Assembly: GCA_022750335.1 (NCBI GenBank) | Contig: JAKIVX010000006.1 | Span: 1 to 64,000, forward strand | Direction of reading: 5' to 3' | DNA length: 64,000 bases | Origin: Thermoplasmata archaeon | GTDB lineage: Archaea; Thermoplasmatota; Thermoplasmata; Lutacidiplasmatales; UBA184 | Part shown: positions 1 through 64,000 of the stretch, one piece after another | Position numbering within the stretch: position 1 is the first letter of the stretch | Layout: every line of letters begins with the position of its first letter | Position numbers and translations under genes: made by a program | The notes under the pieces: model-generated | The model's input: only the letters and a program-made list of their open reading frames with translations | Databases searched by the model: none | What the model was told of the DNA's origin: nothing

Positions 1-2
1 GG

Positions 3-152
3 GCTACCCGGCATTCGGAGCACCCTCAAGAACTCCAGAAACCTGAGTGGTTACGGATGTGGAAGACTCAGCTTGCCAGCCGAGCGTACGCGAAGACACT
101 CATGGCTGAAGCTGCGTTGCGGCAAGTCGCCCGGCAACATGTTCCACGGTAG
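3..152 (+). CDS. Possible 3' end of a gene cut by the left edge
   Basis: An open frame enters from the left edge and stops at a TAG at 150-152, giving 49 residues with no start inside the window. The translated tail is helical and rich in Ala, Arg, Gln and Trp, which reads like a genuine protein C-terminus rather than a shadow frame. Third-position GC is lower than in neighbouring genes. I do not recognise the family. A second, overlapping open frame runs to about position 264 and is less convincing. Treat this as a tentative partial gene. Confidence 0.3.
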   Translation, partial: ATRHSEHPQELQKPEWLRMWKTQLASRAYAKTLMAEAALRQVARQHVPR

Positions 153-256
153 AAGACCATGGATCCATGACACCGTTCACCGTTCTGGGGAGCGGTCACC
201 GAACGCTGGAAAGGGTTGGGCTCGCCGTACTCTGAAGAGACTCGGCTCGTTCTTCT

Positions 257-1747
257 CTAGCTGACCAATTTCACGTTGACCGTGCCGCCGTCCACGCCGA
301 GAGTGGTTAGCTGATAGCTGTCCCCAGAGTACGAGTTACCGCCGATCACCATGACCGTGACGTCCGTCCCGCTCTCCGACGCTCCCTGGATGGCCCCGGT
401 GGGAATGCTCTGAGTGGTCGAGCAGACCGTGGGGTAACCCGTGGGCGCGCAGACCGTCTGGCTGGCCCCGTTGCTGCTGCCACTCGCGGTCGAACTCCCG
501 GTGATGTGGTTCCCGCTGAGGGTGAACGTACCTGTGTCGACCAGGATACCGGGCGCCCCCCAGATCGAAGGGTTGAGGGACACCGAATTGTCGATGGTGT
601 TCGCGTGGATCGTCACCGAGTCCTCGCCACCGGGCGCACCGTTTGCGACAATCCCGTAGGCGTTGCTCTGGTCGACGGTGTTCTGGGAGATCGTGACACT
701 CTCCGATCCCGCGTCCATCGCACCATCATCGTAGTAGGCGATTCCGATCTGGTTGAGGGTGACCGTGTCCTTCGTGACGGTCGTGCCGGTGGCGGGGTCG
801 TAGAGCAGGATACCGATCGCCGCGTAGGTGCCGTTCGGCCCGTACCAGTCGTTGCTCGTGGTGGGGCCCGTGTAGCTGTTGCCCGTGACCGTGCTCGACT
901 TGATCGTGGCCAGCGCACCGTAGGCGACCTGGACTCCATTCTGGGCGGTGAGGGTGGTGGGGCCCGCGCCAGTAATCGTGTCGGTACTGAGCGTGCAAGT
1001 CTCGGCCGGGTCATCGCAGGTGATTCCGTTCTTTTGGTACCCCGTGATGCTTGTGTGGGAGATGGTGACGGCTAGCGCGGGGCTGGGCGCGACCCAGGTC
1101 GAGAAGTATCCGTTGTAGGCGTAGACCGCCCCGCTCACTTCCTGGCAGCCGAAGCTGGAGGGTGGGGACGCGACGTTGGTGACGCTCGCTCGGTTCAACG
1201 TTCCGGAGGCGTTCTGGAAGTCGACGCCCACGAAGTCGTCTCCGCAGGCCACGTTGTTCGAGCCGGCAGCGCCGTTGACCTGAAGGTTCTCAATCGTTAC
1301 GCCCGTGGTGGGTCCCGACGAGGAGTTCGTGACGAGGATGATCGCGGCGAGGGGGACACAGGTCGAGTCCCCGCAGGGAACGCCTCCCGAGAAGGGGGCG
1401 CTATCCCAGTCGACGGCCGCGAACGACAACGTTCCGGCGCCGGATCCACTGTTCGGTTCGATGACGGTACTCGAGGCGCCGGCGCCCGAGAGCACGGTGT
1501 TGGAGTTCGAGACAGTCAGCTGCTCCGGGAAGTTGCCGGCGGAAATGCAAATCCTCCCGCCGGGGTATGCATTGATGGCCGTTTGAATGGCATTGTCCGC
1601 ACCGTTCTCGGAGTGGACGGTCACGGAGCAGGGTGAACTTGCGGCCGACGCAGTGCCCACCGAGAACAGGCTGAAAGCCCCCAGAGTCCCCAAGACCACC
1701 AACACGGCCACGATCGACGCGTTCACTGCTCGCCTGTTTGCGTTCAA
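257..1747 (-). CDS. Secreted right-handed beta-helix repeat protein
   Basis: This 496-residue protein starts with a basic and hydrophobic signal peptide (about residues 1-36, ending in TASA-A), so it is exported. The rest is rich in Ser, Thr, Gly and Asn, with recurring short strands of the type VTISQNTV, VTIHANTI and FTLSGNHI, typical of NosD or pectate-lyase-like parallel beta-helix proteins. Such folds usually bind or cleave polysaccharide or serve as surface adhesins; no catalytic residues can be assigned here. The start is a TTG preceded by a purine-rich AAGGTGG about 5 nt upstream. It has no C-terminal membrane anchor. Single-gene unit. Confidence 0.75.
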   Translation of the reverse strand: MNANRRAVNASIVAVLVVLGTLGAFSLFSVGTASAASSPCSVTVHSENGADNAIQTAINAYPGGRICISAGNFPEQLTVSNSNTVLSGAGASSTVIEPNSGSGAGTLSFAAVDWDSAPFSGGVPCGDSTCVPLAAIILVTNSSSGPTTGVTIENLQVNGAAGSNNVACGDDFVGVDFQNASGTLNRASVTNVASPPSSFGCQEVSGAVYAYNGYFSTWVAPSPALAVTISHTSITGYQKNGITCDDPAETCTLSTDTITGAGPTTLTAQNGVQVAYGALATIKSSTVTGNSYTGPTTSNDWYGPNGTYAAIGILLYDPATGTTVTKDTVTLNQIGIAYYDDGAMDAGSESVTISQNTVDQSNAYGIVANGAPGGEDSVTIHANTIDNSVSLNPSIWGAPGILVDTGTFTLSGNHITGSSTASGSSNGASQTVCAPTGYPTVCSTTQSIPTGAIQGASESGTDVTVMVIGGNSYSGDSYQLTTLGVDGGTVNVKLVS

Positions 1748-2064
1748 TTTTCCACCTTCGACGCGCTTCCGGTCCCGAAAGGCGGGGCCCTACGCATCCG
1801 GGGGCCCGCACCCCTGGCACGAGCATAAGCTCGCGGTCGCCCCAAGACGCGTCTCGACCTCAGGTCCCTACGGACCGCCCGGGTGCGCAACCTGCATTGC
1901 CACCTGCAGCGCCAGACTCGCGAACAGCCGTTGAAAAGCCCCAAATCAGTTACCCGGGAATTGGGCTCGAGTCCGATCGATGACCGACCCGATGGGTACC
2001 CACCTCCTGGCGGTCGTCAACCACCCGGCCCGATTGGAACGGACCGACCGAGGCAGGCGTTCGC
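1748..2064. other. Intergenic, no gene seen
   Basis: About 317 bases separate the start of the beta-helix gene from the stop of the methyltransferase gene. Open frames here have poor composition and no recognisable domain. The right part should hold the 3' untranslated region of the methyltransferase gene and the left part the promoter of the beta-helix gene. I found no clear TATA box or hairpin. Confidence 0.5.
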
Positions 2065-2868
2065 TCACTTTCGGCGGGCAGTGTAAATGTAGGTCCGGAT
2101 CGGCAGGTCGACCTTACCGCCGAATCGGTCGTCGACGATGCGACCTAGGTTACGGAGGAACCTTCGCCGTTTCTGAGCCGGCAAGACCGCCGAGTCCGAA
2201 AACGTTCCCCAGAGCGCCGTCACCTGACGAGAGGTCAGCACAACGTTCCACCGAATGTCCTCCCTTGAGATGCGCTCGAACTCGTCCACAGACTGGAGCG
2301 CCGCGAGGCCCTCCGTTCGGTGCGTGGCTGCGGAAATCGGGGGCGAGCCGGCCCGCCTTTGACCTTGCGGGTACAGCGACCCGAGGGCTCGGTCAAAAGG
2401 ACTCGGCCGGTAGGAATCACCGTGAACATTGTTCCACGAGGCCCACCACCCTCCCGGTCGAAGGAGTCGGGCCACCTTTCGCAGGGCGGGCCCCTGCGAA
2501 GTCCAGTGGAAACTGGAGGCCGCGACGCCGAGGTCAAAGGTGGCCGCGGGAAGCCGGGCCCGTTGGAAAGGTGCGACGGAGAACTCCACCGTTCCCTTGT
2601 GCGGAGGCAGCGACCGGGTCAGGTATCGGACCAGTCGCCGATCGGGCTCGATGAGCGTCAAGGGGTCCGCCCCTTGGGCGAGAAGTTCTCGGGTGGCGAT
2701 ACCCGTCCCCGGCCCGATCTCGAAGACCGAGGCGCCCGGGCCGAGACCGCACCGTTTCGTCAGGATCTCGTAGACCCGAGGCGGGTAGCGGAGGCGCGCC
2801 CGGTCATACGCCTCGGGATCCCGCCCGAATACGGTCGCACGACGCTTCGGAAGAATCTTCCGGGGCAT
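2065..2868 (-). CDS. Class I SAM-dependent methyltransferase
   Basis: A 267-residue protein with the SAM-binding motif I VFEIGPGTGIA near residue 51, an acidic residue at the end of strand 2 (LIEPD), and the post-motif region FDLGVAASSFHW typical of methyltransferase family 11/25. The N-terminus, with Y-D-RAR-RYPP, resembles the small-molecule methyltransferases often annotated next to ubiE homologues. The substrate cannot be read from sequence. The ATG start precedes the conserved N-terminal helix directly. It runs in the same direction as the DyP gene 47 bases upstream, so the two may share a transcript. Confidence 0.85.
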   Translation of the reverse strand: MPRKILPKRRATVFGRDPEAYDRARLRYPPRVYEILTKRCGLGPGASVFEIGPGTGIATRELLAQGADPLTLIEPDRRLVRYLTRSLPPHKGTVEFSVAPFQRARLPAATFDLGVAASSFHWTSQGPALRKVARLLRPGGWWASWNNVHGDSYRPSPFDRALGSLYPQGQRRAGSPPISAATHRTEGLAALQSVDEFERISREDIRWNVVLTSRQVTALWGTFSDSAVLPAQKRRRFLRNLGRIVDDRFGGKVDLPIRTYIYTARRK

Positions 2869-2915
2869 CGGCGCGCCACGGTTGCTCCTCGAATAACTCC
2901 TTGTTGCCGAACGAT

Positions 2916-3878
2916 CTAGAGGCTCTCCCCGAGTCCCTCGAGGAACGTGGCGGAGGGCACGAAGAACTGGGTCCCCGTCACCGCCCGGCTGACGTCCAGG
3001 AGCCGATCGTAGTTCCCCGCCGGCTCCCCGACGAACATGTTGCGGAGCATCCGCTCGACCGTCTCGGGCGACCGACTGTACCCGATGAAGTAGGTGCCGA
3101 ATTCCCGTCGGGCGGGGCTTCCGAACGGCATGTTGTCTCGGAGGATCTTGACCTCCTGGCCGTTCTCCACGACCTTGGTCAGCGCATTGTGCGCGTACGA
3201 CGGTTTCACGGAATCGTCGAGTTCAATGTTGCTCAACTTCTTCCGGCCGACGATCCCCTCCTGCTGCTCCGTGGGAAGGGCGTTCCAGGCGTTCAGGTCG
3301 TGAAGGTACTTCTGCACGGTCACGTAGGTCCCCCCAGCGAACCCCGGATCCTCCTTGCCGATGAGGACCGCCTCCCGGAGCGCCTGACCCTGCGGGTTCT
3401 CGGATCCGTCGACGAACCCGATGAGGTCGCGGTTGTCGAAGTACCGAAATCCCTGGACCTCGTCCACGGGGGTCGCCGAGGACCCAAGCCGATTGAGGAG
3501 CTGGCACTCCAGTTCGAAACACAGGTCGATCCGGTCGGCTCGGATGTGGAACAGCAAGTCGCCGGGAGTGGACACGGCGTGCCGACCGTCGGCCCGGATC
3601 TCGGGAAATCGGTGGAGGTCGGCCGGGCGGGGGTCGCCGAAGAGGGGGTCCCACGCGTCCGACCCGATCCCGACCACGCAGGAGAGCGTTCCTCGTGGCT
3701 CCCGGAACCCGACGGATCGCACCAGGGCCGTGAGGTCCCCGCACACCTCACGGACGGTGTCCCGGCTCTTCGCTCCGGGGGCGATCGTCAGTACGGAAAA
3801 GATGGCCGCCCGCGTCAATCCGCTCGTCACGGTCTGAGGCACGGGGCGAGCCCTCTCGGAATCTCCCTGGTCGTTCAT
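2916..3878 (-). CDS. Dyp-type peroxidase
   Basis: The 320-residue protein is a heme peroxidase of the DyP family. The diagnostic GxxDG motif is GFVDG, with Asp157 as the presumed acid-base catalyst. The C-terminal half has the heme-pocket pattern SYAHNAL (proximal His) and KILRDNMPFG (distal Arg), followed by GTYFIGYSRSPETVERML. DyP enzymes oxidise dyes, aromatic compounds or porphyrins with hydrogen peroxide. An upstream in-frame extension of 41 residues exists, but the ATG at 3878 has an AGGAT ribosome-binding-like sequence and fits family length better. No signal peptide or Tat motif is visible, so it is probably cytosolic. The next gene diverges from it. Confidence 0.92.
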   Translation of the reverse strand: MNDQGDSERARPVPQTVTSGLTRAAIFSVLTIAPGAKSRDTVREVCGDLTALVRSVGFREPRGTLSCVVGIGSDAWDPLFGDPRPADLHRFPEIRADGRHAVSTPGDLLFHIRADRIDLCFELECQLLNRLGSSATPVDEVQGFRYFDNRDLIGFVDGSENPQGQALREAVLIGKEDPGFAGGTYVTVQKYLHDLNAWNALPTEQQEGIVGRKKLSNIELDDSVKPSYAHNALTKVVENGQEVKILRDNMPFGSPARREFGTYFIGYSRSPETVERMLRNMFVGEPAGNYDRLLDVSRAVTGTQFFVPSATFLEGLGESL

Positions 3879-4036
3879 CGACTCTATCCTGACCGGCCGG
3901 GCAAGGTCGGCGAGGACCTCAACGTTTGGGTGACCCCTCAGGGAGGCGAGCGACCGGGCGGGGGGCCCAAGGACCCGTTCAGTTCGGGCGAACATTCCCA
4001 ATACTCTCGCGCTGTGCTCCGCGTGCCCGAGTTTCC

Positions 4037-4729
4037 ATGACCACGGTCAAGACCGTCGCCGCTCACGAGGTGGTCCAGGGCGCGTACCCCCGACCGGTGA
4101 CCGCGGCGGACGAGATCGGCATGGCGGTGGGTAAGGCGATCGACGAGACCCTGTCGCGCTACAGCTACGAGTTCGCCCAGTCCCGGAAGCCGACCCGCGC
4201 GGCTATGAACCGCCTCGCCGCCGAGATCCTGGACGGGGAGCTCGCGGACGCCGACGTCCAGCTGCCGCCAGCCGACCGAGACCGGGAGCTGGCCTCGATC
4301 TCGGGAGTCCTGCAGGCGTTTCGCAACAGCGAGGTCATGGGGTTGTCCCGGCCGCGCAGCCGCATCATCCTCATCGACGGCCGAGTCGGTATCTATGCCC
4401 AGCCGGACTACTGGGACGGCCGGGACCGTTTCTACGAGATGAAGAGCTACCACACCGTGCCGACTCCCCCCGACGTGCGGCTCCAACTCCGGTTGTTCCA
4501 ATGCGCTTTCCCGAAGTTTCGTGCTTTCCTCGCGTGTTTCGACCGGCACGCCACGCCCGTCACCACGACCATCGAGCGGGTTCCCGAGCTCGACCCGGCC
4601 ACCCTCCAGGAGGTCCTTCGTCTCGCGTACCGGACCGGCCTCGAGAAGGGGGCCGACAAGGTCCTCGAGTACGTCGACAACCCGATCGTCCGATACTCGC
4701 TCTCCGACCTCGGAACGCCCTCACCGTAG
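4037..4729 (+). CDS. PD-(D/E)XK nuclease-superfamily protein
   Basis: The 230-residue protein carries a RecB/Cas4-type PD-(D/E)XK signature: QPDYW (Asp124), then YEMK (Glu134, Lys136), followed by a Gln-rich helix RLQLRLFQCAF (Gln150, Gln155) matching the QxxxY-like motif of that group. These residues bind the metal and cleave DNA in active members. There is no Cys cluster, so it is not a typical iron-sulfur Cas4. No helicase or cas gene lies nearby. The ATG at 4037 is the first good start after a divergent promoter region shared with the DyP gene. It is followed 106 bases later by a cyclase-like gene on the same strand. Confidence 0.6.
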   Translation: MTTVKTVAAHEVVQGAYPRPVTAADEIGMAVGKAIDETLSRYSYEFAQSRKPTRAAMNRLAAEILDGELADADVQLPPADRDRELASISGVLQAFRNSEVMGLSRPRSRIILIDGRVGIYAQPDYWDGRDRFYEMKSYHTVPTPPDVRLQLRLFQCAFPKFRAFLACFDRHATPVTTTIERVPELDPATLQEVLRLAYRTGLEKGADKVLEYVDNPIVRYSLSDLGTPSP

Positions 4730-4835
4730 GGAAAGGCGTATGGAACCGCGGACCATCGGCGTGTGGCCCGCGTCATGCCCGACCGCGGGCTCGGCACCGA
4801 AACCACGTCAGGAAGGCGACGCAGGAAGGCAGAAC

Positions 4836-5606
4836 ATGGCAGATTCCGCGCGGCCGAAGATTTCCGGGGGTCGGATGGCCGACCTGGACGCCGTCCTCGC
4901 CCGCCACGGCCCTCCCGAGGCGCGGCTCACCTTGGGCGATGATGCGGTCGAGGAGCTGTTGACCAACCGCTCCACGTCGGTCGATGCGTCGGTCGTCGTC
5001 GGCGACCTGAGGATGTCGACCATCGTTCTGCGCGAGGCGGTACAGACGACGACGTTCGCCCGGTTCATCGTCGGTTTCACCGAGGCGGTCCGCAGCCTGG
5101 CGAACGCGAGCGGGGGTTGGTTCGACAAGTTCACCGGGGACGGGTTCATCGCCTACTGGCTCACGCCCCGAGGTCAGCCGTCGGCCGTGCGCGACGTCCC
5201 CGAGTTCTGCCAGGCACTCCTCCCGGCGGCGGACAATCTGGTCGCCAACCTTCGGAAGACCTCGCGGAATTTCCCGGTCGGTGTGGGGCTGTCGCTCGGA
5301 GCCGATGCGGGTCCGTGTGAACTGGTGATGGTCGGAGAGGCGCTGACGCTGGTGGGGGGTCCGATCGTCGGGGCGTCCCGGATGGTCGCGGGAGCCAATC
5401 CCGGACAAACTCTGCTCAACGTGTATCTAGGGGGGCAGATCGCGGAAGAGAGGGACTGGCTGGTCGAGTCGGGGATCCACCTCGAACGTACGAGCGTGAA
5501 GACGAAGGAGTATCCGCAGGGACAGGAAGCCTACGAACTCCGATTCCCCGGAATCTCGGACCTGCGGTCGACGCCGGTACCTAGCCCCCTCGGGGGGCCG
5601 TTCTAG
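4836..5606 (+). CDS. Atypical class III nucleotide cyclase-like protein
   Basis: The 256-residue protein has a single class III cyclase homology domain. Metal-binding aspartates are present as GDLRMST (Asp57) and FTGDGFIAYW (Asp102), and the substrate Lys98 precedes the latter. The transition-state pair is incomplete: the usual GD-x-VN-x-A-x-R is GGPIVGASR, so Arg182 is kept but the Asn position is Val178. It may use another nucleotide, need a partner subunit, or be inactive. A strong AGGAAGG precedes the ATG, so upstream in-frame codons are not part of the gene. No membrane or sensor domain is visible. It follows the nuclease-like gene and ends convergently, with a 4-base overlap, against the GYD-domain gene. 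Confidence 0.75.
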   Translation: MADSARPKISGGRMADLDAVLARHGPPEARLTLGDDAVEELLTNRSTSVDASVVVGDLRMSTIVLREAVQTTTFARFIVGFTEAVRSLANASGGWFDKFTGDGFIAYWLTPRGQPSAVRDVPEFCQALLPAADNLVANLRKTSRNFPVGVGLSLGADAGPCELVMVGEALTLVGGPIVGASRMVAGANPGQTLLNVYLGGQIAEERDWLVESGIHLERTSVKTKEYPQGQEAYELRFPGISDLRSTPVPSPLGGPF

Positions 5607-5932
5607 CCCTTCCCGGGGGGGCGGTACGGAGTCTTCCCCGCCTTTCCGAGAATCTCCACCAGTTCTTTCGGGGAGTAGAGTCGTGTCGTCTTCGAGGAGC
5701 GGATGGCCCCGCTGGCGACGGTCGCCATGATCGCCGCATTGGCGGACACGTCGTCCGGTGCCTCGATGATGGCGGTGCCATCGTAGTCGCCCATATGGTA
5801 GAACAGAGAAACGAGGCGGCCACCGACCGCCTTGGCGATCCCATCCACAGCGGCGGTCCGGTCTTCCGGCTTCCGGACGAGGGCGGCCCACGCTTCTGCA
5901 CTGTAGGTGAATTGGAACATGTAAGCCGGCAT
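5603..5932 (-). CDS. GYD-domain protein
   Basis: A 109-residue protein of the GYD family: a small ferredoxin-like alpha/beta fold with the hallmark HMGDYDGTAIIEAPDD around residues 46-61. Members of this family are widespread in archaea and bacteria and their biochemical role is not established. Its stop codon overlaps the end of the convergent cyclase gene by 4 bases, so read-through from either side would create antisense RNA. No signal peptide or membrane segment. Confidence 0.85.
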   Translation of the reverse strand: MPAYMFQFTYSAEAWAALVRKPEDRTAAVDGIAKAVGGRLVSLFYHMGDYDGTAIIEAPDDVSANAAIMATVASGAIRSSKTTRLYSPKELVEILGKAGKTPYRPPGKG

Positions 5933-6049
5933 CCGTACCCCTCCGGGTTCTCCCTTCCCGTCGAACGAGGTCGGCGGTACGGCCCAAGAGGGACTGGAGA
6001 TACTTACACCTGCCGAACTGCCTCTCCGATCGTCGCCGCTCGGTGGCCC

Positions 6050-7990
6050 TCAGGGAGAGAGGTTCCAGTCCGTCACGAGGGCCTCGAACCGTGGGTCGGC
6101 CCGAAACTTGATCAGGGCCGGTGAGACTCGAACGGTCGCCCGGAACGACCCGAAGACCGGATGGTCCTTGTTTCCGAGGATGGCGTACGCTTGGTCGAGA
6201 TCGCCCGACATGGCGTAGATGAATCCGAACCATCGGGCAGGGAACTGATCGGCCTCGGGGAGCTTCCGCATCCCCTCGAGGCACCGGTCGAGCTGCGGCC
6301 GGTCCCCGAGGAGGGCATATCCACTAGCGCCGACCCACAATCTCGAGGCGAGAGGGGCCAGGCCCTCCTCGTAGGTTTTCAGGAGAGCGCGAGCCTCCGC
6401 GGTTCGCCCCTCGAGCACGAGGACGGACAGTAAGTTGAACGTCACCGTATCGGCCGACGGGGCCAGCTCCAACGCGCGTTCCCACTTGCGGAGGGCCACC
6501 TCCTTTCGACCGGCCCGGTAATCCAGGATCCCCCCCGAGTTGAGCACGATCGGCGAGAGCGGGTCCAGCTCCTCCGCCGTTCGCATCTCCAGTTCAGCCT
6601 CCTCTACGCGGCCCTCTCCCACCAGGATGAGCTGCAGCCAGTGGTGCGCGATCGCATACCCCGGATTCAGTGCGACCGCCTCCCTCAATTCGCGCTCCGC
6701 GCCCCGGAGGTCGGTCGTGTGCGCCAGAACCAACCCCATCGACGCGTGCGCCTCGGCGAGCCGGGGGTCCAGTTCGAGCGCCTTCGCGGCCGCCGCCCGC
6801 GCCAGCGCGACCGTCTCCCGTTCGGGCAGGAATCCTCGGTCGACCAAGATCGAGTAGGAATCGGATAGGCCGGTGTACGCGAGCGGGAAGTTCGGGTCGA
6901 TCGCGATCGCTTCCTGGAATCGCCGGATCGCCTCCTGGACGGACTGGTTCGTCCTCAGATTCCAGAGGAACCGACCCCGCAGGTACAGCGTGTAGGCTTC
7001 GACCTTCATCGGCGCGGCCCGGACGGGCGGCGAGGTCGGGCGCAGTCGGAGGTCCAACGCGCTCGCCACGCTGGACGCGATGTCGTCCTGGACGGCGAAG
7101 ACGTCCGCGAGCTCGCGGTCGAACCGGTCCGCCCAGAGATGCTCCTCCGTATCCGCTTCGATCAACTGGGTCGTGATGCGGATGCGGTTCCCGGCCTTCC
7201 GGACGCTGCCTTCGAGAACGTAACCGACCCGGAGCTCGGTCCCGATCTCCCGGATCGGCTTCGTGACGGACTTGTAGCGCATCACCGAGGTGCGGGCGAT
7301 GACCCGGAGGCTCGGGATCCGCGACAGCTCCGTGATGATCTCTTCCGTGAGGCCGTCCGCGAAGAAGTCGTCCTGAGGGTCGGGGCTCATGTTCGTGAAC
7401 GGCAGGACGGCCAGTCGCCGGGGGGCGTCGACCGCGGTCGGGATCGAGCCCGCGGGTGGAGGTTCCTGGGCCAGGACGACCCGGTAGACCGGAATCGGCA
7501 TCTGCACGTTCTTGAGGCCGGGCGAGTCGATCCGCTCGAATCGCAGCTCGACCTTGTTCTGCACCTGGTCGTACACTGGACCGGAGACGCAGACCCCGCC
7601 CGGCTCCGCGAGGGGCTCGATCCGGGACGCGATGTTGACCGCATCGCCGAAGAGGTCCCCTCCCGAATCGACGACATCTCCCAGGTGGATGCCGATCCGG
7701 ATCTGGACACGGTCGCGTACGGCACTCGTACGGAGGTCCTGGCGGAGCTGGAGTTGGATCTCGACGGCACAGTTCGTGGCCTCGAGCGCATTCCCGAATT
7801 CGACCAAGAACGAATCGCCCATCGTCTTGACCTCCCGGCCGTGAAACCGGGCAAAGAAGGGACGAAGGAGTTGATTGTGGCGGTCGAGCAATTTGAGCGC
7901 GTCGGATTCGTGGGCCTGCGCGAGGGCGGTGAAGCCCACAATATCGGTGAACATGATGGCCGCTAGGCGGCGAGTGCCGGAACTTTCCAT
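6050..7990 (-). CDS. Class III adenylate cyclase with TolB-like and TPR regions
   Basis: This 646-residue protein has three parts. Residues 8-190 are a class III cyclase domain with a complete catalytic set: TDIVGFT (Asp16), KTMGDS (Lys55, Asp59) and GDAVNIASR (Asn119, Arg123). Residues about 220-345 match the TolB/FlgO-like N-terminal region found in many bacterial cyclase-TPR proteins (RRLAVLPFTNMSPDPQDDFF). The remainder is helical TPR repeats. It should make cAMP from ATP in the cytoplasm, with the TPR part as a protein-binding regulator. The ATG at 7990 lies just before the catalytic domain; a TTG at 8074 would add 28 residues of weak composition. DinB-like gene upstream on the same strand. 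Confidence 0.9.
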   Translation of the reverse strand: MESSGTRRLAAIMFTDIVGFTALAQAHESDALKLLDRHNQLLRPFFARFHGREVKTMGDSFLVEFGNALEATNCAVEIQLQLRQDLRTSAVRDRVQIRIGIHLGDVVDSGGDLFGDAVNIASRIEPLAEPGGVCVSGPVYDQVQNKVELRFERIDSPGLKNVQMPIPVYRVVLAQEPPPAGSIPTAVDAPRRLAVLPFTNMSPDPQDDFFADGLTEEIITELSRIPSLRVIARTSVMRYKSVTKPIREIGTELRVGYVLEGSVRKAGNRIRITTQLIEADTEEHLWADRFDRELADVFAVQDDIASSVASALDLRLRPTSPPVRAAPMKVEAYTLYLRGRFLWNLRTNQSVQEAIRRFQEAIAIDPNFPLAYTGLSDSYSILVDRGFLPERETVALARAAAAKALELDPRLAEAHASMGLVLAHTTDLRGAERELREAVALNPGYAIAHHWLQLILVGEGRVEEAELEMRTAEELDPLSPIVLNSGGILDYRAGRKEVALRKWERALELAPSADTVTFNLLSVLVLEGRTAEARALLKTYEEGLAPLASRLWVGASGYALLGDRPQLDRCLEGMRKLPEADQFPARWFGFIYAMSGDLDQAYAILGNKDHPVFGSFRATVRVSPALIKFRADPRFEALVTDWNLSP

Positions 7991-8134
7991 CGGGGCTTCG
8001 AGGTGGGCATCGGGAGTGGCCAGAAAGGGCTTGTCCTCGAACCCGACGCCGAGCGGAGCCGACCGTGCCTCCAATGGAGGCGGCCCAGATACGTGTGAGC
8101 GCGGATCTCGTTCTGACCAGGACCGCGCGATGGT

Positions 8135-8617
8135 TCAGCGGGGCCCGTATCCGGCCACCGGCGGTTCCCGTCCGGCCTGCCACAAGAGTGCGTTCATCTC
8201 GCCCCGGTGCTGCAGCTCCTCCTCGATCATGTGCACCAAGAGGACGCGAAGCTCGATCTTGTCACGAGGCCGGCCTGGGATGGGCAAGATGCGACTTAGG
8301 TCCCGGGGCTTGAGGTCTCGGAGGACGCGGCGGATGTACCGGTCCACGGACCGCATCTCTCGAGTGGCCTCAGCCTGACCGTACTTCTTCCCGAGCGGAT
8401 ACTCCTCGAAGGGCGGTCCTCGCGCATAGACGAGGATGAACCAGAATCGGTAGGCGTCGAGCACGTGCATGAAGATGTCGACCAGAGAGGGGTACGAGGC
8501 CCCTCGGTCCCGATGCCGTTCGCGCGGTGGGAGCTTCCAGATCGCGGTGAGATATTTCGACCTCAAGGTGGAGTTGTAGGCGTACACCTTGCGGATCAGG
8601 TCCAGCTCGGAACTCAT
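8135..8617 (-). CDS. DinB/YfiT-like four-helix protein
   Basis: The 160-residue all-helical protein resembles the DinB superfamily. It has a His in the second helix (DIFMHVLDAYRFW) and the C-terminal EEELQHRGEMNALLW, matching the HxxxE-type metal-binding pattern. Relatives include thiol-dependent metalloenzymes such as bacillithiol or mycothiol transferases, but the thiol substrate cannot be inferred for an archaeon. It lies 144 bases upstream of the cyclase start on the same strand and could be co-transcribed with it. No export signal. Confidence 0.7.
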   Translation of the reverse strand: MSSELDLIRKVYAYNSTLRSKYLTAIWKLPPRERHRDRGASYPSLVDIFMHVLDAYRFWFILVYARGPPFEEYPLGKKYGQAEATREMRSVDRYIRRVLRDLKPRDLSRILPIPGRPRDKIELRVLLVHMIEEELQHRGEMNALLWQAGREPPVAGYGPR

Positions 8618-8756
8618 CGATCATGCACCGGCCCTGCCGGTATAACCTCGACTCCTTCCGGGCCGCGTTCTCCCTTTCAGAACGGCCTCTCTCCGCTCGG
8701 AACGGTCGCGACCCAACCCCGAAGTATCGAGTTCTCACCCGCCGACACCGGATGGG

Positions 8757-11618
8757 ATGACCGGCCCACGTCCGGGCGGTCGTACGCTGATATACGACAC
8801 TCACTTCCCGCCGAGTCGGAAGGTGCCCGGCTTGGCTGCTCGGTTGGAATACGTCGCCTCTATCCCATGGTCTCATCGCGGGAGAAAGTGCCTTCGGGCC
8901 GTGATGATCGGTGCCGTCACGTTCCTCCTCGCATCAATGATTTTCTCAGGGGTAGGCTCCCCAGTTTCTCCCGCCACCGCGTCCGGAGTCACCGCGGCCG
9001 GAACGACCGGCACCGTCCCGACGCCCGTGCCCCCACCCATTCACACGGCCATCCCGTCTGCTGAGGTCGCGCAACTTCAACACCGGATCTCGGAGGACGA
9101 GCGAGCCGGCGTGCTCCCCCGGGCCGACCTGCTCGTACCCAACCTTGCCTATTCTGACGTTCGCGAGGGGGCGGCCCTCGTACCTTCCGACCTCGCGCAG
9201 GGCGGGGTCTCTCCCGGACCTACCTCGATCGGAGTGAACGACCTAGGTCTACGCGTCAACTCCCACGGCGCGTTCGTTCCGTACTCGTACCGCACCACCT
9301 CCCTCGACGGCACAGTGTCGATCACCAACCTCTCCCTCCTGCCGATCGAGAACAACGCGTCCAACAGCATCACGCTCCAGCTCAACGCGATCCTCAACAA
9401 CGTCACGTTCTTCGGACAATCGATCTACCAGATCTGGGCGCAGAACGTCATCTTCTACTCCGTGGACGGCGACCAGATGCAGTTGGCGACGGACGCGTGG
9501 AATTTCACGGGCAGCCCCTTCGCCCTCTTCCAGAACGACATCTACCAGAACTCTCCCGGAGGGTTCCTGTTCGGGGGAACGTACGTCCACGCCGTCCCGT
9601 CCCACCCCCCGGCCTTTCACCTGAGTCCGCCCTTCACGATCAGTTTCTATCTGAACGCGACCAACATCGCGGGTCGCAATGCGCTGTTCTTCAACTATTC
9701 CCTCTCCTCGGCCCACGACATCACGCTGGGCAAGAAGGACCTCGGCCGAGTCATCAATGACGGCTCGTTCGACTGGATCATCTTCAACTCGACCGCGGGG
9801 ATGCCGAAGGGCTATCGCGCACCCCCGGCGTCGTTCCTCATCAGCGGCACCACCGCTTCCAACCTCGGCCTGCCCAACGACGCCGAGATCGCGATCTGCG
9901 GCGGAAGCGACGGGTTCTCCGCGATCACCCGCACGCTGAACGCGACCGCCCAGCTTCAGTACCTCAACGGGACCACGGGCGGATACAGCTCGGTTCCCGC
10001 GGCGTTCACGACCACCGAGGACACCGGGGAGAGTATGGAAGGGGTGGACGCGCACTTCACTCCCGCCAGCGCGTCGGCGGGAATCGCCTACCTCACCAAC
10101 GGACCCGAGTTCGTCTACGGACTCTGGAACGCGAGCGACCCGGGCGTTCATGAAAGCCGGTTCACCGTTCACGCGTCCCCCTCCTCGACCCTCTTGTGGG
10201 TCTCCCCCCGCGGGACGGGCGGCGCGCCCGTGTTCTCCGACGATCTAGCGGCGTGGGACCTGACCCCCTCGACCCAGACCTCCTTCTGGCTACCGACCGG
10301 GCCGGGCCAGCGCTTCACCGTGGAAGGGCTCGCGAACGAGTACACGCCTCGGACCGCGTTCCTCAAGGCGGGCGGGGTGACCTCGGTCGGGTTGACACGC
10401 AACACGTCCGAAGGACTCTACGTCCCGGTGATCGCGTTCGGCAACGCCGGGGTGGCGAGCGTCGCGAGCTCCGGAACCGGGAGCGCGTCCAACCCGTACC
10501 TGCTGAGATTCTCCCAGGACCAGCCGATCAGTTCGCTCTACTCGGCCTACGACATCTTTACCGAGCCCCTCTACCCGGGAATCCTGCTGGACGGGGTGAC
10601 CGCCCACGTGCTCATCCAGGATCCCCCCAGTTTCCGCGTTCTCCTCTCCTCCGAAGCGCTCCTCGTGCTGGTCGACTACTACGGACTCTCGGTCCCCCAC
10701 CACAACTACCTCCCGATCGAGATCTACGACTCCTCGAACATCTCCATCGTGGGCGCCGCGAAGATCACCGGCTGGTTCCCCGGAACGCTGACCGGCTTCC
10801 TCCTCGCGTCGTTGTTCCTGTCCAACGACACCCACGTCCTCGTCGCGTACGACCATTTCTCGAGCATGGGCAGCTCGATGGTGATCGTGAGCCCGAACGG
10901 GAACCGAACCCAGGAGGGGAACACCGTGTTCGGGAACGTCTTCGTCACTGACCCCCTCATGTCCGGGCCCGACGCGCCCTACCTCTACCAGGTGCTCGCG
11001 TTCAACACGACCTACACCGGTCCGATCGCCTCGGGCGGCCTCGGCGTCTTCAGCTCGGGCAACACGATCTACAACAACCTCTTCGAGACCCCGATCACGG
11101 CCTACAGCCCACCCCAGAACCCCTACCTGGCTTACGTGTTCATCAACGACTTTGGCTACACGGACTACGCCAAGGTCGCCGCGCTGTGGCATAACGAGTG
11201 GAACATCCCGCTCGAACCGGCCAACTACGCCCAAACCGTGAACGGCATCGTGCTGCACGGAAGCGTCGTGGCGGCGCGATTAGTGGGCGGGAACGCCTGG
11301 AGCAACTGGAACGGGGTCCTACCCTACACCGACCAGGGACTCCTCGTCGGGGGCGGAGATGCGCTCCCGCTTCCCACTCCGGGCTCGGGGTACTTTGCGG
11401 TCCTGTTCGAGGAGACCGGTCTGCCATCGGCGACGGGTTGGTTCGTGACCGTGGGTGGTACGAACTACACGTCGAGCCAGGCGCTCATCCTCGTTTACGA
11501 ACCGGCGGGTACCTACACCTTCACGGTCGCGAACATCGCCGGATTCGCCCCGCACCCACCCCGGGGAACCGTGAACCTGACCTCGCAGGACCGGACCGTC
11601 CGGATCGCCTTCACCTAA
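8757..11618 (+). CDS. Thermopsin-family secreted protease with C-terminal FEETGLP domain
   Basis: A 953-residue extracellular protein. A hydrophobic signal segment (MIGAVTFLLASMIFSGV) begins about 49 residues after the first ATG, so the true start may be nearer 8844-8904. The region after residue 140 matches thermopsin (peptidase A5), including IWAQNVIFY and conserved Asn-rich beta strands; many N-x-S/T sites suggest glycosylation. Thermopsins are acid proteases of archaea that act outside the cell. After the protease-like part comes a long beta-rich region, then a C-terminal module starting FEETGLPSATGWFVTVGG, a domain repeated in Thermoplasmata surface proteins. No C-terminal membrane anchor is seen. 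It is about three times the length of classical thermopsin. Confidence 0.85.
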   Translation: MTGPRPGGRTLIYDTHFPPSRKVPGLAARLEYVASIPWSHRGRKCLRAVMIGAVTFLLASMIFSGVGSPVSPATASGVTAAGTTGTVPTPVPPPIHTAIPSAEVAQLQHRISEDERAGVLPRADLLVPNLAYSDVREGAALVPSDLAQGGVSPGPTSIGVNDLGLRVNSHGAFVPYSYRTTSLDGTVSITNLSLLPIENNASNSITLQLNAILNNVTFFGQSIYQIWAQNVIFYSVDGDQMQLATDAWNFTGSPFALFQNDIYQNSPGGFLFGGTYVHAVPSHPPAFHLSPPFTISFYLNATNIAGRNALFFNYSLSSAHDITLGKKDLGRVINDGSFDWIIFNSTAGMPKGYRAPPASFLISGTTASNLGLPNDAEIAICGGSDGFSAITRTLNATAQLQYLNGTTGGYSSVPAAFTTTEDTGESMEGVDAHFTPASASAGIAYLTNGPEFVYGLWNASDPGVHESRFTVHASPSSTLLWVSPRGTGGAPVFSDDLAAWDLTPSTQTSFWLPTGPGQRFTVEGLANEYTPRTAFLKAGGVTSVGLTRNTSEGLYVPVIAFGNAGVASVASSGTGSASNPYLLRFSQDQPISSLYSAYDIFTEPLYPGILLDGVTAHVLIQDPPSFRVLLSSEALLVLVDYYGLSVPHHNYLPIEIYDSSNISIVGAAKITGWFPGTLTGFLLASLFLSNDTHVLVAYDHFSSMGSSMVIVSPNGNRTQEGNTVFGNVFVTDPLMSGPDAPYLYQVLAFNTTYTGPIASGGLGVFSSGNTIYNNLFETPITAYSPPQNPYLAYVFINDFGYTDYAKVAALWHNEWNIPLEPANYAQTVNGIVLHGSVVAARLVGGNAWSNWNGVLPYTDQGLLVGGGDALPLPTPGSGYFAVLFEETGLPSATGWFVTVGGTNYTSSQALILVYEPAGTYTFTVANIAGFAPHPPRGTVNLTSQDRTVRIAFT

Positions 11619-11727
11619 CGACGGACCCGCGGCGTCCCGGCCGGGTACCACCTCGGACTCGTCCGGAGTCCGGGGGCTGCCCCAAGGTTCAAGCAGGGCC
11701 ACGGATGGTCTCCTTCGGACGGACCCC

Positions 11728-12090
11728 ATGCAGATGCCCCCGGCCTCCGCCGACGCGGTCCGGATGTTCCAGAGCCTCGTTCCGGACGACGCCCGAGTGA
11801 CGACCCGGAAGATGTTCGGCCAGCCCGCGGCGTTCGTGAACGGGCAGATGTTCTTCGGGGTGTTCGGCGGCCGCCTATTCCTACGACTTTCCGAGACCGA
11901 CCGGGACGCAGCGGATGGGGTCCCGGGGTTCGGCCCCTTCGAGCCGATGCCGGGAAGGGCGATGCACGAATACCGCGTGCTCCCGGCGGCCGTTCTGGCG
12001 GATCGGACCCAAGCCCGCCGATGGATATCGAAATCGCTCGCTCACGTGGCGGGATTGCCTCCCAAGAAGGCCCGGCCTAAGACGCGGTGA
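11728..12090 (+). CDS. TfoX/Sxy N-terminal domain protein
   Basis: The 120-residue protein has the TfoX N-terminal domain pattern: TTRKMFGQPAAFVNGQMFFG near the N-terminus, then RLFLRLSE, PMPGRAMHEY and a C-terminal helix with W and SLAHVAGLPPKK. In bacteria TfoX/Sxy regulates competence, but stand-alone N-terminal-domain proteins are common and of unknown function. It is a single-gene unit, convergent with the next gene. Confidence 0.85.
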   Translation: MQMPPASADAVRMFQSLVPDDARVTTRKMFGQPAAFVNGQMFFGVFGGRLFLRLSETDRDAADGVPGFGPFEPMPGRAMHEYRVLPAAVLADRTQARRWISKSLAHVAGLPPKKARPKTR

Positions 12091-12142
12091 TCGCGGTCCC
12101 CGCACCGGGCCGATGCGCCCCGGATCTCGGGCGAACGGACGG

Positions 12143-12562
12143 TCAGAGGGCCCGCATCCGGTTGTTGCGCAGATTGTGCTCCACTTCGGCGTGACCGAGG
12201 GCCTCGAGCACGGGCGGGACGTACATTCCGAACCGACCCCGCAAGCCCTTCTTGAGTCCGTACCAGCCGCCCACGGGGTTCGCGGGCGAGCGGCCCCAGG
12301 CCTCGACGGTGCCAGCCGGGGCGTCCTTCTGTTCGTCCGTGCTCCCGAGGAGCACCCAGTCGCCCTGGGTCGTCAGCCACGCCCGAAGGTCCTCGATCGC
12401 CCGGAGGTGGTAGCGCAGTTCGGTCTTCCCGACGGTCACGACGAGGGCCGGCGGGTTCCCCGCGGCGTCCCGGTAGGCGGTGAATTCGGACTGTCCGCTG
12501 GCCGTCTTCAGCACCCACGGCTTGGCCCTGCTTCCCTCGCCCCGCACCACCGTCTTCGCCAT
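12143..12562 (-). CDS. Conserved small protein, DUF6855-like
   Basis: A 139-residue soluble protein with landmarks I associate with a widely conserved uncharacterised family: KPWVLKTASGQSEFTAYRD, VGKTELRYHLRAIEDLRAWL, GDWVLLGSTDEQK, VEAWGRSPANPVGGWYGL and a C-terminal EHNLRNNRMRAL. The nearest Pfam name I recall is DUF6855, which should be checked. No catalytic motif is evident. Single-gene unit between convergent and divergent neighbours. Confidence 0.7.
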   Translation of the reverse strand: MAKTVVRGEGSRAKPWVLKTASGQSEFTAYRDAAGNPPALVVTVGKTELRYHLRAIEDLRAWLTTQGDWVLLGSTDEQKDAPAGTVEAWGRSPANPVGGWYGLKKGLRGRFGMYVPPVLEALGHAEVEHNLRNNRMRAL

Positions 12563-12699
12563 CTTCGTTCGGAAGGGGAGCGGACGCCGACTCCTTAAAC
12601 CCCGATGTTACCGGTTTAACCTCGAACCGCTGAGGCGTGAGCTCGGGCCCGCTCCCGAGGTCAGTTCTCGTTGACGGGCCCTTCATTCGCCGCGGGTCG

Positions 12700-13635
12700 A
12701 TGGACGGCTCGATGGTCGACCTGAAGCCGCTCCGTTGGATCTGGATGGACGGAAAACTGGTGCCGTGGGACGACGCCCAGGTCCACGTGCTGACGCACGG
12801 CCTCCACTACGGCTACGCGGTGTTCGAGGGGATCCGCTGCCACCGGACGGACCGGGGCTCGGCGGTGTTCCGGCTCGATGAGCATTTGGTCCGCTTCCTC
12901 GAAAGCGCTCGGATCTACCGGATGAAGATGCCGTTCGACCTCGCGACGCTCCGTCGGGCGACCCTCGACCTCGTCGCGGCCAACGGCGTGATCGAGGCCT
13001 ACCTCCGCCCGATCGCGTTCTCGGGGTATGGGCAGATGGGCCTCGACCCCACCCAGAGCACGACCCGCGTCGCGATCGGCATGTGGGAGTGGGGGGCGTA
13101 CCTGGGCGCCGCTGGGGTCGAGAACGGGGTGCGGGCGACCGTCTCGAGCTGGGCCCGGATGGATTCCCGATCGCTCCCGCCGCAGGCAAAGTGTGCGGCC
13201 AACTATGCCAACTCCGCGCTCGCGAAGATGGAGGCCGTCCACGCCGGGTACGACGAGGCGATCCTGCTGAATGCCCAGGGCCTGGTCGCCGAGGGGCCGG
13301 GCGAGAATATCTTCCGCGTGAAGCACGGGGTCGTCAGCACGCCGCCGGCCAGCTCGGGCATCCTGCGCGGGGTCACGCGCGACTCCGTCATCCGATTCGT
13401 CGCGGACGAGGGACTCGAGTTCCGGCGCAACGACTTCACGCGGGAGGAACTGTTCACCTCGGACGAGTTGTTCTACACGGGCACGGCGGCCGGGATCACG
13501 CCGATCCGGGAGGTCGACGGTCGACCGATCGGTTCGGGGAGCTACCCGATCGTCCGGCGGCTCCAGGCCCGGTACGACGACGCGATCCACGGCCGCACCC
13601 CGCTGTACGCGGAGTGGCTCACGTACGGGTCCTAG
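12700..13635 (+). CDS. ilvE: Branched-chain-amino-acid aminotransferase
   Basis: A 311-residue class IV PLP-dependent aminotransferase. It starts with the typical IWMDGKLVPWDDAQVHVLTH and HYGYAVFEGIRC. The PLP lysine lies in LPPQAKCAANYANS, and the phosphate-binding end is SSGILRGVTRDSV. It transfers amino groups between glutamate and the keto acids of Leu, Ile and Val. Candidate starts are a GTG at 12637 and ATGs at 12700 and 12712; homologues begin close to the MDGK block, so 12700 is preferred. Its last 17 bases overlap the convergent DUF6390-like gene. Confidence 0.93.
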   Translation: MDGSMVDLKPLRWIWMDGKLVPWDDAQVHVLTHGLHYGYAVFEGIRCHRTDRGSAVFRLDEHLVRFLESARIYRMKMPFDLATLRRATLDLVAANGVIEAYLRPIAFSGYGQMGLDPTQSTTRVAIGMWEWGAYLGAAGVENGVRATVSSWARMDSRSLPPQAKCAANYANSALAKMEAVHAGYDEAILLNAQGLVAEGPGENIFRVKHGVVSTPPASSGILRGVTRDSVIRFVADEGLEFRRNDFTREELFTSDELFYTGTAAGITPIREVDGRPIGSGSYPIVRRLQARYDDAIHGRTPLYAEWLTYGS

Positions 13636-14389
13636 CGGGGGCGGTCCGGGAGCCGACCGGGCCGGTCGCCGGTACGAACGCTTCGTTCGCCTGGTCGAGC
13701 GCGAGGCGGCTGTATCGTTCGAGGGCGGCGCGCTGGGTCGGCGAGAGCCGGAGCGCGGGCCACCCCCAGTGGATCGCCACGGAGTCACCGGCCCGGGGAT
13801 GGTCGATCACCTGGGGGTCGTAGCTCAGCTCTCGGTCCACGACGGGGCCCCAGGCGACCCGTTCCTGGTCCCGGACGAGGGTCGGCCCGCGCACCAAGAG
13901 GTGTTCGTCGGTCGCGTCGACCACCTCCGCCCATGCCGGTCGGCAGGCCTCCATATTGACGAGCGTGGTCGGAACATGTCCCGTCACGTTCCCGACCCCG
14001 ACGAATGCCACGTGGAACAGGTGGTGCGGCAGCGGCCGGGACGGAAGTCGTCCGGCCAGGCGCTCGGCCATCGACCGCGGCAAGCCGCGGCGGACGAGCG
14101 CCGAGAGCAACCGCGCGAAATCCTCCCGCTCGAAGGCGTCGAGGAGCGGGTTGCCGACCCAGTAGGCCTCCACGACCTCCGCGTCGAACGGCTTCCGTCC
14201 GTGTTTCTCGGCGATCATCTCGAGATACGGCATCAGGGCCTCGAAGCCGGAGAGGGCCCTTGCCGCCTCGGCGTGCCCCGAGTCGGACGTGATGGCCCGA
14301 TAGAGAAGCGGCTCCGCGTCCGCAGGCCCACAGTACTGGAGCCGGTTCGTGGCGAGGCTGAACCGGGCCCCGAGCTGGACGCCGTTCAT
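13619..14389 (-). CDS. DUF6390-like protein, last gene of the hydrogenase operon
   Basis: The 256-residue protein starts GARFSLATNRLQYCGPADAE, which resembles the start of a family I recall as DUF6390, seen beside hydrogenase maturation genes in actinobacteria. A central HHLFHVAFVGVGNVTGHVP and a PTLVRDQERVAWGP segment are also distinctive. The biochemical role is unknown; a link to hydrogenase assembly is inferred from position only. Its ATG lies 1 base after the TGA of the EamA gene, so translation is probably coupled. The family name should be checked by profile search. Confidence 0.65.
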   Translation of the reverse strand: MNGVQLGARFSLATNRLQYCGPADAEPLLYRAITSDSGHAEAARALSGFEALMPYLEMIAEKHGRKPFDAEVVEAYWVGNPLLDAFEREDFARLLSALVRRGLPRSMAERLAGRLPSRPLPHHLFHVAFVGVGNVTGHVPTTLVNMEACRPAWAEVVDATDEHLLVRGPTLVRDQERVAWGPVVDRELSYDPQVIDHPRAGDSVAIHWGWPALRLSPTQRAALERYSRLALDQANEAFVPATGPVGSRTAPARTRT

Positions 14390-14390
14390 G

Positions 14391-15344
14391 TCACGCGAGG
14401 GCGGGCGCCGGTTCGGCGGCCCGGAGGGTATCCGCGAGGTCGCTCCACCGGCGCCATCCGACCACCACGGTCACCCCGACGAGTATCGCGATGACACCTC
14501 CCACCTCGTCGAGCGTGAACGGGAGCCCTCGAACGAGCACGCCGAGGAGCCACGTGACCGGAAATCCCACGACCAGGACGGAGGTGGCCACTGTGAGGTC
14601 CACCCGCTGCAGGCCAGCGTACCAGGTGAGGACGAAGGCCGCGAGGAAGGCGGCGCTGATGGCGACCCACACCCACTGGCTCCCGCTCATCGAGGCGACG
14701 GCGCCGAACTGGCTCGTCAGCGCGAGATACCCGACCAGGAAGAGCGCGCCGAACCCCATCCGACCGGCACCGACTGTCGTAGACCGCAGCCGAGCGAGGA
14801 GCTTCTTGGAAAGGGTGTACTCGCCAGCCCAGAGCACGGTCGCCGCGAGGACGTAGGTGGTTCCGGGCGTCCACAGGGGCGAAATGATCGAGAGCAGGAG
14901 GAGGTTCCCCGCGAGGAGCAGCGCCGCACCGACGAACACGCGGGCCGGAAACCGTTCTCGGAGCAGGACCACCCCGAAGACCGTGGCCATTAGAAACAGC
15001 GTTCGGTAGACGAACGAGGCCGTGGCCGCGCCATGGGCGGCCGTCGCGAGCGCGAGGCCGTGGAAGAAGAGGAGAAAGGGAATGGCGCCCCCGATGAGCC
15101 CGACGAGCGCGAGCCAACCCAGATCCGCCGCGCGCAGCCGCTCCGGGGCCCGTCGACCGAGGAGCAGGGCGACCGGAACAAGGAGGGCGGCGACCGACAG
15201 GTTGCGGACGGTCACGAACGCGTCCGAGCTGGTTCCGACGAGTGCGTAGGAGTTCAGGAAGGTGGAGCATCCGCTGATGATCGCCGTGGCCAGCACGAGC
15301 AGGAGTCCCACCGCCGCGAAGCGACCGGTGGACGAAGCGGTCAC
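14391..15344 (-). CDS. EamA-family (DMT) membrane transporter
   Basis: A 317-residue integral membrane protein with about ten hydrophobic segments arranged as two EamA repeats, the layout of drug/metabolite transporters. Segments include GLLLVLATAIISGCSTFL, WLALVGLIGGAIPFLLFF and the C-terminal GVIAILVGVTVVVGW. It starts with GTG, 88 bases after the hypC stop, and is followed 1 base later by the DUF6390-like gene. This places it in the hydrogenase transcription unit; its substrate is unknown. A role in supplying a hydrogenase precursor is only a guess from context. Confidence 0.85.
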   Translation of the reverse strand: MTASSTGRFAAVGLLLVLATAIISGCSTFLNSYALVGTSSDAFVTVRNLSVAALLVPVALLLGRRAPERLRAADLGWLALVGLIGGAIPFLLFFHGLALATAAHGAATASFVYRTLFLMATVFGVVLLRERFPARVFVGAALLLAGNLLLLSIISPLWTPGTTYVLAATVLWAGEYTLSKKLLARLRSTTVGAGRMGFGALFLVGYLALTSQFGAVASMSGSQWVWVAISAAFLAAFVLTWYAGLQRVDLTVATSVLVVGFPVTWLLGVLVRGLPFTLDEVGGVIAILVGVTVVVGWRRWSDLADTLRAAEPAPALA

Positions 15345-15432
15345 GGGCCCAACTCCTCCGACGGTAGCTCCGCGGACGACGCCCCGCCCCCGGACCAGTC
15401 CGGTCGGAGGGATCGGGGGTCCAGCGGGACGT

Positions 15433-15681
15433 TCACGCGTCCGTCGACCCCGTGAGCTGTTGGATCTGCCGGAAGTGTTCCTGCGCCTCGAGGGCTTCGG
15501 ACTCGGGGATGAGCGCGGTCGCGAACCCCGCGTGGACGATCACGAAGTCGCCCACGCCGGCTTCGGGCAGGAAAACGAGGTTCACCGTTCGGCGGATGCC
15601 GGAGAAGTCGACTTCCGCGGTCCGCGCCTCCGGCGTCTCCTCGATCATGCGGAGGACCATACCGGGAATCGATAGGCACAT
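15433..15681 (-). CDS. hypC: Hydrogenase assembly chaperone HypC/HupF
   Basis: The 82-residue protein starts MCLSIPGMV, with the invariant Cys2 that binds the iron-ligand precursor and the precursor large subunit. The following VDFSGIRRTVNLVFLPEAGVGDFVIVHAGFA is the standard HypC beta-barrel. It delivers the Fe(CN)2CO unit to the large subunit together with HypD, which is not in this window. An in-frame ATG 21 bases upstream is ignored because Cys must be residue 2. It follows the HypA-like gene by 42 bases. Confidence 0.95.
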   Translation of the reverse strand: MCLSIPGMVLRMIEETPEARTAEVDFSGIRRTVNLVFLPEAGVGDFVIVHAGFATALIPESEALEAQEHFRQIQQLTGSTDA

Positions 15682-15723
15682 CGGACGTTCCTCCTCTCGC
15701 ACTCCCCAAGCCGCTTCGGTTCA

Positions 15724-16005
15724 TCACCCTACGCCCCCCGGCCCATCGTCGGCGGTCATCTCCACCAGTCGGACCCGCTGGGCCGCGGGGTCCGACGGGT
15801 CCGTGGACAGGTCGATCTCGAGCTGGCACTCCGCCGCTGAGGTGTCGGCGACCACCTCGGGCCACCTCCGACGGATCGACCCCGGCGTGACGTGAGCGAG
15901 CGCTCCCACCCAGAGTCGAACCCGAACGATCCGGACCGTCCCTCCGGCGGGCGCCAGTTCCCGCACCTTCCGGCGGAGGTCTCGGAGCAGGGCTTCCTCA
16001 TGCAT
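15724..16005 (-). CDS. hypA: HypA-like protein lacking the zinc-finger cysteines
   Basis: The 93-residue protein starts MHEEALLRDLRRKV, keeping the N-terminal Met-His-Glu nickel-binding motif of HypA, and has the following VRIVRVRLWVGALAHVTPGS that matches the HypA core. The usual four-Cys zinc loop is missing; only one Cys is present (residue 60) and the protein is about 20 residues shorter than normal. In HypA the N-terminus carries nickel to the hydrogenase large subunit and the zinc domain is structural. The gene overlaps the protease stop by 8 bases. Confidence 0.75.
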   Translation of the reverse strand: MHEEALLRDLRRKVRELAPAGGTVRIVRVRLWVGALAHVTPGSIRRRWPEVVADTSAAECQLEIDLSTDPSDPAAQRVRLVEMTADDGPGGVG

Positions 16006-16531
16006 CGGTGGGCTCCATTCCCGTCGGGGAGGGCGCGACGGTGTCGTGCCGGGCGATCTCCGCCACGATCGCACCCGTGAGCGAACCCAGCACCCGCAGT
16101 ACGGCCGGAGAGAGCCCGATCCCGGGCGAGAAATCGTCCCCCTCCACACCGAAGACCACGAGCCGGTCCGGGAGCTGGTGGAGGGTCGCTCCGAGACGCC
16201 AGGCCTCCCCCACGCTGAGCCCGTGGGTCGACGCGGCTGGCGACTCGGACAGGACGCGGGAGAGGTCTCCCACGAACCGGTGGAATCTTCCGGGATTCCC
16301 CTGGGACGGGATGGCATCCACGAGAACGACGAACCCGACGCCGGCCCACAGGTCGAGCAACCCCGTGCTCTCCCCGTCAAATCGAACGACCCGGACCCGA
16401 TCCCCGAGGCGCGCGCCCACCTGGTCGGCCGCCTCGAGTCCGACCGCATCGTCGTGTCGGTGGACATTGCCGACCCCGATGACGAGCGGTCGGTGGTTGG
16501 CGGTGACCGGTGGTTCCTTTCGTTCCGGCAC
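15998..16531 (-). CDS. [NiFe]-hydrogenase maturation protease
   Basis: A 177-residue M52/HybD-type endopeptidase with LVIGVGNVHRHDDAVGLEAAD at the N-terminus, the VLVDAIPS motif in the middle and STHGLSV with the conserved His. It removes the C-terminal peptide of the large subunit after nickel insertion. The start is taken as the GTG at 16531, 8 bases after the hydA stop, because the frame upstream is antisense-like and no ATG is available. It overlaps the HypA-like gene by 8 bases. It is probably specific for HydA encoded just upstream. Confidence 0.9.
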   Translation of the reverse strand: MPERKEPPVTANHRPLVIGVGNVHRHDDAVGLEAADQVGARLGDRVRVVRFDGESTGLLDLWAGVGFVVLVDAIPSQGNPGRFHRFVGDLSRVLSESPAASTHGLSVGEAWRLGATLHQLPDRLVVFGVEGDDFSPGIGLSPAVLRVLGSLTGAIVAEIARHDTVAPSPTGMEPTDA

Positions 16532-16539
16532 GGTCGAAC

Positions 16540-17835
16540 TCACTCTCGGACCAGTTCGACGGACAGGAAGTGCGTCGCACAGGAGATGCACGGGTCGTGG
16601 TTGCGGATGGCCCGCTCGCACGCGAAGGTGAGGGCCGGTGTGTCGAGGTCGAGCGATCGGGTGACCAAGTGACGCAGGTCGTCCTCGATCCGTTTCTGGT
16701 TCTGCGCGGTCGGGGCTACGATGTGGGCCGTGCGCAAGAGGCCGCTCGGGTCCACGTCGTAGGCGTGGTAGAGCAGGCCCCGCGGCGCTTCGGTGGCCGC
16801 GGCGCCGTGGGTCGGATGGTCGATGGGGGGAGCCTCGACCCAGGGCCGTTCGGGGGGCCGGTACCGGTCGATAATGCGCACCGCCTCCTCGCACGCGTAG
16901 ACGACCTCGACCGCGCGCACGAGGACGCTGCGGAAGGGGTTGCGGACCACCGGTTCGAGTCCGACCTCCTGCGCGACCCGCAGGGCGCGCGGGGAAAGTC
17001 GGTCGTGGTTGAGCGCGTAGCGGGCCATCGGGCCTACCAGGTACGACCCGGCCCCTTTGTGGACGGAATGGAGCGCGTGCGAGTGCGGCATCTGGACCTC
17101 CTCGAACGTTCCGTCGAAGTCCGCGGGGTCGATGTCGACGCCGGTGCTCGACTCGATCCGCCCCTCGTTGAGGGGGTACTCCTCCGGGTGGCGGAGCGCG
17201 ACGAACTCGTAGTCCTCCTCGACCTTCGGAAATTCGAATCCGGCGACGAACCGGACCGTCTCCTCGGCGAGGGCGAGCGCTCGCACGACCTCCCCGCGTA
17301 GGTCCGCGACCTCGTCCCGGCTCGGACACCGGTAGAACCCGCCCACGCGGACGTTGATCGGGTGGATCTCCCGGCCCCCGAGCATCCGCATGATGGCGTT
17401 GCCCGCTTTCTTGAGCGCGAGACCGCGCTGTACCGCCTCCGGATGGTCCCGCGCCAGCTGGATCGCGTCCGGATACCCCAGGAAATCGGGCGCGTGCAGG
17501 AGGTAGATATGGAGCGCGTGGCTCTCGATCCACTCGCCGCAGTAGAGCAGCCGTCGGAGCTCCCGTAGGGTTCCTCCGACTTCGATCCCCAGCGCGCGCT
17601 CGAGGGCGTGGCACGCGCTCATCTGGTAGGCGACGGGGCAGATCCCGCAGATGCGGGCGGTGACGTCCGGCGCCTCGGTGTAGTGGCGCCCCCGCAGGAA
17701 CGCCTCGAAGAACCGGGGCGGTTCGAAGATGCGGAGCTCCACCTCCTCCACGGTCCGGTCGCGAATGCGGACTCGGAGCGCGCCCTCGCCTTCGACGCGC
17801 GCGAGATAGTTCACGGCGATCGTCCGTTCAGTCAC
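16540..17835 (-). CDS. hydA: [NiFe]-hydrogenase group 3b alpha (large) subunit
   Basis: The 431-residue large subunit holds the Ni-Fe site. The L1 motif is RICGICP near residue 62 and the L2 motif is DPCISCATH near the C-terminus; the remaining FLSVELVRE is the peptide expected to be cleaved by the maturation protease next door. Length and sequence fit the cytosolic NAD(P)-linked group 3 enzymes, and the four-gene set beta, gamma, delta, alpha points to 3b (sulfhydrogenase type). It starts with GTG overlapping the delta stop as GTGA, a sign of translational coupling. Confidence 0.95.
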
Positions 17836-18623
17836 GGCGACGACTCCTTCTCCGCCGCATCGCCTGCCGCACGGAACGCGGGGGCCAGCGCGTTGAACGT
17901 GCGGAAGACGCGCATCACCGCCGAGGGGTCCATCCCGAGCTCGGAGAGCTTGGGGACCAGCGCACCGGTGTTGGGCGTGTCCTGGGGGCCGAAGCAGCCG
18001 TAGCAGCCGCGATGGAACCCCGGGCAGATCGCGCCGCATCCGGACTGGGTCACGGGTCCGAGGCACGGGGTTCCATGGGCCACGACGACACAGACGTGTC
18101 CCCGGCGCTTGCACTCGATGCAGACGCTCTCGGTGGGGACGTTCGGGGCCCGTCCCCCGAGGAACGCCGAGATGACCTCGAGGAGCTGGCCCTTGTCGAT
18201 CGGGCAGCCCCGCAGCTCGAAATCGACGGGGACGTGGTCGCGGATCGGGGTCGAGGTCGCGAGGGTCTGGATGAACTCGGGTCGGGCGTAGACGACCCGG
18301 GCGAATTCCCGTACGTCCCCGAAGTTGCGGAGCGCCTGAATGCCGCCCGCCGTCGCGCACGCGCCGATCGTGACCAGCGTCTTCGATTGGGCGCGGATCT
18401 CCGCGATCCGTGCGAGTTCGGCGGGGGTCGTGATGGACCCTTCCACGAGGGCGAGGTCGAACGGCCCTTCCAGGACCGCGCTCGACGCTTCCCGGAAGTC
18501 GGCGATCTCGACTCGCTCGGCGACCGCGAGGAGGTCGTCCTCGCAGTCGAGCAGGGTGAGTTGGCACCCGTCGCACGAGGCGAACTTGAACACGCCCAAC
18601 CGGGGGCGGGCAGAGGCTCCCAC
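17832..18623 (-). CDS. hydD: [NiFe]-hydrogenase group 3b delta (small) subunit
   Basis: The 263-residue small subunit carries iron-sulfur clusters for electron transfer. It has [16 protein letters not shown] at the N-terminus (proximal cluster Cys), [37 protein letters not shown], and [19 protein letters not shown] near the C-terminus. There is no Tat signal, consistent with a cytosolic enzyme. The start is GTG, 1 base after the gamma stop (TAA-C-GTG). The stop overlaps the alpha start by 4 bases. Confidence 0.95.
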
Positions 18624-18624
18624 G

Positions 18625-19497
18625 TTACAGCTCCCGGACGGAGAGGAACCGCCGCACGTCGTGATAGCGGAATACCGGACCGTCGCGGCAGACGAACTCG
18701 GGGCCCAGCTGGCAATGCCCGCAGAGCCCGACCGCGCACTTCATGTTCCGTTCGAGAGAGACGTAGATGGCCGAGTCGGTTACCCCCCGGGCCTCGAGCG
18801 CTTGCGCCGTGAACTTCATCATGACCTCTGGTCCGCAGAGGAAGGCGACGGTCCGGGCCGGTTCGACGCGAATGTCCGGGACGCGGGCCGTCACCAGTCC
18901 GACGTCCCCATACCAGTCCCGGCCGGCAGCGTCAACGGTCGTCTGGAACCGGAGATCGCTCCGACCCCGCCACTCCTGGATCTGGCGGTAGTAGACGAGG
19001 TCCTTCGGCGTCCGTGCGCCGTAGATGACCTCGATGCGACCGTACCGCTCGCGGTGGCGGAGCAGCTCGTAGAGGACGGGCCGGAGCGGAGGGAGGCCGA
19101 GACCTCCCGCGACCAGGACGACGTCCCTCCCCACCGCCTCCTCCAGCGGCCATCCGGACCCGTACGGACCCCGGACCCCGACGGTCGAGCCGGGAGCCGC
19201 CCCCGTCAACGCCCCCGAGATCTTTCCGGCCGTCCGGACCGTGTGGACGAGCGCTTCCGGGAGCGCCGGATCTCCGCTCACCGAGATCGCGGCTTCACCT
19301 ACGCCGAAGACGTAGAGCATGTTGAACTGCCCGGGGCGGAACGGATGGAGAGGGGTGCCCTTCGCCGGCGAGAGCGTGAGGGTCACCGTATCCGCCGTCT
19401 CGGCGGTGCGCCGATCGACCCGATACGGGACCGGGTACCACGGGCTCTGGTCCGAGAGGTCGCCGGCGAGCGGCCCGGGCGTCCCGTCAGTGGCCAT
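18625..19497 (-). CDS. hydG: [NiFe]-hydrogenase group 3b gamma (FAD/NAD(P)-binding) subunit
   Basis: A 290-residue ferredoxin-reductase-type subunit with the FAD-binding [20 protein letters not shown], the NAD(P)-binding [20 protein letters not shown], and [16 protein letters not shown]. The C-terminal four-Cys segment [17 protein letters not shown] binds a 2Fe-2S cluster, as in dihydroorotate dehydrogenase B-type electron transfer subunits. It connects the hydrogenase core to NAD(P)H. Its start overlaps the end of the cyclic-nucleotide-binding gene by 11 bases. Confidence 0.95.
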
Positions 19498-19927
19498 GGA
19501 GATCCATCAGTTGCAGGCGGGTGTACTCGAGGCGCTGCGCGACGACCGGGAGGAGGCGAAGGAGGAACCGGTACCCTTCGTCGGGCCGGGATTCGAGGGC
19601 GTCCCGGAGCTCGGAGGCCGGGAGCTCGAGGGTCCGGGTGCGTTTGACGGCGCGAGCATCCAGCCGCCACAGGTGGGGCGGGAGCAGCCAGGACCAACCG
19701 AGCACCTCGCCGCCCCCCAAGGTCTGGATGGTGACCCGCGGTCGGTCGGGGGCGACGATCTCGAGCGCGACCTTTCCTTCGAAGATTAGGATGAAGCGGT
19801 CCGCAGGTCCCCCTTCTTGGACGAGGAGGTCGCCGGCGGCGTACGAACGTTCGACCGAGAGCGGGCTCCACCGACGGAGCAGCTCGGGGTCCGTTCCGGT
19901 GAAGAACCGGTGGTCCGCGAGTCGCAA
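19487..19927 (-). CDS. Stand-alone cyclic-nucleotide-binding domain protein
   Basis: The 146-residue protein is a single cNMP-binding beta-barrel: [29 protein letters not shown] and the phosphate-cassette region [14 protein letters not shown] followed by LDARAVKRT. There is no DNA-binding helix-turn-helix, so it is not a CRP-type repressor or activator. It sits between hydB and hydG, overlapping hydG by 11 bases, which suggests it acts on or within the hydrogenase. I recall similar genes in actinobacterial 3b operons. The start is uncertain: a TTG at 19927 is used; a CTG at 19954 would overlap the hydB stop as CTGA. Confidence 0.8.
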
Positions 19928-19950
19928 TCCCGGCGTCGCCGAGGTCGCGC

Positions 19951-21150
19951 TCAGGGAGCCACCCTCCCGCCCGGGGCGTCCCCGGGCGCGGTCCGCACCG
20001 CGGCCACCTCCTCCGTGAGGTCGATTCCCACCGGACACCAGGTGATGCACCGACCACATCCCACACATCCGGACTCGCCGAACTGGTCGTACCAGGTGCC
20101 GAGCTTGTGCGTGAGCCACTGACGGTAGCGAGACTGGGTGGTGGACCGAACGCTGGTGCCGTGCACGGCGGTGAACCCGGAGTTGAAGCAGGAGTCCCAA
20201 CGACGCCACCGCTCGGATTTCTCGGCGGAGAGGTCGGGGACTTCCTCGGTGGTCTGGCAAAAACACGTGGGGCAGGCCATCGTACAGTTCGTGCAGGAGA
20301 GGCACCGACGCGCGACGATCTCCCAGCGTGGATTCTCGGGGTTGAGGACGAGCAGGTCGCGGAGACCGTTCGTGTCCATGGTCCGACCCATGGACGCCGC
20401 GGCCCGCCCGACGCTCGCTACTGCGGAGCGGAATTCATCCTCGGTTGCCGGTCGGAGCGGGACGCCGTCTAGTATCCGCGCACCTGACTCGGAGCCCACC
20501 TCCACGAGGAAGTAGTGCCGACCCTCGTGGAGAACCTCGGTGAGCGAAAGGTCGTGTCCGCCCGTCACCGCGGGTCCGGTCTTCATCGACACACAGAAGC
20601 AGGTGGCTCCCGCCTGGCCGCACTGCACGGCGATCCGAAGCGTGCGGGTTCGACGCTCGGCGTAGCTCGGGTCGCCGGCCTTTCCAAAGACCCGGTCCGA
20701 CACCCCGAGGGCCGCGAGCTCGCAGGCCCGCACGCCCAGGAACGCGAGAGGGGTCGGGTCCACGGGTTCGGGCTGCACGACGAACGAGCGGCCGTCCCGA
20801 ACGGCGGTGAAGAGTCGCTCTCGGGAGGGGAACAGATACTTCTTCCAGCTGTGGGGGCCCACGTTGTACCCGAACAGCGCCGCGTCCGCCCGTTGCTCGA
20901 GACGATAGCGTCCCGCCTCCTGACGGTCTGTCCAGCCGATCGGAAGGTCGGACTCCTGTCGGATCTCACCATAGACAATCGCCCCGTCGCGAATCGTCGG
21001 TCCGACCGTGCGGTATCCGGCGGTGCGAAGCGACCGGAGCAGGCTCGGAAACTCCGTACGCTCGAGGACGTGGCGCGACCCCAGAGCCGGCCGCTCTACG
21101 GAACTCGCAGCGGAGGGGCCGGGGCCGGGTCCACTCGATCGGCCACTCAT
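19951..21150 (-). CDS. hydB: [NiFe]-hydrogenase group 3b beta (iron-sulfur) subunit
   Basis: A 399-residue 4Fe-4S protein. The C-terminal part has two ferredoxin motifs, [16 protein letters not shown] and [12 protein letters not shown], and the middle has [21 protein letters not shown] and [12 protein letters not shown], matching the sulfhydrogenase beta-subunit or anaerobic sulfite reductase A family. It passes electrons between the gamma subunit and the core. The ATG at 21150 has a GGAGG ribosome site at a good distance; in-frame ATGs further up fall within poor sequence. It follows the hemerythrin-like gene by 22 bases. Confidence 0.93.
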
Positions 21151-21172
21151 TCCCGACCCTCCGCGGAGGTCA

Positions 21173-21949
21173 TCAGACGGTCGCATACAGGGCCGTTCGG
21201 GCGAGGAAGTCATCGATGCGGACCCGGTCGGCGCGACCGGCGTCGCGGACCCGGTCGAGCTCGGTCTGCCACTTCTCAGCGACCCCGGGGGAGAAAGTGG
21301 TCGGGACGTGGGTCCGGATGTACTGGGCCTCGAACTCATGCCACGCCCGCTCGGCACGACTTTCCTGGGTCAGCGTGAGCCCGAGCAGCGCACTGTAGCC
21401 GCGGATCTTCTCTTCGTAGCCGCGCAACATCACCCGGACGGTGGCCCAGCGCACGCGGGCATGATCGTAGTCGGAGATCAGCTGCTGCAGCGAGAGAAGA
21501 GCAGCCGGTCCCTGCGCGGGATCGACGTCCGCGAGGTGGAGGAGCTGCAGCTGGGCGTCGTGCAGTTCGGTCAGGTAGCGGTCGACCAGACCCAATCCCT
21601 CCTCGAGCGCCTCGGGGGGTACCGTCTCGTTGTTGATGAGTCGCATCCCGAACGCGTCGAGACGGAGGAGCAGCGGTGAGAGCACGAGGTCGTGCTCCCG
21701 TTTGAGACCGTACTGGAGCCGGGTCACCAGCTCGGCGGAGGACACCCTCTCCCCGGGGACCTTCGGGGGAGTCGGTCGACGCCACTCGTGGAGACGATGC
21801 CGCAGCCGGTCGAGGGCCTGTCGGGCCTTCTCAAAATCCCGTCGGAACGCCTCGCTGAGGCTCCCCTCCGGGGAGGTGCTCAGCTCCCCAGTCGGGTCCG
21901 TCGGTGGCGCTCCGCGGGACCGGGTGGGCTTGGACGTAGGAGGGGCCAT
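21173..21949 (-). CDS. Hemerythrin-like helical protein heading the hydrogenase operon
   Basis: The 258-residue protein is mostly long helices after a disordered, Pro-rich N-terminus (about 40 residues). Histidine and acidic residues occur in hemerythrin-like positions: LKREHDLVLSPLLLRLD, RYLTELHDAQLQLLH, ISDYDHARVRWATVR and ERAWHEFEAQYI. This looks like a diverged HHE four-helix bundle, which in active members binds a di-iron centre and oxygen; the exact ligand set is not complete by eye. It precedes hydB by 22 bases, so it is probably the first gene of the hydrogenase operon and could sense or protect from oxygen. An ATG at 21949 is chosen over a longer, compositionally poor extension. Confidence 0.6.
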   Translation of the reverse strand: MAPPTSKPTRSRGAPPTDPTGELSTSPEGSLSEAFRRDFEKARQALDRLRHRLHEWRRPTPPKVPGERVSSAELVTRLQYGLKREHDLVLSPLLLRLDAFGMRLINNETVPPEALEEGLGLVDRYLTELHDAQLQLLHLADVDPAQGPAALLSLQQLISDYDHARVRWATVRVMLRGYEEKIRGYSALLGLTLTQESRAERAWHEFEAQYIRTHVPTTFSPGVAEKWQTELDRVRDAGRADRVRIDDFLARTALYATV

Positions 21950-22318
21950 GACGGAGGAACTCCGCGTCGCTCTATGAAAGCGGAGTGAAGGGTAGTTGAC
22001 TCTGGTTCCTCGCACGGGTGATCTCGGGCGTCCTTGGCCCGGTCCCGCGCGTGCAGCGGTGGGCGGTGACGTTCGCCGATCGCTCGTTCGAGGGTGCCTG
22101 CGACCCGATGAGGCGGAACGCGAGGACCGCGACCCCGAACCAAGCGAACCCTGGGCGCCCATGTTACCTGTCAGCAACAAGGTGCTCGCGGATCCTCCGA
22201 CGGACACTCCACCGACCGTTCCCCGTCGGCGCCGCTCCCGATCCCTCCTCCCTCGCGGGAATCGGACTCAAGGAAGGTTGACCTCCGGCTCTAATAGACA
22301 GAAGGCGGAATCCGGGGC
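21950..22318. promoter_or_regulatory. Divergent promoter region, hydrogenase operon and CBS-fhs operon
   Basis: About 369 bases separate the two divergent operons. On the minus strand a TATA-like CTTTCATAG (complement of 21973-21981) lies about 27 bases from the ATG at 21949, which would give a nearly leaderless transcript. On the plus strand CTCTAATAG around 22289-22297 lies about 25 bases before the ATG at 22319. Both boxes are weak matches, so the positions are tentative. No gene is apparent in between. Confidence 0.4.
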
Positions 22319-22873
22319 ATGTCCGGTCCGTTGGTCAGCGACCTGCTCCGTCCCTACCTCGTGGAGGAAGTGATGTCGTCGCCGGTCTATTCCGCGCGGC
22401 CCGAGGAGAGTCTCCTCTCCGCGGCTCGAACGATGCGAACGCACCACGTGTCCGGCTTGCCGGTCGTCGACCCGGAAGGTCGAGTCGTCGGGGTCCTCAG
22501 CGAGAAGGATATCGTCGGGAACCTCGACCATCAGGTCGGCATCGGCCACGCTCGCGGGGTTCTCGACATCCTCTTAGCCGGGTACGAGCCGAAGCATCAC
22601 GACTTGCTGCAGCGCGCGGTCGCGGCCCTGCTGACAGGTGTCGTCCGGGACGCGATGTCCCATCCGGCGGCGACAATCGAGGCGGATGCGCCCCTTAGCG
22701 AGGCGTGGCATCTGTTGAGGCAATTCTCCGTCAACCGGTTGCCGGTGGTGCGGGCCGATCACCTGTCCGGGATCATCACCCGTCAGGACGTGCTCGGGGT
22801 TCTGGAGTCCAAACCCTCAGCCCGACCCCGATCCACCCCGAAGGGTAAGGGGTCGAAGCGGACCCCGGGATGA
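22319..22873 (+). CDS. Tandem CBS-domain protein
   Basis: A 184-residue protein with two CBS motifs. The first spans about residues 14-70 (VEEVMSSPVYSARPEESL and HHVSGLPVVDPEGRVVGVLS), the second about 108-165 (VRDAMSHPAATIEADAPLSE and VNRLPVVRADHLSGIITRQD). A CBS pair binds adenosine nucleotides and often senses energy state. No catalytic domain is attached. The stop overlaps the ATG of fhs as ATGA, so the two proteins are co-translated and may act together. Confidence 0.93.
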   Translation: MSGPLVSDLLRPYLVEEVMSSPVYSARPEESLLSAARTMRTHHVSGLPVVDPEGRVVGVLSEKDIVGNLDHQVGIGHARGVLDILLAGYEPKHHDLLQRAVAALLTGVVRDAMSHPAATIEADAPLSEAWHLLRQFSVNRLPVVRADHLSGIITRQDVLGVLESKPSARPRSTPKGKGSKRTPG

Positions 22874-24519
22874 CGATCGCCGCCGGGTCCCTCCGAGCGA
22901 TCTCCGCCGTCGCGGACGATCTCGGTCTGCCGACCGGCGACCTGTGGCCCGCCGGGGCGGGCGTACTGAAGATCCCCGTGCCGTTGGTCCGTTCTCTCGC
23001 CAAACGCGCCTCGAACGGGCGCCTCGTTCTCGTGAGCGCGATGACGCCGACCGAGCACGGGGAAGGAAAGACCGTGGTCGCGATCGGTCTCGGGATGGCC
23101 CTCGAGCGCCTCGGCCACAGCTCAGTGGTCTGCCTCCGCCAGCCCTCGCTCGGACCCGTGTTCGGAGTCAAGGGAGGCGCGTCCGGAGGGGGGCGAGCGA
23201 CCGTCCACCCCCGTCCGACCATCGACCTCGGCCTCTCGGGAGACCTGGACGCGATCACGAACGGGCAGAACCTGATCGCCTCGCTGGTCGACCACCACAT
23301 CTATCGGGGCCTTTCCCCCGAGATCGCCTCCGGCACGACCGAGTTTCCACGGGCTTCGGCGCTCGAGGACCGGTCGCTGCGGACCATCACCTCCGGCCTC
23401 TCCGAATCCGCACCTGGTTTTCCCCGCACGGCCCGGTTCGTCGTGAGCGCGGCCTCGGAGGTCGCCGCAATCCATGCGCTCGCGCGCGACTTCGTCGACC
23501 TGAAGGAACGATGCGGCCGGATCCTTGTAGGGAGGACGTTGTCCGGGGCGCCCGTCCGAGCCGCCGACGTGGGCGCCGCCGGTGCTTCCGCGTCCCTGCT
23601 GGCAGGGGCCCTCGCGCCGAACCTCGTGCAAACGGCGGAGGGGACGGCCGCCCTCGTCCACGGGATCCCGTACGCGAACGTCGCCCACGGGACTTGCAGT
23701 CGTCTGGCCATCGAGGCCGGCCTCGCGCTGGCGGAGTACTGTGTCGTCGAGGCCGGGTTCTCGTCCGAATTGGGGGCGGAGAAGTTCGTGGACATCGTCG
23801 CCGCGGGCACCGGCCTCGACGCGCACGTGGGGGTCGTCGTCGCCTCGATCCGAGCCCTGCGGTACCACGGGGGCGGCTCATCCGACGGTCCGGCGTCCGT
23901 GGAGGACGTCCGCCGTGGGCTCCCCAACCTCGAACAGCATCTCGTCAACCTGAAGCTCCTCGGGCTGGATCCGGTAGTGGCGCTCAACAAATTCCCGACC
24001 GACCACCCGGAGGAGTGCCGGTGCGTGGAGCAGTTCTGCGCGGAACGCGGGGTTCCGTTCGCCATCGATTCGGCATTCGCGGAGGGGGGCGCAGGCTCGG
24101 AGACCCTGGCTGCGCTCGTCGTGGGAGCGGCGGCCCAACGGCAGCAGAGCCGTCCGTTGTACGGTCCGTCCACGCCGGTGGAGAAGGTGCTCGACATCGT
24201 GACGACCCGGATGTATGGAGCTCTGGGATGCGACCTGAGCCCTGCGGCGGAGACCGATCTCGAAAGGATTCGAGCGCTCGGGGAAGCGGTCGGACCCGTG
24301 TGCATCGCCAAGACTTCCCGTTCGTTGTCGGACGACCCGAAACTCCGGGGCCGCCCCTCTGACTTCCGAGTGACCGTCCACCGGTTCGAACGCTGGTCGG
24401 GCGCGGGTTTCACCGTCGCGCTGCTCGGCGGGATCATCACGATGCCCGGCCTCCCCCCACGCCCGGCCGCCGGCGCGATCGACCTCACTCCAGACGGGCA
24501 GATCGTCGGCGTCGTGTAG
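22870..24519 (+). CDS. fhs: Formate--tetrahydrofolate ligase
   Basis: A 549-residue enzyme of normal family length. The P-loop is TPTEHGEGKTVVAIGL at about residues 59-74, followed by RQPSLGPVFGVKGGASGGG, NGQNLIASLVDHH, and LVQTAEGTAALVHGIPYANVAHG, all typical of Fhs. It makes 10-formyl-tetrahydrofolate from formate and ATP. This enzyme is patchily distributed in archaea, many of which use tetrahydromethanopterin. It is coupled to the CBS gene upstream and lies divergent to the hydrogenase operon. Confidence 0.95.
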   Translation: MTIAAGSLRAISAVADDLGLPTGDLWPAGAGVLKIPVPLVRSLAKRASNGRLVLVSAMTPTEHGEGKTVVAIGLGMALERLGHSSVVCLRQPSLGPVFGVKGGASGGGRATVHPRPTIDLGLSGDLDAITNGQNLIASLVDHHIYRGLSPEIASGTTEFPRASALEDRSLRTITSGLSESAPGFPRTARFVVSAASEVAAIHALARDFVDLKERCGRILVGRTLSGAPVRAADVGAAGASASLLAGALAPNLVQTAEGTAALVHGIPYANVAHGTCSRLAIEAGLALAEYCVVEAGFSSELGAEKFVDIVAAGTGLDAHVGVVVASIRALRYHGGGSSDGPASVEDVRRGLPNLEQHLVNLKLLGLDPVVALNKFPTDHPEECRCVEQFCAERGVPFAIDSAFAEGGAGSETLAALVVGAAAQRQQSRPLYGPSTPVEKVLDIVTTRMYGALGCDLSPAAETDLERIRALGEAVGPVCIAKTSRSLSDDPKLRGRPSDFRVTVHRFERWSGAGFTVALLGGIITMPGLPPRPAAGAIDLTPDGQIVGVV

Positions 24520-24644
24520 AACCTCACGAACGGAGCCGTCGGTGGCAGTAGATTGATGGGGTCGGTGACCCCCACGGTCGACCTCTCCCGACCGCCCGGC
24601 GCGGGCATGTGAGGAGTCTAATCGCCCCGTGGTATTGGGGGGCG

Positions 24645-24962
24645 ATGACCACGAGTGTCCCTCCCAAGACGTTCATCTCCGACCTCCGGCCGGGGCGGGT
24701 GGCCACGATCGAGGCCACCGTCCTCCGCCTCGAACCTGTCCGAGAGTTCGAACCGCAGGGAGGCGGGACCAAGAAGGTTCGGAACGGGGTCCTGAAGGAC
24801 GGCACCGCCGAGATCCAGTTCGTCCTTTGGGGGGACGAGGTCGAGAGCGTGGCTGAGGGTGAGAACGTGCGGATCGTCGACGGCTGGGTTCGCGACTACA
24901 AGGGTCGCCCGCAGATCTCGCTCGGCAAGGTCGGAAAGCTCGAGAAGCTCCTCCCGCCCTGA
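24645..24962 (+). CDS. OB-fold nucleic-acid-binding protein (RPA/SSB-like)
   Basis: A 105-residue single OB fold, with SDLRPGRVATIEATVLRLEP, TAEIQFVLWGDEVESVAEGENVRI and GWVRDYKGRPQISLGKVGKLE. This is the pattern of the single-OB proteins related to archaeal RPA or tRNA-binding domains, binding single-stranded nucleic acid. A GTG 36 bases upstream would add residues of poor composition; the ATG at 24645, preceded by a G-rich stretch, is preferred. Single-gene unit. Confidence 0.8.
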   Translation: MTTSVPPKTFISDLRPGRVATIEATVLRLEPVREFEPQGGGTKKVRNGVLKDGTAEIQFVLWGDEVESVAEGENVRIVDGWVRDYKGRPQISLGKVGKLEKLLPP

Positions 24963-25062
24963 TCTCGGACGAACGGGCCGTGGGGCGGCGCACGGTAGCG
25001 CAGGGCCGGGACCCGACTGAACCGGTACGCCGGTCCTGGCGCTCCCCCGACGGGACGGGCCC

Positions 25063-25482
25063 CTACCGGCTCGCGGGGCGGAGATAGCCCACGACCGCCA
25101 CGGCTTCGACCTCGAGCAGCAGGTCGGGCCGGAACAATCGACCGACCTGCACCGCGGTGCTGGCGGGGGGACGGGCGGTGTCGATGTATTTGTCGCGGAC
25201 CGCGCGGATCTCGGGCAAGGCCCGGATGTCGATGACGTAGATGTTCAGTTTCACGAGCGAGTGGAACGTCCCCCCCGCGGCTTCGAGCGCGAGGCCAAGA
25301 TTCCGGAACGTTTGTTCGGCTTGGAGTGTGTGGTCGCCCGGACCGACCACCTCCCCCGAGGGTCCTATCGACGCCTGACCGGCGATGAAGACGAGCCTCC
25401 CACCCCGGACACTGGCGACATGCGAGTACCCGACCGGTTTGTGCATCGTGGGAGGGTTGAGGAGTTCGACCCGGTCGACCAT
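25063..25482 (-). CDS. ridA: RidA-family (YjgF/Rid) protein
   Basis: A 139-residue YjgF/Rid protein. HKPVGYSHVASVRGGRLVFIAGQ, TEQTFRNLG-type helix (AEQTFRNLGLALEAAGG), KLNIYV and the end RPPASTAVQVGRLFRPDLLLEVEAVAV match the family. RidA proteins hydrolyse reactive enamine/imine intermediates and form trimers. The Arg of the RPDLL segment is in the position that binds substrate carboxylates. Single-gene unit. Confidence 0.92.
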   Translation of the reverse strand: MVDRVELLNPPTMHKPVGYSHVASVRGGRLVFIAGQASIGPSGEVVGPGDHTLQAEQTFRNLGLALEAAGGTFHSLVKLNIYVIDIRALPEIRAVRDKYIDTARPPASTAVQVGRLFRPDLLLEVEAVAVVGYLRPASR

Positions 25483-25561
25483 CGCCCCCGTTCTGGCTCG
25501 GCCCTACTTCCCGATTTCCCTCCTCCGCGGCGGGTCGGATCGTACGGAGGGGCCGGGTAGG

Positions 25562-26335
25562 TTACGGGCGGTGGGCCACAAGAAAAAGGCGACGAAACAA
25601 GAAGAGGACGCGGCCGTCCTCCTGGGGGGGATAGGCGGCGTTCAACTCGAGAAGGATCTCGCCGAGGAACGTCTCGCGATCCTCTGGAGAAGGGAGGAGG
25701 TCTAGGTACGGCCGCAAGGTGGTGCCCTTGACCCACTCCAGAATGGTGGCCGCATTCGGCAGTACGTGAACGTACTCCGTCACCCAGATTCCGACCTCGG
25801 AAGACTGGGGCGAGAGCTGACGGTAGTAGAACTCGGCCGACTCGACCTTCGATCGCGCCAGATGCGAGTCCCACCGTGAGGCCCACGTCGGGCGGGCCGC
25901 CACTTCCCGGACGCACCGATGGGCGGGAGACCCAGAATTCACCGGCATCTGGACCGCCAAGACTCCTCCCGAGGCCACGTTCCGGAGGAGACGAGGGAAT
26001 AATTCGGCGTGATTCGGAACCCAATGGAGGGCTGCGTTCGAGAAGACGAGGTCGAACGGGTCGTCCGCGGTCCAGGAGCGAAGGTCGCCGATGATCCACT
26101 CGGAATCGGGGTGGGTGCTGCGGGCCGTCGCGATCATCTCGGGAGAGTTGTCGAACCCCACGACCCTCGCCGCCGGCCAGCGTTCGCGGAGCAGAACGGT
26201 GCTGGTTCCGGTGCCGCACCCGAGGTCGATGATGCGCGACGGCTGGACCTCGGAGATACGGGCGATCAGGTCTCGACATGGGAGGCTTCGTTCCCGTTCG
26301 AAGCGCAGATACAGGTCGGGGTCCCATTTCGGCAC
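25562..26335 (-). CDS. Trans-aconitate 2-methyltransferase-like SAM methyltransferase
   Basis: The 257-residue protein starts KWDPDLYLRFERERSLPCRDL, the Tam-family N-terminus, with motif I IIDLGCGTGTSTVL and the following VVGFDNSPEMIATA, then DLVFSNAALHWVPNH. Trans-aconitate methyltransferase methylates a toxic citric-acid-cycle by-product; the exact substrate here is not proven. A GTG at 26335 directly before the family N-terminus is preferred over an upstream extension. The gene is followed by ridA on the same strand. Confidence 0.8.
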   Translation of the reverse strand: MPKWDPDLYLRFERERSLPCRDLIARISEVQPSRIIDLGCGTGTSTVLLRERWPAARVVGFDNSPEMIATARSTHPDSEWIIGDLRSWTADDPFDLVFSNAALHWVPNHAELFPRLLRNVASGGVLAVQMPVNSGSPAHRCVREVAARPTWASRWDSHLARSKVESAEFYYRQLSPQSSEVGIWVTEYVHVLPNAATILEWVKGTTLRPYLDLLPSPEDRETFLGEILLELNAAYPPQEDGRVLFLFRRLFLVAHRP

Positions 26336-26424
26336 GTTTCGTTCCCGGCGCCGATGCGACGCGAGGTTCAAGACGCTCGCGGAGGCTCCGGCCACCGAAG
26401 GGTCGCCACTCACTCCGAGGGATC

Positions 26425-27345
26425 TTACTGACCGAGCGCGTCGTGCGACTTCCATCCCGCCGTCGCAAAGGACGCCGGCGAGGGCGGCGACTCCACCTCC
26501 ATCGCAACCCCTTCGGGGCCCGTGATCGCGTGCCGGAGGGAGGTTCGGACGGAGTTTAGGGCCTCATCCTGAAGACCGGCTACGACGTTTCGACCCGATG
26601 CTCCCCGAGTCCCCCAGTCGTGGGTCAGCGCCCGGACGACCCAGAGTCGCACCTCGTACTCGGTCGGGACGTCCGTCGGGGGAGTGCCCTTCGGCGGCGG
26701 GGGAACCCGTCCCTCGTATCTCGCCACGACCACGTCGCTCCAGTAGGACGCGTTGTCGAACGATACCACGCTTATCAGCAAGATCGCAAAGGCGAGCCCG
26801 GACGGAATGATCAACAGGCCCCAGGAGGAGCTCAGGTGGGTCAGGCTGACGTAGCCCAGCACGGCCGTCGCCACGGCGCCCGCCACCCCTCCCAGATACC
26901 GGGACCGGTCGCGTCGGCGGGTCTGGGTCGGGTCACCCCGCAAGTTCCGTTCCGCCAGCAGGGTGCCGGAGATCTCGAACCCGCTCTCTTTCGGAAGCCT
27001 CCGCACGGTCGGGCCGGCCGCCTCTGGCACGGTCGTAAATCCCTCGGAGCCAAACACACCGCTGAGGGCCGTCCGGAGGGCGATGGGTGTCACGGCCGTG
27101 TATCGGAAGGTTTCCGCGATCCGAGGGTCGAGCGCACCGTGCGACTCCCCGATTAGGGGACGGGGCTCGAACCGCCCCTGTTCGGCGGGAGGTACGAGCG
27201 TCTCGGGCGCGGGTCGTTGCATCGCCGCCAGCCGTGCGAGCTGTTTCACGGTGAGGGCCCCGGCGGTCGAGTTCGCGACGAGGACGGCCGGCCGTACGTC
27301 CACGGCTTCCTCGCTCGGAGGGGTCGCTGGGATCGGACCACCCAT
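26425..27345 (-). CDS. Membrane protein with two central transmembrane segments
   Basis: A 306-residue protein I do not recognise. Residues 1-145 are soluble and Pro/Ala-rich, two hydrophobic segments follow (YLGGVAGAVATAVLGYVSL at about 149-167 and WGLLIIPSGLAFAILLISVV at about 174-193), and the last 100 residues are soluble. This resembles a membrane hairpin with cytoplasmic tails. No enzymatic motif is visible. It ends 90 bases upstream of the Tam-like start on the same strand. Confidence 0.6.
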   Translation of the reverse strand: MGGPIPATPPSEEAVDVRPAVLVANSTAGALTVKQLARLAAMQRPAPETLVPPAEQGRFEPRPLIGESHGALDPRIAETFRYTAVTPIALRTALSGVFGSEGFTTVPEAAGPTVRRLPKESGFEISGTLLAERNLRGDPTQTRRRDRSRYLGGVAGAVATAVLGYVSLTHLSSSWGLLIIPSGLAFAILLISVVSFDNASYWSDVVVARYEGRVPPPPKGTPPTDVPTEYEVRLWVVRALTHDWGTRGASGRNVVAGLQDEALNSVRTSLRHAITGPEGVAMEVESPPSPASFATAGWKSHDALGQ

Positions 27346-27468
27346 CTTGCGGGTCGTCCGACCGGCGCGAAAGGGGATGATTCTTCCCTCCGTAGATTAC
27401 GGACCCCACCGACCGCCCGACCGGGCTCACCCTCCGGTGAGAGGGGAGGCTCCCTCGCGCGAGCGACC

Positions 27469-27903
27469 TCAGGTCGCACGCGTCCCGGACCCGGGATGCG
27501 TTCGGTCTTCCACACGGCGAACAAACTTGAGCCCCGACCACGTCTCCGTGACCGCGCACACTTTCACGTCGACGAGACCCGTGCGAAGTCCGATCCCCCG
27601 AACTCCGTGTTCGTCGAGGTCCGTGAGAACTCCCGAACTCTTCTTGGGCCAGCACGCCCAAAGCATTCCGGCCGGACTCAGCCATTCCGTCGCTTGTCGA
27701 ACCTCCTTCCAAAGCTCGGTCCGACGGTCGGTGAAGACCATCACAAAATCCAACGCAGACCCCGGGGCATCCAGACATTGGCACCCGGCGAGTGAGGCCT
27801 GCAACAGCGCCCGAACCTCCATCGGTTCGTTCACGAGGTGGACCCGAAACCCCGGACGGAGACCGAGCTTCTGAGGCAGCGGAGTGTCCGAGTATCCGGC
27901 CAT
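27469..27903 (-). CDS. DUF3052-like protein
   Basis: A 144-residue protein starting MAGYSDTPLPQKLGLRPGFR, the hallmark of the DUF3052 family, with FVMVFTDRRTELWKEV and WLSPAGMLWACWPKKSSG further on. Members are small cytosolic proteins of unknown function. It is divergent from the P-loop kinase gene with a 55-base gap. Confidence 0.85.
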   Translation of the reverse strand: MAGYSDTPLPQKLGLRPGFRVHLVNEPMEVRALLQASLAGCQCLDAPGSALDFVMVFTDRRTELWKEVRQATEWLSPAGMLWACWPKKSSGVLTDLDEHGVRGIGLRTGLVDVKVCAVTETWSGLKFVRRVEDRTHPGSGTRAT

Positions 27904-27932
27904 TCCCGCCCGGAGCCACCAAGTATCTCCTC

Positions 27933-27945
27933 ATTCCTAAGGAAT
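27933..27945. promoter_or_regulatory. Short inverted repeat between divergent genes
   Basis: The sequence ATTCC-TAA-GGAAT is a perfect 5-base inverted repeat with a 3-base centre, lying between the start of the DUF3052-like gene and the start of the kinase gene, 13 bases before the latter. Its position would suit an operator shared by both genes. The repeat is short, so chance is possible. Confidence 0.3.
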
Positions 27946-27958
27946 TCGCAGGGCGGGG

Positions 27959-28501
27959 ATGGAAACGACCGCCATCGTCGTGGTGTTCTCCGGCCTTCCC
28001 GGGTCCGGGAAGTCCACTCTGGCTCGGCCGGTGGCCGAGCGATTGGAAGGAGTGTGGCTGCGGGTAGACACAATCGAAGCGTCCTTGGTCGAGGCGGGCC
28101 TGCCCCGATCGTTCGAGACCGGGCTGGCGGCGTACGTGGTCGTCCGGGACGTCGCACGGGACAACCTTCGAGGGGGTCGCAGCGTGATCATCGACGCGGT
28201 GAACGGAGTCGAGCCCGCCCGGCAGATGTGGCGAGAGCTTTCGGCCCAATTCGAGGTGCCCCGGTTCAGCGTGCTGGTCGAGTGTTCGGATCGAGTCGAG
28301 CATCGTCGGCGCGTCGAATCCCGTGATGACCTTTCCCCGTACCTTCCGCGCCCCACCTGGGACGAGGTGCTCGACCGGGAGTTCGTCCGCTGGGACGAGC
28401 CCGTGCTATCGGTCGATTCGATGGAGCCCGAGTCTCAAAACGTCCAGCGGATCCTCGAGTATTGCTCTCCCGTGCAGCCTCGTCGATCGGTCACCCCTTA
28501 G
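27959..28501 (+). CDS. P-loop kinase (AAA_33 / zeta-toxin-like)
   Basis: The 180-residue protein has a Walker A GLPGSGKSTLARPVAERL near residue 12, an LRVDTIE segment typical of small-molecule kinases, and SVIIDAVNG, which could be strand 3. It resembles the chloramphenicol phosphotransferase and zeta-toxin-type kinases that phosphorylate small alcohols or sugars. The substrate cannot be read. No antitoxin partner gene is adjacent. It is divergent to the DUF3052-like gene. Confidence 0.85.
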   Translation: METTAIVVVFSGLPGSGKSTLARPVAERLEGVWLRVDTIEASLVEAGLPRSFETGLAAYVVVRDVARDNLRGGRSVIIDAVNGVEPARQMWRELSAQFEVPRFSVLVECSDRVEHRRRVESRDDLSPYLPRPTWDEVLDREFVRWDEPVLSVDSMEPESQNVQRILEYCSPVQPRRSVTP

Positions 28502-28575
28502 ATCGGCCCACGGGTCCAAGGGGCGTAGCTCGTCCCGGCTGAGGGACGTCACCGTTTGTTCTCGCCCCGACCCTA

Positions 28576-29139
28576 TCAGCCGGGTGATCGGAACAGCGCG
28601 AGCACCCGGCCCCGACGCCCGCTCTTCTCAAAGAGAGGCGTAAACCCGAGGTCGATCAGGGTTCGTCGCATCTCCTCCGTGCGGGAGAATTCTGAGAACG
28701 CCAGAACTCCGCGGGGAGACAGCACCCGGCGGATCTCCGCCAGGGCCTTGGGTCGATTCCGATAGTCGAAGTGGTGAGCCTCGACATGGTGGAGCATGGC
28801 CATGGCCACGACGCACTCGAAACTGGCGTCCTCGAACGGCAACGCCATGGCATCCACTTGGCGGAGTTCGACTGCCGCCGGAAGGGGAGCGAACCGGGCC
28901 GAGAGAGAGGCGCGAGCGGATTCCACTTGGGCCGGGTCGAAATCGGTCACGACCAACCGTCCGGGTCGGTAACGTTCGTAGAGAAGCGCGGACAGGCCGC
29001 CGCGTCCGGCACCGAGCTCGAGCACTCGCGATGAAGGGGGTAACTGTAGAGCGGTTCCCAGCGTGTCGAGGATTCGAGCCGATCGACGAGCGTTCCCGGA
29101 GTTCACGAACCAACGACCGATGCGGTTCATTTCGCCCAT
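28576..29139 (-). CDS. Class I SAM-dependent methyltransferase
   Basis: A 187-residue protein with motif I VLELGAGRGGLSALL near residue 40, the acidic residue in LVVTDFDPAQVESA, and FECVVAMAMLHHVEAH followed by a LSPRGVLAFSEFSR segment. This is the methyltransferase family 11 layout. The substrate is unknown. The ATG at 29139 is chosen because the sequence before it is Gly/Arg-rich and unlikely; an ATG at 29130 is also possible. Single-gene unit on the minus strand. Confidence 0.85.
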   Translation of the reverse strand: MGEMNRIGRWFVNSGNARRSARILDTLGTALQLPPSSRVLELGAGRGGLSALLYERYRPGRLVVTDFDPAQVESARASLSARFAPLPAAVELRQVDAMALPFEDASFECVVAMAMLHHVEAHHFDYRNRPKALAEIRRVLSPRGVLAFSEFSRTEEMRRTLIDLGFTPLFEKSGRRGRVLALFRSPG

Positions 29140-29371
29140 GCGCCGCCCCCTGGTCCCCCGGTCAGCTCCGGCCGCGCCTTTAGCGTTGAAGAGGGGGCCG
29201 CTCGCTCCCGTCACACTGGGTCTGGGGCGGAACCTCGAGTTTCGGTGGCGAAAGCACGGGCACGGACCCGGCCGCTTCGGCGAAGACCGGCGCGTCGTTC
29301 CGGGGAAGGCGGCCCGAGATACGCCGTTGCATCCTGGGACGTGCAGTGCGCAACCTGATTAGGGGCCCCGC

Positions 29372-29830
29372 ATGGGGCAGAATGCTTCCTTCGTCGACTA
29401 CGGGGAAGCTGGAAAAGTGGTGAAGATGTTGTCTGGAGCGCGACTCGTGACGTTGATCCCGGTCAAGAATATGGACCGTGCCCTCCGGTTCTACACCAAA
29501 GCCGTAGGAGGAAAGCTACTCTTCCGAGGAGTGGGGGAGATGAAGGAGTCCTTTGCATCCCTCATGCTTGGCGACGACCACGTTTGGTTGGTCACCCCGT
29601 CGAAGCGGGAGAAACGGACGCTGGCCTACACCACGTTCCTCGTGAAGGACATCCGGGTGTTCGTGAACGGACTGAAGCGGAAAGGCGTCAAGTTCCAGCG
29701 GGCCCAGCGCATGGGTCCGGACGCCAAGGTCGAGGGGCCGATCAGTTTCGAATCGTTCGGCGCGTCCGCCTTCTTCAAGGATCCCGAAGGGAACTCGATG
29801 ATGGTCTGGCAGGACTTCTCCCCGCCTTAG
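29372..29830 (+). CDS. VOC-fold protein (glyoxalase/bleomycin-resistance type)
   Basis: The 152-residue protein has one VOC module pair: LVTLIPVKNMDRALRFYTKA at the N-terminus and ASAFFKDPEGNSMMVWQDF at the C-terminus, the usual end of a VOC barrel with the metal-ligand Glu replaced by the NSMM turn. Members bind metals or antibiotics, or catalyse glyoxalase-type reactions; none can be assigned here. The first ATG is used, but the VOC fold starts near residue 23, so the ATG at 29426 is possible. Confidence 0.8.
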   Translation: MGQNASFVDYGEAGKVVKMLSGARLVTLIPVKNMDRALRFYTKAVGGKLLFRGVGEMKESFASLMLGDDHVWLVTPSKREKRTLAYTTFLVKDIRVFVNGLKRKGVKFQRAQRMGPDAKVEGPISFESFGASAFFKDPEGNSMMVWQDFSPP

Positions 29831-30017
29831 TTGGATTCCAGGGGCCCGGGGCACGCTCGCCGGCGGGGGCGACACCTCCGGACCTCAGTCGACCCGAGTT
29901 CCGATGGTTTCGCGACGCTGCTGATACGGAGCGGCACCGGCGCGCTGCGATCGAGTCTGGGGCGGTTCATCCACCGGGTTTCGGAGACGTTTTCTATGGT
30001 AAACCCTGCCCGAGGAT

Positions 30018-30452
30018 ATGGTGTGGGTGACCGACTGGGGGAGCACGTTCGACGCGCCGATTGACGTGGTGTGGGCCTATCTCCAGGCCGAAACCGACCA
30101 TGGCCCGAGCCACAAGGGCCGCCGGAACTTCGAGCGGAAACCGGTGAACGAGAAGACCACGATGCTCGCCTGGGAACAGGATATCGACGGCCACTGGGTT
30201 CGGATTGCGAGCCACATCACCTTCCACCCTCCTATCGGTTTTTTTGTCGATACCCTGGAAGGCCCAATGGCCGGGTCGAAGTTCTTCAACTACTACGTCC
30301 CGCAGGGAAACAAGACCGCGGTGGTCGTGGTGGGCGACTGGAATTCCAAGATGATTCCCCCCGCCCAGCTGGAAGTGGCCGTGATGGGAAACTTGGAGAA
30401 GCTCTTTCAGGAAGATACTGCCGGGCTGAAAGGATTCAGCCAAAAGAAGTAG
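30018..30452 (+). CDS. SRPBCC (START-like) ligand-binding protein
   Basis: A 144-residue protein with the SRPBCC pattern: an N-terminal strand and helix WGSTFDAPIDVVWAYLQAET, a set of strands (TTMLAWEQDIDGHWVRIASH, KTAVVVVGDWNS) and a C-terminal helix EVAVMGNLEKLFQEDT. Such proteins bind hydrophobic ligands or lipids in a cavity. The ligand is unknown. The start ATG lies about 19 bases after a weak TATA-like run. Single-gene unit, convergent with the next methyltransferase. Confidence 0.7.
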   Translation: MVWVTDWGSTFDAPIDVVWAYLQAETDHGPSHKGRRNFERKPVNEKTTMLAWEQDIDGHWVRIASHITFHPPIGFFVDTLEGPMAGSKFFNYYVPQGNKTAVVVVGDWNSKMIPPAQLEVAVMGNLEKLFQEDTAGLKGFSQKK

Positions 30453-30494
30453 GCGCGTTCTGCGGGAGCCCTCTCGCGCCCTTCCCAGGGAGAA

Positions 30495-31205
30495 TCACTG
30501 AGGAGGGGGTTGGCGCCCGCTTCGACGGGCGAGCCGGGCGGTGTAGCCCGCGAGGGTCGTAAGCGGTCGGGTCGATCCACGGGTCGGAGGCGTGAGGCGG
30601 ATCTTCCGCGGACGGAATTCGATCTGTTCTACGAGAAAGCGGGATTCGAATGTATCGACCACTTCTTTCACGGAGAGGCGGTGGGGCGGCCCCCACGATC
30701 CGGTCTCCTCGCGGGCCACCCAAAAGAGGAGGAGGGTGGCACCGGGACGGAGCACCCGGGCGAGGCTGGCCGCGTAGTCGCTTCGTCTCCGAACTGGAAG
30801 GGTGTGGAAGCAGCCGGAGTCGATCGCGCCTCGGAAACGACCGGTCGGGAGCCGGCTCGCCAGAACATCGTCCACGAGGAACGTGGCGTCGGAGTCCGAT
30901 GCGGTCCTACGGGACTCGGCGGCTTCTACGGCACCTGGGGCGATGTCGATCCCCGTCGTTTGGAATCCTTGGGTAGTGAGCCATAGTACATTGGAACCCA
31001 GACCGCAACCCACGTCGAGAACCGGCCCGGGCGGCTTGAGCCAACCGGCTTCGACCGCCCGGACCAAGGGCGGGTACGGGGTCGGGGAGAACCAGGGAAG
31101 CTCCTGGATCGATGTTTTCGCATACAAACGGGTCCACATGGCGCGGTCGGTCGACGACAGGCCCACCGTTCGGCGAGTGGGTCGGTGCGACTTCACTCCC
31201 GGCAT
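30495..31205 (-). CDS. SAM-dependent methyltransferase (tellurite/thiopurine-type)
   Basis: The 236-residue protein has MWTRLYAKTSIQELPWFSP followed by motif I VLDVGCGLGSNVLWL and GIDIAPGAVEAA, then GAIDSGCFHTLPVRRR. The W-x-x-x-Y and PW start and GCFHTL block are typical of the thiopurine/tellurite-resistance methyltransferase group. It may methylate small soft anions or metalloids. The ATG at 31205 is used; an ATG at 31142 immediately before the family N-terminus is an alternative. Single-gene unit. Confidence 0.8.
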   Translation of the reverse strand: MPGVKSHRPTRRTVGLSSTDRAMWTRLYAKTSIQELPWFSPTPYPPLVRAVEAGWLKPPGPVLDVGCGLGSNVLWLTTQGFQTTGIDIAPGAVEAAESRRTASDSDATFLVDDVLASRLPTGRFRGAIDSGCFHTLPVRRRSDYAASLARVLRPGATLLLFWVAREETGSWGPPHRLSVKEVVDTFESRFLVEQIEFRPRKIRLTPPTRGSTRPLTTLAGYTARLARRSGRQPPPQ

Positions 31206-31428
31206 GAAGAGACGGCGTCCGAGAGAGGCGGACCCTAGAAAGGGGTGACTCCTCCGACCCCAAGATCTGCAGTACGGATCGTATCCGGGCGGGTTGCGGG
31301 GTCCCGCCCCATTCGGGAGCAGGGCCGGAGTCGTCCCGTTGAGAGCGCATGCGCCTTCCTTTTGACCCGTTCCCATTGATTCTTGAGAGATCCCGAGGGG
31401 GTCGGGAGTCTGTCGAGGGCGAAGTCCG

Positions 31429-31436
31429 GTTTATAG
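31429..31436 (+). promoter_or_regulatory. TATA box for the DUF4242 gene
   Basis: GTTTATAG is a good match to an archaeal TATA box. Its centre lies 27 bases upstream of the ATG at 31460, so transcription would start at or next to the start codon, giving a leaderless mRNA. Confidence 0.6.
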
Positions 31437-31459
31437 GGAAGCGGACATTCAGGTCGACG

Positions 31460-31699
31460 ATGCCGAAGTACATCGACACGCACCCGTTGGGCAGCCTCAC
31501 GCCCGACCAGCTGAAGAAGCTCCAGCATGCCCCGAAGGATTCCTTCGGAGTCACTCACCACGACATTCTCTTCAACGCCAAGGAGAACAAGGTCTACTGC
31601 GTACTCGACGCCCCCAACCGGGAGGCGGTGGCCAAGCATCACCAGCACGCTGGCATCGAGTGTGAATGGATCAACGAGGTCGAATCCACTCGCGGCTGA
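31460..31699 (+). CDS. DUF4242 (nickel-binding SCO4226-like) protein
   Basis: A 79-residue ferredoxin-like protein starting MPKYIDTHPLGSLTPDQLKK, with GVTHHDILFNAKENKVYC, VAKHHQHAG and a C-terminal ECEWINEVES. This is the DUF4242 pattern, whose member SCO4226 from Streptomyces is a nickel-binding protein. His residues at HHD and KHHQH are the likely metal ligands. A TATA box sits at leaderless distance. A hairpin terminator follows the stop. Confidence 0.85.
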   Translation: MPKYIDTHPLGSLTPDQLKKLQHAPKDSFGVTHHDILFNAKENKVYCVLDAPNREAVAKHHQHAGIECEWINEVESTRG

Positions 31700-31708
31700 G
31701 CCGCGTCT

Positions 31709-31729
31709 CCCCCCCGAACGGGGGGTTTC
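31709..31729 (+). terminator. Hairpin terminator after the DUF4242 gene
   Basis: A run of C pairs with a run of G across a GAAC loop (six base pairs), then TTTCT. It lies about 10 bases after the TGA at 31697-31699 and would stop transcription on the plus strand. Confidence 0.55.
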
Positions 31730-31964
31730 TCGAATGGTCCGAGACTGGGAGCATATCTGCTATTCTGAATTACTGATTTCAGGAACGGGGCTTGGGAGAC
31801 GAGTGCGGGTCGGCAGAGACGTGCCGTGACCACCATTTCGCCCGAAGAACGCCGACGCCATTGCGGACGCGGCCGAAGGGTTCGGCCCGCCGGAATGAAA
31901 GAGCCCGTCGGCAAACTCTCGGCTTGACGTCGGTTTGATTAGGCCCGGGTTTGTGGAGCGGCGA

Positions 31965-32447
31965 ATGAACCCGAACGGGACCGTGAATGCACCCGGCCCG
32001 AGCTCTGAGGAGAGAGTCTCACCGGCGTTACTGATCGAATATGAAGACGCCAATGAAAATCGCTCGCTTACGGCCGGATTGGGTGGAACGTGCATCGCGA
32101 TCCTCACGTTCGTGTTGATCTTCCTGTACGACCGCGCGGCCGCGGGCCAGATCAACAATCTGCTCTACCAGTGGACCCTCCTCAACATTGTGGTCAGTCT
32201 CTTCCTGATCTCCCTCTCGTCGCTCAACTATTGGTTCGTGATGGAAGCCCTCCGAAATCACAACCCTCGCGCGTCAAGCTACGAACGGCGAGCCGACGGA
32301 TTTTTTGCGTCCAGCTTGGTCCTCCTGCTGCTGGAACCAACCCTGATCCTCGTGACCGTCCGATTGTACTACGTGGGTGCGGTCGCTCTCGTGTTGTGGG
32401 GTGTGGGCTTTCTAGCCCTCGCCCTTGGATGGCGCGAGGTCCGGTGA
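31965..32447 (+). CDS. Four-segment membrane protein of unknown function
   Basis: The 160-residue protein has a 40-residue hydrophilic N-terminus, then about four hydrophobic segments: GGTCIAILTFVLIFLYD, LLNIVVSLFLISLSSLNYW, SLVLLLLEPTLILVTV and YVGAVALVLWGVGFLALALG. I do not recognise the family. An upstream ATT/TTG start would add 10 residues; ATG at 31965 is chosen. No neighbour shares its direction closely. Confidence 0.6.
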   Translation: MNPNGTVNAPGPSSEERVSPALLIEYEDANENRSLTAGLGGTCIAILTFVLIFLYDRAAAGQINNLLYQWTLLNIVVSLFLISLSSLNYWFVMEALRNHNPRASSYERRADGFFASSLVLLLLEPTLILVTVRLYYVGAVALVLWGVGFLALALGWREVR

Positions 32448-32789
32448 AAGAACCGGAATCGAAGGATGGATCCGACATTCGAGCCGCCGCAGGGGTTTGA
32501 CGCGGCCCCCCTGCGACCTGCGGGATTCCGTGACCGCCGTTTCGAGGGCGGGTTGCCGCCAGGATTGCAGCTCACTAACGTCGCAGAAGGACCTTCCGAC
32601 AAATCAAGAGAGGGCGAACTTTTCCCCGCACCGGTGCCGTGAAAAGTAGACGGCCCGCGAAGGGAGGGCCCCGGAACGGGAGTGACAACGGCAACACCCG
32701 TACGCCCTACGTTAGTTAGAATTGACCGCCGGATTAAGTCATACGGGTCAATCTCGAGCTGGGCAGTCGGGCCCAGAAGATGAAGAAAT
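32448..32789. other. Intergenic, promoter region of the DUF981 gene
   Basis: About 342 bases between two same-strand membrane protein genes. I see no convincing gene. The GGATTAAGTC run near 32730 is a weak TATA-like candidate for the DUF981 gene, which starts at 32790 after an A-rich AAGATGAAGAAAT. Confidence 0.4.
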
Positions 32790-33548
32790 ATGGGATTTAC
32801 GCCGTTTGTTGATGACCTGGGTTTTGTCGTCGCACTGATTCTCGCCGGAGCAACGGTCCTGGCCTACACCTCGATCCGTAGCTTCATGAGCCTGCTCCGG
32901 AACGACCCGGTCCAGCTCCGGGCGACCCTGAAAGCCTCCGCAGTACCGGCGGGCATTATCGGAATCATATCCCTCGCCCTTGGGCTATTCACCGAGTTCA
33001 CTTGGCCGTTCCTACTCTCGGACGGGCTCGGGTCCTACGACATCTTCTTTGGAGACATGATCACGCTCTTCGGGATGGTCATGCTCGTCTACGCGATCGT
33101 GGCATTCTATGGACTCAAGCTCGAGTACGCGGGCTTGTTCGGGTTTGTCGGGGGGGTCATCACCGCGTGGTATGGGTACTGGGGGTACACGACCTTGGTA
33201 GCGCCTGGTGTGTTGGGACTTACCAAGGACCCGCTCGAGACTTTCCTTCTCTACGGCGCGTTTGGAGCCGCGGGAGTTTTCTCCCTCCCGGCCGCGTTGA
33301 TCGTGGATTGGTACCTCGACCACCCGGGACCCACCTTTGCGAAGGTCTCCATGAGCCTGCGCCCCGCTTCGGAAATGGCCGCGGACAGCCAGAAGAACGC
33401 GGAGGGATCGGTAAAGGCCCGGTACCACCTGCCCTACTACGTGTACCTGCTAGCCATGTGGTTCCCCATCTTCATGACGCTGGCGGCGATCGCAGCGTGG
33501 TTCTACATCGGAGACATTCTGCCGTCCCACCTCACCAGTCCCCCCTGA
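32790..33548 (+). CDS. DUF981-family membrane protein
   Basis: A 252-residue membrane protein with about seven hydrophobic segments. The pattern LDGLGSYDIFFGD-like (SDGLGSYDIFFGDMITLFG) and YAGLFGFVGGVITAWYGYWGY, with a late SVKARYHLPYYVYLLAMWFP, matches the archaeal DUF981 family of unknown function. Charged residues in the membrane (Asp, Glu and His) suggest transport or redox, but this is inference. A perfect hairpin follows its stop. Confidence 0.8.
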   Translation: MGFTPFVDDLGFVVALILAGATVLAYTSIRSFMSLLRNDPVQLRATLKASAVPAGIIGIISLALGLFTEFTWPFLLSDGLGSYDIFFGDMITLFGMVMLVYAIVAFYGLKLEYAGLFGFVGGVITAWYGYWGYTTLVAPGVLGLTKDPLETFLLYGAFGAAGVFSLPAALIVDWYLDHPGPTFAKVSMSLRPASEMAADSQKNAEGSVKARYHLPYYVYLLAMWFPIFMTLAAIAAWFYIGDILPSHLTSPP

Positions 33549-33557
33549 GGGACTGGG

Positions 33558-33588
33558 CCCCCTCCGGTTCGGCGTCGCCCGGAGGGGG
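33558..33588 (+). terminator. Perfect 10-bp hairpin after the DUF981 gene
   Basis: CCCCCTCCGG pairs perfectly with CCGGAGGGGG across an 11-base loop, starting 10 bases after the TGA of the DUF981 gene. No T-tract follows, so it may be an archaeal-type processing or 3'-end stabilising structure rather than an intrinsic terminator. Confidence 0.45.
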
Positions 33589-33888
33589 TAGCCACTCCCG
33601 GCTAATCGCGGCTTCCGATCCTACCCACGCGTGGAAAGTCAGAACGGGTTGCCGACGACGCCAGAGGGCTCCTGGCCCGTGCGGCGATTGTGGCCATCTA
33701 ACTTTTCCTGCGCCACCGTGGGAGTACGGGACGGGTCGAGAGGCCGAGCCGGCCCGGTTTCGGCTTGGGTGGGTGCGAGGCGCATTGCACCCACCTGGCG
33801 AACCTCCCGACCTGAGTCCAAACCCATCGAGGTTCCTCCCGAGCCTGGGGTGCTCATCGTACGGCACATGCTGAAGTAACGGAGGGCG

Positions 33889-33907
33889 AAGTTCTGAGTG
33901 AGAACTT
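33889..33907. promoter_or_regulatory. Inverted repeat upstream of the UPF0145 gene
   Basis: AAGTTCT and AGAACTT form a perfect 7-base inverted repeat with a 5-base centre (GAGTG). Spacing fits a dimeric repressor site. It lies 91 bases before the start at 33998. No regulator gene is adjacent, so the protein that might bind is unknown. Confidence 0.4.
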
Positions 33908-33997
33908 TGGCTTGGAGACGGGAATCGAGCGCACCTCTCGGACCACGCCGTCGCCGTTTTCTACTGACCCCGTTTCACTTGGAAGTCGGAGCACGAA

Positions 33998-34390
33998 ATG
34001 CCCCCGGATTCTCCACAGCCGTTCGCGCCCCCACCGGACATTATCATCGTGACCACCCCGTTCGTATCGGGATACCGTGTGACTCGGGTGATCGGCGCGA
34101 CTTTTGGGCTAATTGTCAGATCCCGTGGACTGGGGCAGAACATCTGGGCCTTTTTCCGAGCGTGGGGAGGGGGAGAGATCAAGGTGTACACCCAGCTCCT
34201 CGAGCAAGTGCGTCATCAAGCGATCGAACGACTCGCTGCGCATGCGAAGAGTCTGGGAGCGAACGCAGTGGTAGCGGTGGGATTCGATACTTCGGAGATG
34301 GGCCAATCGATGACCGAGGTTCTGGCGTACGGGACGGCCGTGGTCGTGGAGGTGGACGCCTCGCCCGCCCAGGCCGTAGCGCTCCGTTGA
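33998..34390 (+). CDS. UPF0145 (YbjQ)-family putative heavy-metal-binding protein
   Basis: The 130-residue protein has IIIVTTPFVSGYRVTRVIGATFG at the start and LEQVRHQAIERLAAHAKSLGANAVVAVGFDTSE in the middle, typical of the YbjQ/UPF0145 pentameric fold. This family is annotated as potential metal-binding, without firm evidence. The gene is a single unit, and a 7-base inverted repeat lies upstream. Confidence 0.88.
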   Translation: MPPDSPQPFAPPPDIIIVTTPFVSGYRVTRVIGATFGLIVRSRGLGQNIWAFFRAWGGGEIKVYTQLLEQVRHQAIERLAAHAKSLGANAVVAVGFDTSEMGQSMTEVLAYGTAVVVEVDASPAQAVALR

Positions 34391-34562
34391 GGAGGGCCAC
34401 GGGCCCTCTTTGGGGCTCCGGTGGGCGCGGCCTCTCGAAGAGGTGCGCTAGACTCGCGAGGGATGCGGTGGGGTCCCCCTCTTGTGTTGAGTCGTTGATT
34501 CTGGTGGGACCAGTGGCCATGGCATCGAGGGCCAGGTTCTCACGCGATGTCGGCCCGAGCTC

Positions 34563-35186
34563 CTACTTTACAGAAACTCCCACGTTTCGAAGGAGACGTA
34601 GGTACTCGGACTTCTTGACCCAAGGCACCTCGAGATACTTTCGGAGGTACGTGTCGGGGATGCCCAGCCTGCGAGCCTCCGCCACCGAATAGGAATACGC
34701 CTCGACCTCCGTGGGGCGATCGACGTAGGAAACTTTGGGTCCAAGCCAGAGGGCCCGTCCCTGCCTCCGTTGGAGGATGTGCAGGAACTCGTGGATGATA
34801 TCGAGATAGACGTCCATCTGGGGGCTGTTCGCGAGGTGACTGCGCGCGACCACAATCACGTCTTCCCGACTCTCAACCATTCGGAAGCCTGCCGCCGCGA
34901 CCTCCGGGGGGGTCTTGATAGGCGCCACGTACATCCAGCCCGGCCCGTCCATTACGTGGGCCCACGTGTGCTGGGCGATGTTCAGAATCGCTTTGTCGTC
35001 CCCGGGATACTTACGGAACGGGACCGTGCGCTGCAGGCCCCTGAACACTTCTAGGAGGGGGAGGCGACCCGGCAGAGTATCCCTTGCTGGACGGAACTCC
35101 GTCGGGACCTCGTATTTTTCCTTCCGGCGACCGGCGGCCACGGTGGGAATTGTCAAACGCGTTCCACCCGATCTTGAACCGCTCAA
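34563..35186 (-). CDS. Orphan HExxH zinc-metallopeptidase-like protein
   Basis: A 207-residue soluble protein with IIHEFLHILQRRQG (His-Glu-x-x-His at about residues 131-135), a zinc-peptidase motif. A third ligand may be Glu in the following VDRPTEVEAYSYSVAEARRLG region, as in the SprT/ImmA-like or gluzincin folds. The N-terminal half has a FRKYPGDDKAILNIAQ stretch of unknown role. The start is uncertain: a TTG at 35186 or a GTG at 35141. No partner gene or signal peptide is visible. The substrate is unknown. Confidence 0.6.
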   Translation of the reverse strand: MSGSRSGGTRLTIPTVAAGRRKEKYEVPTEFRPARDTLPGRLPLLEVFRGLQRTVPFRKYPGDDKAILNIAQHTWAHVMDGPGWMYVAPIKTPPEVAAAGFRMVESREDVIVVARSHLANSPQMDVYLDIIHEFLHILQRRQGRALWLGPKVSYVDRPTEVEAYSYSVAEARRLGIPDTYLRKYLEVPWVKKSEYLRLLRNVGVSVK

Positions 35187-35427
35187 CGACTCTCCACTCC
35201 CGGTCCGCGCACTTCGAACCTAGTCGCAGTAGAACTAGCGGGCAGGATGAGGCTTGCCATGACTGCGACGTTGGGACCTGGGGCAATCACTCAAACATCG
35301 GATCGTCCGGCGGGGCGAGTAGGGTCGCTCGTGTGGGTGATTTCTGGACGGTGGCCATCCGCACTTAACGGGTCATCGCGCGTAATCCGACCCTCCGCGG
35401 AAAACGACACTGCGCCTCCTCAGTTCG

Positions 35428-35853
35428 TCACGGCCTAAGCGACAATCCGATCTGAATCGCCGCCCCCAGATCGTCACGGCTCGCCCAATGCTCTGTGAGC
35501 TGCCCGTTGAGGACCTTGAACATGTGGAGGTGTTGCACCTGGTAATCCCGTCCCGAGGGATTAACGTTCGTAAAGATTCCACTGTTGACTGGAATCACCG
35601 GCGCGCCGGCATGGACTCCTGAACAGGTCGTTCGGACCGCAACCCAGTCTCCCTCCGCGATCAGTTCGTGCAGAATGTGCCGTTCCTGGAGTGTTCGGAG
35701 ACTTTCATAAACCTTCGAGAGGCCCGCGTGGTCCACTTTCCTCCCATGGTTGAGCGCCTCTTTTGCCCACAGCGCCGTCGCGCCGTCGATGTTCCCCTCG
35801 TTTAGGTATTCGAACTGCCGGCGTACGACGTCTTTGTTCTCTTCGGCGCCCAC
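35428..35853 (-). CDS. SnoaL-like ester cyclase-type protein
   Basis: A 141-residue NTF2-fold protein with a helical N-terminus (ENKDVVRRQFEYLNEGNIDG), then HELIAEGDWVAVRTTCSGVH and YQVQHLHMFKVLNGQLTEHWASRDD, the SnoaL pattern. Such proteins include polyketide cyclases, but most members have unknown substrates. The GTG start at 35853 is used. Single-gene unit. Confidence 0.85.
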   Translation of the reverse strand: MGAEENKDVVRRQFEYLNEGNIDGATALWAKEALNHGRKVDHAGLSKVYESLRTLQERHILHELIAEGDWVAVRTTCSGVHAGAPVIPVNSGIFTNVNPSGRDYQVQHLHMFKVLNGQLTEHWASRDDLGAAIQIGLSLRP

Positions 35854-36015
35854 ATGATCACCGAGACTAGAGGTCCTGAAGAGCCTTGGGTCGACCTAAG
35901 GGCCACTCCTCGGAGCTCCGTGCGGTCCCCACTGCACTGACGATAACAAGCGGTGATTTTGGACGATCGTGCGATGGTCGGCCACCTCTTGACCCGGAAG
36001 TGGCGATAGAGATGT

Positions 36016-36023
36016 CATTATAG
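36016..36023 (+). promoter_or_regulatory. TATA box for the toxin-antitoxin operon
   Basis: CATTATAG lies about 25 bases upstream of 36045. This would place the transcription start inside the adjacent inverted repeat and 10 bases before the antitoxin ATG. Confidence 0.5.
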
Positions 36024-36029
36024 ACACGT

Positions 36030-36046
36030 CCCATAATCACTATGGG
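36030..36046. promoter_or_regulatory. Palindromic operator before the antitoxin gene
   Basis: CCCATA and TATGGG are a perfect 6-base inverted repeat with a 5-base centre (ATCAC). It ends 8 bases before the antitoxin start and overlaps the expected transcription start. This fits autorepression by the antitoxin or the toxin-antitoxin complex, as is usual for such operons. Confidence 0.55.
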
Positions 36047-36054
36047 CTGATTCC

Positions 36055-36267
36055 ATGAGCGCAACCAGTATTTCGGTTTCGCAGGAAACTCGGAAACTCT
36101 TGGAGTCTCTGAAGACGGGGGGCGAGACCTACGACGACGTGATCCGCGGACTCATTGTCTCACAGCCGAACCGACTTACAATGGCCGAGCTCTCTCGCAG
36201 AATTCGAACAGGGCAGCGGCATCCGATCGAAGATTTGATTGCAAAGAGCCGGCGTCAGGACTACTGA
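36055..36267 (+). CDS. Antitoxin-like protein (VapB/RHH or DUF7557 type)
   Basis: The 70-residue protein starts ATSISVSQETRKLLESLK, then GGETYDDVIRGLI, the strand-helix-helix of a ribbon-helix-helix or VapB-type antitoxin common in archaea. The C-terminal part, with MAELSRRIRTGQRHPIED, could bind the toxin. A palindrome upstream and a toxin-like gene 7 bases downstream support the call. It would repress its own operon and neutralise the toxin. Confidence 0.75.
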   Translation: MSATSISVSQETRKLLESLKTGGETYDDVIRGLIVSQPNRLTMAELSRRIRTGQRHPIEDLIAKSRRQDY

Positions 36268-36274
36268 GAGGGCC

Positions 36275-36607
36275 GTGCCCTTCCGGATTGAGTCTATCGA
36301 TGATGCCGACGGAGAATTCCTCGGCCTTCCGCCGCCCGTCCGGGAGGTCTTCATTTCGGCATTCCGTGAGCTCGCGGTCGCCGAGAAACCAGTTCTGAAA
36401 GGACCAGGGTGGTACACCGAAGAGCTGCGCCAGAATCAGAGGATCGCCCCCGAGGGCCTGTTCTCGCTGCATGTTGGGGAGCTTTGGCGCGGGGCGTTCT
36501 ATCGGGATGGAGACTGCCTAGTATTCCTCGGCTTCGGTTACCGAATTCCAGAATTCTACGCTAAGCTCGCGCGTCTGCGCAAGGCAGTGGGGAATTCCCC
36601 GGAGTGA
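36275..36607 (+). CDS. RelE/ParE-like toxin
   Basis: A 110-residue protein with LWRGAFYRDGDCLVFLGFGY followed by RIPEFYAKLARLRKAVG, the RelE/HigB-type core in which WR-x-x-Y and the hydrophobic strand lead to a basic helix. Toxins of this type cleave mRNA on the ribosome or inhibit gyrase; which applies is not clear. The GTG at 36275 is 7 bases after the antitoxin stop. A TTG at 36239 would overlap the antitoxin. Its stop overlaps the start of a third small gene. Confidence 0.7.
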   Translation: MPFRIESIDDADGEFLGLPPPVREVFISAFRELAVAEKPVLKGPGWYTEELRQNQRIAPEGLFSLHVGELWRGAFYRDGDCLVFLGFGYRIPEFYAKLARLRKAVGNSPE

Positions 36608-36795
36608 TTGTTCCTTTCCTGAGGGACGGTTGGAGTCTCGTTTGCACCCGCCCTTCGGACGGTGCGTTCCAACCTCTTGTCAATGGCCCTCAAGGCACGT
36701 TCATCTCCTTCCCCATTCAGGAGTTCCGAGTGTCCACTACGGAGAAAATCAGCGTCGGAAAGCCGGCGATCGGACGGCCTCGGAACGGACGTTGA
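36604..36795 (+). CDS. Small third gene coupled to the toxin
   Basis: A 63-residue open frame starts at a GTG that overlaps the toxin stop as GTGA, the usual sign of translational coupling. The protein has WSLVCTRPSDGAFQPLVNGP and IQEFRVSTTEKISVGKPAIG, plausible composition for a small beta-rich protein. I do not recognise it. It may be a third component of the toxin-antitoxin operon or a chance frame. Confidence 0.4.
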   Translation: MIVPFLRDGWSLVCTRPSDGAFQPLVNGPQGTFISFPIQEFRVSTTEKISVGKPAIGRPRNGR

Positions 36796-37053
36796 CCGGG
36801 ACGACTCTTGGTGCAGGCGAACTGTGTGTCCGAGGTTACGATCTCAGGAAATCCCAAGATGGCTTGGTGGTCCGGAAGGATCCCCTGGAAAATCATCGAC
36901 CAGATTCGGTGACCGCGAAGGGTTCCAGACTGCGTACGCCGACGAAGGGGAATACTCGACCCGGGGAGATGTTAGAGACCGTCGGGCACCGCACCCATCT
37001 CCAAATCGAAAAGATTACTTGGGTTCGGTTGTGTCCGCCCACAGGGTGATCGA

Positions 37054-37890
37054 ATGCCTTGGAAGTACTCTGAGGAGTATTACCGAGAGTACACTCGTTC
37101 CACGTGGAACGAGAGTGCGGGGGACTATTCGGCGCTCATGCGCCGGTTCGAAGGGGTACGCACCGACCTGGTCGGACTCCTCTTCCCGCTCCCGGGCGAG
37201 CGGGTCCTCGACCTCGGCACCGGACCGGGCGAGCCCGCCCTGACCGTCGCTGAAAAGGTGGGACCGACCGGTCGAGTGACCGGGGTGGACCTATCGGAAA
37301 ACATGATCGCACTGGCGGCTCAATCTGCTCGCCAACGGAATATCGGAAACGCCGATTTCCGGACGATGGACTGCGCTTCCCTCGACTTTCCCGATGCGTC
37401 GTTCGACGGAGCGTTAAGTAGCTTCGGATTTCAAATCTTCACGGACCCGGAGAGTGCGGCAAAAGAAACCCACCGCGTTCTGCGACCCAACGGGCGTATC
37501 GCCGTGTGTGTTTGGAGCACGGGCAACAAAACCCCCTTCCTCGACGTGATCATCGGACCGATGTTGGAGGGCGCCGAACCGGATGAGACCGGCTATCTGC
37601 CCACTCCGTACGAAACGGGTGGGCCGGGAGAGATGGTCACTTTCCTAGAGTCGGCCGGATTCCATGAGGCCCATGAGGAACGCCGCACCTACGCGATGTC
37701 GTTTCGAGACCCCGACGAATACCTGAAAACCCTACTCAAGGGAACGCCCATCGGCCACTCGCTGTCCGAGGAATCGGAAGCGGTGCAAGCTGAAATCCTA
37801 ACAAGAACTCGAGCAAATCTCGCACCATGGACCACCTCCGGGGGGATCAGTATCCCTGCCGAAGTGGTGTTCGTTCGCGCACGGGCATGA
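37054..37890 (+). CDS. UbiE/methyltransferase-11-like protein
   Basis: A 278-residue protein with motif I VLDLGTGPGEPALTVAEKVG, VTGVDLSENMIALAAQSAR, FRTMDCASLDFPDASFDGAL and an RPNGRIAVCVW segment. The layout matches the UbiE/CobH-type methyltransferases. The substrate is unknown. The ATG starts close to the conserved YYREYTRSTWNES helix. Single-gene unit. Confidence 0.87.
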   Translation: MPWKYSEEYYREYTRSTWNESAGDYSALMRRFEGVRTDLVGLLFPLPGERVLDLGTGPGEPALTVAEKVGPTGRVTGVDLSENMIALAAQSARQRNIGNADFRTMDCASLDFPDASFDGALSSFGFQIFTDPESAAKETHRVLRPNGRIAVCVWSTGNKTPFLDVIIGPMLEGAEPDETGYLPTPYETGGPGEMVTFLESAGFHEAHEERRTYAMSFRDPDEYLKTLLKGTPIGHSLSEESEAVQAEILTRTRANLAPWTTSGGISIPAEVVFVRARA

Positions 37891-38103
37891 CCTTCGGAAG
37901 CTTTGGATGAACGGGCCGCCCTGGCGTGAGGTACAGGCGAAGGGGGGTCCGGGGGTTCTCCGAGTGGAGGGGCTGTATCCCTCGCGCGTCCCACGGCGTT
38001 TTCCCTCAAATCCAACGTCAACCGGCCCCGCGTTGGATGAAAACTAGTCGGCCGGAGAAACGCGCTTCGCCCTCCCCGCCGAGAACGGTTCGAGTAGTGC
38101 CGA

Positions 38104-38841
38104 TCAAGTCTTAGCCGGCGTGGGATGGTCGAAGTGGATGTAGGCGACTATGACGGTCGCCAACACGGTCGTGGCGACGACGAACGGAGGGACGACGCGG
38201 ACAGTGATCATGAGGAACGCGCCGATCGCTGCACCCGAGAACAGGGCGAATATGGCCCAAATCGCCCTCCGCTGAGTGGACCCGGAAATCCCCAAGGCCG
38301 GGAGGTCGACCATGAAACCGGTCAGCGCCGTGGTGACCACGGTTGTGGTCAGGCCTGGTACAGCCAGGTGCCGCGCGGCCGCGTTCTGCATTCCCATTCC
38401 GAACGAACTCAGGCCGATGAGTACGTAGAGGGCGCCCCCTCCCGGTTCTCCCCCCACGGCGACCCAAACGACCGCGAAGGCAACCATGAAGACAGCCTCT
38501 CCCAGTATGACCCGGGTCGCCCTGCGAGGCCACGTTCCAGTCGGTCGGGGTCCTGCGAAAACTCTCCCCGCGATGAGTGCCCCGATGCAGAAACCGAGGA
38601 GGGCGCCCCCAGAATGGAGGGCCGTGGGCAGGTTGCGTTCCCCGACGGCCAGAGCGAGGAAGACGATATTGCCCGTCATGTTGGCGGTAAAGATCTGCCC
38701 GAGACCGAGGTAGCTGACGGCATCCACCATCCCGGCGGCAAAAGTGAGCCCGATCAGAAGCGTCTCTCGACGGCGTTCGCCGGGGTCCCGAGAAGGGGAC
38801 ACGGGAGGTGCTGGCCGTGGTTCCCCTTCGGTTCCACCCAT
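38104..38841 (-). CDS. DUF1275 (YoaK)-family membrane protein
   Basis: The 245-residue membrane protein has about six hydrophobic segments, with LLIGLTFAAGMVDAVSYLGL, IFTANMTGNIVFLALAVGE and GMGMQNAAARHLAVPGLTTT, typical of DUF1275/YoaK. Function is not established; it is thought to be a transporter. The ATG at 38841 is preferred to an upstream ATG in an unlikely sequence. It is divergent from the GNAT gene with a 196-base gap. Confidence 0.88.
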   Translation of the reverse strand: MGGTEGEPRPAPPVSPSRDPGERRRETLLIGLTFAAGMVDAVSYLGLGQIFTANMTGNIVFLALAVGERNLPTALHSGGALLGFCIGALIAGRVFAGPRPTGTWPRRATRVILGEAVFMVAFAVVWVAVGGEPGGGALYVLIGLSSFGMGMQNAAARHLAVPGLTTTVVTTALTGFMVDLPALGISGSTQRRAIWAIFALFSGAAIGAFLMITVRVVPPFVVATTVLATVIVAYIHFDHPTPAKT

Positions 38842-39037
38842 CTCCGCCCGCCACCACAGGCTCCAACCCTCATCAACATCGCGACTGCCGGACGACGCTT
38901 TGCTTCGAACCGGCAAAGAAACAGTTCAGATGGGAGTGAATGGACGTTGCCGGACAGGAGCGGCCCTGGGACGACCCAAGCCTTCATCGAATCGGGTGAC
39001 TTGGGAGACGACAGAGAATCCGCGGAAAGGGTGGGCG

Positions 39038-39637
39038 ATGCGACATTCCGAGCGATCCGATCCGGACAGCTATGGCGACACGGTACTTCGAAGGGTGCAC
39101 TGGACGGAGGAGCTGGGGACTGTTCGCCAGCTTTTCCAAGATTATCGGGATTGGCTCGCGGACCACCGCGAGACGGCCGCCTCTTCCGAATCGGTCGTGC
39201 CGGTCGGACTCGCCCGTCTCGACCAGCAGATCGCGGAGCTCCCGGGAGTCTATGGGCCACCTCGCGGAGCGATCATCCTCGCCTTCAAGGGGGACGCGCT
39301 GGTGGCGTGCGGCGCGCTGCGCGAGCTGGATCCGAAGATTGGAGAGATCAAGCGTATCTATGTCCGGGCCGATCACCGAGGGAGCGGGTTCGGGCCGCGC
39401 CTCACCCGCGCCCTCCTTGACCGAGCACGTGCGCTGAGGTACGAGCGAGTCCGCGTCGATACGCTGCCGACGATGGCCGCGGCGATCGAGTTCTACCAAG
39501 CGATGGGGTTCAAGCCCATACCCCCCTACTGGCCCCACCCGGTTCCGGGGGCTCTCTTTTTCGAGTACCAGGTCGCTAGATTGGGGGCGGCACGATCAAA
39601 ATCTCGAGCTCCAACGCCGAAGCGGACCGGAAAGTAA
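39038..39637 (+). CDS. GNAT-family acetyltransferase
   Basis: A 199-residue N-acetyltransferase. The acetyl-CoA-binding R/Q-x-x-G-x-G/A is RADHRGSGFGPRLTRALLDR near residue 120, preceded by GEIKRIYV, and followed by VDTLPTMAAAIEFYQAMGF, the usual GNAT end. The acceptor is not known. The ATG at 39038 is preceded by a purine-rich stretch. The longer upstream frame is rejected as poor composition. Confidence 0.9.
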   Translation: MRHSERSDPDSYGDTVLRRVHWTEELGTVRQLFQDYRDWLADHRETAASSESVVPVGLARLDQQIAELPGVYGPPRGAIILAFKGDALVACGALRELDPKIGEIKRIYVRADHRGSGFGPRLTRALLDRARALRYERVRVDTLPTMAAAIEFYQAMGFKPIPPYWPHPVPGALFFEYQVARLGAARSKSRAPTPKRTGK

Positions 39638-39739
39638 CTACGCCCTAGAATGTGCGGGATGCGTCGCCAAGCTCCCCGGACATCCTGACCCGAGATCCAT
39701 TTGGAACCCCCTCGACTCGGCGGTCCGGGGAGCGCCCGC

Positions 39740-40273
39740 TCACTCCAGGTCCAGCTCGGCCTCACGACGAAGCAGCGAAGCGGATTCTTCGCGGTTCGCC
39801 TCTTCGATATTTGCCTCCGCGCCCAGTTTCTTTCGATCAATCTGCTGGACGAGTCCGAAGAGCCACTCGAACTCGTGCATGATCAGCGGGTCTTTGAGCG
39901 CCGTGCGCGCCCGCCCGATCACATCGACTGGGTTGCGAAGCGCCGTGTAGTACCCGCTGATCCACGTGCCGAACGCTTCCCACACCAGCTCGCGGTTCAG
40001 GACGCGCGTATGAGTGAGAGAGCCGATCAGCTCGAAGAACGCCCCTACCTCGAGATTGGTGACATCTTCGTGCCGCCCAGCGAGGAGTCGTTGCGCCAAC
40101 AACTTGCGGCGCCGTCGGTACGCGGGAGAGTCGAACCGCTCACGAAGCGTCAGCACAGCGTTGGCGCTGTTTAGATGCTGGGTGACTCGAGTTTGCCACC
40201 AGAGCAACACGACCGTACCGATAGCCACGGCCCAGGCGGCTGCGGCGGTGATGGTGGTGATGTCAATCCCCAT
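39740..40273 (-). CDS. DUF4760-like membrane-anchored protein
   Basis: A 177-residue protein with one N-terminal membrane segment (AAAAWAVAIGTVVLLWW), followed by NSANAVLTLRERFDSPAYRRR, LEVGAFFELIGSLTHTRVLN and VWEAFGTWISGYYTAL. This looks like DUF4760, a family of unknown function with a helical soluble domain. A second ATG 21 bases upstream is possible. Single-gene unit. Confidence 0.6.
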   Translation of the reverse strand: MGIDITTITAAAAWAVAIGTVVLLWWQTRVTQHLNSANAVLTLRERFDSPAYRRRRKLLAQRLLAGRHEDVTNLEVGAFFELIGSLTHTRVLNRELVWEAFGTWISGYYTALRNPVDVIGRARTALKDPLIMHEFEWLFGLVQQIDRKKLGAEANIEEANREESASLLRREAELDLE

Positions 40274-40492
40274 GGAGCCCGGGGAGAATTGCACTCGTCT
40301 CGGGCTATAACTCGTCGGACCGGTGACGAAGCGGGGAGAGGGGATGGAATGGCCAACATTTGTTGAGGGCAGCGTATCCTCGGGTTGCGCGTCGATGGTC
40401 TACCCTTCTCTTTGTCGTCCTGGAACGAGTGGTGGAAGGTGGAGCACACCCATTCTTAGTGAGGGCAACTCTAGCCCGATGTCGAAGGACCC

Positions 40493-40870
40493 ATGAATTT
40501 GAATCAAGTGACGGTTCCAAGTGCAGACGTGGCGGCATCGGTCGAGTTCTACCGGCGGTTAGGGCTGAGGCAGATCGTCGAGACCTCTAAGGACTACGCT
40601 CGATTCGAGTGCCCTGACGGAGATTCGACCTTCTCGGTCCATAGGGTGGACCGAGTTCGCGAAGGGTCAGGGGCCGTGGTGTACTTCGAGTGCGAAGAAC
40701 TGGACCAGACGGTTCGAGACTTGAAAACCCGTGGGATTCTGTTTGACTCAGACCCAGAAGACCAACGTTGGTTGTGGCGAGAGGCTCGACTTCACGACCC
40801 AGATGGAAACATCCTCTGCCTGTATCACGCCGGGTCGAACCGGCGTCATCCTCCGTGGCGGATACCCTGA
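40493..40870 (+). CDS. VOC-fold protein (glyoxalase type)
   Basis: A 125-residue single VOC domain: NQVTVPSADVAASVEFYRRLG at the start and RLHDPDGNILCLYHAG at the end, with DQTVRDLKTRGILFDSDPED between. It is of the size of a domain that dimerises to form a barrel. Reaction or ligand is not predictable. Single-gene unit. Confidence 0.85.
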   Translation: MNLNQVTVPSADVAASVEFYRRLGLRQIVETSKDYARFECPDGDSTFSVHRVDRVREGSGAVVYFECEELDQTVRDLKTRGILFDSDPEDQRWLWREARLHDPDGNILCLYHAGSNRRHPPWRIP

Positions 40871-41353
40871 GACACCGGGCTCTCCCGATCATTTCTGTTG
40901 GGCCTGATTTTTTCGTGGACGTTCCGTTCCTGTGTGGGAATCCTCCCTCCTACGACGGGCGCGAAGACCTTGCAGGCTCCCGAGTGTCCCGGTTGAACTT
41001 CGGCGTCCATGAGGACCGGTAGGTCGTTCCGCCGGCGCGTACGACGGTTCCATCCGGACGCCTCAACCTCGGTCTCGCTGGGAGAGTTGAGAGTTCTGGA
41101 CCGGCCCTCAGAAGGACCGCCAGTAACGCTCAGACGGCAGCGCTCACTCAGGCGGTCAGGGGTTCGCCGGGAGGCGACTCTGAAACGGGCCCCAGGACGG
41201 CCGCGCCTCGTACGGAACCACGGTTTGGGTACGGTGGAGGAGACCCGCCTCGTCGAGAGAAGTTGCATGCCAGCCAGCACCCAACTCCCACTGGAAAGCG
41301 GCACATCTGGAACTTGCGTCCGCCATGATTCTGAGGGCATGCCCCGGGTGGTC
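40871..41353. other. Intergenic, no gene seen
   Basis: About 483 bases without a convincing gene. Long open frames exist on both strands but are Arg/Pro/Ser-rich and unlike real coding sequence. No repeat, hairpin or TATA box stands out. Confidence 0.5.
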
Positions 41354-41752
41354 CTAAGGGAGTCCAACTGCGACGACCGGTCCCCAGGCGGTCCCACTGA
41401 TCTGGACCGTTACAGGACCCGCCGAGTACACGACCGCGGTGTACGGCGCGTCCGAGGCGTAGAACGAGAAGGTTCCAAACCCGACGCTGTTGTTGAAAGC
41501 GACCGTGCCGTCGGCGCTTACGATCACCAAGATCACCACGCCGGCCCCTGAGGTCGACCAGCTTCCCGAAAGCCAGAGACAATCGATGGAGCTGAGCTGG
41601 CCTCGCGATGGGTCGAGCCCGTTGCTCACGATCGTCCGGTTGAACGGCAACGGGACCGGAAGCATTAGGAAAAGGAGAACGACGATCAGAATCACCACAA
41701 GTACCTTCACGTAGGGTCGTTTGGCCTTGTACCGAAGAGGAGTTCTCGGCAT
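41354..41752 (-). CDS. Single-pass membrane-anchored surface protein
   Basis: A 132-residue protein with a basic N-terminus, one hydrophobic segment (VLVVILIVVLLFLMLPVPLP at about 18-37) and an extracellular-type beta-rich Gly/Ser/Thr tail (CLWLSGSWSTSGAGVVILVI). The type resembles short archaeal surface proteins. I do not recognise it further. A GTG two codons upstream is an alternative start. Confidence 0.55.
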   Translation of the reverse strand: MPRTPLRYKAKRPYVKVLVVILIVVLLFLMLPVPLPFNRTIVSNGLDPSRGQLSSIDCLWLSGSWSTSGAGVVILVIVSADGTVAFNNSVGFGTFSFYASDAPYTAVVYSAGPVTVQISGTAWGPVVAVGLP

Positions 41753-42026
41753 GATCACCCCGCTCGTCCGCCCATTGACCCGGGGTCACCTAGAGGCTGA
41801 GATTCCGGACCGGCCCGAAGGCGCCGTTCCGTTCCACGAGCGCCGATCGCCCATGGCGTACCATCGACCCTCGAACTAGATAGTCGTTCGGTTCCTTGGC
41901 AGTCCCGGCCTCGAATTCACTGCCAACTCGATCCTTGGTGGAGGGTTTACGTGCTGTCCCTCTCAACGGCTTCTAAGCGGAACGTAACTCTCTGAAGGGG
42001 CGAATGGATTCGACCGCGGCACCGAA

Positions 42027-42524
42027 CTAGCCGCGCTTCGGGGGACCACGGGTCATCATTTGTGCGTAGAATTCCTTCGCCCGGTTCTCGAGCTCGGCCG
42101 GAGGCACGTCCTCGACGTGGGAGGCGATGGACCACTCGTGACCGAACGGGTCACGTACCCGGGCGTGGCGGTCTCCCCAGAACATGTCCATCGGGGCCGA
42201 GAGTGACTTTGCACCCGCGGCCGTCGCAGTACTATACATCGCGTCCACATCGGGAACATAGAGCCAGATGCCTCCGGGACTACCGTCGAAATGCTTGGGC
42301 GAACGGGACCCCATCTCGGGGATCTCGTCCGCCAGCATGAACACCGAATCGCCGATCTGAAATTCCGCGTGAATGATCTTGCCTCCCGGCCCAGCGGATC
42401 GCATCCGTTCCTTGGCGCCGAACGCTTTCGCGTAGAACTCGAGCGCCTTGGCGGCATCCTCTACGATCAGCGCGGGGGTCGCCGTGTGGTATCCGTCGGG
42501 GACGGATTTCACGTGGTGGGTCAT
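42027..42524 (-). CDS. PhnB-like VOC-fold protein
   Basis: A 165-residue PhnB/glyoxalase protein with TPALIVEDAAKALEFYAKAF, GKIIHAEFQIGDSVFMLADE, MYSTATAAGAKSLSAPMDMF and the end RVRDPFGHEWSIASHVED. This is the common PhnB-like family; the reaction is not known. Single-gene unit. Confidence 0.9.
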   Translation of the reverse strand: MTHHVKSVPDGYHTATPALIVEDAAKALEFYAKAFGAKERMRSAGPGGKIIHAEFQIGDSVFMLADEIPEMGSRSPKHFDGSPGGIWLYVPDVDAMYSTATAAGAKSLSAPMDMFWGDRHARVRDPFGHEWSIASHVEDVPPAELENRAKEFYAQMMTRGPPKRG

Positions 42525-42659
42525 GGCGGGGAATCCATGCCAAGAGGAGTATCAAGGTTTCTGCCAGGTCATCGAGCGAATCCCGAGGATCGCCACTTCG
42601 GGTTGAAATCGGTAATTGCCTCTCAGACCCAGGAGCGCCGGGGCCTCGCCTCGATCGTG

Positions 42660-42917
42660 TTACGGCGTCCGGGCAATTGGGCTTGTTAGCTGAGCGGGGA
42701 GATGGACACTGGTCGGGTCAGCTGGGCCGTCTACGGACCGACCCGGCTGCAGTTCGTCCAGCTTTTCCCGGATGGTGTCGACCCGGCCCGTGATGATTCG
42801 GCCCTCGACACAGAGATGCATCCTCGCGATTAGGCACTCCGGGCACACCTCGATGTGAATGTCCCAATCGTCAACGGCAGACTGGAGCAGCAATTTCAGT
42901 CTCTCGCTCGTCGCCAT
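42660..42917 (-). CDS. Small CxxC-containing protein
   Basis: An 85-residue protein with a helical N-terminus and HIEVCPECLIARMHLC, a Cys-x-x-Cys and a further Cys that could hold a zinc or form a redox pair. I do not recognise the family. The ATG at 42917 is preferred to one 24 bases upstream. It lies 102 bases upstream of the PhnB-like gene on the same strand. Confidence 0.5.
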   Translation of the reverse strand: MATSERLKLLLQSAVDDWDIHIEVCPECLIARMHLCVEGRIITGRVDTIREKLDELQPGRSVDGPADPTSVHLPAQLTSPIARTP

Positions 42918-43212
42918 CGTTTCGCTCTCGAGGGAGCTCACCGGAATGAGAAGGGCCGGTCCGGAACTAAAAAGCGCGTGGAGAACGTTCCGGAATTCTG
43001 CTTCACGTTAGGAGTAAATACTCCGAAAGTGGCCGCGCTCGGCGTGCGTTGGGACTGAGGCCGCGGCTGGGGTCGGGTTGGGAGAGGCCGGAGACTAGGC
43101 ACCCAGCCATGGGCCGCTCAAGTCCCCCCTACGGAGTCGACCACCGCGCGACGCGGTCGAGGGCCAACATAATCTGGGGCCTCGCGTCCACCCGTCGCCC
43201 GGGGGCTGCAGA

Positions 43213-44199
43213 TTGGACCTCTTCACCCACGTGATTTTCGCCTACCTTCTCTCGTTCATCATCTGGGGACCGGCCGCCCCCCAGTACATCGCGGCCGGAG
43301 CCTTGGCGGGCGGACTTCCGGACGCCGATGTCCTGCTGTTTCCGCTGACCCGGTGGTTCCCGTCGCTCCACCACCGGGGAGCGGTGCACACCGTCGTGGG
43401 CGTGACGGTCATCGCCGCGGTGGGCAGCCTCCTGGTGCCCTACCTTCCGTACTTCACCCACGCTTCCACGCTCCTCTACTTTGTCGCCATGGAGATCGGA
43501 GGACTCTCCCACCTGGTCCTCGATGGTTTCACGAACTATGCGGTGCGACCACTGCTGCCCTTCTCCGGGCGCTCCCTCCGACTGAACGCGGACGTCGCGG
43601 TCAGCCTCGTCACGATGACCCTCACGGGCGTCACCCTGGTCGTGCTCGTCTTCGAGCACGGGAACGTGCCTTTTGGGGTCTGGGAAGAGACGGCGTGGAT
43701 CCTGGTCGGGGTGTACGGTGGGTACCTCGTCCTCCGCGGCGTCGCTCGTTGGCGGGCGGGCCTCCTACGGCGTACGTTCGGGTATGCGGAGGTCCTCCCG
43801 AGCACGAACCCATGGCGGTGGCTCCTCCTCGAGGAAACCGAAACACCGGACCGCTACCACATCCGCTTCCGCCGGCTCGAACTTGGGACCGGGGTCACCG
43901 GGTCGGATCGGACCCTGGACGTCACGAAGGTCGCCCCGACTCCGGGCCCGGTACCGACCCCGCAAGCCGCGCTCGAGCGGACCTACTCGTCCGCCATGTC
44001 CAAGAGCGAGTGGCTCGCAGAAAGCTACCACTTCGGCGAGGTCGTGGAGAAGGGACCGGTCTACGAGGTGTGGTGGTACATCGTCTCCCAGGCCGCCGGT
44101 CGGCGAGCGTACGGGGTGCACGGGGAGATCGATCGCACGACGGGAACGATGAATCTGCGCTCGGGCTTCATGCGCCTCCCCACCGCCACACCGATGTGA
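43213..44199 (+). CDS. YdjM/LexA-type membrane-bound metal-dependent hydrolase
   Basis: A 328-residue protein whose N-terminal 170 residues match the YdjM family: DLFTHVIFAYLL, GGLPDADVLLFPLTRWFP, LHHRGAVHTVVGV and GGLSHLVLDGFTNYA. The conserved His and Asp residues should bind a metal at the membrane. Several hydrophobic segments follow, then a soluble C-terminal domain of about 130 residues not usual for YdjM, possibly a second function. The start is a TTG right before the first motif. Single-gene unit. Confidence 0.78.
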   Translation: MDLFTHVIFAYLLSFIIWGPAAPQYIAAGALAGGLPDADVLLFPLTRWFPSLHHRGAVHTVVGVTVIAAVGSLLVPYLPYFTHASTLLYFVAMEIGGLSHLVLDGFTNYAVRPLLPFSGRSLRLNADVAVSLVTMTLTGVTLVVLVFEHGNVPFGVWEETAWILVGVYGGYLVLRGVARWRAGLLRRTFGYAEVLPSTNPWRWLLLEETETPDRYHIRFRRLELGTGVTGSDRTLDVTKVAPTPGPVPTPQAALERTYSSAMSKSEWLAESYHFGEVVEKGPVYEVWWYIVSQAAGRRAYGVHGEIDRTTGTMNLRSGFMRLPTATPM

Positions 44200-44456
44200 T
44201 CGGGGGCGGCCGCCCTCCGGTGCGTGTGGAACCGACCCGACACCGCGGTGGGTCGCTGAGGGCGAACGTCGGGGCCGACCGGGCCGGCAACCGCTTGGCT
44301 GGGACTCGTCGGGCAACCGCTTTTGACGACCCGAGAGAGCATGCTTGGAATCCGACGATCGCGGGTTGCCTGATGCGGAAGAGGGGACGGCCTCGGACCG
44401 GTGTGGGTGCAAGGTAGAGGGGGTCCATTCTCCCCCGTCAGGAGGGCGTCGCCGAA

Positions 44457-44834
44457 TCAATTGAAATGCTTCGAGACGGCGAACAAATAGACGAGGAGGA
44501 TCACGATGATCAGTAAGGAGACCCAGGCGGAAGACAGGTATTCGCCGACACCGTAGAACAGGAGCACGATGATCGCGAGGACCAGGGCCCACATTTCCTG
44601 ATTCCAAAGTCCCACGGCTACGGCCAAAATGACGAGGCCCATGATGAGGACGAGCAGGCCCCCGATGGCCCCTCCGACCCCGAACGCCCCCACCGTTCCT
44701 CCCCCCAACGCGATCGCGGTGCCGAAAAGGAGCAAGAGCAACCCGACGACGAAGACGAAAAATCCGAAGATTCCGATCAGGATGGCCAGGATCGCCACTC
44801 CGAGTGGAAGTCGACCGATCCCCGAGGACGACAT
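44457..44834 (-). CDS. Four-segment small membrane protein
   Basis: The 125-residue protein is nearly all hydrophobic segments: GVAILAILIGIFGFFVFVVG, LLLFGTAIALGGGTVGAFG, GGLLVLIMGLVILAVAVGLW and LLIIVILLVYLFAVSKHF. Similar small proteins are common in Thermoplasmata genomes, with no assigned function. The ATG at 44834 is right at the first segment; the longer open frame above it is a shadow of the response-regulator gene. Confidence 0.65.
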   Translation of the reverse strand: MSSSGIGRLPLGVAILAILIGIFGFFVFVVGLLLLLFGTAIALGGGTVGAFGVGGAIGGLLVLIMGLVILAVAVGLWNQEMWALVLAIIVLLFYGVGEYLSSAWVSLLIIVILLVYLFAVSKHFN

Positions 44835-44932
44835 CGGGCTCGTCAGCCCGCCCGGGGGTATCAAGTTTGAGCCCAGGCCCCGGACTCCAGTCGGATCCCC
44901 GAGACAACCCCGACAAACTTGGAGCGCGGACC

Positions 44933-45994
44933 CTAGCGGGCGCTGAGCCACGGCCCGGTCTTGGAGGGGAAGACGCGGTTCCCACTGCCCCGCCGAGAAT
45001 CGAGGTTGTCGATCGAGCTCAGGATCTGGATGGCGCCCCGTCCCCTCGCGGTCAGCCGGTACCGTTCGCGGGCGACGTGCGTGATGAGGCCACTTTCGGC
45101 CAGCTTGCGGAGGTGGAATGCGATCTTGGACGTGTCGGTGATGCGCGCGGCCTCCATCGCCTGCGTGAAACTGCACGGGCCCTCGGACAGTCGGTGGAGA
45201 ACGAGGCGGCGGATCGGATTGCCCAGGGATTCGAGCGTCGTGTGAGCGTCGGCGGAGACGATGGAGGCCCGCACGGCGAGCGCGCCGGTCGCGGTGATCT
45301 TATCCGGGTCGTATCCCACCGCCAAGGGGCCCTTGCCGGCCAGGATCGCCCGGATCCCTTCGAGGAGTGCCGCGATCTCCTCTTCCCGGTGGCGGGCGAG
45401 GAGCTCTTCCACCGCGGCGAGCACCACCGCGGGTTTCGTCTTCGGGACCACGAACTCCTCGACCGCCTCCGGGATCTCGAACGGGCTTTCGGGGTCGAGC
45501 GGAAGAAGGGTTACCCGTTCGGTGACGGTGCGCGCGGGCGGAGGAACGATGAGGAGCACTTCGTATCCACCGTCCCGGGCGAGCGTGTTCGCATACCGGA
45601 CCGGATCCAGCGGCCGGGCACCGGCGCGGGTCAGCGCCAGCTGCTGACTGACGAGTTCGAGGACAAGTCGCACCTGTTCGGGTCGAATCGGTTTCCGGAG
45701 GTAGTCCAACGCTCCCAGCTGGAGCGCCTTGACGGCCGTTTCGACCGTCCCACGTCCCGTCAGCATGACCACGATCAATCGCGGCCAACGTTCGCGGGCC
45801 AGGCCCAGGAGTTCCATTCCGCTCTTACGGCCGAGCCGGACGTCTGTGAACATGATGTCGAACTCGCCGTCCTTCAGCGCGGTCATGGCCTGAGCGACCG
45901 ACGCAACACCCGTGACGGCATGGCCGGCATCCACGAGGAGGACGGTGAGCTCGCCCCGGAACTCCGCATCGTCGTCGACGATCAGGATCCGCAC
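44933..45994 (-). CDS. Orphan response regulator with ArsR-like HTH output
   Basis: The 353-residue protein begins with a receiver domain: VRILIVDDDAEF, phosphoacceptor Asp51 (FTDVRLGRKSG), Thr79 (VVMLTGRG) and Lys101 (LRKPIRP). A middle region (about 140-250) of mixed strands and helices is not recognised. The C-terminus is an ArsR-like winged helix: LESLGNPIRRLVLHRLSEG, TDTSKIAFHLRKLAESGLI and ERYRLTARG. No histidine kinase is adjacent. The GTG at 45994 has GGAGGAGG at a good distance. It would activate or repress genes in response to phosphorylation. Confidence 0.88.
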   Translation of the reverse strand: MRILIVDDDAEFRGELTVLLVDAGHAVTGVASVAQAMTALKDGEFDIMFTDVRLGRKSGMELLGLARERWPRLIVVMLTGRGTVETAVKALQLGALDYLRKPIRPEQVRLVLELVSQQLALTRAGARPLDPVRYANTLARDGGYEVLLIVPPPARTVTERVTLLPLDPESPFEIPEAVEEFVVPKTKPAVVLAAVEELLARHREEEIAALLEGIRAILAGKGPLAVGYDPDKITATGALAVRASIVSADAHTTLESLGNPIRRLVLHRLSEGPCSFTQAMEAARITDTSKIAFHLRKLAESGLITHVARERYRLTARGRGAIQILSSIDNLDSRRGSGNRVFPSKTGPWLSAR

Positions 45995-46204
45995 GGTGCC
46001 TCCTCCCAACTTCGGGCCGAGTGCCGGCCTAACGCAGCCAGGGTGTCATGCTCGGACCCCCTTACTCTTTTCGATGTACCTCGGGGTCGTGCTCCCCCGG
46101 TAGCGCCACCGACCAAAGCGACACCCTCGCGCTCGACCCAACCTAAGGGAACCTATACCCCTTCGTCCACGTCCGAGCAACAAACGTGAATGGAGGAAGT
46201 CAAC

Positions 46205-46462
46205 ATGGAGAGTATCATCGTGAGTGAGAACAAGACGGTCGGACCGAAGTTTGCCGACGAGCTCGTCGAAGTGGGGAACGTGGACGGCGGGGACGCCGAG
46301 ACCCGAACCACCGACGTGAAGTCGCCCGCAGCCGACGGCGTCGTGGACGCACCCCAGGCCATGCCCGCGGGTCTTGTCGAACCCCCGAACGAGTCGGAGC
46401 CGGATGCCGATCTTCCCGTACCGGTCCGGGCCGCTCCCGTGAGCGACCTCGCGGTGGTCTGA
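46205..46462 (+). CDS. Small acidic protein with good ribosome site
   Basis: An 85-residue open frame starting at an ATG with GGAGGAAG 7 bases upstream. The protein is acidic and Pro/Ala-rich, has no hydrophobic segment or Cys, and I do not recognise it. The stretch just after its stop contains, in another frame, a 20-residue hydrophobic segment, so the gene may end in a membrane anchor if a frameshift occurred. Confidence 0.4.
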   Translation: MESIIVSENKTVGPKFADELVEVGNVDGGDAETRTTDVKSPAADGVVDAPQAMPAGLVEPPNESEPDADLPVPVRAAPVSDLAVV

Positions 46463-46928
46463 GGAGCATCGATGTTCGATGGACTGTCTTCGCCGTCGTG
46501 GTCGTTCTCGTGTTCTTGGGCTATCTGACCCTCTGAACTTCCACCCTACACCCCGCCGGCCGCAGCCCGGATCGAATTCCGGGATTCCCGACGGCCGGTT
46601 CTGGAAGGTCGATTCCGTCGACTCCGCAACTCGGTCACGAGAAGCGGGCCCTGCGGCAGAAGCGGGAAATCGCCGCGGCACAAGTGCCGGAGTCTGAGTT
46701 GGGCCAGGGTTGACTCTGTGTTCTTGGTCGTCTCAAGACTCGTGGAGAGCGCGAATCGCCTCACTCTCCGTTCGGCCGAACGACCCCTTCCCCGGGTTTC
46801 GGGATCGATGAGATCCGGTGGCCCGCCCTCGATCGATTGACTTGATTCAACTCAAGCGAGCGATGATACCACGTCCGTAACTCGGGAGAATCACGGCAAT
46901 ACACCGAATCAGCCCGTTTGGCGCCCTT
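46463..46928. other. Intergenic, no firm gene
   Basis: About 466 bases. Right after the acidic gene, one frame reads VFAVVVVLVFLGYLTL and a stop, but has no start codon. The rest has no convincing gene or hairpin. A second hydrophobic frame follows and is listed as a possible small protein. Confidence 0.45.
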
Positions 46929-47060
46929 TTGATCATCCTCGTGGCGCTCGTGCTCTTGATCCTGATCGGCCCGTTCGGGCTCTTGATCCTGATCCTAGCT
47001 GGCGTCCTTCTGTGGTATGCCTTTGGACCGGGGCGCATCGTGGTCACTAGCACCGCCTAA
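46929..47060 (+). CDS. Possible small membrane protein
   Basis: A 43-residue hydrophobic frame starting at a TTG: LVALVLLILIGPFGLLILIL and GVLLWYAFGPGRIVV. A PFG-x-LL-I segment occurs twice in the longer frame that starts just after a TAA at 46878. No ATG or ribosome site supports a start. Confidence is low, but the hydrophobic repeat is not expected by chance in this GC-rich DNA. Confidence 0.35.
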   Translation: MIILVALVLLILIGPFGLLILILAGVLLWYAFGPGRIVVTSTA

Positions 47061-47132
47061 TCGAACCGAAACCGAATCGGCCTGGACCGCTGCCGGTGGG
47101 CCTCGTCCGAGGCCGCACCGGGGCGGCCTCCC

Positions 47133-47834
47133 CTACCCGGGTGGCTTCGGCTCTTTGGGGGGAAGGCCGGACTTCGCCAGGGTCTCGTTGAGCTGTCGGA
47201 GTCGCCGTGGGACGAGGACCGCCATCGCGATCACCCCGGCCGCGATGGCGACCACCGAGCCGATGACCACGAGCGCCACGATGAGACCGATCTCCAGGAA
47301 GCCGCTGGGGATCAGCGAGCCGAGGCTGGTGTTCCCGCCTCCACCGTTGTTCGATCCGCTTCCGTTGCCGCTCCCATTGTGATTCCCGTTGCCGTTGGAC
47401 ATCACGGTCAGACCCGTCATCCCCGAGGCGCTGGAAGAGGGGACCGAGCTGTCGACTACGGCGAGATGCACCGTGTACGTCCCCGCGGAGGTCGGGGTGC
47501 ACTGGAAGGTGTACGGAGTCGTTGAGATGGTTACGGGGGTCGAGGAGGGAGAGCAGCCGGGAGGCGTATCATTGAACCAAAGGAAGTAGGGTGCCGTTCC
47601 GCCGGAAAGAGTGACGGAGCCGCTGGTTTCTGAACCGCTATTCACGTCCGGAGGTTGGAATGAGAACTGGTCGATCGTGACCCCTCCGGTCTCAAGCACC
47701 AGGCCCGCTGCGGTCGAAGAGGGGCGGGGAGCGATTGCCGAGACCGCGACCAGGCCCGCAAACACGAGCAGCAAGACCGACCCAACAACCACGCTGGTCT
47801 GGAGCGACGCAGGTCCCGTCCCACGGCCTTGCAC
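47133..47834 (-). CDS. Surface protein with a beta-sandwich domain and C-terminal anchor
   Basis: The 233-residue protein has a signal/anchor (VVVGSVLLLVFAGLVAVSA at about 15-33), a beta-sandwich domain of the PKD/Ig type (SGSVTLSGGTAPYFLWFNDT and YTFQCTPTSAGTYTVHLAV), a low-complexity Asn/Gly/Ser linker, and a C-terminal membrane segment (IGLIVALVVIGSVVAIAAGV) followed by a basic tail. This is the layout of a Thermoplasmata cell-surface protein. Start is GTG. It may bind ligands or be a structural protein. Confidence 0.7.
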   Translation of the reverse strand: MQGRGTGPASLQTSVVVGSVLLLVFAGLVAVSAIAPRPSSTAAGLVLETGGVTIDQFSFQPPDVNSGSETSGSVTLSGGTAPYFLWFNDTPPGCSPSSTPVTISTTPYTFQCTPTSAGTYTVHLAVVDSSVPSSSASGMTGLTVMSNGNGNHNGSGNGSGSNNGGGGNTSLGSLIPSGFLEIGLIVALVVIGSVVAIAAGVIAMAVLVPRRLRQLNETLAKSGLPPKEPKPPG

Positions 47835-47971
47835 GGGACTGAATCGCAGGGTGACGATACTTCAACGTATGCCGACAGTGGAAAGGAGGGAGATCGGCCC
47901 GTTGCTCGCAGCTCGGGGCCCTCGGCTATCCGTAGCTCTTCCTCGTTGGGGCAAGATCGGAATTCGAAGGC

Positions 47972-48316
47972 TCATGGCGGCGTAGCCGGTGTCATGATTT
48001 CCGCCAACACCGGGTCGAGTTTGTCGTTGCTCACCAGGATCTTCCAAGAATCGACGCGGCCGGTGAGAAGAATACCCGCACGGACCCAAGGATCTTCGGC
48101 CAACCGGGTCCGGACCTGCGTCTCGCTGTTCGACTGGATGATCAGTAAGGCCCGGTGCGGTCGTCCGCTTCCGATGGGTCCGCCCAGGATCACAAATCCC
48201 GCGTACATCAGCGAATTGACGAACGCGGCGTGTTCGGCCCACAACTCCTGCTCCCGCATCGGTCGTGCATCGACCCACGACCGACCCTGTTCGTTGGTCA
48301 CGACAAAGTACTCCAT
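47972..48316 (-). CDS. YCII-domain protein
   Basis: A 114-residue protein with EYFVVTNEQGRSW, EQELWAEHAAFVNSLMYAGF, VILGGPIGSGRPHRALLIIQ and DPWVRAGILLTGRVDSWKIL, matching the YCII fold (ferredoxin-like, with conserved His). Members include dehydrochlorinase-like enzymes; function here is unknown. The ATG at 48316 fits the start of the fold. Single-gene unit. Confidence 0.8.
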   Translation of the reverse strand: MEYFVVTNEQGRSWVDARPMREQELWAEHAAFVNSLMYAGFVILGGPIGSGRPHRALLIIQSNSETQVRTRLAEDPWVRAGILLTGRVDSWKILVSNDKLDPVLAEIMTPATPP

Positions 48317-48550
48317 TCTGACCCCTCTGCGCCACACCGGCCGGGAGCTTAGTAGAGTGGGCGGAGAGGCGTTGCAACACCCCTCGAGAAAAGGCGCGTT
48401 GCTAAGGACGTGGAATGACCCACCCACGACCGCATTCGCGCCGGCCAAAGTGGGGGCCGGCCGAACCGCAAGACCCATGGCCAGCTCGGAAACGCGTATT
48501 TCACTCCGAGAAGCAGGGCCCTCGGAGCCGACCCCGCAAGGTGGATCGCC

Positions 48551-48928
48551 CTACGCCGGAGGGAAAGCGGTCTCCCCCTTCGGGGCTCCTAGATAGTATC
48601 CGGAGGCGCGGTCGGCCGTGATGTGGCCGGCCCACGCCAGCAGCGGCCACTCGATCTCGCCCGCGAGGAGGCTCCAGAGTACGAAGACCACTCCCCAGAG
48701 GAGCAGGCTGTGGGCCGCATTGTAGATCGTCGGTCCCCACGAGGGCCACTTCCGAGATCCCCGAGAGGCGATCCCGATCGGGACGAACGCGGCGAGATCC
48801 GGCCAGATCGACCGGAACACGACGAGGGCCACGCTCGACCAGGGAAAGTCTCGGAGAACGTAGCCCCTCCATCCGAACAGCAGCAGCAGGATCGCGATGG
48901 TCGCGGCCCCGTGCTCGGCTCGGTACAC
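48551..48928 (-). CDS. DUF4260-family membrane protein
   Basis: The 125-residue membrane protein has about four hydrophobic segments and the late WPLLAWAGHITADRASGYYL, matching DUF4260, with IWPDLAAFVPIGIASRG in the middle. The family has no known function. Start is a GTG. Single-gene unit. Confidence 0.75.
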   Translation of the reverse strand: MYRAEHGAATIAILLLLFGWRGYVLRDFPWSSVALVVFRSIWPDLAAFVPIGIASRGSRKWPSWGPTIYNAAHSLLLWGVVFVLWSLLAGEIEWPLLAWAGHITADRASGYYLGAPKGETAFPPA

Positions 48929-49073
48929 CCACGAGTTCAGGCGAAGAAAACCGGGGCCCCAGGGCGGTGCGGGGACGTCACCGCTCTCCGCCTGCGGTCG
49001 AGAGAACCCTCGTCATAACGATGCGGAGCGCACGAATCACGTCCCTTAACTAGCCCCCCGCCGTTGGCGGCTC

Positions 49074-49463
49074 ATGGTCGAAATGATCACCGGCCTGCAC
49101 GCGGTAACCATCCACATCCGGGACATCCAGAAGGCGCGGTCGTTCTACCGGGAAGTCCTCGGGCTCAAGGAGATCAACTTCAACGAGAAGGCGAGCCGGG
49201 CCGTTTTTGCCCTTCCGGGGAGCTCGACCCTCCTGACGATGCACATCCAGGCCCCGGGAGAGGAGGGGCGGGATCCGGGAACAGTCTCGGGGATCATCTT
49301 CACGCACCCGGACCCGACGGTGGCGTGCGCTGAGATCCGGCGACGCGGTGGCACCGTGACGGTAGAGCCCAACGTCATCGAGTTCCCCGGTGGAAAGTTT
49401 ACCCGGGCGGCGATCGCCGACCCGGACGGCAATGAGTTCGTGATTTCCGACCGCACGGACTAG
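49074..49463 (+). CDS. VOC-fold protein
   Basis: A 129-residue VOC domain starting GLHAVTIHIRDIQKARSFYR and ending AAIADPDGNEFVISDRTD, with VSGIIFTHPDPTVACAEIRR between. These include the usual metal-binding His and Glu positions. The reaction is not known. Single-gene unit. Confidence 0.87.
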   Translation: MVEMITGLHAVTIHIRDIQKARSFYREVLGLKEINFNEKASRAVFALPGSSTLLTMHIQAPGEEGRDPGTVSGIIFTHPDPTVACAEIRRRGGTVTVEPNVIEFPGGKFTRAAIADPDGNEFVISDRTD

Positions 49464-49596
49464 AGCGCACTCCCGGAATCGGACCCGGGTACCACTGCCG
49501 AACCCTTCCGCGGCCGAACCGACTCGCGGGGCTCGCTCGGCGCTTCGACTCCGCGGCCCATCGTCGGCGGTCTCGGAGTCGAACGGGGGCGGACAC

Positions 49597-51018
49597 CTAC
49601 CGGGGCCGGCGGCTCTCCACAGCGACCCGAAGGATGGCCGTGATCGACCGCTCCACATCCTCGGCCGTTGTCGCCCAGGAACTCACGCTGACGCGCATCG
49701 CGAATCGCCCCTGCCACCGCGTTCCCCCGCACCAGCAGGTCCCATCGGCCTGGATTCCGGAGATGACCCGAGCCGTGGTGGCTTCGTCCCCGAAGGAGAC
49801 GAGCACCTGGTTCAACACGACTTCGTTCAGGACCTCGTAGCCGGCGGCCTGGAGTCGGTCCGCGATCTGGTTCGCGAACCGACAGGTTCGTTCGACCAGG
49901 TCGGCCAGTCCCTCTCGCCCCAGGGAGCGGATCGCGGCCCACGCCTCGATCCCCCGGGCACGACGTGAAATCTCGGGGGTGTAGTGCGAAGGTTCGCGCT
50001 GATCGCTTTGGATTAGGTACGCCGCCGAGCCCGCCGACATGGCCGCGCGGAGGTCGGCGGCGCTGCGTACGAAGACCAAACCACTATCGTAGGGGACGTT
50101 GAGCCACTTGTGGCCATCCGTGGCCCACGAGTCGGCGAGCGCGACTCCCTCGTAGAGGTAGTGCCGGGCCGGCGCCACCGCGGCCCACATGCCGAAGGCC
50201 GCGTCCACGTGGACCCACGCGCCGGTCTCCTTCATGCTCCGGGCGATCTCCCCCACGGGGTCGAACGCCCCGGTGTTCACATTCCCGATCTGGAGGCAGA
50301 CGATCGTCGGGCCAGCGATTCGGGGCAGGACGTCCGGCCGTATCCGTCCCTGGGAATCGGCCGGCACACGTACGACCCTACCTCGGCCCAAACCGAGCAT
50401 CGCGACAGCCTTCAGCAACGAAGCATGCACCTCCTCGCCGACGATCACGGTGATCGGAGGAGCGCCCGCGAGCCCCAACTCCTCGACATCCCACCCGACC
50501 TTTTGCAAGACGGCGTGACGGGCCGCGGCGAGGGCGGTGAAGTTGGCCATCGTCGCCCCGGTCACGAAGGCACCCTCGCTTCCGACCGGAAGTTCCAACA
50601 GTTGTCGGACCCACTCGAGGGCGATCTGCTCGATGCGCGCTCCGACCGGAGAGATCGTGAACAGTCCGGCGTTCTGATTCCAGGCCCCCGCGACCCAGTT
50701 CGCGCCCACGGTCACCGGCAGGGCGCCGCCGATCACGAAACCGAAGTAACGTCCGGCCGCCGACCCCACCGTCCCGGGGGAACCTACGTCATCGAGCTGT
50801 CGGAGCACGTCGATCGGGTCGGTTCCCGATTCCGGGAGAGGCCCTCCGAGAAGGTCGAGGCGCTGGATCTCGTCGGGACTCGGAAACATCCGTCGTCGGT
50901 CGAGGTTCCGCAGGAATCGAAGACTCCGCTCGGTCGCGTCGCGGAGCACACGCTCGAGTTCGGCGGTGGTTGCGGCGAGATCTCCTCTGGGACCTGAGTC
51001 TCCGACGGGTGCGTTCAT
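49597..51018 (-). CDS. PLP-dependent group II decarboxylase-like enzyme
   Basis: A 473-residue enzyme of the DDC/glutamate-decarboxylase family. The PLP lysine is in DSWATDGHKWLNVPYDSGLV, the VHVDAAFGMWA block holds the Asp that contacts the pyridine nitrogen, and GAFVTGATMANFTALAAARH is the phosphate-binding loop. It may decarboxylate an aromatic or acidic amino acid; the substrate is not set. The ATG at 51018 is before a helical N-terminus; longer upstream frame is poor. Single-gene unit. Confidence 0.9.
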   Translation of the reverse strand: MNAPVGDSGPRGDLAATTAELERVLRDATERSLRFLRNLDRRRMFPSPDEIQRLDLLGGPLPESGTDPIDVLRQLDDVGSPGTVGSAAGRYFGFVIGGALPVTVGANWVAGAWNQNAGLFTISPVGARIEQIALEWVRQLLELPVGSEGAFVTGATMANFTALAAARHAVLQKVGWDVEELGLAGAPPITVIVGEEVHASLLKAVAMLGLGRGRVVRVPADSQGRIRPDVLPRIAGPTIVCLQIGNVNTGAFDPVGEIARSMKETGAWVHVDAAFGMWAAVAPARHYLYEGVALADSWATDGHKWLNVPYDSGLVFVRSAADLRAAMSAGSAAYLIQSDQREPSHYTPEISRRARGIEAWAAIRSLGREGLADLVERTCRFANQIADRLQAAGYEVLNEVVLNQVLVSFGDEATTARVISGIQADGTCWCGGTRWQGRFAMRVSVSSWATTAEDVERSITAILRVAVESRRPR

Positions 51019-51257
51019 AGGCGGATTCCCTGGGTGCCGACGGACCCACCATAGGGTCAAGAAGGCGAGGTACGAGGGACTGACCGTTCGTCCAACTAAC
51101 CCCGTGTTCCGAGGAACCCGGGACGCCTCGTTCTTAAAGGGGGAGGGATGGGTGGGGAGCCGGCAGGGTCCTCGAGCGCTTTCGTCTTTTCTCGACGCGC
51201 CTGGCCACCGAGCATGACGCCAGAGAATCCGGATCCGTCTCTGTTCCACACGGGCTG

Positions 51258-52265
51258 GTGACGGCGGTGTCCGCGAGCGCCGCAATTCGACCGGGAACAT
51301 TCAAGGCCTGGGTCCTCGATCGGTATGGTCCTCCGGAGATCCTCGAGCTCCGAGACATCCCGTTCCCGGCGTTCCGGGACGGCAACGAGGTATTGGTGCG
51401 CGTCTTCGCCACTTCGGTGAATCCGGCGGACCGTCACATGCTCAAACCGCCGCTCATCCTCCGCCGCCGGCAGGGGATGCTCCGCCCGAAAGACGGACGG
51501 CCTGGGCTCGACCTGGCCGGTCGCGTCGAAGTGATCGGCAAGAACGTAACGGAGTTGCACGTGGGGGACGAGGTCTTCGGAGTAGGACGTGGCGCGTTTG
51601 CGGAGTACGCCATCTCCGACCAGATCGAAGTGGCACTCAAACCGACGGGCGTGACGTTCGAGCAGGCCGCGGCTGTGCCGATCGCCGCCATCACGGCCCT
51701 CCAGGGTCTTCGCGACAAGGCCCAGGTCCGACCGGGCCAACGGGTCTTGATCAACGGTGCGTCCGGAGGGGTCGGCACGTTCGCCGTGCAGATCGCCAAG
51801 TGGCTGGGTGCAGATGTGAGCGCGGTCTGCAGCGCTCCGAACGTGGAATTGAACCGATCCCTCGGAGCCCGTCGGGTCTTCGATTACGCGCGGGAGGACT
51901 TCACGAAGAGTGGCGAACAGTACGACGTCATCTTCGACACGCAACTCAACCACTCACTGTCCGCCTACCGGAAGGTCCTCCTTCCCAGCGGACTTCTCCT
52001 CGTCGTCGGTGGCGGGCCCGGCTCGGTGGGCCGCGTCCTTCCCCGGATGCTCAAGACCATGTTGGGGACGCGCCTCGTCGGCCCCCGGTCGAAGTTCTTC
52101 ATCGCGTCGGTGCGCACCGCGGACCTCCGGGTGCTCAAGGAGCTCCTTGAAACAGGAAAGGTAACTCCGGTGATCGACCGGCACTACTCCCTCGGCCAGG
52201 TCCCGCAGGCGCTCCGATATCTCATGGACGGACACGCCCGAGGCAAGATCGTCGTTACCGTGTGA
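51258..52265 (+). CDS. Medium-chain NAD(P)-dependent dehydrogenase (quinone-oxidoreductase-like)
   Basis: A 335-residue MDR protein with the N-terminal GroES-like region (KAWVLDRYGPPEILELRDIP) and the Rossmann GQRVLINGASGGVGTFAVQI, then VFDYAREDFTKSGEQYDVIF. No zinc-binding Cys cluster is visible, so it fits the quinone oxidoreductase group. It would reduce a quinone or an enone with NADPH. The GTG at 51258 is at a good place. Single-gene unit. Confidence 0.9.
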   Translation: MTAVSASAAIRPGTFKAWVLDRYGPPEILELRDIPFPAFRDGNEVLVRVFATSVNPADRHMLKPPLILRRRQGMLRPKDGRPGLDLAGRVEVIGKNVTELHVGDEVFGVGRGAFAEYAISDQIEVALKPTGVTFEQAAAVPIAAITALQGLRDKAQVRPGQRVLINGASGGVGTFAVQIAKWLGADVSAVCSAPNVELNRSLGARRVFDYAREDFTKSGEQYDVIFDTQLNHSLSAYRKVLLPSGLLLVVGGGPGSVGRVLPRMLKTMLGTRLVGPRSKFFIASVRTADLRVLKELLETGKVTPVIDRHYSLGQVPQALRYLMDGHARGKIVVTV

Positions 52266-52368
52266 ATCGGGGCCCCTCCGCCACCCCGGGGGTGGTTCCC
52301 ACGACCCCCGTTCGGGCCCCTCGCATGGGAGAGAGGGTGGATTCGGCATCGGACTCGGTCCTCGCTCC

Positions 52369-53031
52369 CTACGGGGGGAGGTGGACTCGGGTCCGGCCCC
52401 ACGGAAACAGTTTCCGCGGATCGACTGCCGGGGTCAGGCGACGGGCCGCGCTCTCGATCGCGAGCTCCGCGGCCGAGACGGAACCGGAGGGAGCGGTTCC
52501 CCGAACGCGTGCGTTCCACGCGTTCCAACTCTCCGCTTCCAACGCGTGAGCTCCGGTAGAGGTATGCGCGGAGCGAGTGAGGACGAGCATGCGTCGCTCC
52601 AGGTCGCGAAGCGTTCCCCGAAACGCAGCGGGTCCCAACGGGACGTTCGGGGGGAGATGGTCGCTCCGAATGACCCCGTGATGGTTGACGTGCAGAAGCA
52701 GTTTAAGGGAGGCGTCCTCGATCCCGGACAACTGCCATTCACTCTGGCTTCGACCGATCCGAAGAAGCGCCGGCCACAGGCGGCGATGAACGAGCGTGAG
52801 CTTCCCTCGCCACAGCTTGACGACCAACAGGTTGGGGTCGGAATCCAGTGTCTCGCCGACTTGGTAAATGAGTTGCCCCGCCGGGTGCCCCCACCACGAT
52901 CCGGAGATCGGGGCCCCCGCGACGATCGAGACCAACGACGTCACCTTCGGGTCGGTGAAGGGGAGGAGTCCGGTCCGACGCACGTACCGGCGGACCCGGG
53001 CGAGCGGGAGCCGCAGCCTCAGATCGGTCAT
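52369..53031 (-). CDS. Conserved hypothetical with VHRRLWP motif
   Basis: A 220-residue soluble protein I do not firmly recognise. It has SWWGHPAGQLIYQVGETLDS, LVVKLWRGKLTLVHRRLWPA, EASLKLL-type helices (IEDASLKLLLHVNHHGVIRS) and a late AFRGTLRDLERRMLVLTRSA. The pattern fits a family I recall from bacterial and archaeal genomes, perhaps with a winged-helix C-terminus. No enzymatic motif is apparent. Single-gene unit. Confidence 0.55.
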   Translation of the reverse strand: MTDLRLRLPLARVRRYVRRTGLLPFTDPKVTSLVSIVAGAPISGSWWGHPAGQLIYQVGETLDSDPNLLVVKLWRGKLTLVHRRLWPALLRIGRSQSEWQLSGIEDASLKLLLHVNHHGVIRSDHLPPNVPLGPAAFRGTLRDLERRMLVLTRSAHTSTGAHALEAESWNAWNARVRGTAPSGSVSAAELAIESAARRLTPAVDPRKLFPWGRTRVHLPP

Positions 53032-53164
53032 GAGAACGTAAGCGATTTCGAGGGGAAGGACGGTAATGCCCCCAGGGCGTTCCAGCTAAAGTCCCCAGCG
53101 GAGACCCACCCCTCCGATCGCGCGGTCGTAAGGAATATGAACGCGGTCACCGGTGGCCGCCCTC

Positions 53165-53533
53165 ATGCCCGGCCACGAGGTACGGAACCTGTCCGCTTCC
53201 GCCGAAGTTCGAACCTTCGAGCACGCGAAGATCGAGTTGGTCAACCTGGCCGGTGCCACGATCGCCCGATTCACCCTGCAAAGAGGATGGAAGTGGTCGA
53301 ATGACATCAAGCCGATTGTCAAGACCGAGTGGTGCGAGGCTCCCCACCTTCAGTACATCATTTCGGGAAAATACCGCGTTCAAATGAAGGACGGAGCCCG
53401 ATTTGACATCGGGCCGGGCGATGTGGCCTCCGTGCCTCCGGGACATGATGCCTGGGTCGTGGGAGACGAGCCGGCCGTCGGGATCGAGTTCATCGGTGGG
53501 AGGATCGCCACCGAGGGACCGAAGAAGGCCTAG
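53165..53533 (+). CDS. Cupin-domain protein
   Basis: A 122-residue cupin with ARFTLQRGWKWSNDIKP, HLQYIISGKYRVQMKDGARF and IGPGDVASVPPGHDAWVVGD, the two cupin motifs. The His residues may bind a metal. It would be a small-ligand-binding or isomerase-type protein. The ATG at 53165 is preferred to a GTG 12 bases upstream. Single-gene unit. Confidence 0.85.
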   Translation: MPGHEVRNLSASAEVRTFEHAKIELVNLAGATIARFTLQRGWKWSNDIKPIVKTEWCEAPHLQYIISGKYRVQMKDGARFDIGPGDVASVPPGHDAWVVGDEPAVGIEFIGGRIATEGPKKA

Positions 53534-53652
53534 GGAGCCCGTCGCGGTGCCTCCCGGCCCCCAGAAGGAGGTCCGGACACCTCAACTCTGGTTCAGGACG
53601 GACCTAACTGTCACGGCCCGCTGGGAGGATCAGTCCACACGGAGACAGAACG

Positions 53653-53928
53653 ATGGGAAGCAAGCAGTACGGCAAGCGGATCGAGAAGAAAGTCGTGAAG
53701 AAGGCTCGGACGGTCGGCGCTGACGTCAAGAAAGGAGCGGCGTGGGCCCGGGCGGAACTCGTGAAGAACAGCAGGACGGTCGGACGGAGCGTACAACGTG
53801 CCGGGAAGGCGGTTGAGCGGGATGTCGAGCGAGGCGGCAAGAGGATCGGACGGGCCACCCGTCAGCGCCTGACCGAAGCGGGAGACCGACTCCGGTCCCG
53901 CCGCCAGGCCCGTTCCAAGAAAGCGTAA
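53653..53928 (+). CDS. Small Lys/Arg-rich protein with 22-residue repeats
   Basis: A 91-residue very basic protein with almost no hydrophobic core. A basic residue, a Val/Ile and a Gly repeat at exact 22-residue spacing: R19-T-V-G22, R41-T-V-G44 and K63-R-I-G66. This is the period of amphipathic helices in apolipoprotein-like or LEA-type proteins, and the charge suggests nucleic-acid or membrane binding. I do not recognise a family. It could act as a chromatin or stress protein. The start ATG is preceded by GGAG within 20 bases. Confidence 0.65.
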   Translation: MGSKQYGKRIEKKVVKKARTVGADVKKGAAWARAELVKNSRTVGRSVQRAGKAVERDVERGGKRIGRATRQRLTEAGDRLRSRRQARSKKA

Positions 53929-54067
53929 GGTCCCGCCACGGCCCAGAGGACGGCCCGAGTCCCGCCCGCGTGCCAGAGGGCTTCGCCCGAAGGGGCCCGC
54001 CGCGACCGACAGCCTCAGGTCCGGACCTTACCCGGGTGGGGGAGCGACCGATCCGGCGCGGGGCGCT

Positions 54068-55096
54068 CTACGAGAACCCTTGCTGCCAGTGCCCGATGTC
54101 GGCGACGATGGCGGCCGCCCAGGTCAGGTCCGGACGCATCGCTCGCAGGAGGTGTTGTGCTTCCTCGGTTCGTTCGGACTGGGCGATGTACTGCATGACG
54201 GCCAAGGGGGCCCTCGCGATGGCCAAGGGGAGGGCCCGTCGTTCGATCGGGGACAGACGCTCCTCCAGCTGCGCGTCGTACGCGTCGACCAGGCCCCGAA
54301 GGCGCCGTAGCGTTCGGTCCGAGGATGGATCCTTCGCGAGGGTGGAGCTCGCGAAGTACAGCGTGAGAGCAAGATCCTCGACGCGGGGCCGCTCCGCCAT
54401 GAAATCCAGGTCGGTCACGAGGACGACCTTCCCGCTCCGAAACAGCACACTACTGCCCCAGAAGTTCCCATGGACCAACTGAATGGGCTTGGTGCCACGC
54501 AAGGGGTCGTCCAGTTCCTGCAACCGCCGAGCGAGAAATTCCGCCGAGCGAACGAGCTCGATCTGCTCGGGAAGGAGCGGCCACGATTCGATCCGCTTCA
54601 GAGCCCGCGGCGTCCACTCTTGGACCTCGGCCGTGGTCGGGTAGTTCACGGTCACGGGCTTCTTGCTCGCGGGGCTGGGGCTGAGGGTCCGTAAGGTGTT
54701 GTGGACCCGACCCAGAATCGGGAGGGCGATCTCCAGCCGACTCCACGTGTCGAGCTGGGAACTGTGTTCGACATAATCCTCGACCTCGATGATCTGACCC
54801 TCGTGCCGTGACCAGAGCTCCCCGGATCGGGCTCGGTACGCCACGGACGTAGGAACCCCGCGAGCGCCGAGCGTCCGACGGACCAACTGGATCGCCGCGA
54901 GACGGTCGAGAGACATCCCGGCTCGGTAGACCCGGATGACCAGCATCCCGGATCCCGTGGTCACCAGCAGGCTGTGATTCCGTGAGCCTCCGAGGTCCAT
55001 CGTGAGCTCCACCCCCCCCACCGAGTAGGCTTCGCGGACATGCTCGAGCAATTCGGTCGAGCCGATCGGATGTACAGGTCTCAAGACGGACGACAT
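54068..55096 (-). CDS. Aminoglycoside phosphotransferase-fold protein with altered active site
   Basis: A 342-residue APH/choline-kinase-fold protein. The Brenner motif, normally HGD-x4-N, reads VHGNFWGSSVLF, so the catalytic Asp is Asn and the metal-binding Asn is Ser. The later DxD is kept (VLVTDLDFMAERP). The N-lobe has LLVTTGSGMLVIRVYRAG. It may be a pseudokinase, or the loop may use other residues. Neighbours give no hint of substrate. Single-gene unit. Confidence 0.75.
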   Translation of the reverse strand: MSSVLRPVHPIGSTELLEHVREAYSVGGVELTMDLGGSRNHSLLVTTGSGMLVIRVYRAGMSLDRLAAIQLVRRTLGARGVPTSVAYRARSGELWSRHEGQIIEVEDYVEHSSQLDTWSRLEIALPILGRVHNTLRTLSPSPASKKPVTVNYPTTAEVQEWTPRALKRIESWPLLPEQIELVRSAEFLARRLQELDDPLRGTKPIQLVHGNFWGSSVLFRSGKVVLVTDLDFMAERPRVEDLALTLYFASSTLAKDPSSDRTLRRLRGLVDAYDAQLEERLSPIERRALPLAIARAPLAVMQYIAQSERTEEAQHLLRAMRPDLTWAAAIVADIGHWQQGFS

Positions 55097-55260
55097 GACT
55101 ACCGGTGACCGGCGAACGATATCCGGCGAACCCGTCTTTAACGCTCCGGGTGGGGTGGGTGGGTTTTGGGGCCCGATGAGAGGCCCGCCACGCTGGTGGG
55201 GGCGGTCTACCGGACCCCCTCACGACAGGCGCGGTCGCAGAAATACGCTCGACGCCGGGC

Positions 55261-55608
55261 CTACTCCTCTACGAACGTCCGCAATCGCGCGAGGGTCAGG
55301 TCCCACCGGCTGGAGATGGCCGCCAGGTCTTGCCGGGCCTGCTCCAGGCGCTGCGAATCCAGCCGGCAGATGCGGGACCTCCCTCTTCGGTAGGAATGGA
55401 CCAATCCCGCGTCCTCCAGGACTTGCAGGTGTTTGGCCACGGCTTGACGGGTGACCCCGGCGGTGATCGTGAGCCGGGTGATGGACATCGGGCCATGGTT
55501 GCAGAGGCGGGACACGATCCGAAGGCGGGTCGGATCACCGAGCGCTCCGAAAAGCGGGGCCGACCCCCGGAGCGTCGACGCGGTGGCGGATCTAGGGAGA
55601 GCGCGCAA
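55261..55608 (-). CDS. ArsR-family regulator
   Basis: The 115-residue winged-helix protein has LFGALGDPTRLRIVSRLCNH, TAGVTRQAVAKHLQVLEDAG and GLVHSYRRGRSRICRLDSQR, the ArsR layout. The TTG start overlaps the SRPBCC stop by 17 bases, so both are made from one mRNA. No metal-binding Cys motif (CVC) is seen, so it senses something else. It probably binds the two palindromes upstream of the SRPBCC gene and controls the divergent gene as well. Confidence 0.9.
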   Translation of the reverse strand: MRALPRSATASTLRGSAPLFGALGDPTRLRIVSRLCNHGPMSITRLTITAGVTRQAVAKHLQVLEDAGLVHSYRRGRSRICRLDSQRLEQARQDLAAISSRWDLTLARLRTFVEE

Positions 55609-56080
55609 GATGCTTCCCGATGAGAACGACCTGCATGCCCCACCCTTGGTCGTTGGCTTCGAATGCGCTCTTCCGGCGGTGGGCGGGGATCTGATCGAAC
55701 CCTGACTCGGTCACGGTCAGCAAGGTTCCCTCCGGGACGGCTTGGAGCTCGAACGCGACGAGGGTGGTGGGTTCGTCCGAATAGTCGATCGTCTGGTCCA
55801 GCGAGTGCGGGTGCCATCGGTAGGAGAACAGTTTCTCGGGTTCCATGCGCTCGATCGTGATGGAGTAGGGGAACCCTTCCATCGGCGCCTGCAGCTTGGC
55901 GATATCGGGGTCGGCCTTCGTGCCGGTGATGACTCCGTGGACGGTGGCCCCCGGGCTGAAAGGGCCCCCGAAGCGAATCCCAAACCACTCTCCAAATTCC
56001 TTGGAATCGGCCAACGCCTTCCACACACGACGCGGGGTCGCCCGCAGCGTCACCTGCTTCGTGATTCGATCGGTGCTCAT
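55592..56080 (-). CDS. SRPBCC (AHSA1-like) protein
   Basis: A 162-residue protein of the AHSA1/SRPBCC group: STDRITKQVTLRATPRRVWK, WFGIRFGGPFSPGATVHGVI, FSYRWHPHSLDQTIDYSDEP and LLTVTESGFDQIPAHRRKSA. Genes of this type often pair with an ArsR regulator. The ATG at 56080 lies just inside the edge of a palindrome. It overlaps the ArsR gene by 17 bases. The bound ligand is unknown. Confidence 0.87.
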   Translation of the reverse strand: MSTDRITKQVTLRATPRRVWKALADSKEFGEWFGIRFGGPFSPGATVHGVITGTKADPDIAKLQAPMEGFPYSITIERMEPEKLFSYRWHPHSLDQTIDYSDEPTTLVAFELQAVPEGTLLTVTESGFDQIPAHRRKSAFEANDQGWGMQVVLIGKHLARSP

Positions 56081-56082
56081 GC

Positions 56083-56098
56083 GCAACCCTTCGGTTGC
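56083..56098. promoter_or_regulatory. Palindromic operator 1, ArsR divergon
   Basis: GCAACC-CTTC-GGTTGC is a perfect 6-base inverted repeat with a 4-base centre, ending just before the SRPBCC start. It overlaps the predicted transcription start of the SRPBCC-ArsR operon. The same arms recur 39 bases away at 56122-56137. Confidence 0.65.
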
Positions 56099-56113
56099 CC
56101 ACTATTTCGCCGA

Positions 56114-56121
56114 CATATAAG
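56114..56121. promoter_or_regulatory. Bidirectional TATA box, ArsR divergon
   Basis: CATATAAG lies between the two palindromes. Read leftward, its centre lies about 26 bases from 56091 and serves the SRPBCC-ArsR operon; read rightward it could serve the divergent SRPBCC gene, though a GTTTATC near 56172 is better placed for the latter. Confidence 0.45.
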
Positions 56122-56137
56122 GCAACCTTATGGTTGC
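56122..56137. promoter_or_regulatory. Palindromic operator 2, ArsR divergon
   Basis: GCAACC-TTAT-GGTTGC has the same arms as operator 1 with a different centre. It abuts the TATA box, so a bound repressor would block factor binding in the leftward direction. Confidence 0.65.
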
Positions 56138-56211
56138 TTATTTGGGAAAGCAGCGGCGGGACCACCGCCGAGTTTATCTCACCGGTCCGCGTCGCCCGAA
56201 CGCGGAATCCC

Positions 56212-56610
56212 ATGTCAAAAGTGAGCACGATCCATCAGACCGTCACGTTGCCAGCCCCTCCGAATATCGTCTACAAGACCCACGTGGACGCGAAGGCGCA
56301 CGCCCGGTTTTCGGGCCATCCGGCGCAGTTGACGGCAAAACCCGGGGGTCGCTTCTCCCATTACGGAGGCGCCCTGGGGGGGTTCGTGGTTCTCCTTCAG
56401 AAGAACCGGCGGATCGTACTGGCGTGGCGGGCGAGCAGCTGGGCCGAGGGCGACTACTCGATCGCGGATTTTGTCCTGACCAAGGTCGCGAACGGAACGC
56501 GGGTGGAGTTTACCCAGTCCGGAGTGCCCACCGCCTCGGCCAAGTCCATCGCGAGCGGGTGGCACGAGCATTACTGGGCCCCGTTGTCCAAGTTCCTCGC
56601 CCGGGACTGA
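56212..56610 (+). CDS. SRPBCC protein, divergent from the ArsR operon
   Basis: A 132-residue protein of the SRPBCC/AHSA1 group with IHQTVTLPAPPNIVYKTHVD, FSGHPAQLTAKPGGRFSHYG and VEFTQSGVPTASAKSIASGW. It is related in fold to the neighbour at 55592-56080 but clearly different in sequence. The ATG at 56212 is preceded by a TATA-like GTTTATCT at about 56172-56179. It may be a second target of the same regulator. Confidence 0.83.
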   Translation: MSKVSTIHQTVTLPAPPNIVYKTHVDAKAHARFSGHPAQLTAKPGGRFSHYGGALGGFVVLLQKNRRIVLAWRASSWAEGDYSIADFVLTKVANGTRVEFTQSGVPTASAKSIASGWHEHYWAPLSKFLARD

Positions 56611-56706
56611 TTCGGAGTCCGATCGACCGGCTCGACCCCTCGGTCCACTCCCCCCCACTCGGTGGACGGGAGACGGGCTTTATGGAGCGGGACCGTCCCA
56701 GATTCG

Positions 56707-57591
56707 ATGGCCGATGGTCGGATCGCCGTGGTAACCGGCGCTTCCCGAGGGGCCGGCAAAGCCATCGCCCTGGAGCTCGGGCGGGCCGGTTGGACGGTGG
56801 TGGGGACTGCGAGGAGCACGCGGCAGTCGCCCAGCAGTGAAGGGGTCTCCGGCACGATCGAGGAAACCGCGGAGGCGGTGACCGCGGCCGGAGGAACGGG
56901 CGTCGCGATCCGCTGCGACCACTCTCGGGAAGCCGACCTCGTTCTCCTCGCAGAACGTCTGCGAGGCGAGTTCGGCCACGTCGACCTGTTGGTCAATTCT
57001 GCCTGGGGCGGATACGAGCAGCACGACCTGGAGGGGTTCGGTCGTCCGTTTTGGGATCAGCCCACCCACCATTGGGATCGAATGTTTACCTCGGGCGTGC
57101 GGCCCACCCTCCTCACTTCCGCCCGCCTCGCAACCCTGCTGATGGCGGCCGAACACGGATGCATCATCAACATCGTCTCCTGGCTCCAAGGCGAATACCT
57201 GGGGAACCTGTACTACGATACGGCGAAGTCGGCCATCATCCGAATGACGGAAGGGATGGCGAAGGAGCTCCGCCCACATCGGGTCGGGGCCCTCGTGTTG
57301 GTCCCCGGTTTCATGCGCACCGAGCGGGTCATGACGTCCCATGCCACGCATCCCTTCGATCTCTCTTCCACCGAGTCGCCGTCCTACCTGGGCAGGGCGG
57401 TGGTGGCGCTGGCGGGCGACCCGGACGTCCTGGCCAAATCCGGGCAGTTGCTGTACGTGGGAGACCTCGCCAAAGTGTACGGATTCACCGACGTCGACGG
57501 GACCCAGCCACCGGTGTTCCGCACGGGCGATTTGGAGAAGGCCTACGACGTAGCGGAGACGCTCCCAGCGCCCCGAGATGGGCACGCGTAG
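56707..57591 (+). CDS. Short-chain dehydrogenase/reductase
   Basis: The 294-residue protein has the NAD(P)-binding VVTGASRGAGKAIALELGRA, NSAWGG in place of NNAG, and the catalytic YYDTAKSAIIRM (Tyr-x-x-x-Lys). It would oxidise or reduce a small alcohol or ketone. It has an insertion around residues 85-105, unusual for small SDRs. It lies 96 bases after the SRPBCC gene. The ATG at 56707 is right before the first strand. Confidence 0.9.
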   Translation: MADGRIAVVTGASRGAGKAIALELGRAGWTVVGTARSTRQSPSSEGVSGTIEETAEAVTAAGGTGVAIRCDHSREADLVLLAERLRGEFGHVDLLVNSAWGGYEQHDLEGFGRPFWDQPTHHWDRMFTSGVRPTLLTSARLATLLMAAEHGCIINIVSWLQGEYLGNLYYDTAKSAIIRMTEGMAKELRPHRVGALVLVPGFMRTERVMTSHATHPFDLSSTESPSYLGRAVVALAGDPDVLAKSGQLLYVGDLAKVYGFTDVDGTQPPVFRTGDLEKAYDVAETLPAPRDGHA

Positions 57592-57738
57592 GTTCTTCGA
57601 GGGCCCTCCGGAAGTGAGGGCGATAGCACTCGTGGGCAAGAAACTCCCCCACTGGCTTCGCGGCCAAGAGTCCAAGTACGTCGTCCCGTCTGGGCCGCAA
57701 CGGATGACCCCCCAGGTGGGACCTCTGGCCCCGGAGTC

Positions 57739-58989
57739 ATGACGGGATCACCCGCGGTCGAGTCGCGCCCCAGTTTTCGCCAGGTGTTGCACCATCGCCC
57801 CTTCTTCCTCCTCTGGCTCTCGCAGTTGGTCTCTCAGTCCGGAGACCTCGTCTTTGAAGTCGCGCTCCTCTGGTTGGTCCTGGGGGTCACCGGTTCGGTC
57901 TTCGCCGTCGGCATCGTGGTCGCGGTCACCCTGCTGCCCGGGGTCGTCTTGGGACCATTCCTAGGGGTCTACGTCGACCGTTGGGATCGGCGCGAGATCC
58001 TGATCTTCACGAACGTGGTGGAAGGGGTAGTCGTCGCCGCCCTGTCGGGACTCATCCTCGCTCACACGATCGGTTTACCGTTGATCCTCGCCGTCGTCTT
58101 CATCCTGGGCACGGGAAGTCAAGTGGTGCGCACGGCCGCCAATGCCACGATCCCGCTCGTGGTCGGAAAGGAGAATCTGGGCCCCGCCAACAGCCTGATG
58201 ACATTTTCGAGTTCGTTCAACCAGGTTGTCGGGTTGGCGGTGGGCGGGGTGGTCGTCGCACTGTTCGGGGTCAGCCTCCCGATCGAATACGACGCGCTGA
58301 GTTTCTTCGCGGCCGCCCTCATCCTGGTGGGCCTCTCGAAAGAGTCGGGCCGCCCCTCGGATGCGGACCGGTCTCAGACAAGCCGATTCTCGGAGGAGTT
58401 CGCCCAAGGGATCCGATTCATCCGGGAGAATCGCTTCCTGATCGAGTTGATCGTCCTGGCGTCGTTCCTGAACTTCTTCGGGACCGCGATCGGGGCATTG
58501 TTCGCCCCCTACTCCAAGCTTGTCCTCCACGGCGGTGCGGCGACGTACGGCTTCCTAGGCGCGAGCGTCGCGATCGGGGCCATCGTGGGGGCTGCCATTG
58601 TGGGGAGCTCCAACACCCGCCAGTCCTCGGGCACGTGGGTCCTCGTGGGCGGAGCGGTGATCGGGGCGGCGATCGTGGGGCTGGGGTTCTCTACATCGAT
58701 CCCGTTGGCGCTCGGGACCATCTTCGTCCTCGGGGTGGCCCTCTCGATCGCGAACATCCCGATCTCTACGCTGATCCAGGCCAAGGTCCCCGCACGGCTC
58801 TTGGGTCGGGTGGGAGCCGCCATGGGAAGTTTGATCGTTGTGGCCGGACCCGCCGGCGCCTTCTTCGCGGGAGCGTTCGCCGAGGCGACGTCCGTCCAGA
58901 CCGTGTTCATCGTCTTCGGCGGAATTTTCCTGATCACGATCGGCGTCGGCGCCCTCGTCATGAAGGAGCTGCGCACCGTGAGCTACTAG
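57739..58989 (+). CDS. MFS transporter
   Basis: A 416-residue membrane protein with about twelve hydrophobic segments, starting FRQVLHHRPFFLLWLSQLVS and with GPFLGVYVDRWDRREILIFT, the D-R-x-x-R/K loop of MFS_3/DrrA-type exporters. It is likely an efflux pump for small molecules. The substrate is unknown. It follows the SDR gene by 147 bases on the same strand. Single-gene unit or loosely linked. Confidence 0.9.
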   Translation: MTGSPAVESRPSFRQVLHHRPFFLLWLSQLVSQSGDLVFEVALLWLVLGVTGSVFAVGIVVAVTLLPGVVLGPFLGVYVDRWDRREILIFTNVVEGVVVAALSGLILAHTIGLPLILAVVFILGTGSQVVRTAANATIPLVVGKENLGPANSLMTFSSSFNQVVGLAVGGVVVALFGVSLPIEYDALSFFAAALILVGLSKESGRPSDADRSQTSRFSEEFAQGIRFIRENRFLIELIVLASFLNFFGTAIGALFAPYSKLVLHGGAATYGFLGASVAIGAIVGAAIVGSSNTRQSSGTWVLVGGAVIGAAIVGLGFSTSIPLALGTIFVLGVALSIANIPISTLIQAKVPARLLGRVGAAMGSLIVVAGPAGAFFAGAFAEATSVQTVFIVFGGIFLITIGVGALVMKELRTVSY

Positions 58990-59254
58990 GACCTGGCACA
59001 GACCATCCTCGAAACCAGTCGGGGGAGCGAGCGACCCGGCTCGGGCCCAAGTCCCCCGTCGGTCGACTTTCGGCCCCTGAATTTCGATATCTTCCGGGAG
59101 GGCCCCGCGCCACGAGCCACTCACCGGAGGCGAGTATTCGATCCGAAAACTCTCGAGAACGACACTACCCTCGGTGCGGGTTTATCTGGAGGGCAACGCT
59201 CGACCTCGAGCCGCGGTCGGGAGCACCGCCGCCCAACTCCGCAGGAAGTATCTC

Positions 59255-60313
59255 ATGCCCTCCGGGATCAATCGGCAGTGGTTGCTGGCCCAGCGGCCCG
59301 AGGAACTTCCCGACGGTTTGGTCGGAGAGCACAATTTCCGATGGGCGGAGTCTCCGATACCCTCCCCCGCTGACGGTCAGATGCTCCTTCGAAACCTGTG
59401 GTTCTCATTCGATCCGACCCAGTTGCTCCTGATGACCTATTATGACGAAACCAATCTAGAATCCCCCGGTCTCCCCCTCGGCGGGGTCATGCGCGGACTG
59501 ACCGTGTCCCAAGTGATCGAGTCTCGCATTCCGGCGTTCCGTCCGGGCGACCTCGTGCACGGCTACTCGGGATGGGAGGATTTCTCCCTCTCCGACGGTC
59601 ACGGGTACTTCGAGACGACCAAAGTACCTCCCGGGATCGCTCCGAACGTGGCGCTCGGGGCCCTCGGTGTCACGGGAATGGCTGCCTACTTCGGGGTGGT
59701 CGAGGTGGGGAAACCCCAGCCGGGCGAGACGTTCGTGGTCTCGGCCGCGGCCGGTGGTGTGGGTTCGATCGCGGGCCAGATCGCGAAGATCCTCGGAGCC
59801 CGGGTCATCGGCATCGCCGGGGGGAAAGCGAAGTGCGCCTGGCTCACGGATGAGGCGGGATTCGACGGGGCGATCGACCACCACACGGAAGACGTGGGCG
59901 AACGACTCTCGGCGCTCTGTCCGGATGGGATCGACATCTACTTTGACAATGTGGGCGGAGCCCTCCTCGATCAGGTCCTCGAGCGCCTTCGCTCCCACGG
60001 AAGGATCGTGCTGTGCGGGGGGACCGCGCGCTACGGACAGAAGGTCCCCCCACCGGGCCCGTCCAACTACCTCGCGCTGGTCATGGTGAACGGCCGAATG
60101 GAGGGGCTGCTAGCCCGAGACTATGCGGCCCGGTTTCCCGAGGGGGCCGCGGCCCTCCTACCCTGGCTTCGGTCGGGGCAACTCAAGTCGAAGGAGGACG
60201 TGGCCGTGGGGCTGGAGAACGCCCCGAAGACCCTGGCACGACTGTACACCGGAGCGAGCTTCGGAAAGCAACTACTGAAGGTGGCGGAGCCCGCGGTCAT
60301 CTCCGGCACGTGA
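59255..60313 (+). CDS. CurA-like NADP-dependent oxidoreductase
   Basis: A 352-residue MDR protein of the prostaglandin-reductase/CurA group: NRQWLLAQRPEELPDGLVGE at the start, GALGVTGMAAYFGVVEVGKP, VVSAAAGGVGSIAGQIAKIL and YFDNVGGALLDQVLERLRSH. It reduces alpha,beta-unsaturated carbonyls with NADPH. The ATG at 59255 is chosen over a GTG 81 bases upstream as the family begins there. Single-gene unit. Confidence 0.92.
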   Translation: MPSGINRQWLLAQRPEELPDGLVGEHNFRWAESPIPSPADGQMLLRNLWFSFDPTQLLLMTYYDETNLESPGLPLGGVMRGLTVSQVIESRIPAFRPGDLVHGYSGWEDFSLSDGHGYFETTKVPPGIAPNVALGALGVTGMAAYFGVVEVGKPQPGETFVVSAAAGGVGSIAGQIAKILGARVIGIAGGKAKCAWLTDEAGFDGAIDHHTEDVGERLSALCPDGIDIYFDNVGGALLDQVLERLRSHGRIVLCGGTARYGQKVPPPGPSNYLALVMVNGRMEGLLARDYAARFPEGAAALLPWLRSGQLKSKEDVAVGLENAPKTLARLYTGASFGKQLLKVAEPAVISGT

Positions 60314-60459
60314 GACCGTTCCCTGGAGGTTGGCCCCCGCCGTGGCCGCGGTCGGACCTACGGCGGACCGGACCTCTCTCCGCGCGACCCGCCCGGTTCA
60401 CCCGCCGGAAAGTTCGAGGACCCTTCTAATACGCCTCGAGGAAATGCACGGACGTTACC

Positions 60460-60954
60460 ATGGGTTGGGGAGGGATCAAGAACATTCCGCCGGGCTTCGA
60501 CGTGTTCGGGGGGAAACAAGGCCCCACGAACATCGTGGAGGAGGCGATCGGCGGCCACGTTCTAGGGTTGATTCCGGGGAACATACGATTGTTCGCCGAC
60601 CTGAAGCGCAATCTGCTGCACCAGGACTACGCCCGCTACTTCGATTCTTGCTTGGTGTGCTCGAACGTCCTGACGGCGATCGAGGACGGGAGGTACGTTC
60701 CCCAGGTCCTGAAGGACATCGTAGAGCCCGCGCTGGCGACAGCCATCGAACAGATGGAGTCGATCGAAAAGGACGCCGCCCAGAGCCACGCTTCGCACCG
60801 AAAGATGCAGTACGACCCCCTACCGTCCCTCGAGCAGCTCCACCTCAAGTCCCGCCCCATCGCCCTCGCCTACCCGCACGCCGCCCGGGCCCCGGACCTG
60901 GACGTGAGGTATCGGGAGATCTCCGACTCCGTGCGCCGTCTGACCTCGACCTGA
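60460..60954 (+). CDS. Hypothetical helical protein
   Basis: The 164-residue protein is mostly helix after a Gly-rich start (GWGGIKNIPPGFDVFGGKQG). It has HQDYARYFDSCLVCSNVLTA (Cys-x-x-Cys) and LATAIEQMESIEKDAAQSHA. I do not recognise the family. Single-gene unit. Confidence 0.55.
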   Translation: MGWGGIKNIPPGFDVFGGKQGPTNIVEEAIGGHVLGLIPGNIRLFADLKRNLLHQDYARYFDSCLVCSNVLTAIEDGRYVPQVLKDIVEPALATAIEQMESIEKDAAQSHASHRKMQYDPLPSLEQLHLKSRPIALAYPHAARAPDLDVRYREISDSVRRLTST

Positions 60955-61065
60955 ACGTTCGGTCGCCCGGTTCCGGAGTGCACCCCCCGTGCCCCTACCG
61001 GGCCGCACCGAAGTGACCTTCCGGAAGTCGCTCGACCGCGGCGTCCGGGTCGGCGCCGGCGCTTC

Positions 61066-61962
61066 TCAGCAGGACTGGGCTTGCGTGGTCGGGCCGGACA
61101 ACCCGGTGCCCGTGACCGCGTAGTAGTTGGCCGTGATCTCGGTACCCGAGCCGCTCGTAGCGGTGAATGCGCAGGTGGAGTAGAGCAGGGTCCAGGTCGG
61201 GTTCCCGCTCGTTGCGGAATCTCCCCCGAGGAGGATGAACACCTCCGTCGCCCCCGTGTGATTCTGCAGGAAGGTGGCGCCGCCTCCCTGGTTCAACTCG
61301 GAGGCGATCGCAGGCGAGTCGAGCACCCCCGTCGCATTGATCGCTCCCAGGCTGGTGAAGGTCGTGATACAGCTCGCACCGGTCGCGGTCACGAGAGGGG
61401 TGGCCGACCCGTCGCTCACCTCGATCAGCAGGATGGCGCTCGCCGCGGTGTTCTTCGCGAAGAAGATCCACGTGGACAATTCTCCGGCCGATGCGTTGGA
61501 CGGGGTCCCCGGGAAACTGACGGTCGTCGGGGCTCCGGGCGAAGGAGTGTAGTCGCATCCGGATTGACCGATGGAATCAAGATTCGGTGAGGTGATGCCT
61601 CCCGATAGGCCGAGACCCTCCGCGGCGACGATGGTCCAAGGTCCCCCGCTCGCGGAGAGAGCGCCGGAGGTCCCGGTGACGATGGCTTGGCTGTAGGGCG
61701 CTGGAGTTCCGAAGTTGGGATTGCTGCCACCGGAATTCGACCCGATCATCAGCACAAAGATCGCGATCACGACGACCGCCACGACCGCGATCGCGGCCAC
61801 GGCGATCCACACGTTCCGCCGGGACTTGGGAGGGCTCGGGGCCGTCGGGGCGGGCGGAGGGGCCGAGGGAATGGTGGCCGCTTCCGGAGTGGCCGGGTTG
61901 ACCCCGGGGGGGTTCGTCCCGTACTCGTAGATCGGTTCGTCGTTCGGAGGAGCGAGGGCCAT
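61066..61962 (-). CDS. Membrane-anchored extracellular protein
   Basis: The 298-residue protein has a Pro/Ala-rich cytoplasmic start, one membrane segment (WIAVAAIAVVAVVVIAIFVL at about 52-71) and a Gly/Ser/Thr-rich extracellular part. Four Cys residues (near 136, 208, 275 and the C-terminus) may form disulfides. The fold is not recognised, but the layout is common in Thermoplasmata. Single-gene unit. Confidence 0.65.
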   Translation of the reverse strand: MALAPPNDEPIYEYGTNPPGVNPATPEAATIPSAPPPAPTAPSPPKSRRNVWIAVAAIAVVAVVVIAIFVLMIGSNSGGSNPNFGTPAPYSQAIVTGTSGALSASGGPWTIVAAEGLGLSGGITSPNLDSIGQSGCDYTPSPGAPTTVSFPGTPSNASAGELSTWIFFAKNTAASAILLIEVSDGSATPLVTATGASCITTFTSLGAINATGVLDSPAIASELNQGGGATFLQNHTGATEVFILLGGDSATSGNPTWTLLYSTCAFTATSGSGTEITANYYAVTGTGLSGPTTQAQSC

Positions 61963-62062
61963 GCCCGCGGTACGGGGACCCGACTCTTTAGCATGCCGAA
62001 CAGCGTCGGATCTTCCGTGCGCCGATCGGACGGGGGACGCCCCGGCTCCACGGCGGAGTCGG

Positions 62063-62950
62063 TCACCCCGGTGCGTTGCGGACGCGAGGAACCCCCGCGC
62101 CGTAGAGGAACTGCACCAAGGCGGTGTTGAATGCGGTCGAATTCTGAAAGTGCGGGTAGTGACCGGCGTTGGGGATGGTCACGATCGAGGCTCCGGGAAT
62201 GGCCGCCCCGGTCATTTCGGCGACCGCCCGGAGCCAGAGGACGCTCGTCTCTCCATGGATCACCAAGGTCCGCATCCGGAGCTGGCCCAACGCGGCGCGG
62301 GAGAGGGGAGGGTACGGAGTATCCGTCTCCTTCACGGTCCTCCCATTGTCCAACATCATCCTCCGGATCGGTTCGGGAAGGCCCTCGAGCACACCCTTCC
62401 GGTCCTCCACTCCATCCAGATTGAACTGCACCGCGCTCGCCGGATCGTTTCGACGGAGGGCGTCGAGCGCGGGACCGTTCGACGTTCGGAGGAACCGCTG
62501 GGCCGAGAGGGCGACCCGCGGATTGCGAAGCAAGAGCCCCAACGCCTCCGACCGGCGTTTCGGATCTCGGAGCAACAGGGAGGCGATCGCCGGCTCGACG
62601 AGGGTCAGTGATTGGAGCAGTTCGGGCTGGAGCGTGGCCAGGTACGCCGCCACGAACCCCCCGTAGGAATGTCCGACGAGGTGCACCGGGGCGACCCCCA
62701 GCTGCGTGATGAGCCCGGCCAGGTCTGACGCGTTGTTCTCGACGGTGCTGTCCGAGAGATCCCCCGAGCGCGGGTTGGGGTAGGCGTAGCGGCGGCTGTA
62801 CGTGATCGTCCGAAAACCGGGAGAGAGTGCCCCCACTTGGGCATCCCAGGCCCGGTAGTCGGTGGGGATCCCGTGGACGAACAACACGGCCGGTCCCGCA
62901 CCTTGCTCGGACCAGGTGAGCGTCACCCCGCTGACGTCGATCGTGGCCAT
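62063..62950 (-). CDS. Alpha/beta hydrolase
   Basis: The 295-residue protein has VLFVHGIPTDYRAWDAQVGA (oxyanion region), the nucleophile in VHLVGHSYGGFVAAYLATLQ and the catalytic His in TIPNAGHYPHFQNSTAFNTA. This is the common lipase/haloalkane-type hydrolase fold. The substrate is not known. The ATG at 62950 is at the start of the first strand. Single-gene unit. Confidence 0.9.
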   Translation of the reverse strand: MATIDVSGVTLTWSEQGAGPAVLFVHGIPTDYRAWDAQVGALSPGFRTITYSRRYAYPNPRSGDLSDSTVENNASDLAGLITQLGVAPVHLVGHSYGGFVAAYLATLQPELLQSLTLVEPAIASLLLRDPKRRSEALGLLLRNPRVALSAQRFLRTSNGPALDALRRNDPASAVQFNLDGVEDRKGVLEGLPEPIRRMMLDNGRTVKETDTPYPPLSRAALGQLRMRTLVIHGETSVLWLRAVAEMTGAAIPGASIVTIPNAGHYPHFQNSTAFNTALVQFLYGAGVPRVRNAPG

Positions 62951-63098
62951 GGATCGTTAGGGGAGTTCGGAACCGTATAACCGACCGCCCCCTCGGACGG
63001 AGGGGCGGTCCGGCCCCGTCGCCGCGGCCTCGGAACGGGTTCGACCGCTCGCCGGGGTCGGGCGCCCGCGGTTCCGGACGCGTCTCTCCCGCCGCTTC

Positions 63099-63692
63099 CT
63101 AGGCGCTGACCGCGACCTTCGGCCCCTGCGTCGCCGACCCCGTCGGTGCGGGGCGGGTGAACTCCGCGATCCGGGCCCAGCTCGGGAACCGGGTCTCGAT
63201 CAGGTGGTCGAGGCTCCACTTGCTCGGTCCGTACGTCGCGTTGATCAGGATGAGCGCCAGGAAGAGCATCGCATACATCGCCCCGGTGCCGATGTCCGTC
63301 GCGCCCGGTCCGTACGGTCCGCCGAACCCTTCAGGGACGGCCCAGATGAACAGGCTCAGGATCGCCCCGCCCACGTAGGCGAACTTACGCATGAACCCGA
63401 AGATGAGCGCGAGGCCCAAGGCGACTTCGAGCGAGCCGACGAAATAGGCCCAGAACACCGTGTTGCCGTTCACCTGCGTCGCCCAGAAAGAGAACCATCC
63501 TTGGAGCCACGCGGGTTGCCCGTTCCCGGTGATCGCACCGGAGAATGCGGCGGCGAACCCCGAAACGAACTTGAGTGCCCCGTCGATCAGCCAGATGACG
63601 CCGAACAGAATTCGGAAGACGGTCTTCGTCACATGGGCGTTCCGTGGCCACCATCCCTCGAGTCGGACCGTCGTTACTGCGTTGCTCTCCAT
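63099..63692 (-). CDS. DoxX-family membrane protein
   Basis: A 197-residue membrane protein with four hydrophobic segments: TVFRILFGVIWLIDGALKFV, FWAYFVGSLEVALGLALIFG, YVGGAILSLFIWAVPEGFGG and MYAMLFLALILINATYGPSK. DoxX-type proteins are linked to thiosulfate or quinone oxidation in archaea and to thiol balance elsewhere. The ATG at 63692 is preferred; one at 63725 is possible. Single-gene unit. Confidence 0.8.
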   Translation of the reverse strand: MESNAVTTVRLEGWWPRNAHVTKTVFRILFGVIWLIDGALKFVSGFAAAFSGAITGNGQPAWLQGWFSFWATQVNGNTVFWAYFVGSLEVALGLALIFGFMRKFAYVGGAILSLFIWAVPEGFGGPYGPGATDIGTGAMYAMLFLALILINATYGPSKWSLDHLIETRFPSWARIAEFTRPAPTGSATQGPKVAVSA

Positions 63693-63809
63693 GCGGGGCA
63701 CCGAACGGCCCACTCCGCCCGACATCTATGAACGCCCCGTAAACTGGGATTCACGAGTGGGAGCCGTTCGGGCCGAACGGACGGGACCGGTCCGGGGGCC
63801 GACAGGAGT

Positions 63810-64000
63810 TCAGTAGCCCCGGAACATTTCGTAGTCCACGTCGCCCTCCAGGACCCCGAGCGGTCCGCCGAGCATCGTCAGTATCTCGCTGACCATCTCG
63901 GGAAGTCCGACCACGTAGTACAAGGGGCGCCCCAGGGAGCCCGCCACCGTTCGGATCCACTCCGCGTCGATCCGGCCGACCCGGCCCCCCCACGGCGTCG
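63810..64000 (-). CDS. 3' end of a ferredoxin reductase-like gene
   Basis: An open frame enters from the right edge and ends at a TGA at 63810-63812. The 62 residues include WGGRVGRIDAEWIRTV, RPLYYVVGLPEMVSEILTML and VDYEMFRGY, which match the NAD(P)-binding C-terminus of the FNR/oxidoreductase family (usual YxCGPPxM, here YYVVGLPEM, and the F-x-GY end). The start lies outside the window. It lies upstream of doxX on the same strand. Confidence 0.7.
   Translation of the reverse strand, partial: TPWGGRVGRIDAEWIRTVAGSLGRPLYYVVGLPEMVSEILTMLGGPLGVLEGDVDYEMFRGY

Follow-up and report, generated by a model that had tools for sequence, protein, structure and literature searches.

Two palindromes of the form GCAACC-N4-GGTTGC stand in front of an archaeal operon encoding an SRPBCC protein and an ArsR-family regulator, and the question raised by this locus is what binds them and which of the neighboring genes they control. 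They were found in a stretch of 64,000 nucleotides, hereinafter called the window. The proximal putative operator (GCAACCCTTCGGTTGC) occupies positions 56083–56098 and the distal one (GCAACCTTATGGTTGC) positions 56122–56137; both are exact matches to the motif and neither is assigned to a strand. As the initial annotation reported, the motif is present twice, the centres of its copies are 39 bp apart and the sequence CATATAAG lies between them at 56114–56121, directly adjoining the distal site. The palindromes were called identical there, which holds for the arms but not for the central tetranucleotides (CTTC vs TTAT). The proximal palindrome was also thought to overlap the start of the SRPBCC gene, but the ATG codon is at 56080–56078 and the site ends two bases upstream of it. 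Both archaeal orthologues begin at the same methionine, and the site does not overlap the start codon; an upstream in-frame TTG at 56086 is the sole start candidate that would overlap it. Along the minus strand the elements follow in the order GCAACCATAAGGTTGC-CTTATATG-TCGGCGAAATAGTGG-GCAACCGAAGGGTTGC-GC-ATG.

The first gene of the operon (55592–56080, minus strand) encodes an SRPBCC/AHSA1 protein of 162 aa (Pfam AHSA1, E 1.3e-12) with 47–49% identity to its archaeal orthologues; its profile had no match in PDB at E 1e-5. The second gene, adjacent and co-directional (55261–55608, minus strand), encodes an ArsR-family regulator (Pfam HTH_20 and HTH_5, NCBIfam NF033788). Its scores of 36.1 bits for HTH_5 (cut-off 22) and 75.9 bits for NF033788 (cut-off 55) indicate a winged-helix ArsR domain, the identity to its archaeal orthologues is 50–51%, and the TTG start that the ORF finder tentatively assigned to it overlaps the 3′ end of the SRPBCC gene. 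This protein has sequence relatives in PDB, namely SmtB, CzrA, NmtR and other ArsR/SmtB metalloregulators, with which it shares the winged-helix family. Metal-binding cysteines such as CxC are a conserved motif of these metalloregulators, whereas the window ArsR has no CxC, no invariant cysteine was found across the three archaeal ArsRs, and the operon contains no metal gene. The usual metal sites are therefore disfavored by the lack of a conserved cysteine.

In the own draft genome (1,595,687 bases, 72% complete) the exact motif occurs twice, both times at the operon. Four further places match it with one mismatch; three of them were read and all are within ORFs (the fourth is on contig C34). 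Close SRPBCC orthologues with 49% and 47% identity were registered in two other of 78 genomes of the same genus (loci L070 and L088), three more genomes of the genus gave only weak SRPBCC matches (E 4e-5 to 8e-4), and a three-sequence SRPBCC profile (E ≤ 1e-10) picked out the same three genomes from 400 of the class. Both L070 and L088 have ArsR downstream of SRPBCC and an exact site at −18 from ATG. Their distal sites keep the spacing of 39 bp, with one mismatch in L070 and with decay to four mismatches in L088. Across the 78 genomes of the genus there are seven exact sites, four before the SRPBCC-ArsR operon and three within ORFs. The shorter pattern AACC-N4-GGTT precedes other ArsR genes of the class only at some divergent ArsR-SRPBCC pairs.

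Bacterial loci were collected by a protein-first contig scan with two short peptide patterns, which was not exhaustive and gave 38 loci, and by tblastn of plasmid records, which gave seven more. The first sample of 38 operons combined the window, 34 of the 38 scanned loci (including the two other archaeal ones) and three plasmid loci with ArsR. Left out were L082, L084 and L085, where the stretch starts 131–302 bases before the gene and the gene comes directly after another ORF, and L090, a fragment without ArsR, while four Burkholderia loci without ArsR were moved to the comparison of operons with and without this gene. Spread over archaea and several bacterial phyla, 34 of the 38 operons, which are all related by descent and 22 of which are mycobacterial, have two sites with no more than one mismatch. 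Two exact sites were found in 24 operons and at least one site in 37. Among 7600 dinucleotide-shuffled regions none had two sites and 11 had at least one. Those short of the pair are the Chloroflexi locus L086 with two sites of two mismatches each, L087 and L088 with a single site apiece at ≤1 mismatch, and L133 with one site plus another having two mismatches. Conservation before orthologous ArsR-SRPBCC operons, the check on which the initial annotation had made its prediction depend, was thereby examined, and the site proved to be conserved in both archaea and bacteria. As to its occurrence elsewhere, 12 bacterial genomes contain 29 exact sites, 22 of which are at the operon. Of the remaining seven, five were read: four fall within mechanically called ORFs and the fifth (L112) is outside the listed ORFs, beyond the 3′ terminus of the ORF closest to it. 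Together with the location of both exact copies of the own genome at the operon, this makes the circuit look local, with one main target.

Two bacterial loci had an unusual arrangement. In L066 (Mycobacterium terramassiliense) two SRPBCC-ArsR operons, each with exact twin sites, lie head to head at ~1.9–3.8 kb of the locus, as a result of either an inverted duplication of recent date or an error of assembly. In L090 (Gemmatimonadota) sites with one and two mismatches, 43 bp apart, precede the SRPBCC gene by ~1.4 kb. There they stand at the ORF that opens what is probably a longer operon ending with this gene, and the start ATG of one frame falls inside the second site.

The elements between and inside the sites were compared in 58 operons (3 archaeal and 55 bacterial) having the pair at ≤2 mismatches, drawn from both this sample and the second one described below; for L088 the distal site was positioned by hand on the best match in the region, which has four mismatches and a spacing of 39. 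In the window the TATA-like element of the SRPBCC-ArsR operon is CTTATATG (56114–56121, minus strand). A TATA-like element within 12 bases after the distal site was detected in all three archaeal operons and in 3 of 55 bacterial ones, by an expression composed after the archaeal sequences had been seen. By a less tuned measure, the AT fraction of nine bases at this place, two of the 55 bacterial operons reach the archaeal minimum. The Shine-Dalgarno-like GGAGG is found inside the proximal site of 44 bacterial operons and of no archaeal one, but L088 keeps GAGG, so that the loss is partial there. The spacing of the sites is 39 in archaea and 40–47 in bacteria. In bacterial operons the right arm of the distal site supplies a −35-like TTGC, and the best −10-like hexamer (searched at 15–19 bp) is often weak. 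Of the 55 bacterial operons 33 have TANNNT immediately before the proximal site, as has one of the three archaeal ones, so that the contrast between domains in respect of the −10 element is modest. A noisy AT profile upstream of 46 ORFs of the window, with mechanically assigned starts, has its peak at −27 and a smaller one at −36.

We consider it very probable that the twin palindromes serve as two binding sites of the ArsR encoded by the second gene and that this protein represses its own operon. The defined repressor site and the autoregulation proposed initially thus gain good support, as far as comparison of sequences can give it. An ArsR dimer at the distal site would adjoin the TATA element and take the place of BRE, and a dimer at the proximal site would cover the predicted transcription start together with the 5′ end of the message. 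This start was placed inside the proximal operator (56088–56095, minus strand) from the distance between TATA and the start, for which the textbook value was used. Both dimers together would exclude TBP/TFB and RNA polymerase, so that the operon would repress itself until some signal or ligand frees ArsR and lifts repression. In this scheme we infer that ArsR is the binder and binds as a dimer, where transcription starts, that the effect is repression and not activation, and that a ligand brings about release. The archaeal L088 has mostly lost its distal site, so that the operon may not need both. Cooperative contact between dimers gets no support, because the spacing varies from 39 to 47 bp and is not fixed to the helical turn.

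The initial annotation expected this regulator to act in both directions. Divergently from the operon lies a second SRPBCC/AHSA1 gene (56212–56610, plus strand; Pfam AHSA1, E 2.9e-17), for which TTTATCT at 56173–56179 (plus strand) is a candidate TATA element by its letters, and a shared operator would repress this gene along with the operon. We find such sharing unlikely, even though the distal site is intergenic, at a distance of 74 bp from the ATG of the divergent gene, and ten loci of the same genus pair a related SRPBCC gene divergently with another ArsR, a single conserved inverted repeat of a different type separating the two, which makes two-way control by an ArsR plausible in the genus. 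Control of the divergent gene was nevertheless left unsupported, since none of its 19 fetched relatives has a GCAACC site (≤2 mismatches) in the 190 bp that precede the region of similarity. Besides, no ArsR was found on the fetched stretches of the six highest-scoring relatives (L093–L098, 44–61% identity), the candidate TATA element is 36 bp past the distal site, and neither of the further archaeal genomes that have the operon contains anything matching the divergent gene at E ≤ 1e-6. The core promoter enclosed by the sites is that of the SRPBCC-ArsR direction alone.

The ten divergent loci are L099–L104, L106–L108 and L110. Inspected by eye, all of them carry the inverted repeat TAAAC[CT]AAA..GTT between the genes, which at most of these loci adjoins the TATA-like TTAAGTAT or a similar sequence. 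Their ArsRs belong to another branch and have the recognition helix LPAVSKHL vs RQAVAKHL in the window. Perhaps this repeat is a real two-way operator.

Some regulator other than the ArsR of the operon might bind the sites, binding by ArsR being itself a prediction. The second sample bears on this point; its loci were selected by their similarity to the SRPBCC protein (E ≤ 1e-20) in the phylum of the acidobacterium G408, where 37 of 297 genomes have this protein. Loci were obtained for 30 of 40 listed places, one of which (L136) is the same operon as L054 of the first sample. There are 28 acidobacterial operons in which ArsR lies downstream; both sites (≤1 mismatch) precede 22 of them, and at least one precedes 27; the sole exception, L162, has one site with two mismatches. 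Six SRPBCC homologues without ArsR downstream (L142, L147 and the Burkholderia loci L131, L135, L166 and L167) have two sites in no case and at least one in a single case, L147. By the Fisher test this difference has p 7e-4 when both sites are required and 1.3e-4 when one suffices; the values are guides only, as the rows are related by descent. Two observations run counter to binding by ArsR: 6 of the 28 ArsR operons are short of the second site at ≤1 mismatch, and L147 keeps one site although no ArsR was detected there. At the same time the pair of sites accompanies the ArsR gene and recurs before the same two genes across phyla and the domain border, where few other regulators are likely to be common, and we regard a foreign regulator as improbable.

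L142 from this sample has an ArsR homologue on the strand opposite to its SRPBCC homologue. The sequence TAAACCATTTAGTTAA near the SRPBCC start resembles the archaeal TAAAC-type site, and a GCAACC site with two mismatches is found by the ATG.

In place of an operator bound by ArsR, the proximal palindrome might fold into a hairpin of the leader RNA and thereby mask the ribosome binding site, with a secondary role for the distal copy. A stem of 6 bp does fold in the window, L054 and L088, and the position of GGAGG within the proximal site of most bacterial operons agrees with such a role. All three archaeal copies, however, are devoid of GGAGG, the distal site is upstream of the core promoter and hence outside the message, and the predicted transcription start falls inside the proximal site. 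The best structure of L070 contains no such fold, and the z-scores are −1.97, −0.59, 0.75 and −1.28. In 114 sites the arms are constant and N4 is variable, and not one compensatory pair change was found against 22 wobble and 20 broken pairs. Departures in the arms that never keep pairing by a double change are expected for a protein site on DNA, and the hairpin seems to us very improbable. Chance palindromes of a GC-rich genome need hardly be considered. With ≤3 mismatches allowed, the motif is indeed as frequent in the window as chance predicts (32 vs 33.06 expected), but the pairs in real regions were never reproduced by shuffling and both exact genomic copies are at the operon, and genome rarity, the genus scan and the shuffles rule out a scattered repeat as well.

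Repression by the operon's own ArsR has its closest tested precedent in Rv2034 of Mycobacterium tuberculosis, an ArsR whose gene is next to an SRPBCC-like gene and which represses itself at an inverted repeat with a 4-bp spacer (PMC3338718). As in the window, ArsR shares its operon (Rv2034-Rv2036) with a gene of the polyketide-cyclase/SRPBCC-like type, Rv2035, and the palindrome described there, in which a 4-bp spacer separates two inverted repeats close by the start codon, has the same design as the window sites. The letters differ (CCGTAAGT-N4-ACTTACGG vs GCAACC-N4-GGTTGC), and so does the number of palindromes, one being described there and two found here. In addition, the ArsR gene comes first and behind a bacterial promoter in the Rv2034 operon and second in the window, and Rv2034 has further targets, dosR and phoP, unlike the circuit considered here (PMC3338718). 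The closest named system is the two-gene module ArsR-COG3832 (Aha1/START) of Makarova et al. 2009, patchy and proposed to be mobile, with a toxin-antitoxin-like or resistance role suggested (PMC2701414). The same two protein families stand side by side in it, and its ArsR, like that of the window, is without the usual metal-binding motifs. Comparable patchiness was observed here: at the similarity applied, three of the 400 genomes examined in the class, three of the 78 in the genus and 37 of the 297 in the phylum of G408. The portion of that paper available to us describes no operator (PMC2701414), whereas the window operon has twin sites. Among the best matches listed from open-licence literature, judged by titles and the beginnings of abstracts, there was no earlier account of a GCAACC operator. 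The widespread ArsR-SRPBCC pair gains a concrete, testable one here.

How the operon came to be shared by two domains was approached through a tree of ArsRs (80 rows in a short alignment of 108 columns). All three archaeal proteins are among 41 ArsRs of the operon type that make up one side of a branch with support 99/94, and the other included ArsRs of the genus fall elsewhere. By this placement the window ArsR has nearer relatives among these bacterial ArsRs than among the remaining ArsRs that its genus contributes to the tree. Transfer from bacteria fits both the tree and the rarity of the operon in the class, and bacteria were probably the source from which all three archaeal copies came, together with their operators. 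One acquisition or several may underlie them; a single one was not rejected (p-AU 0.36). We lean towards the view that bacteria passed the repressor and its operators to archaea as a module whose DNA sites stayed intact and that, while the two operators remained frozen, the core promoter lying between and inside them was exchanged. The −10 element and the Shine-Dalgarno sequence would then have been replaced by a TATA element, and the same repressor would block a different transcription machine with the same geometry. If so, one 16-bp site would be a regulatory part working in both domains. The locus may be viewed as a natural experiment on the way in which an archaeon can use a regulator that it shares with bacteria, with the operators kept and the surrounding core promoter different; a site respected by both transcription systems could become a simple repressor part for archaea.

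The genes flanking the operon on either side have homologues in the same genus with identity up to 60–61%, which disfavors a misbinned contig. In the search for an empty site in relatives, the two flanking genes of G005 turned out to sit on separate contigs. Upstream of an archaeal orthologue of the operon (L043 in G095) a transposase-like ORF was noticed by eye, possibly a hint at mobility.
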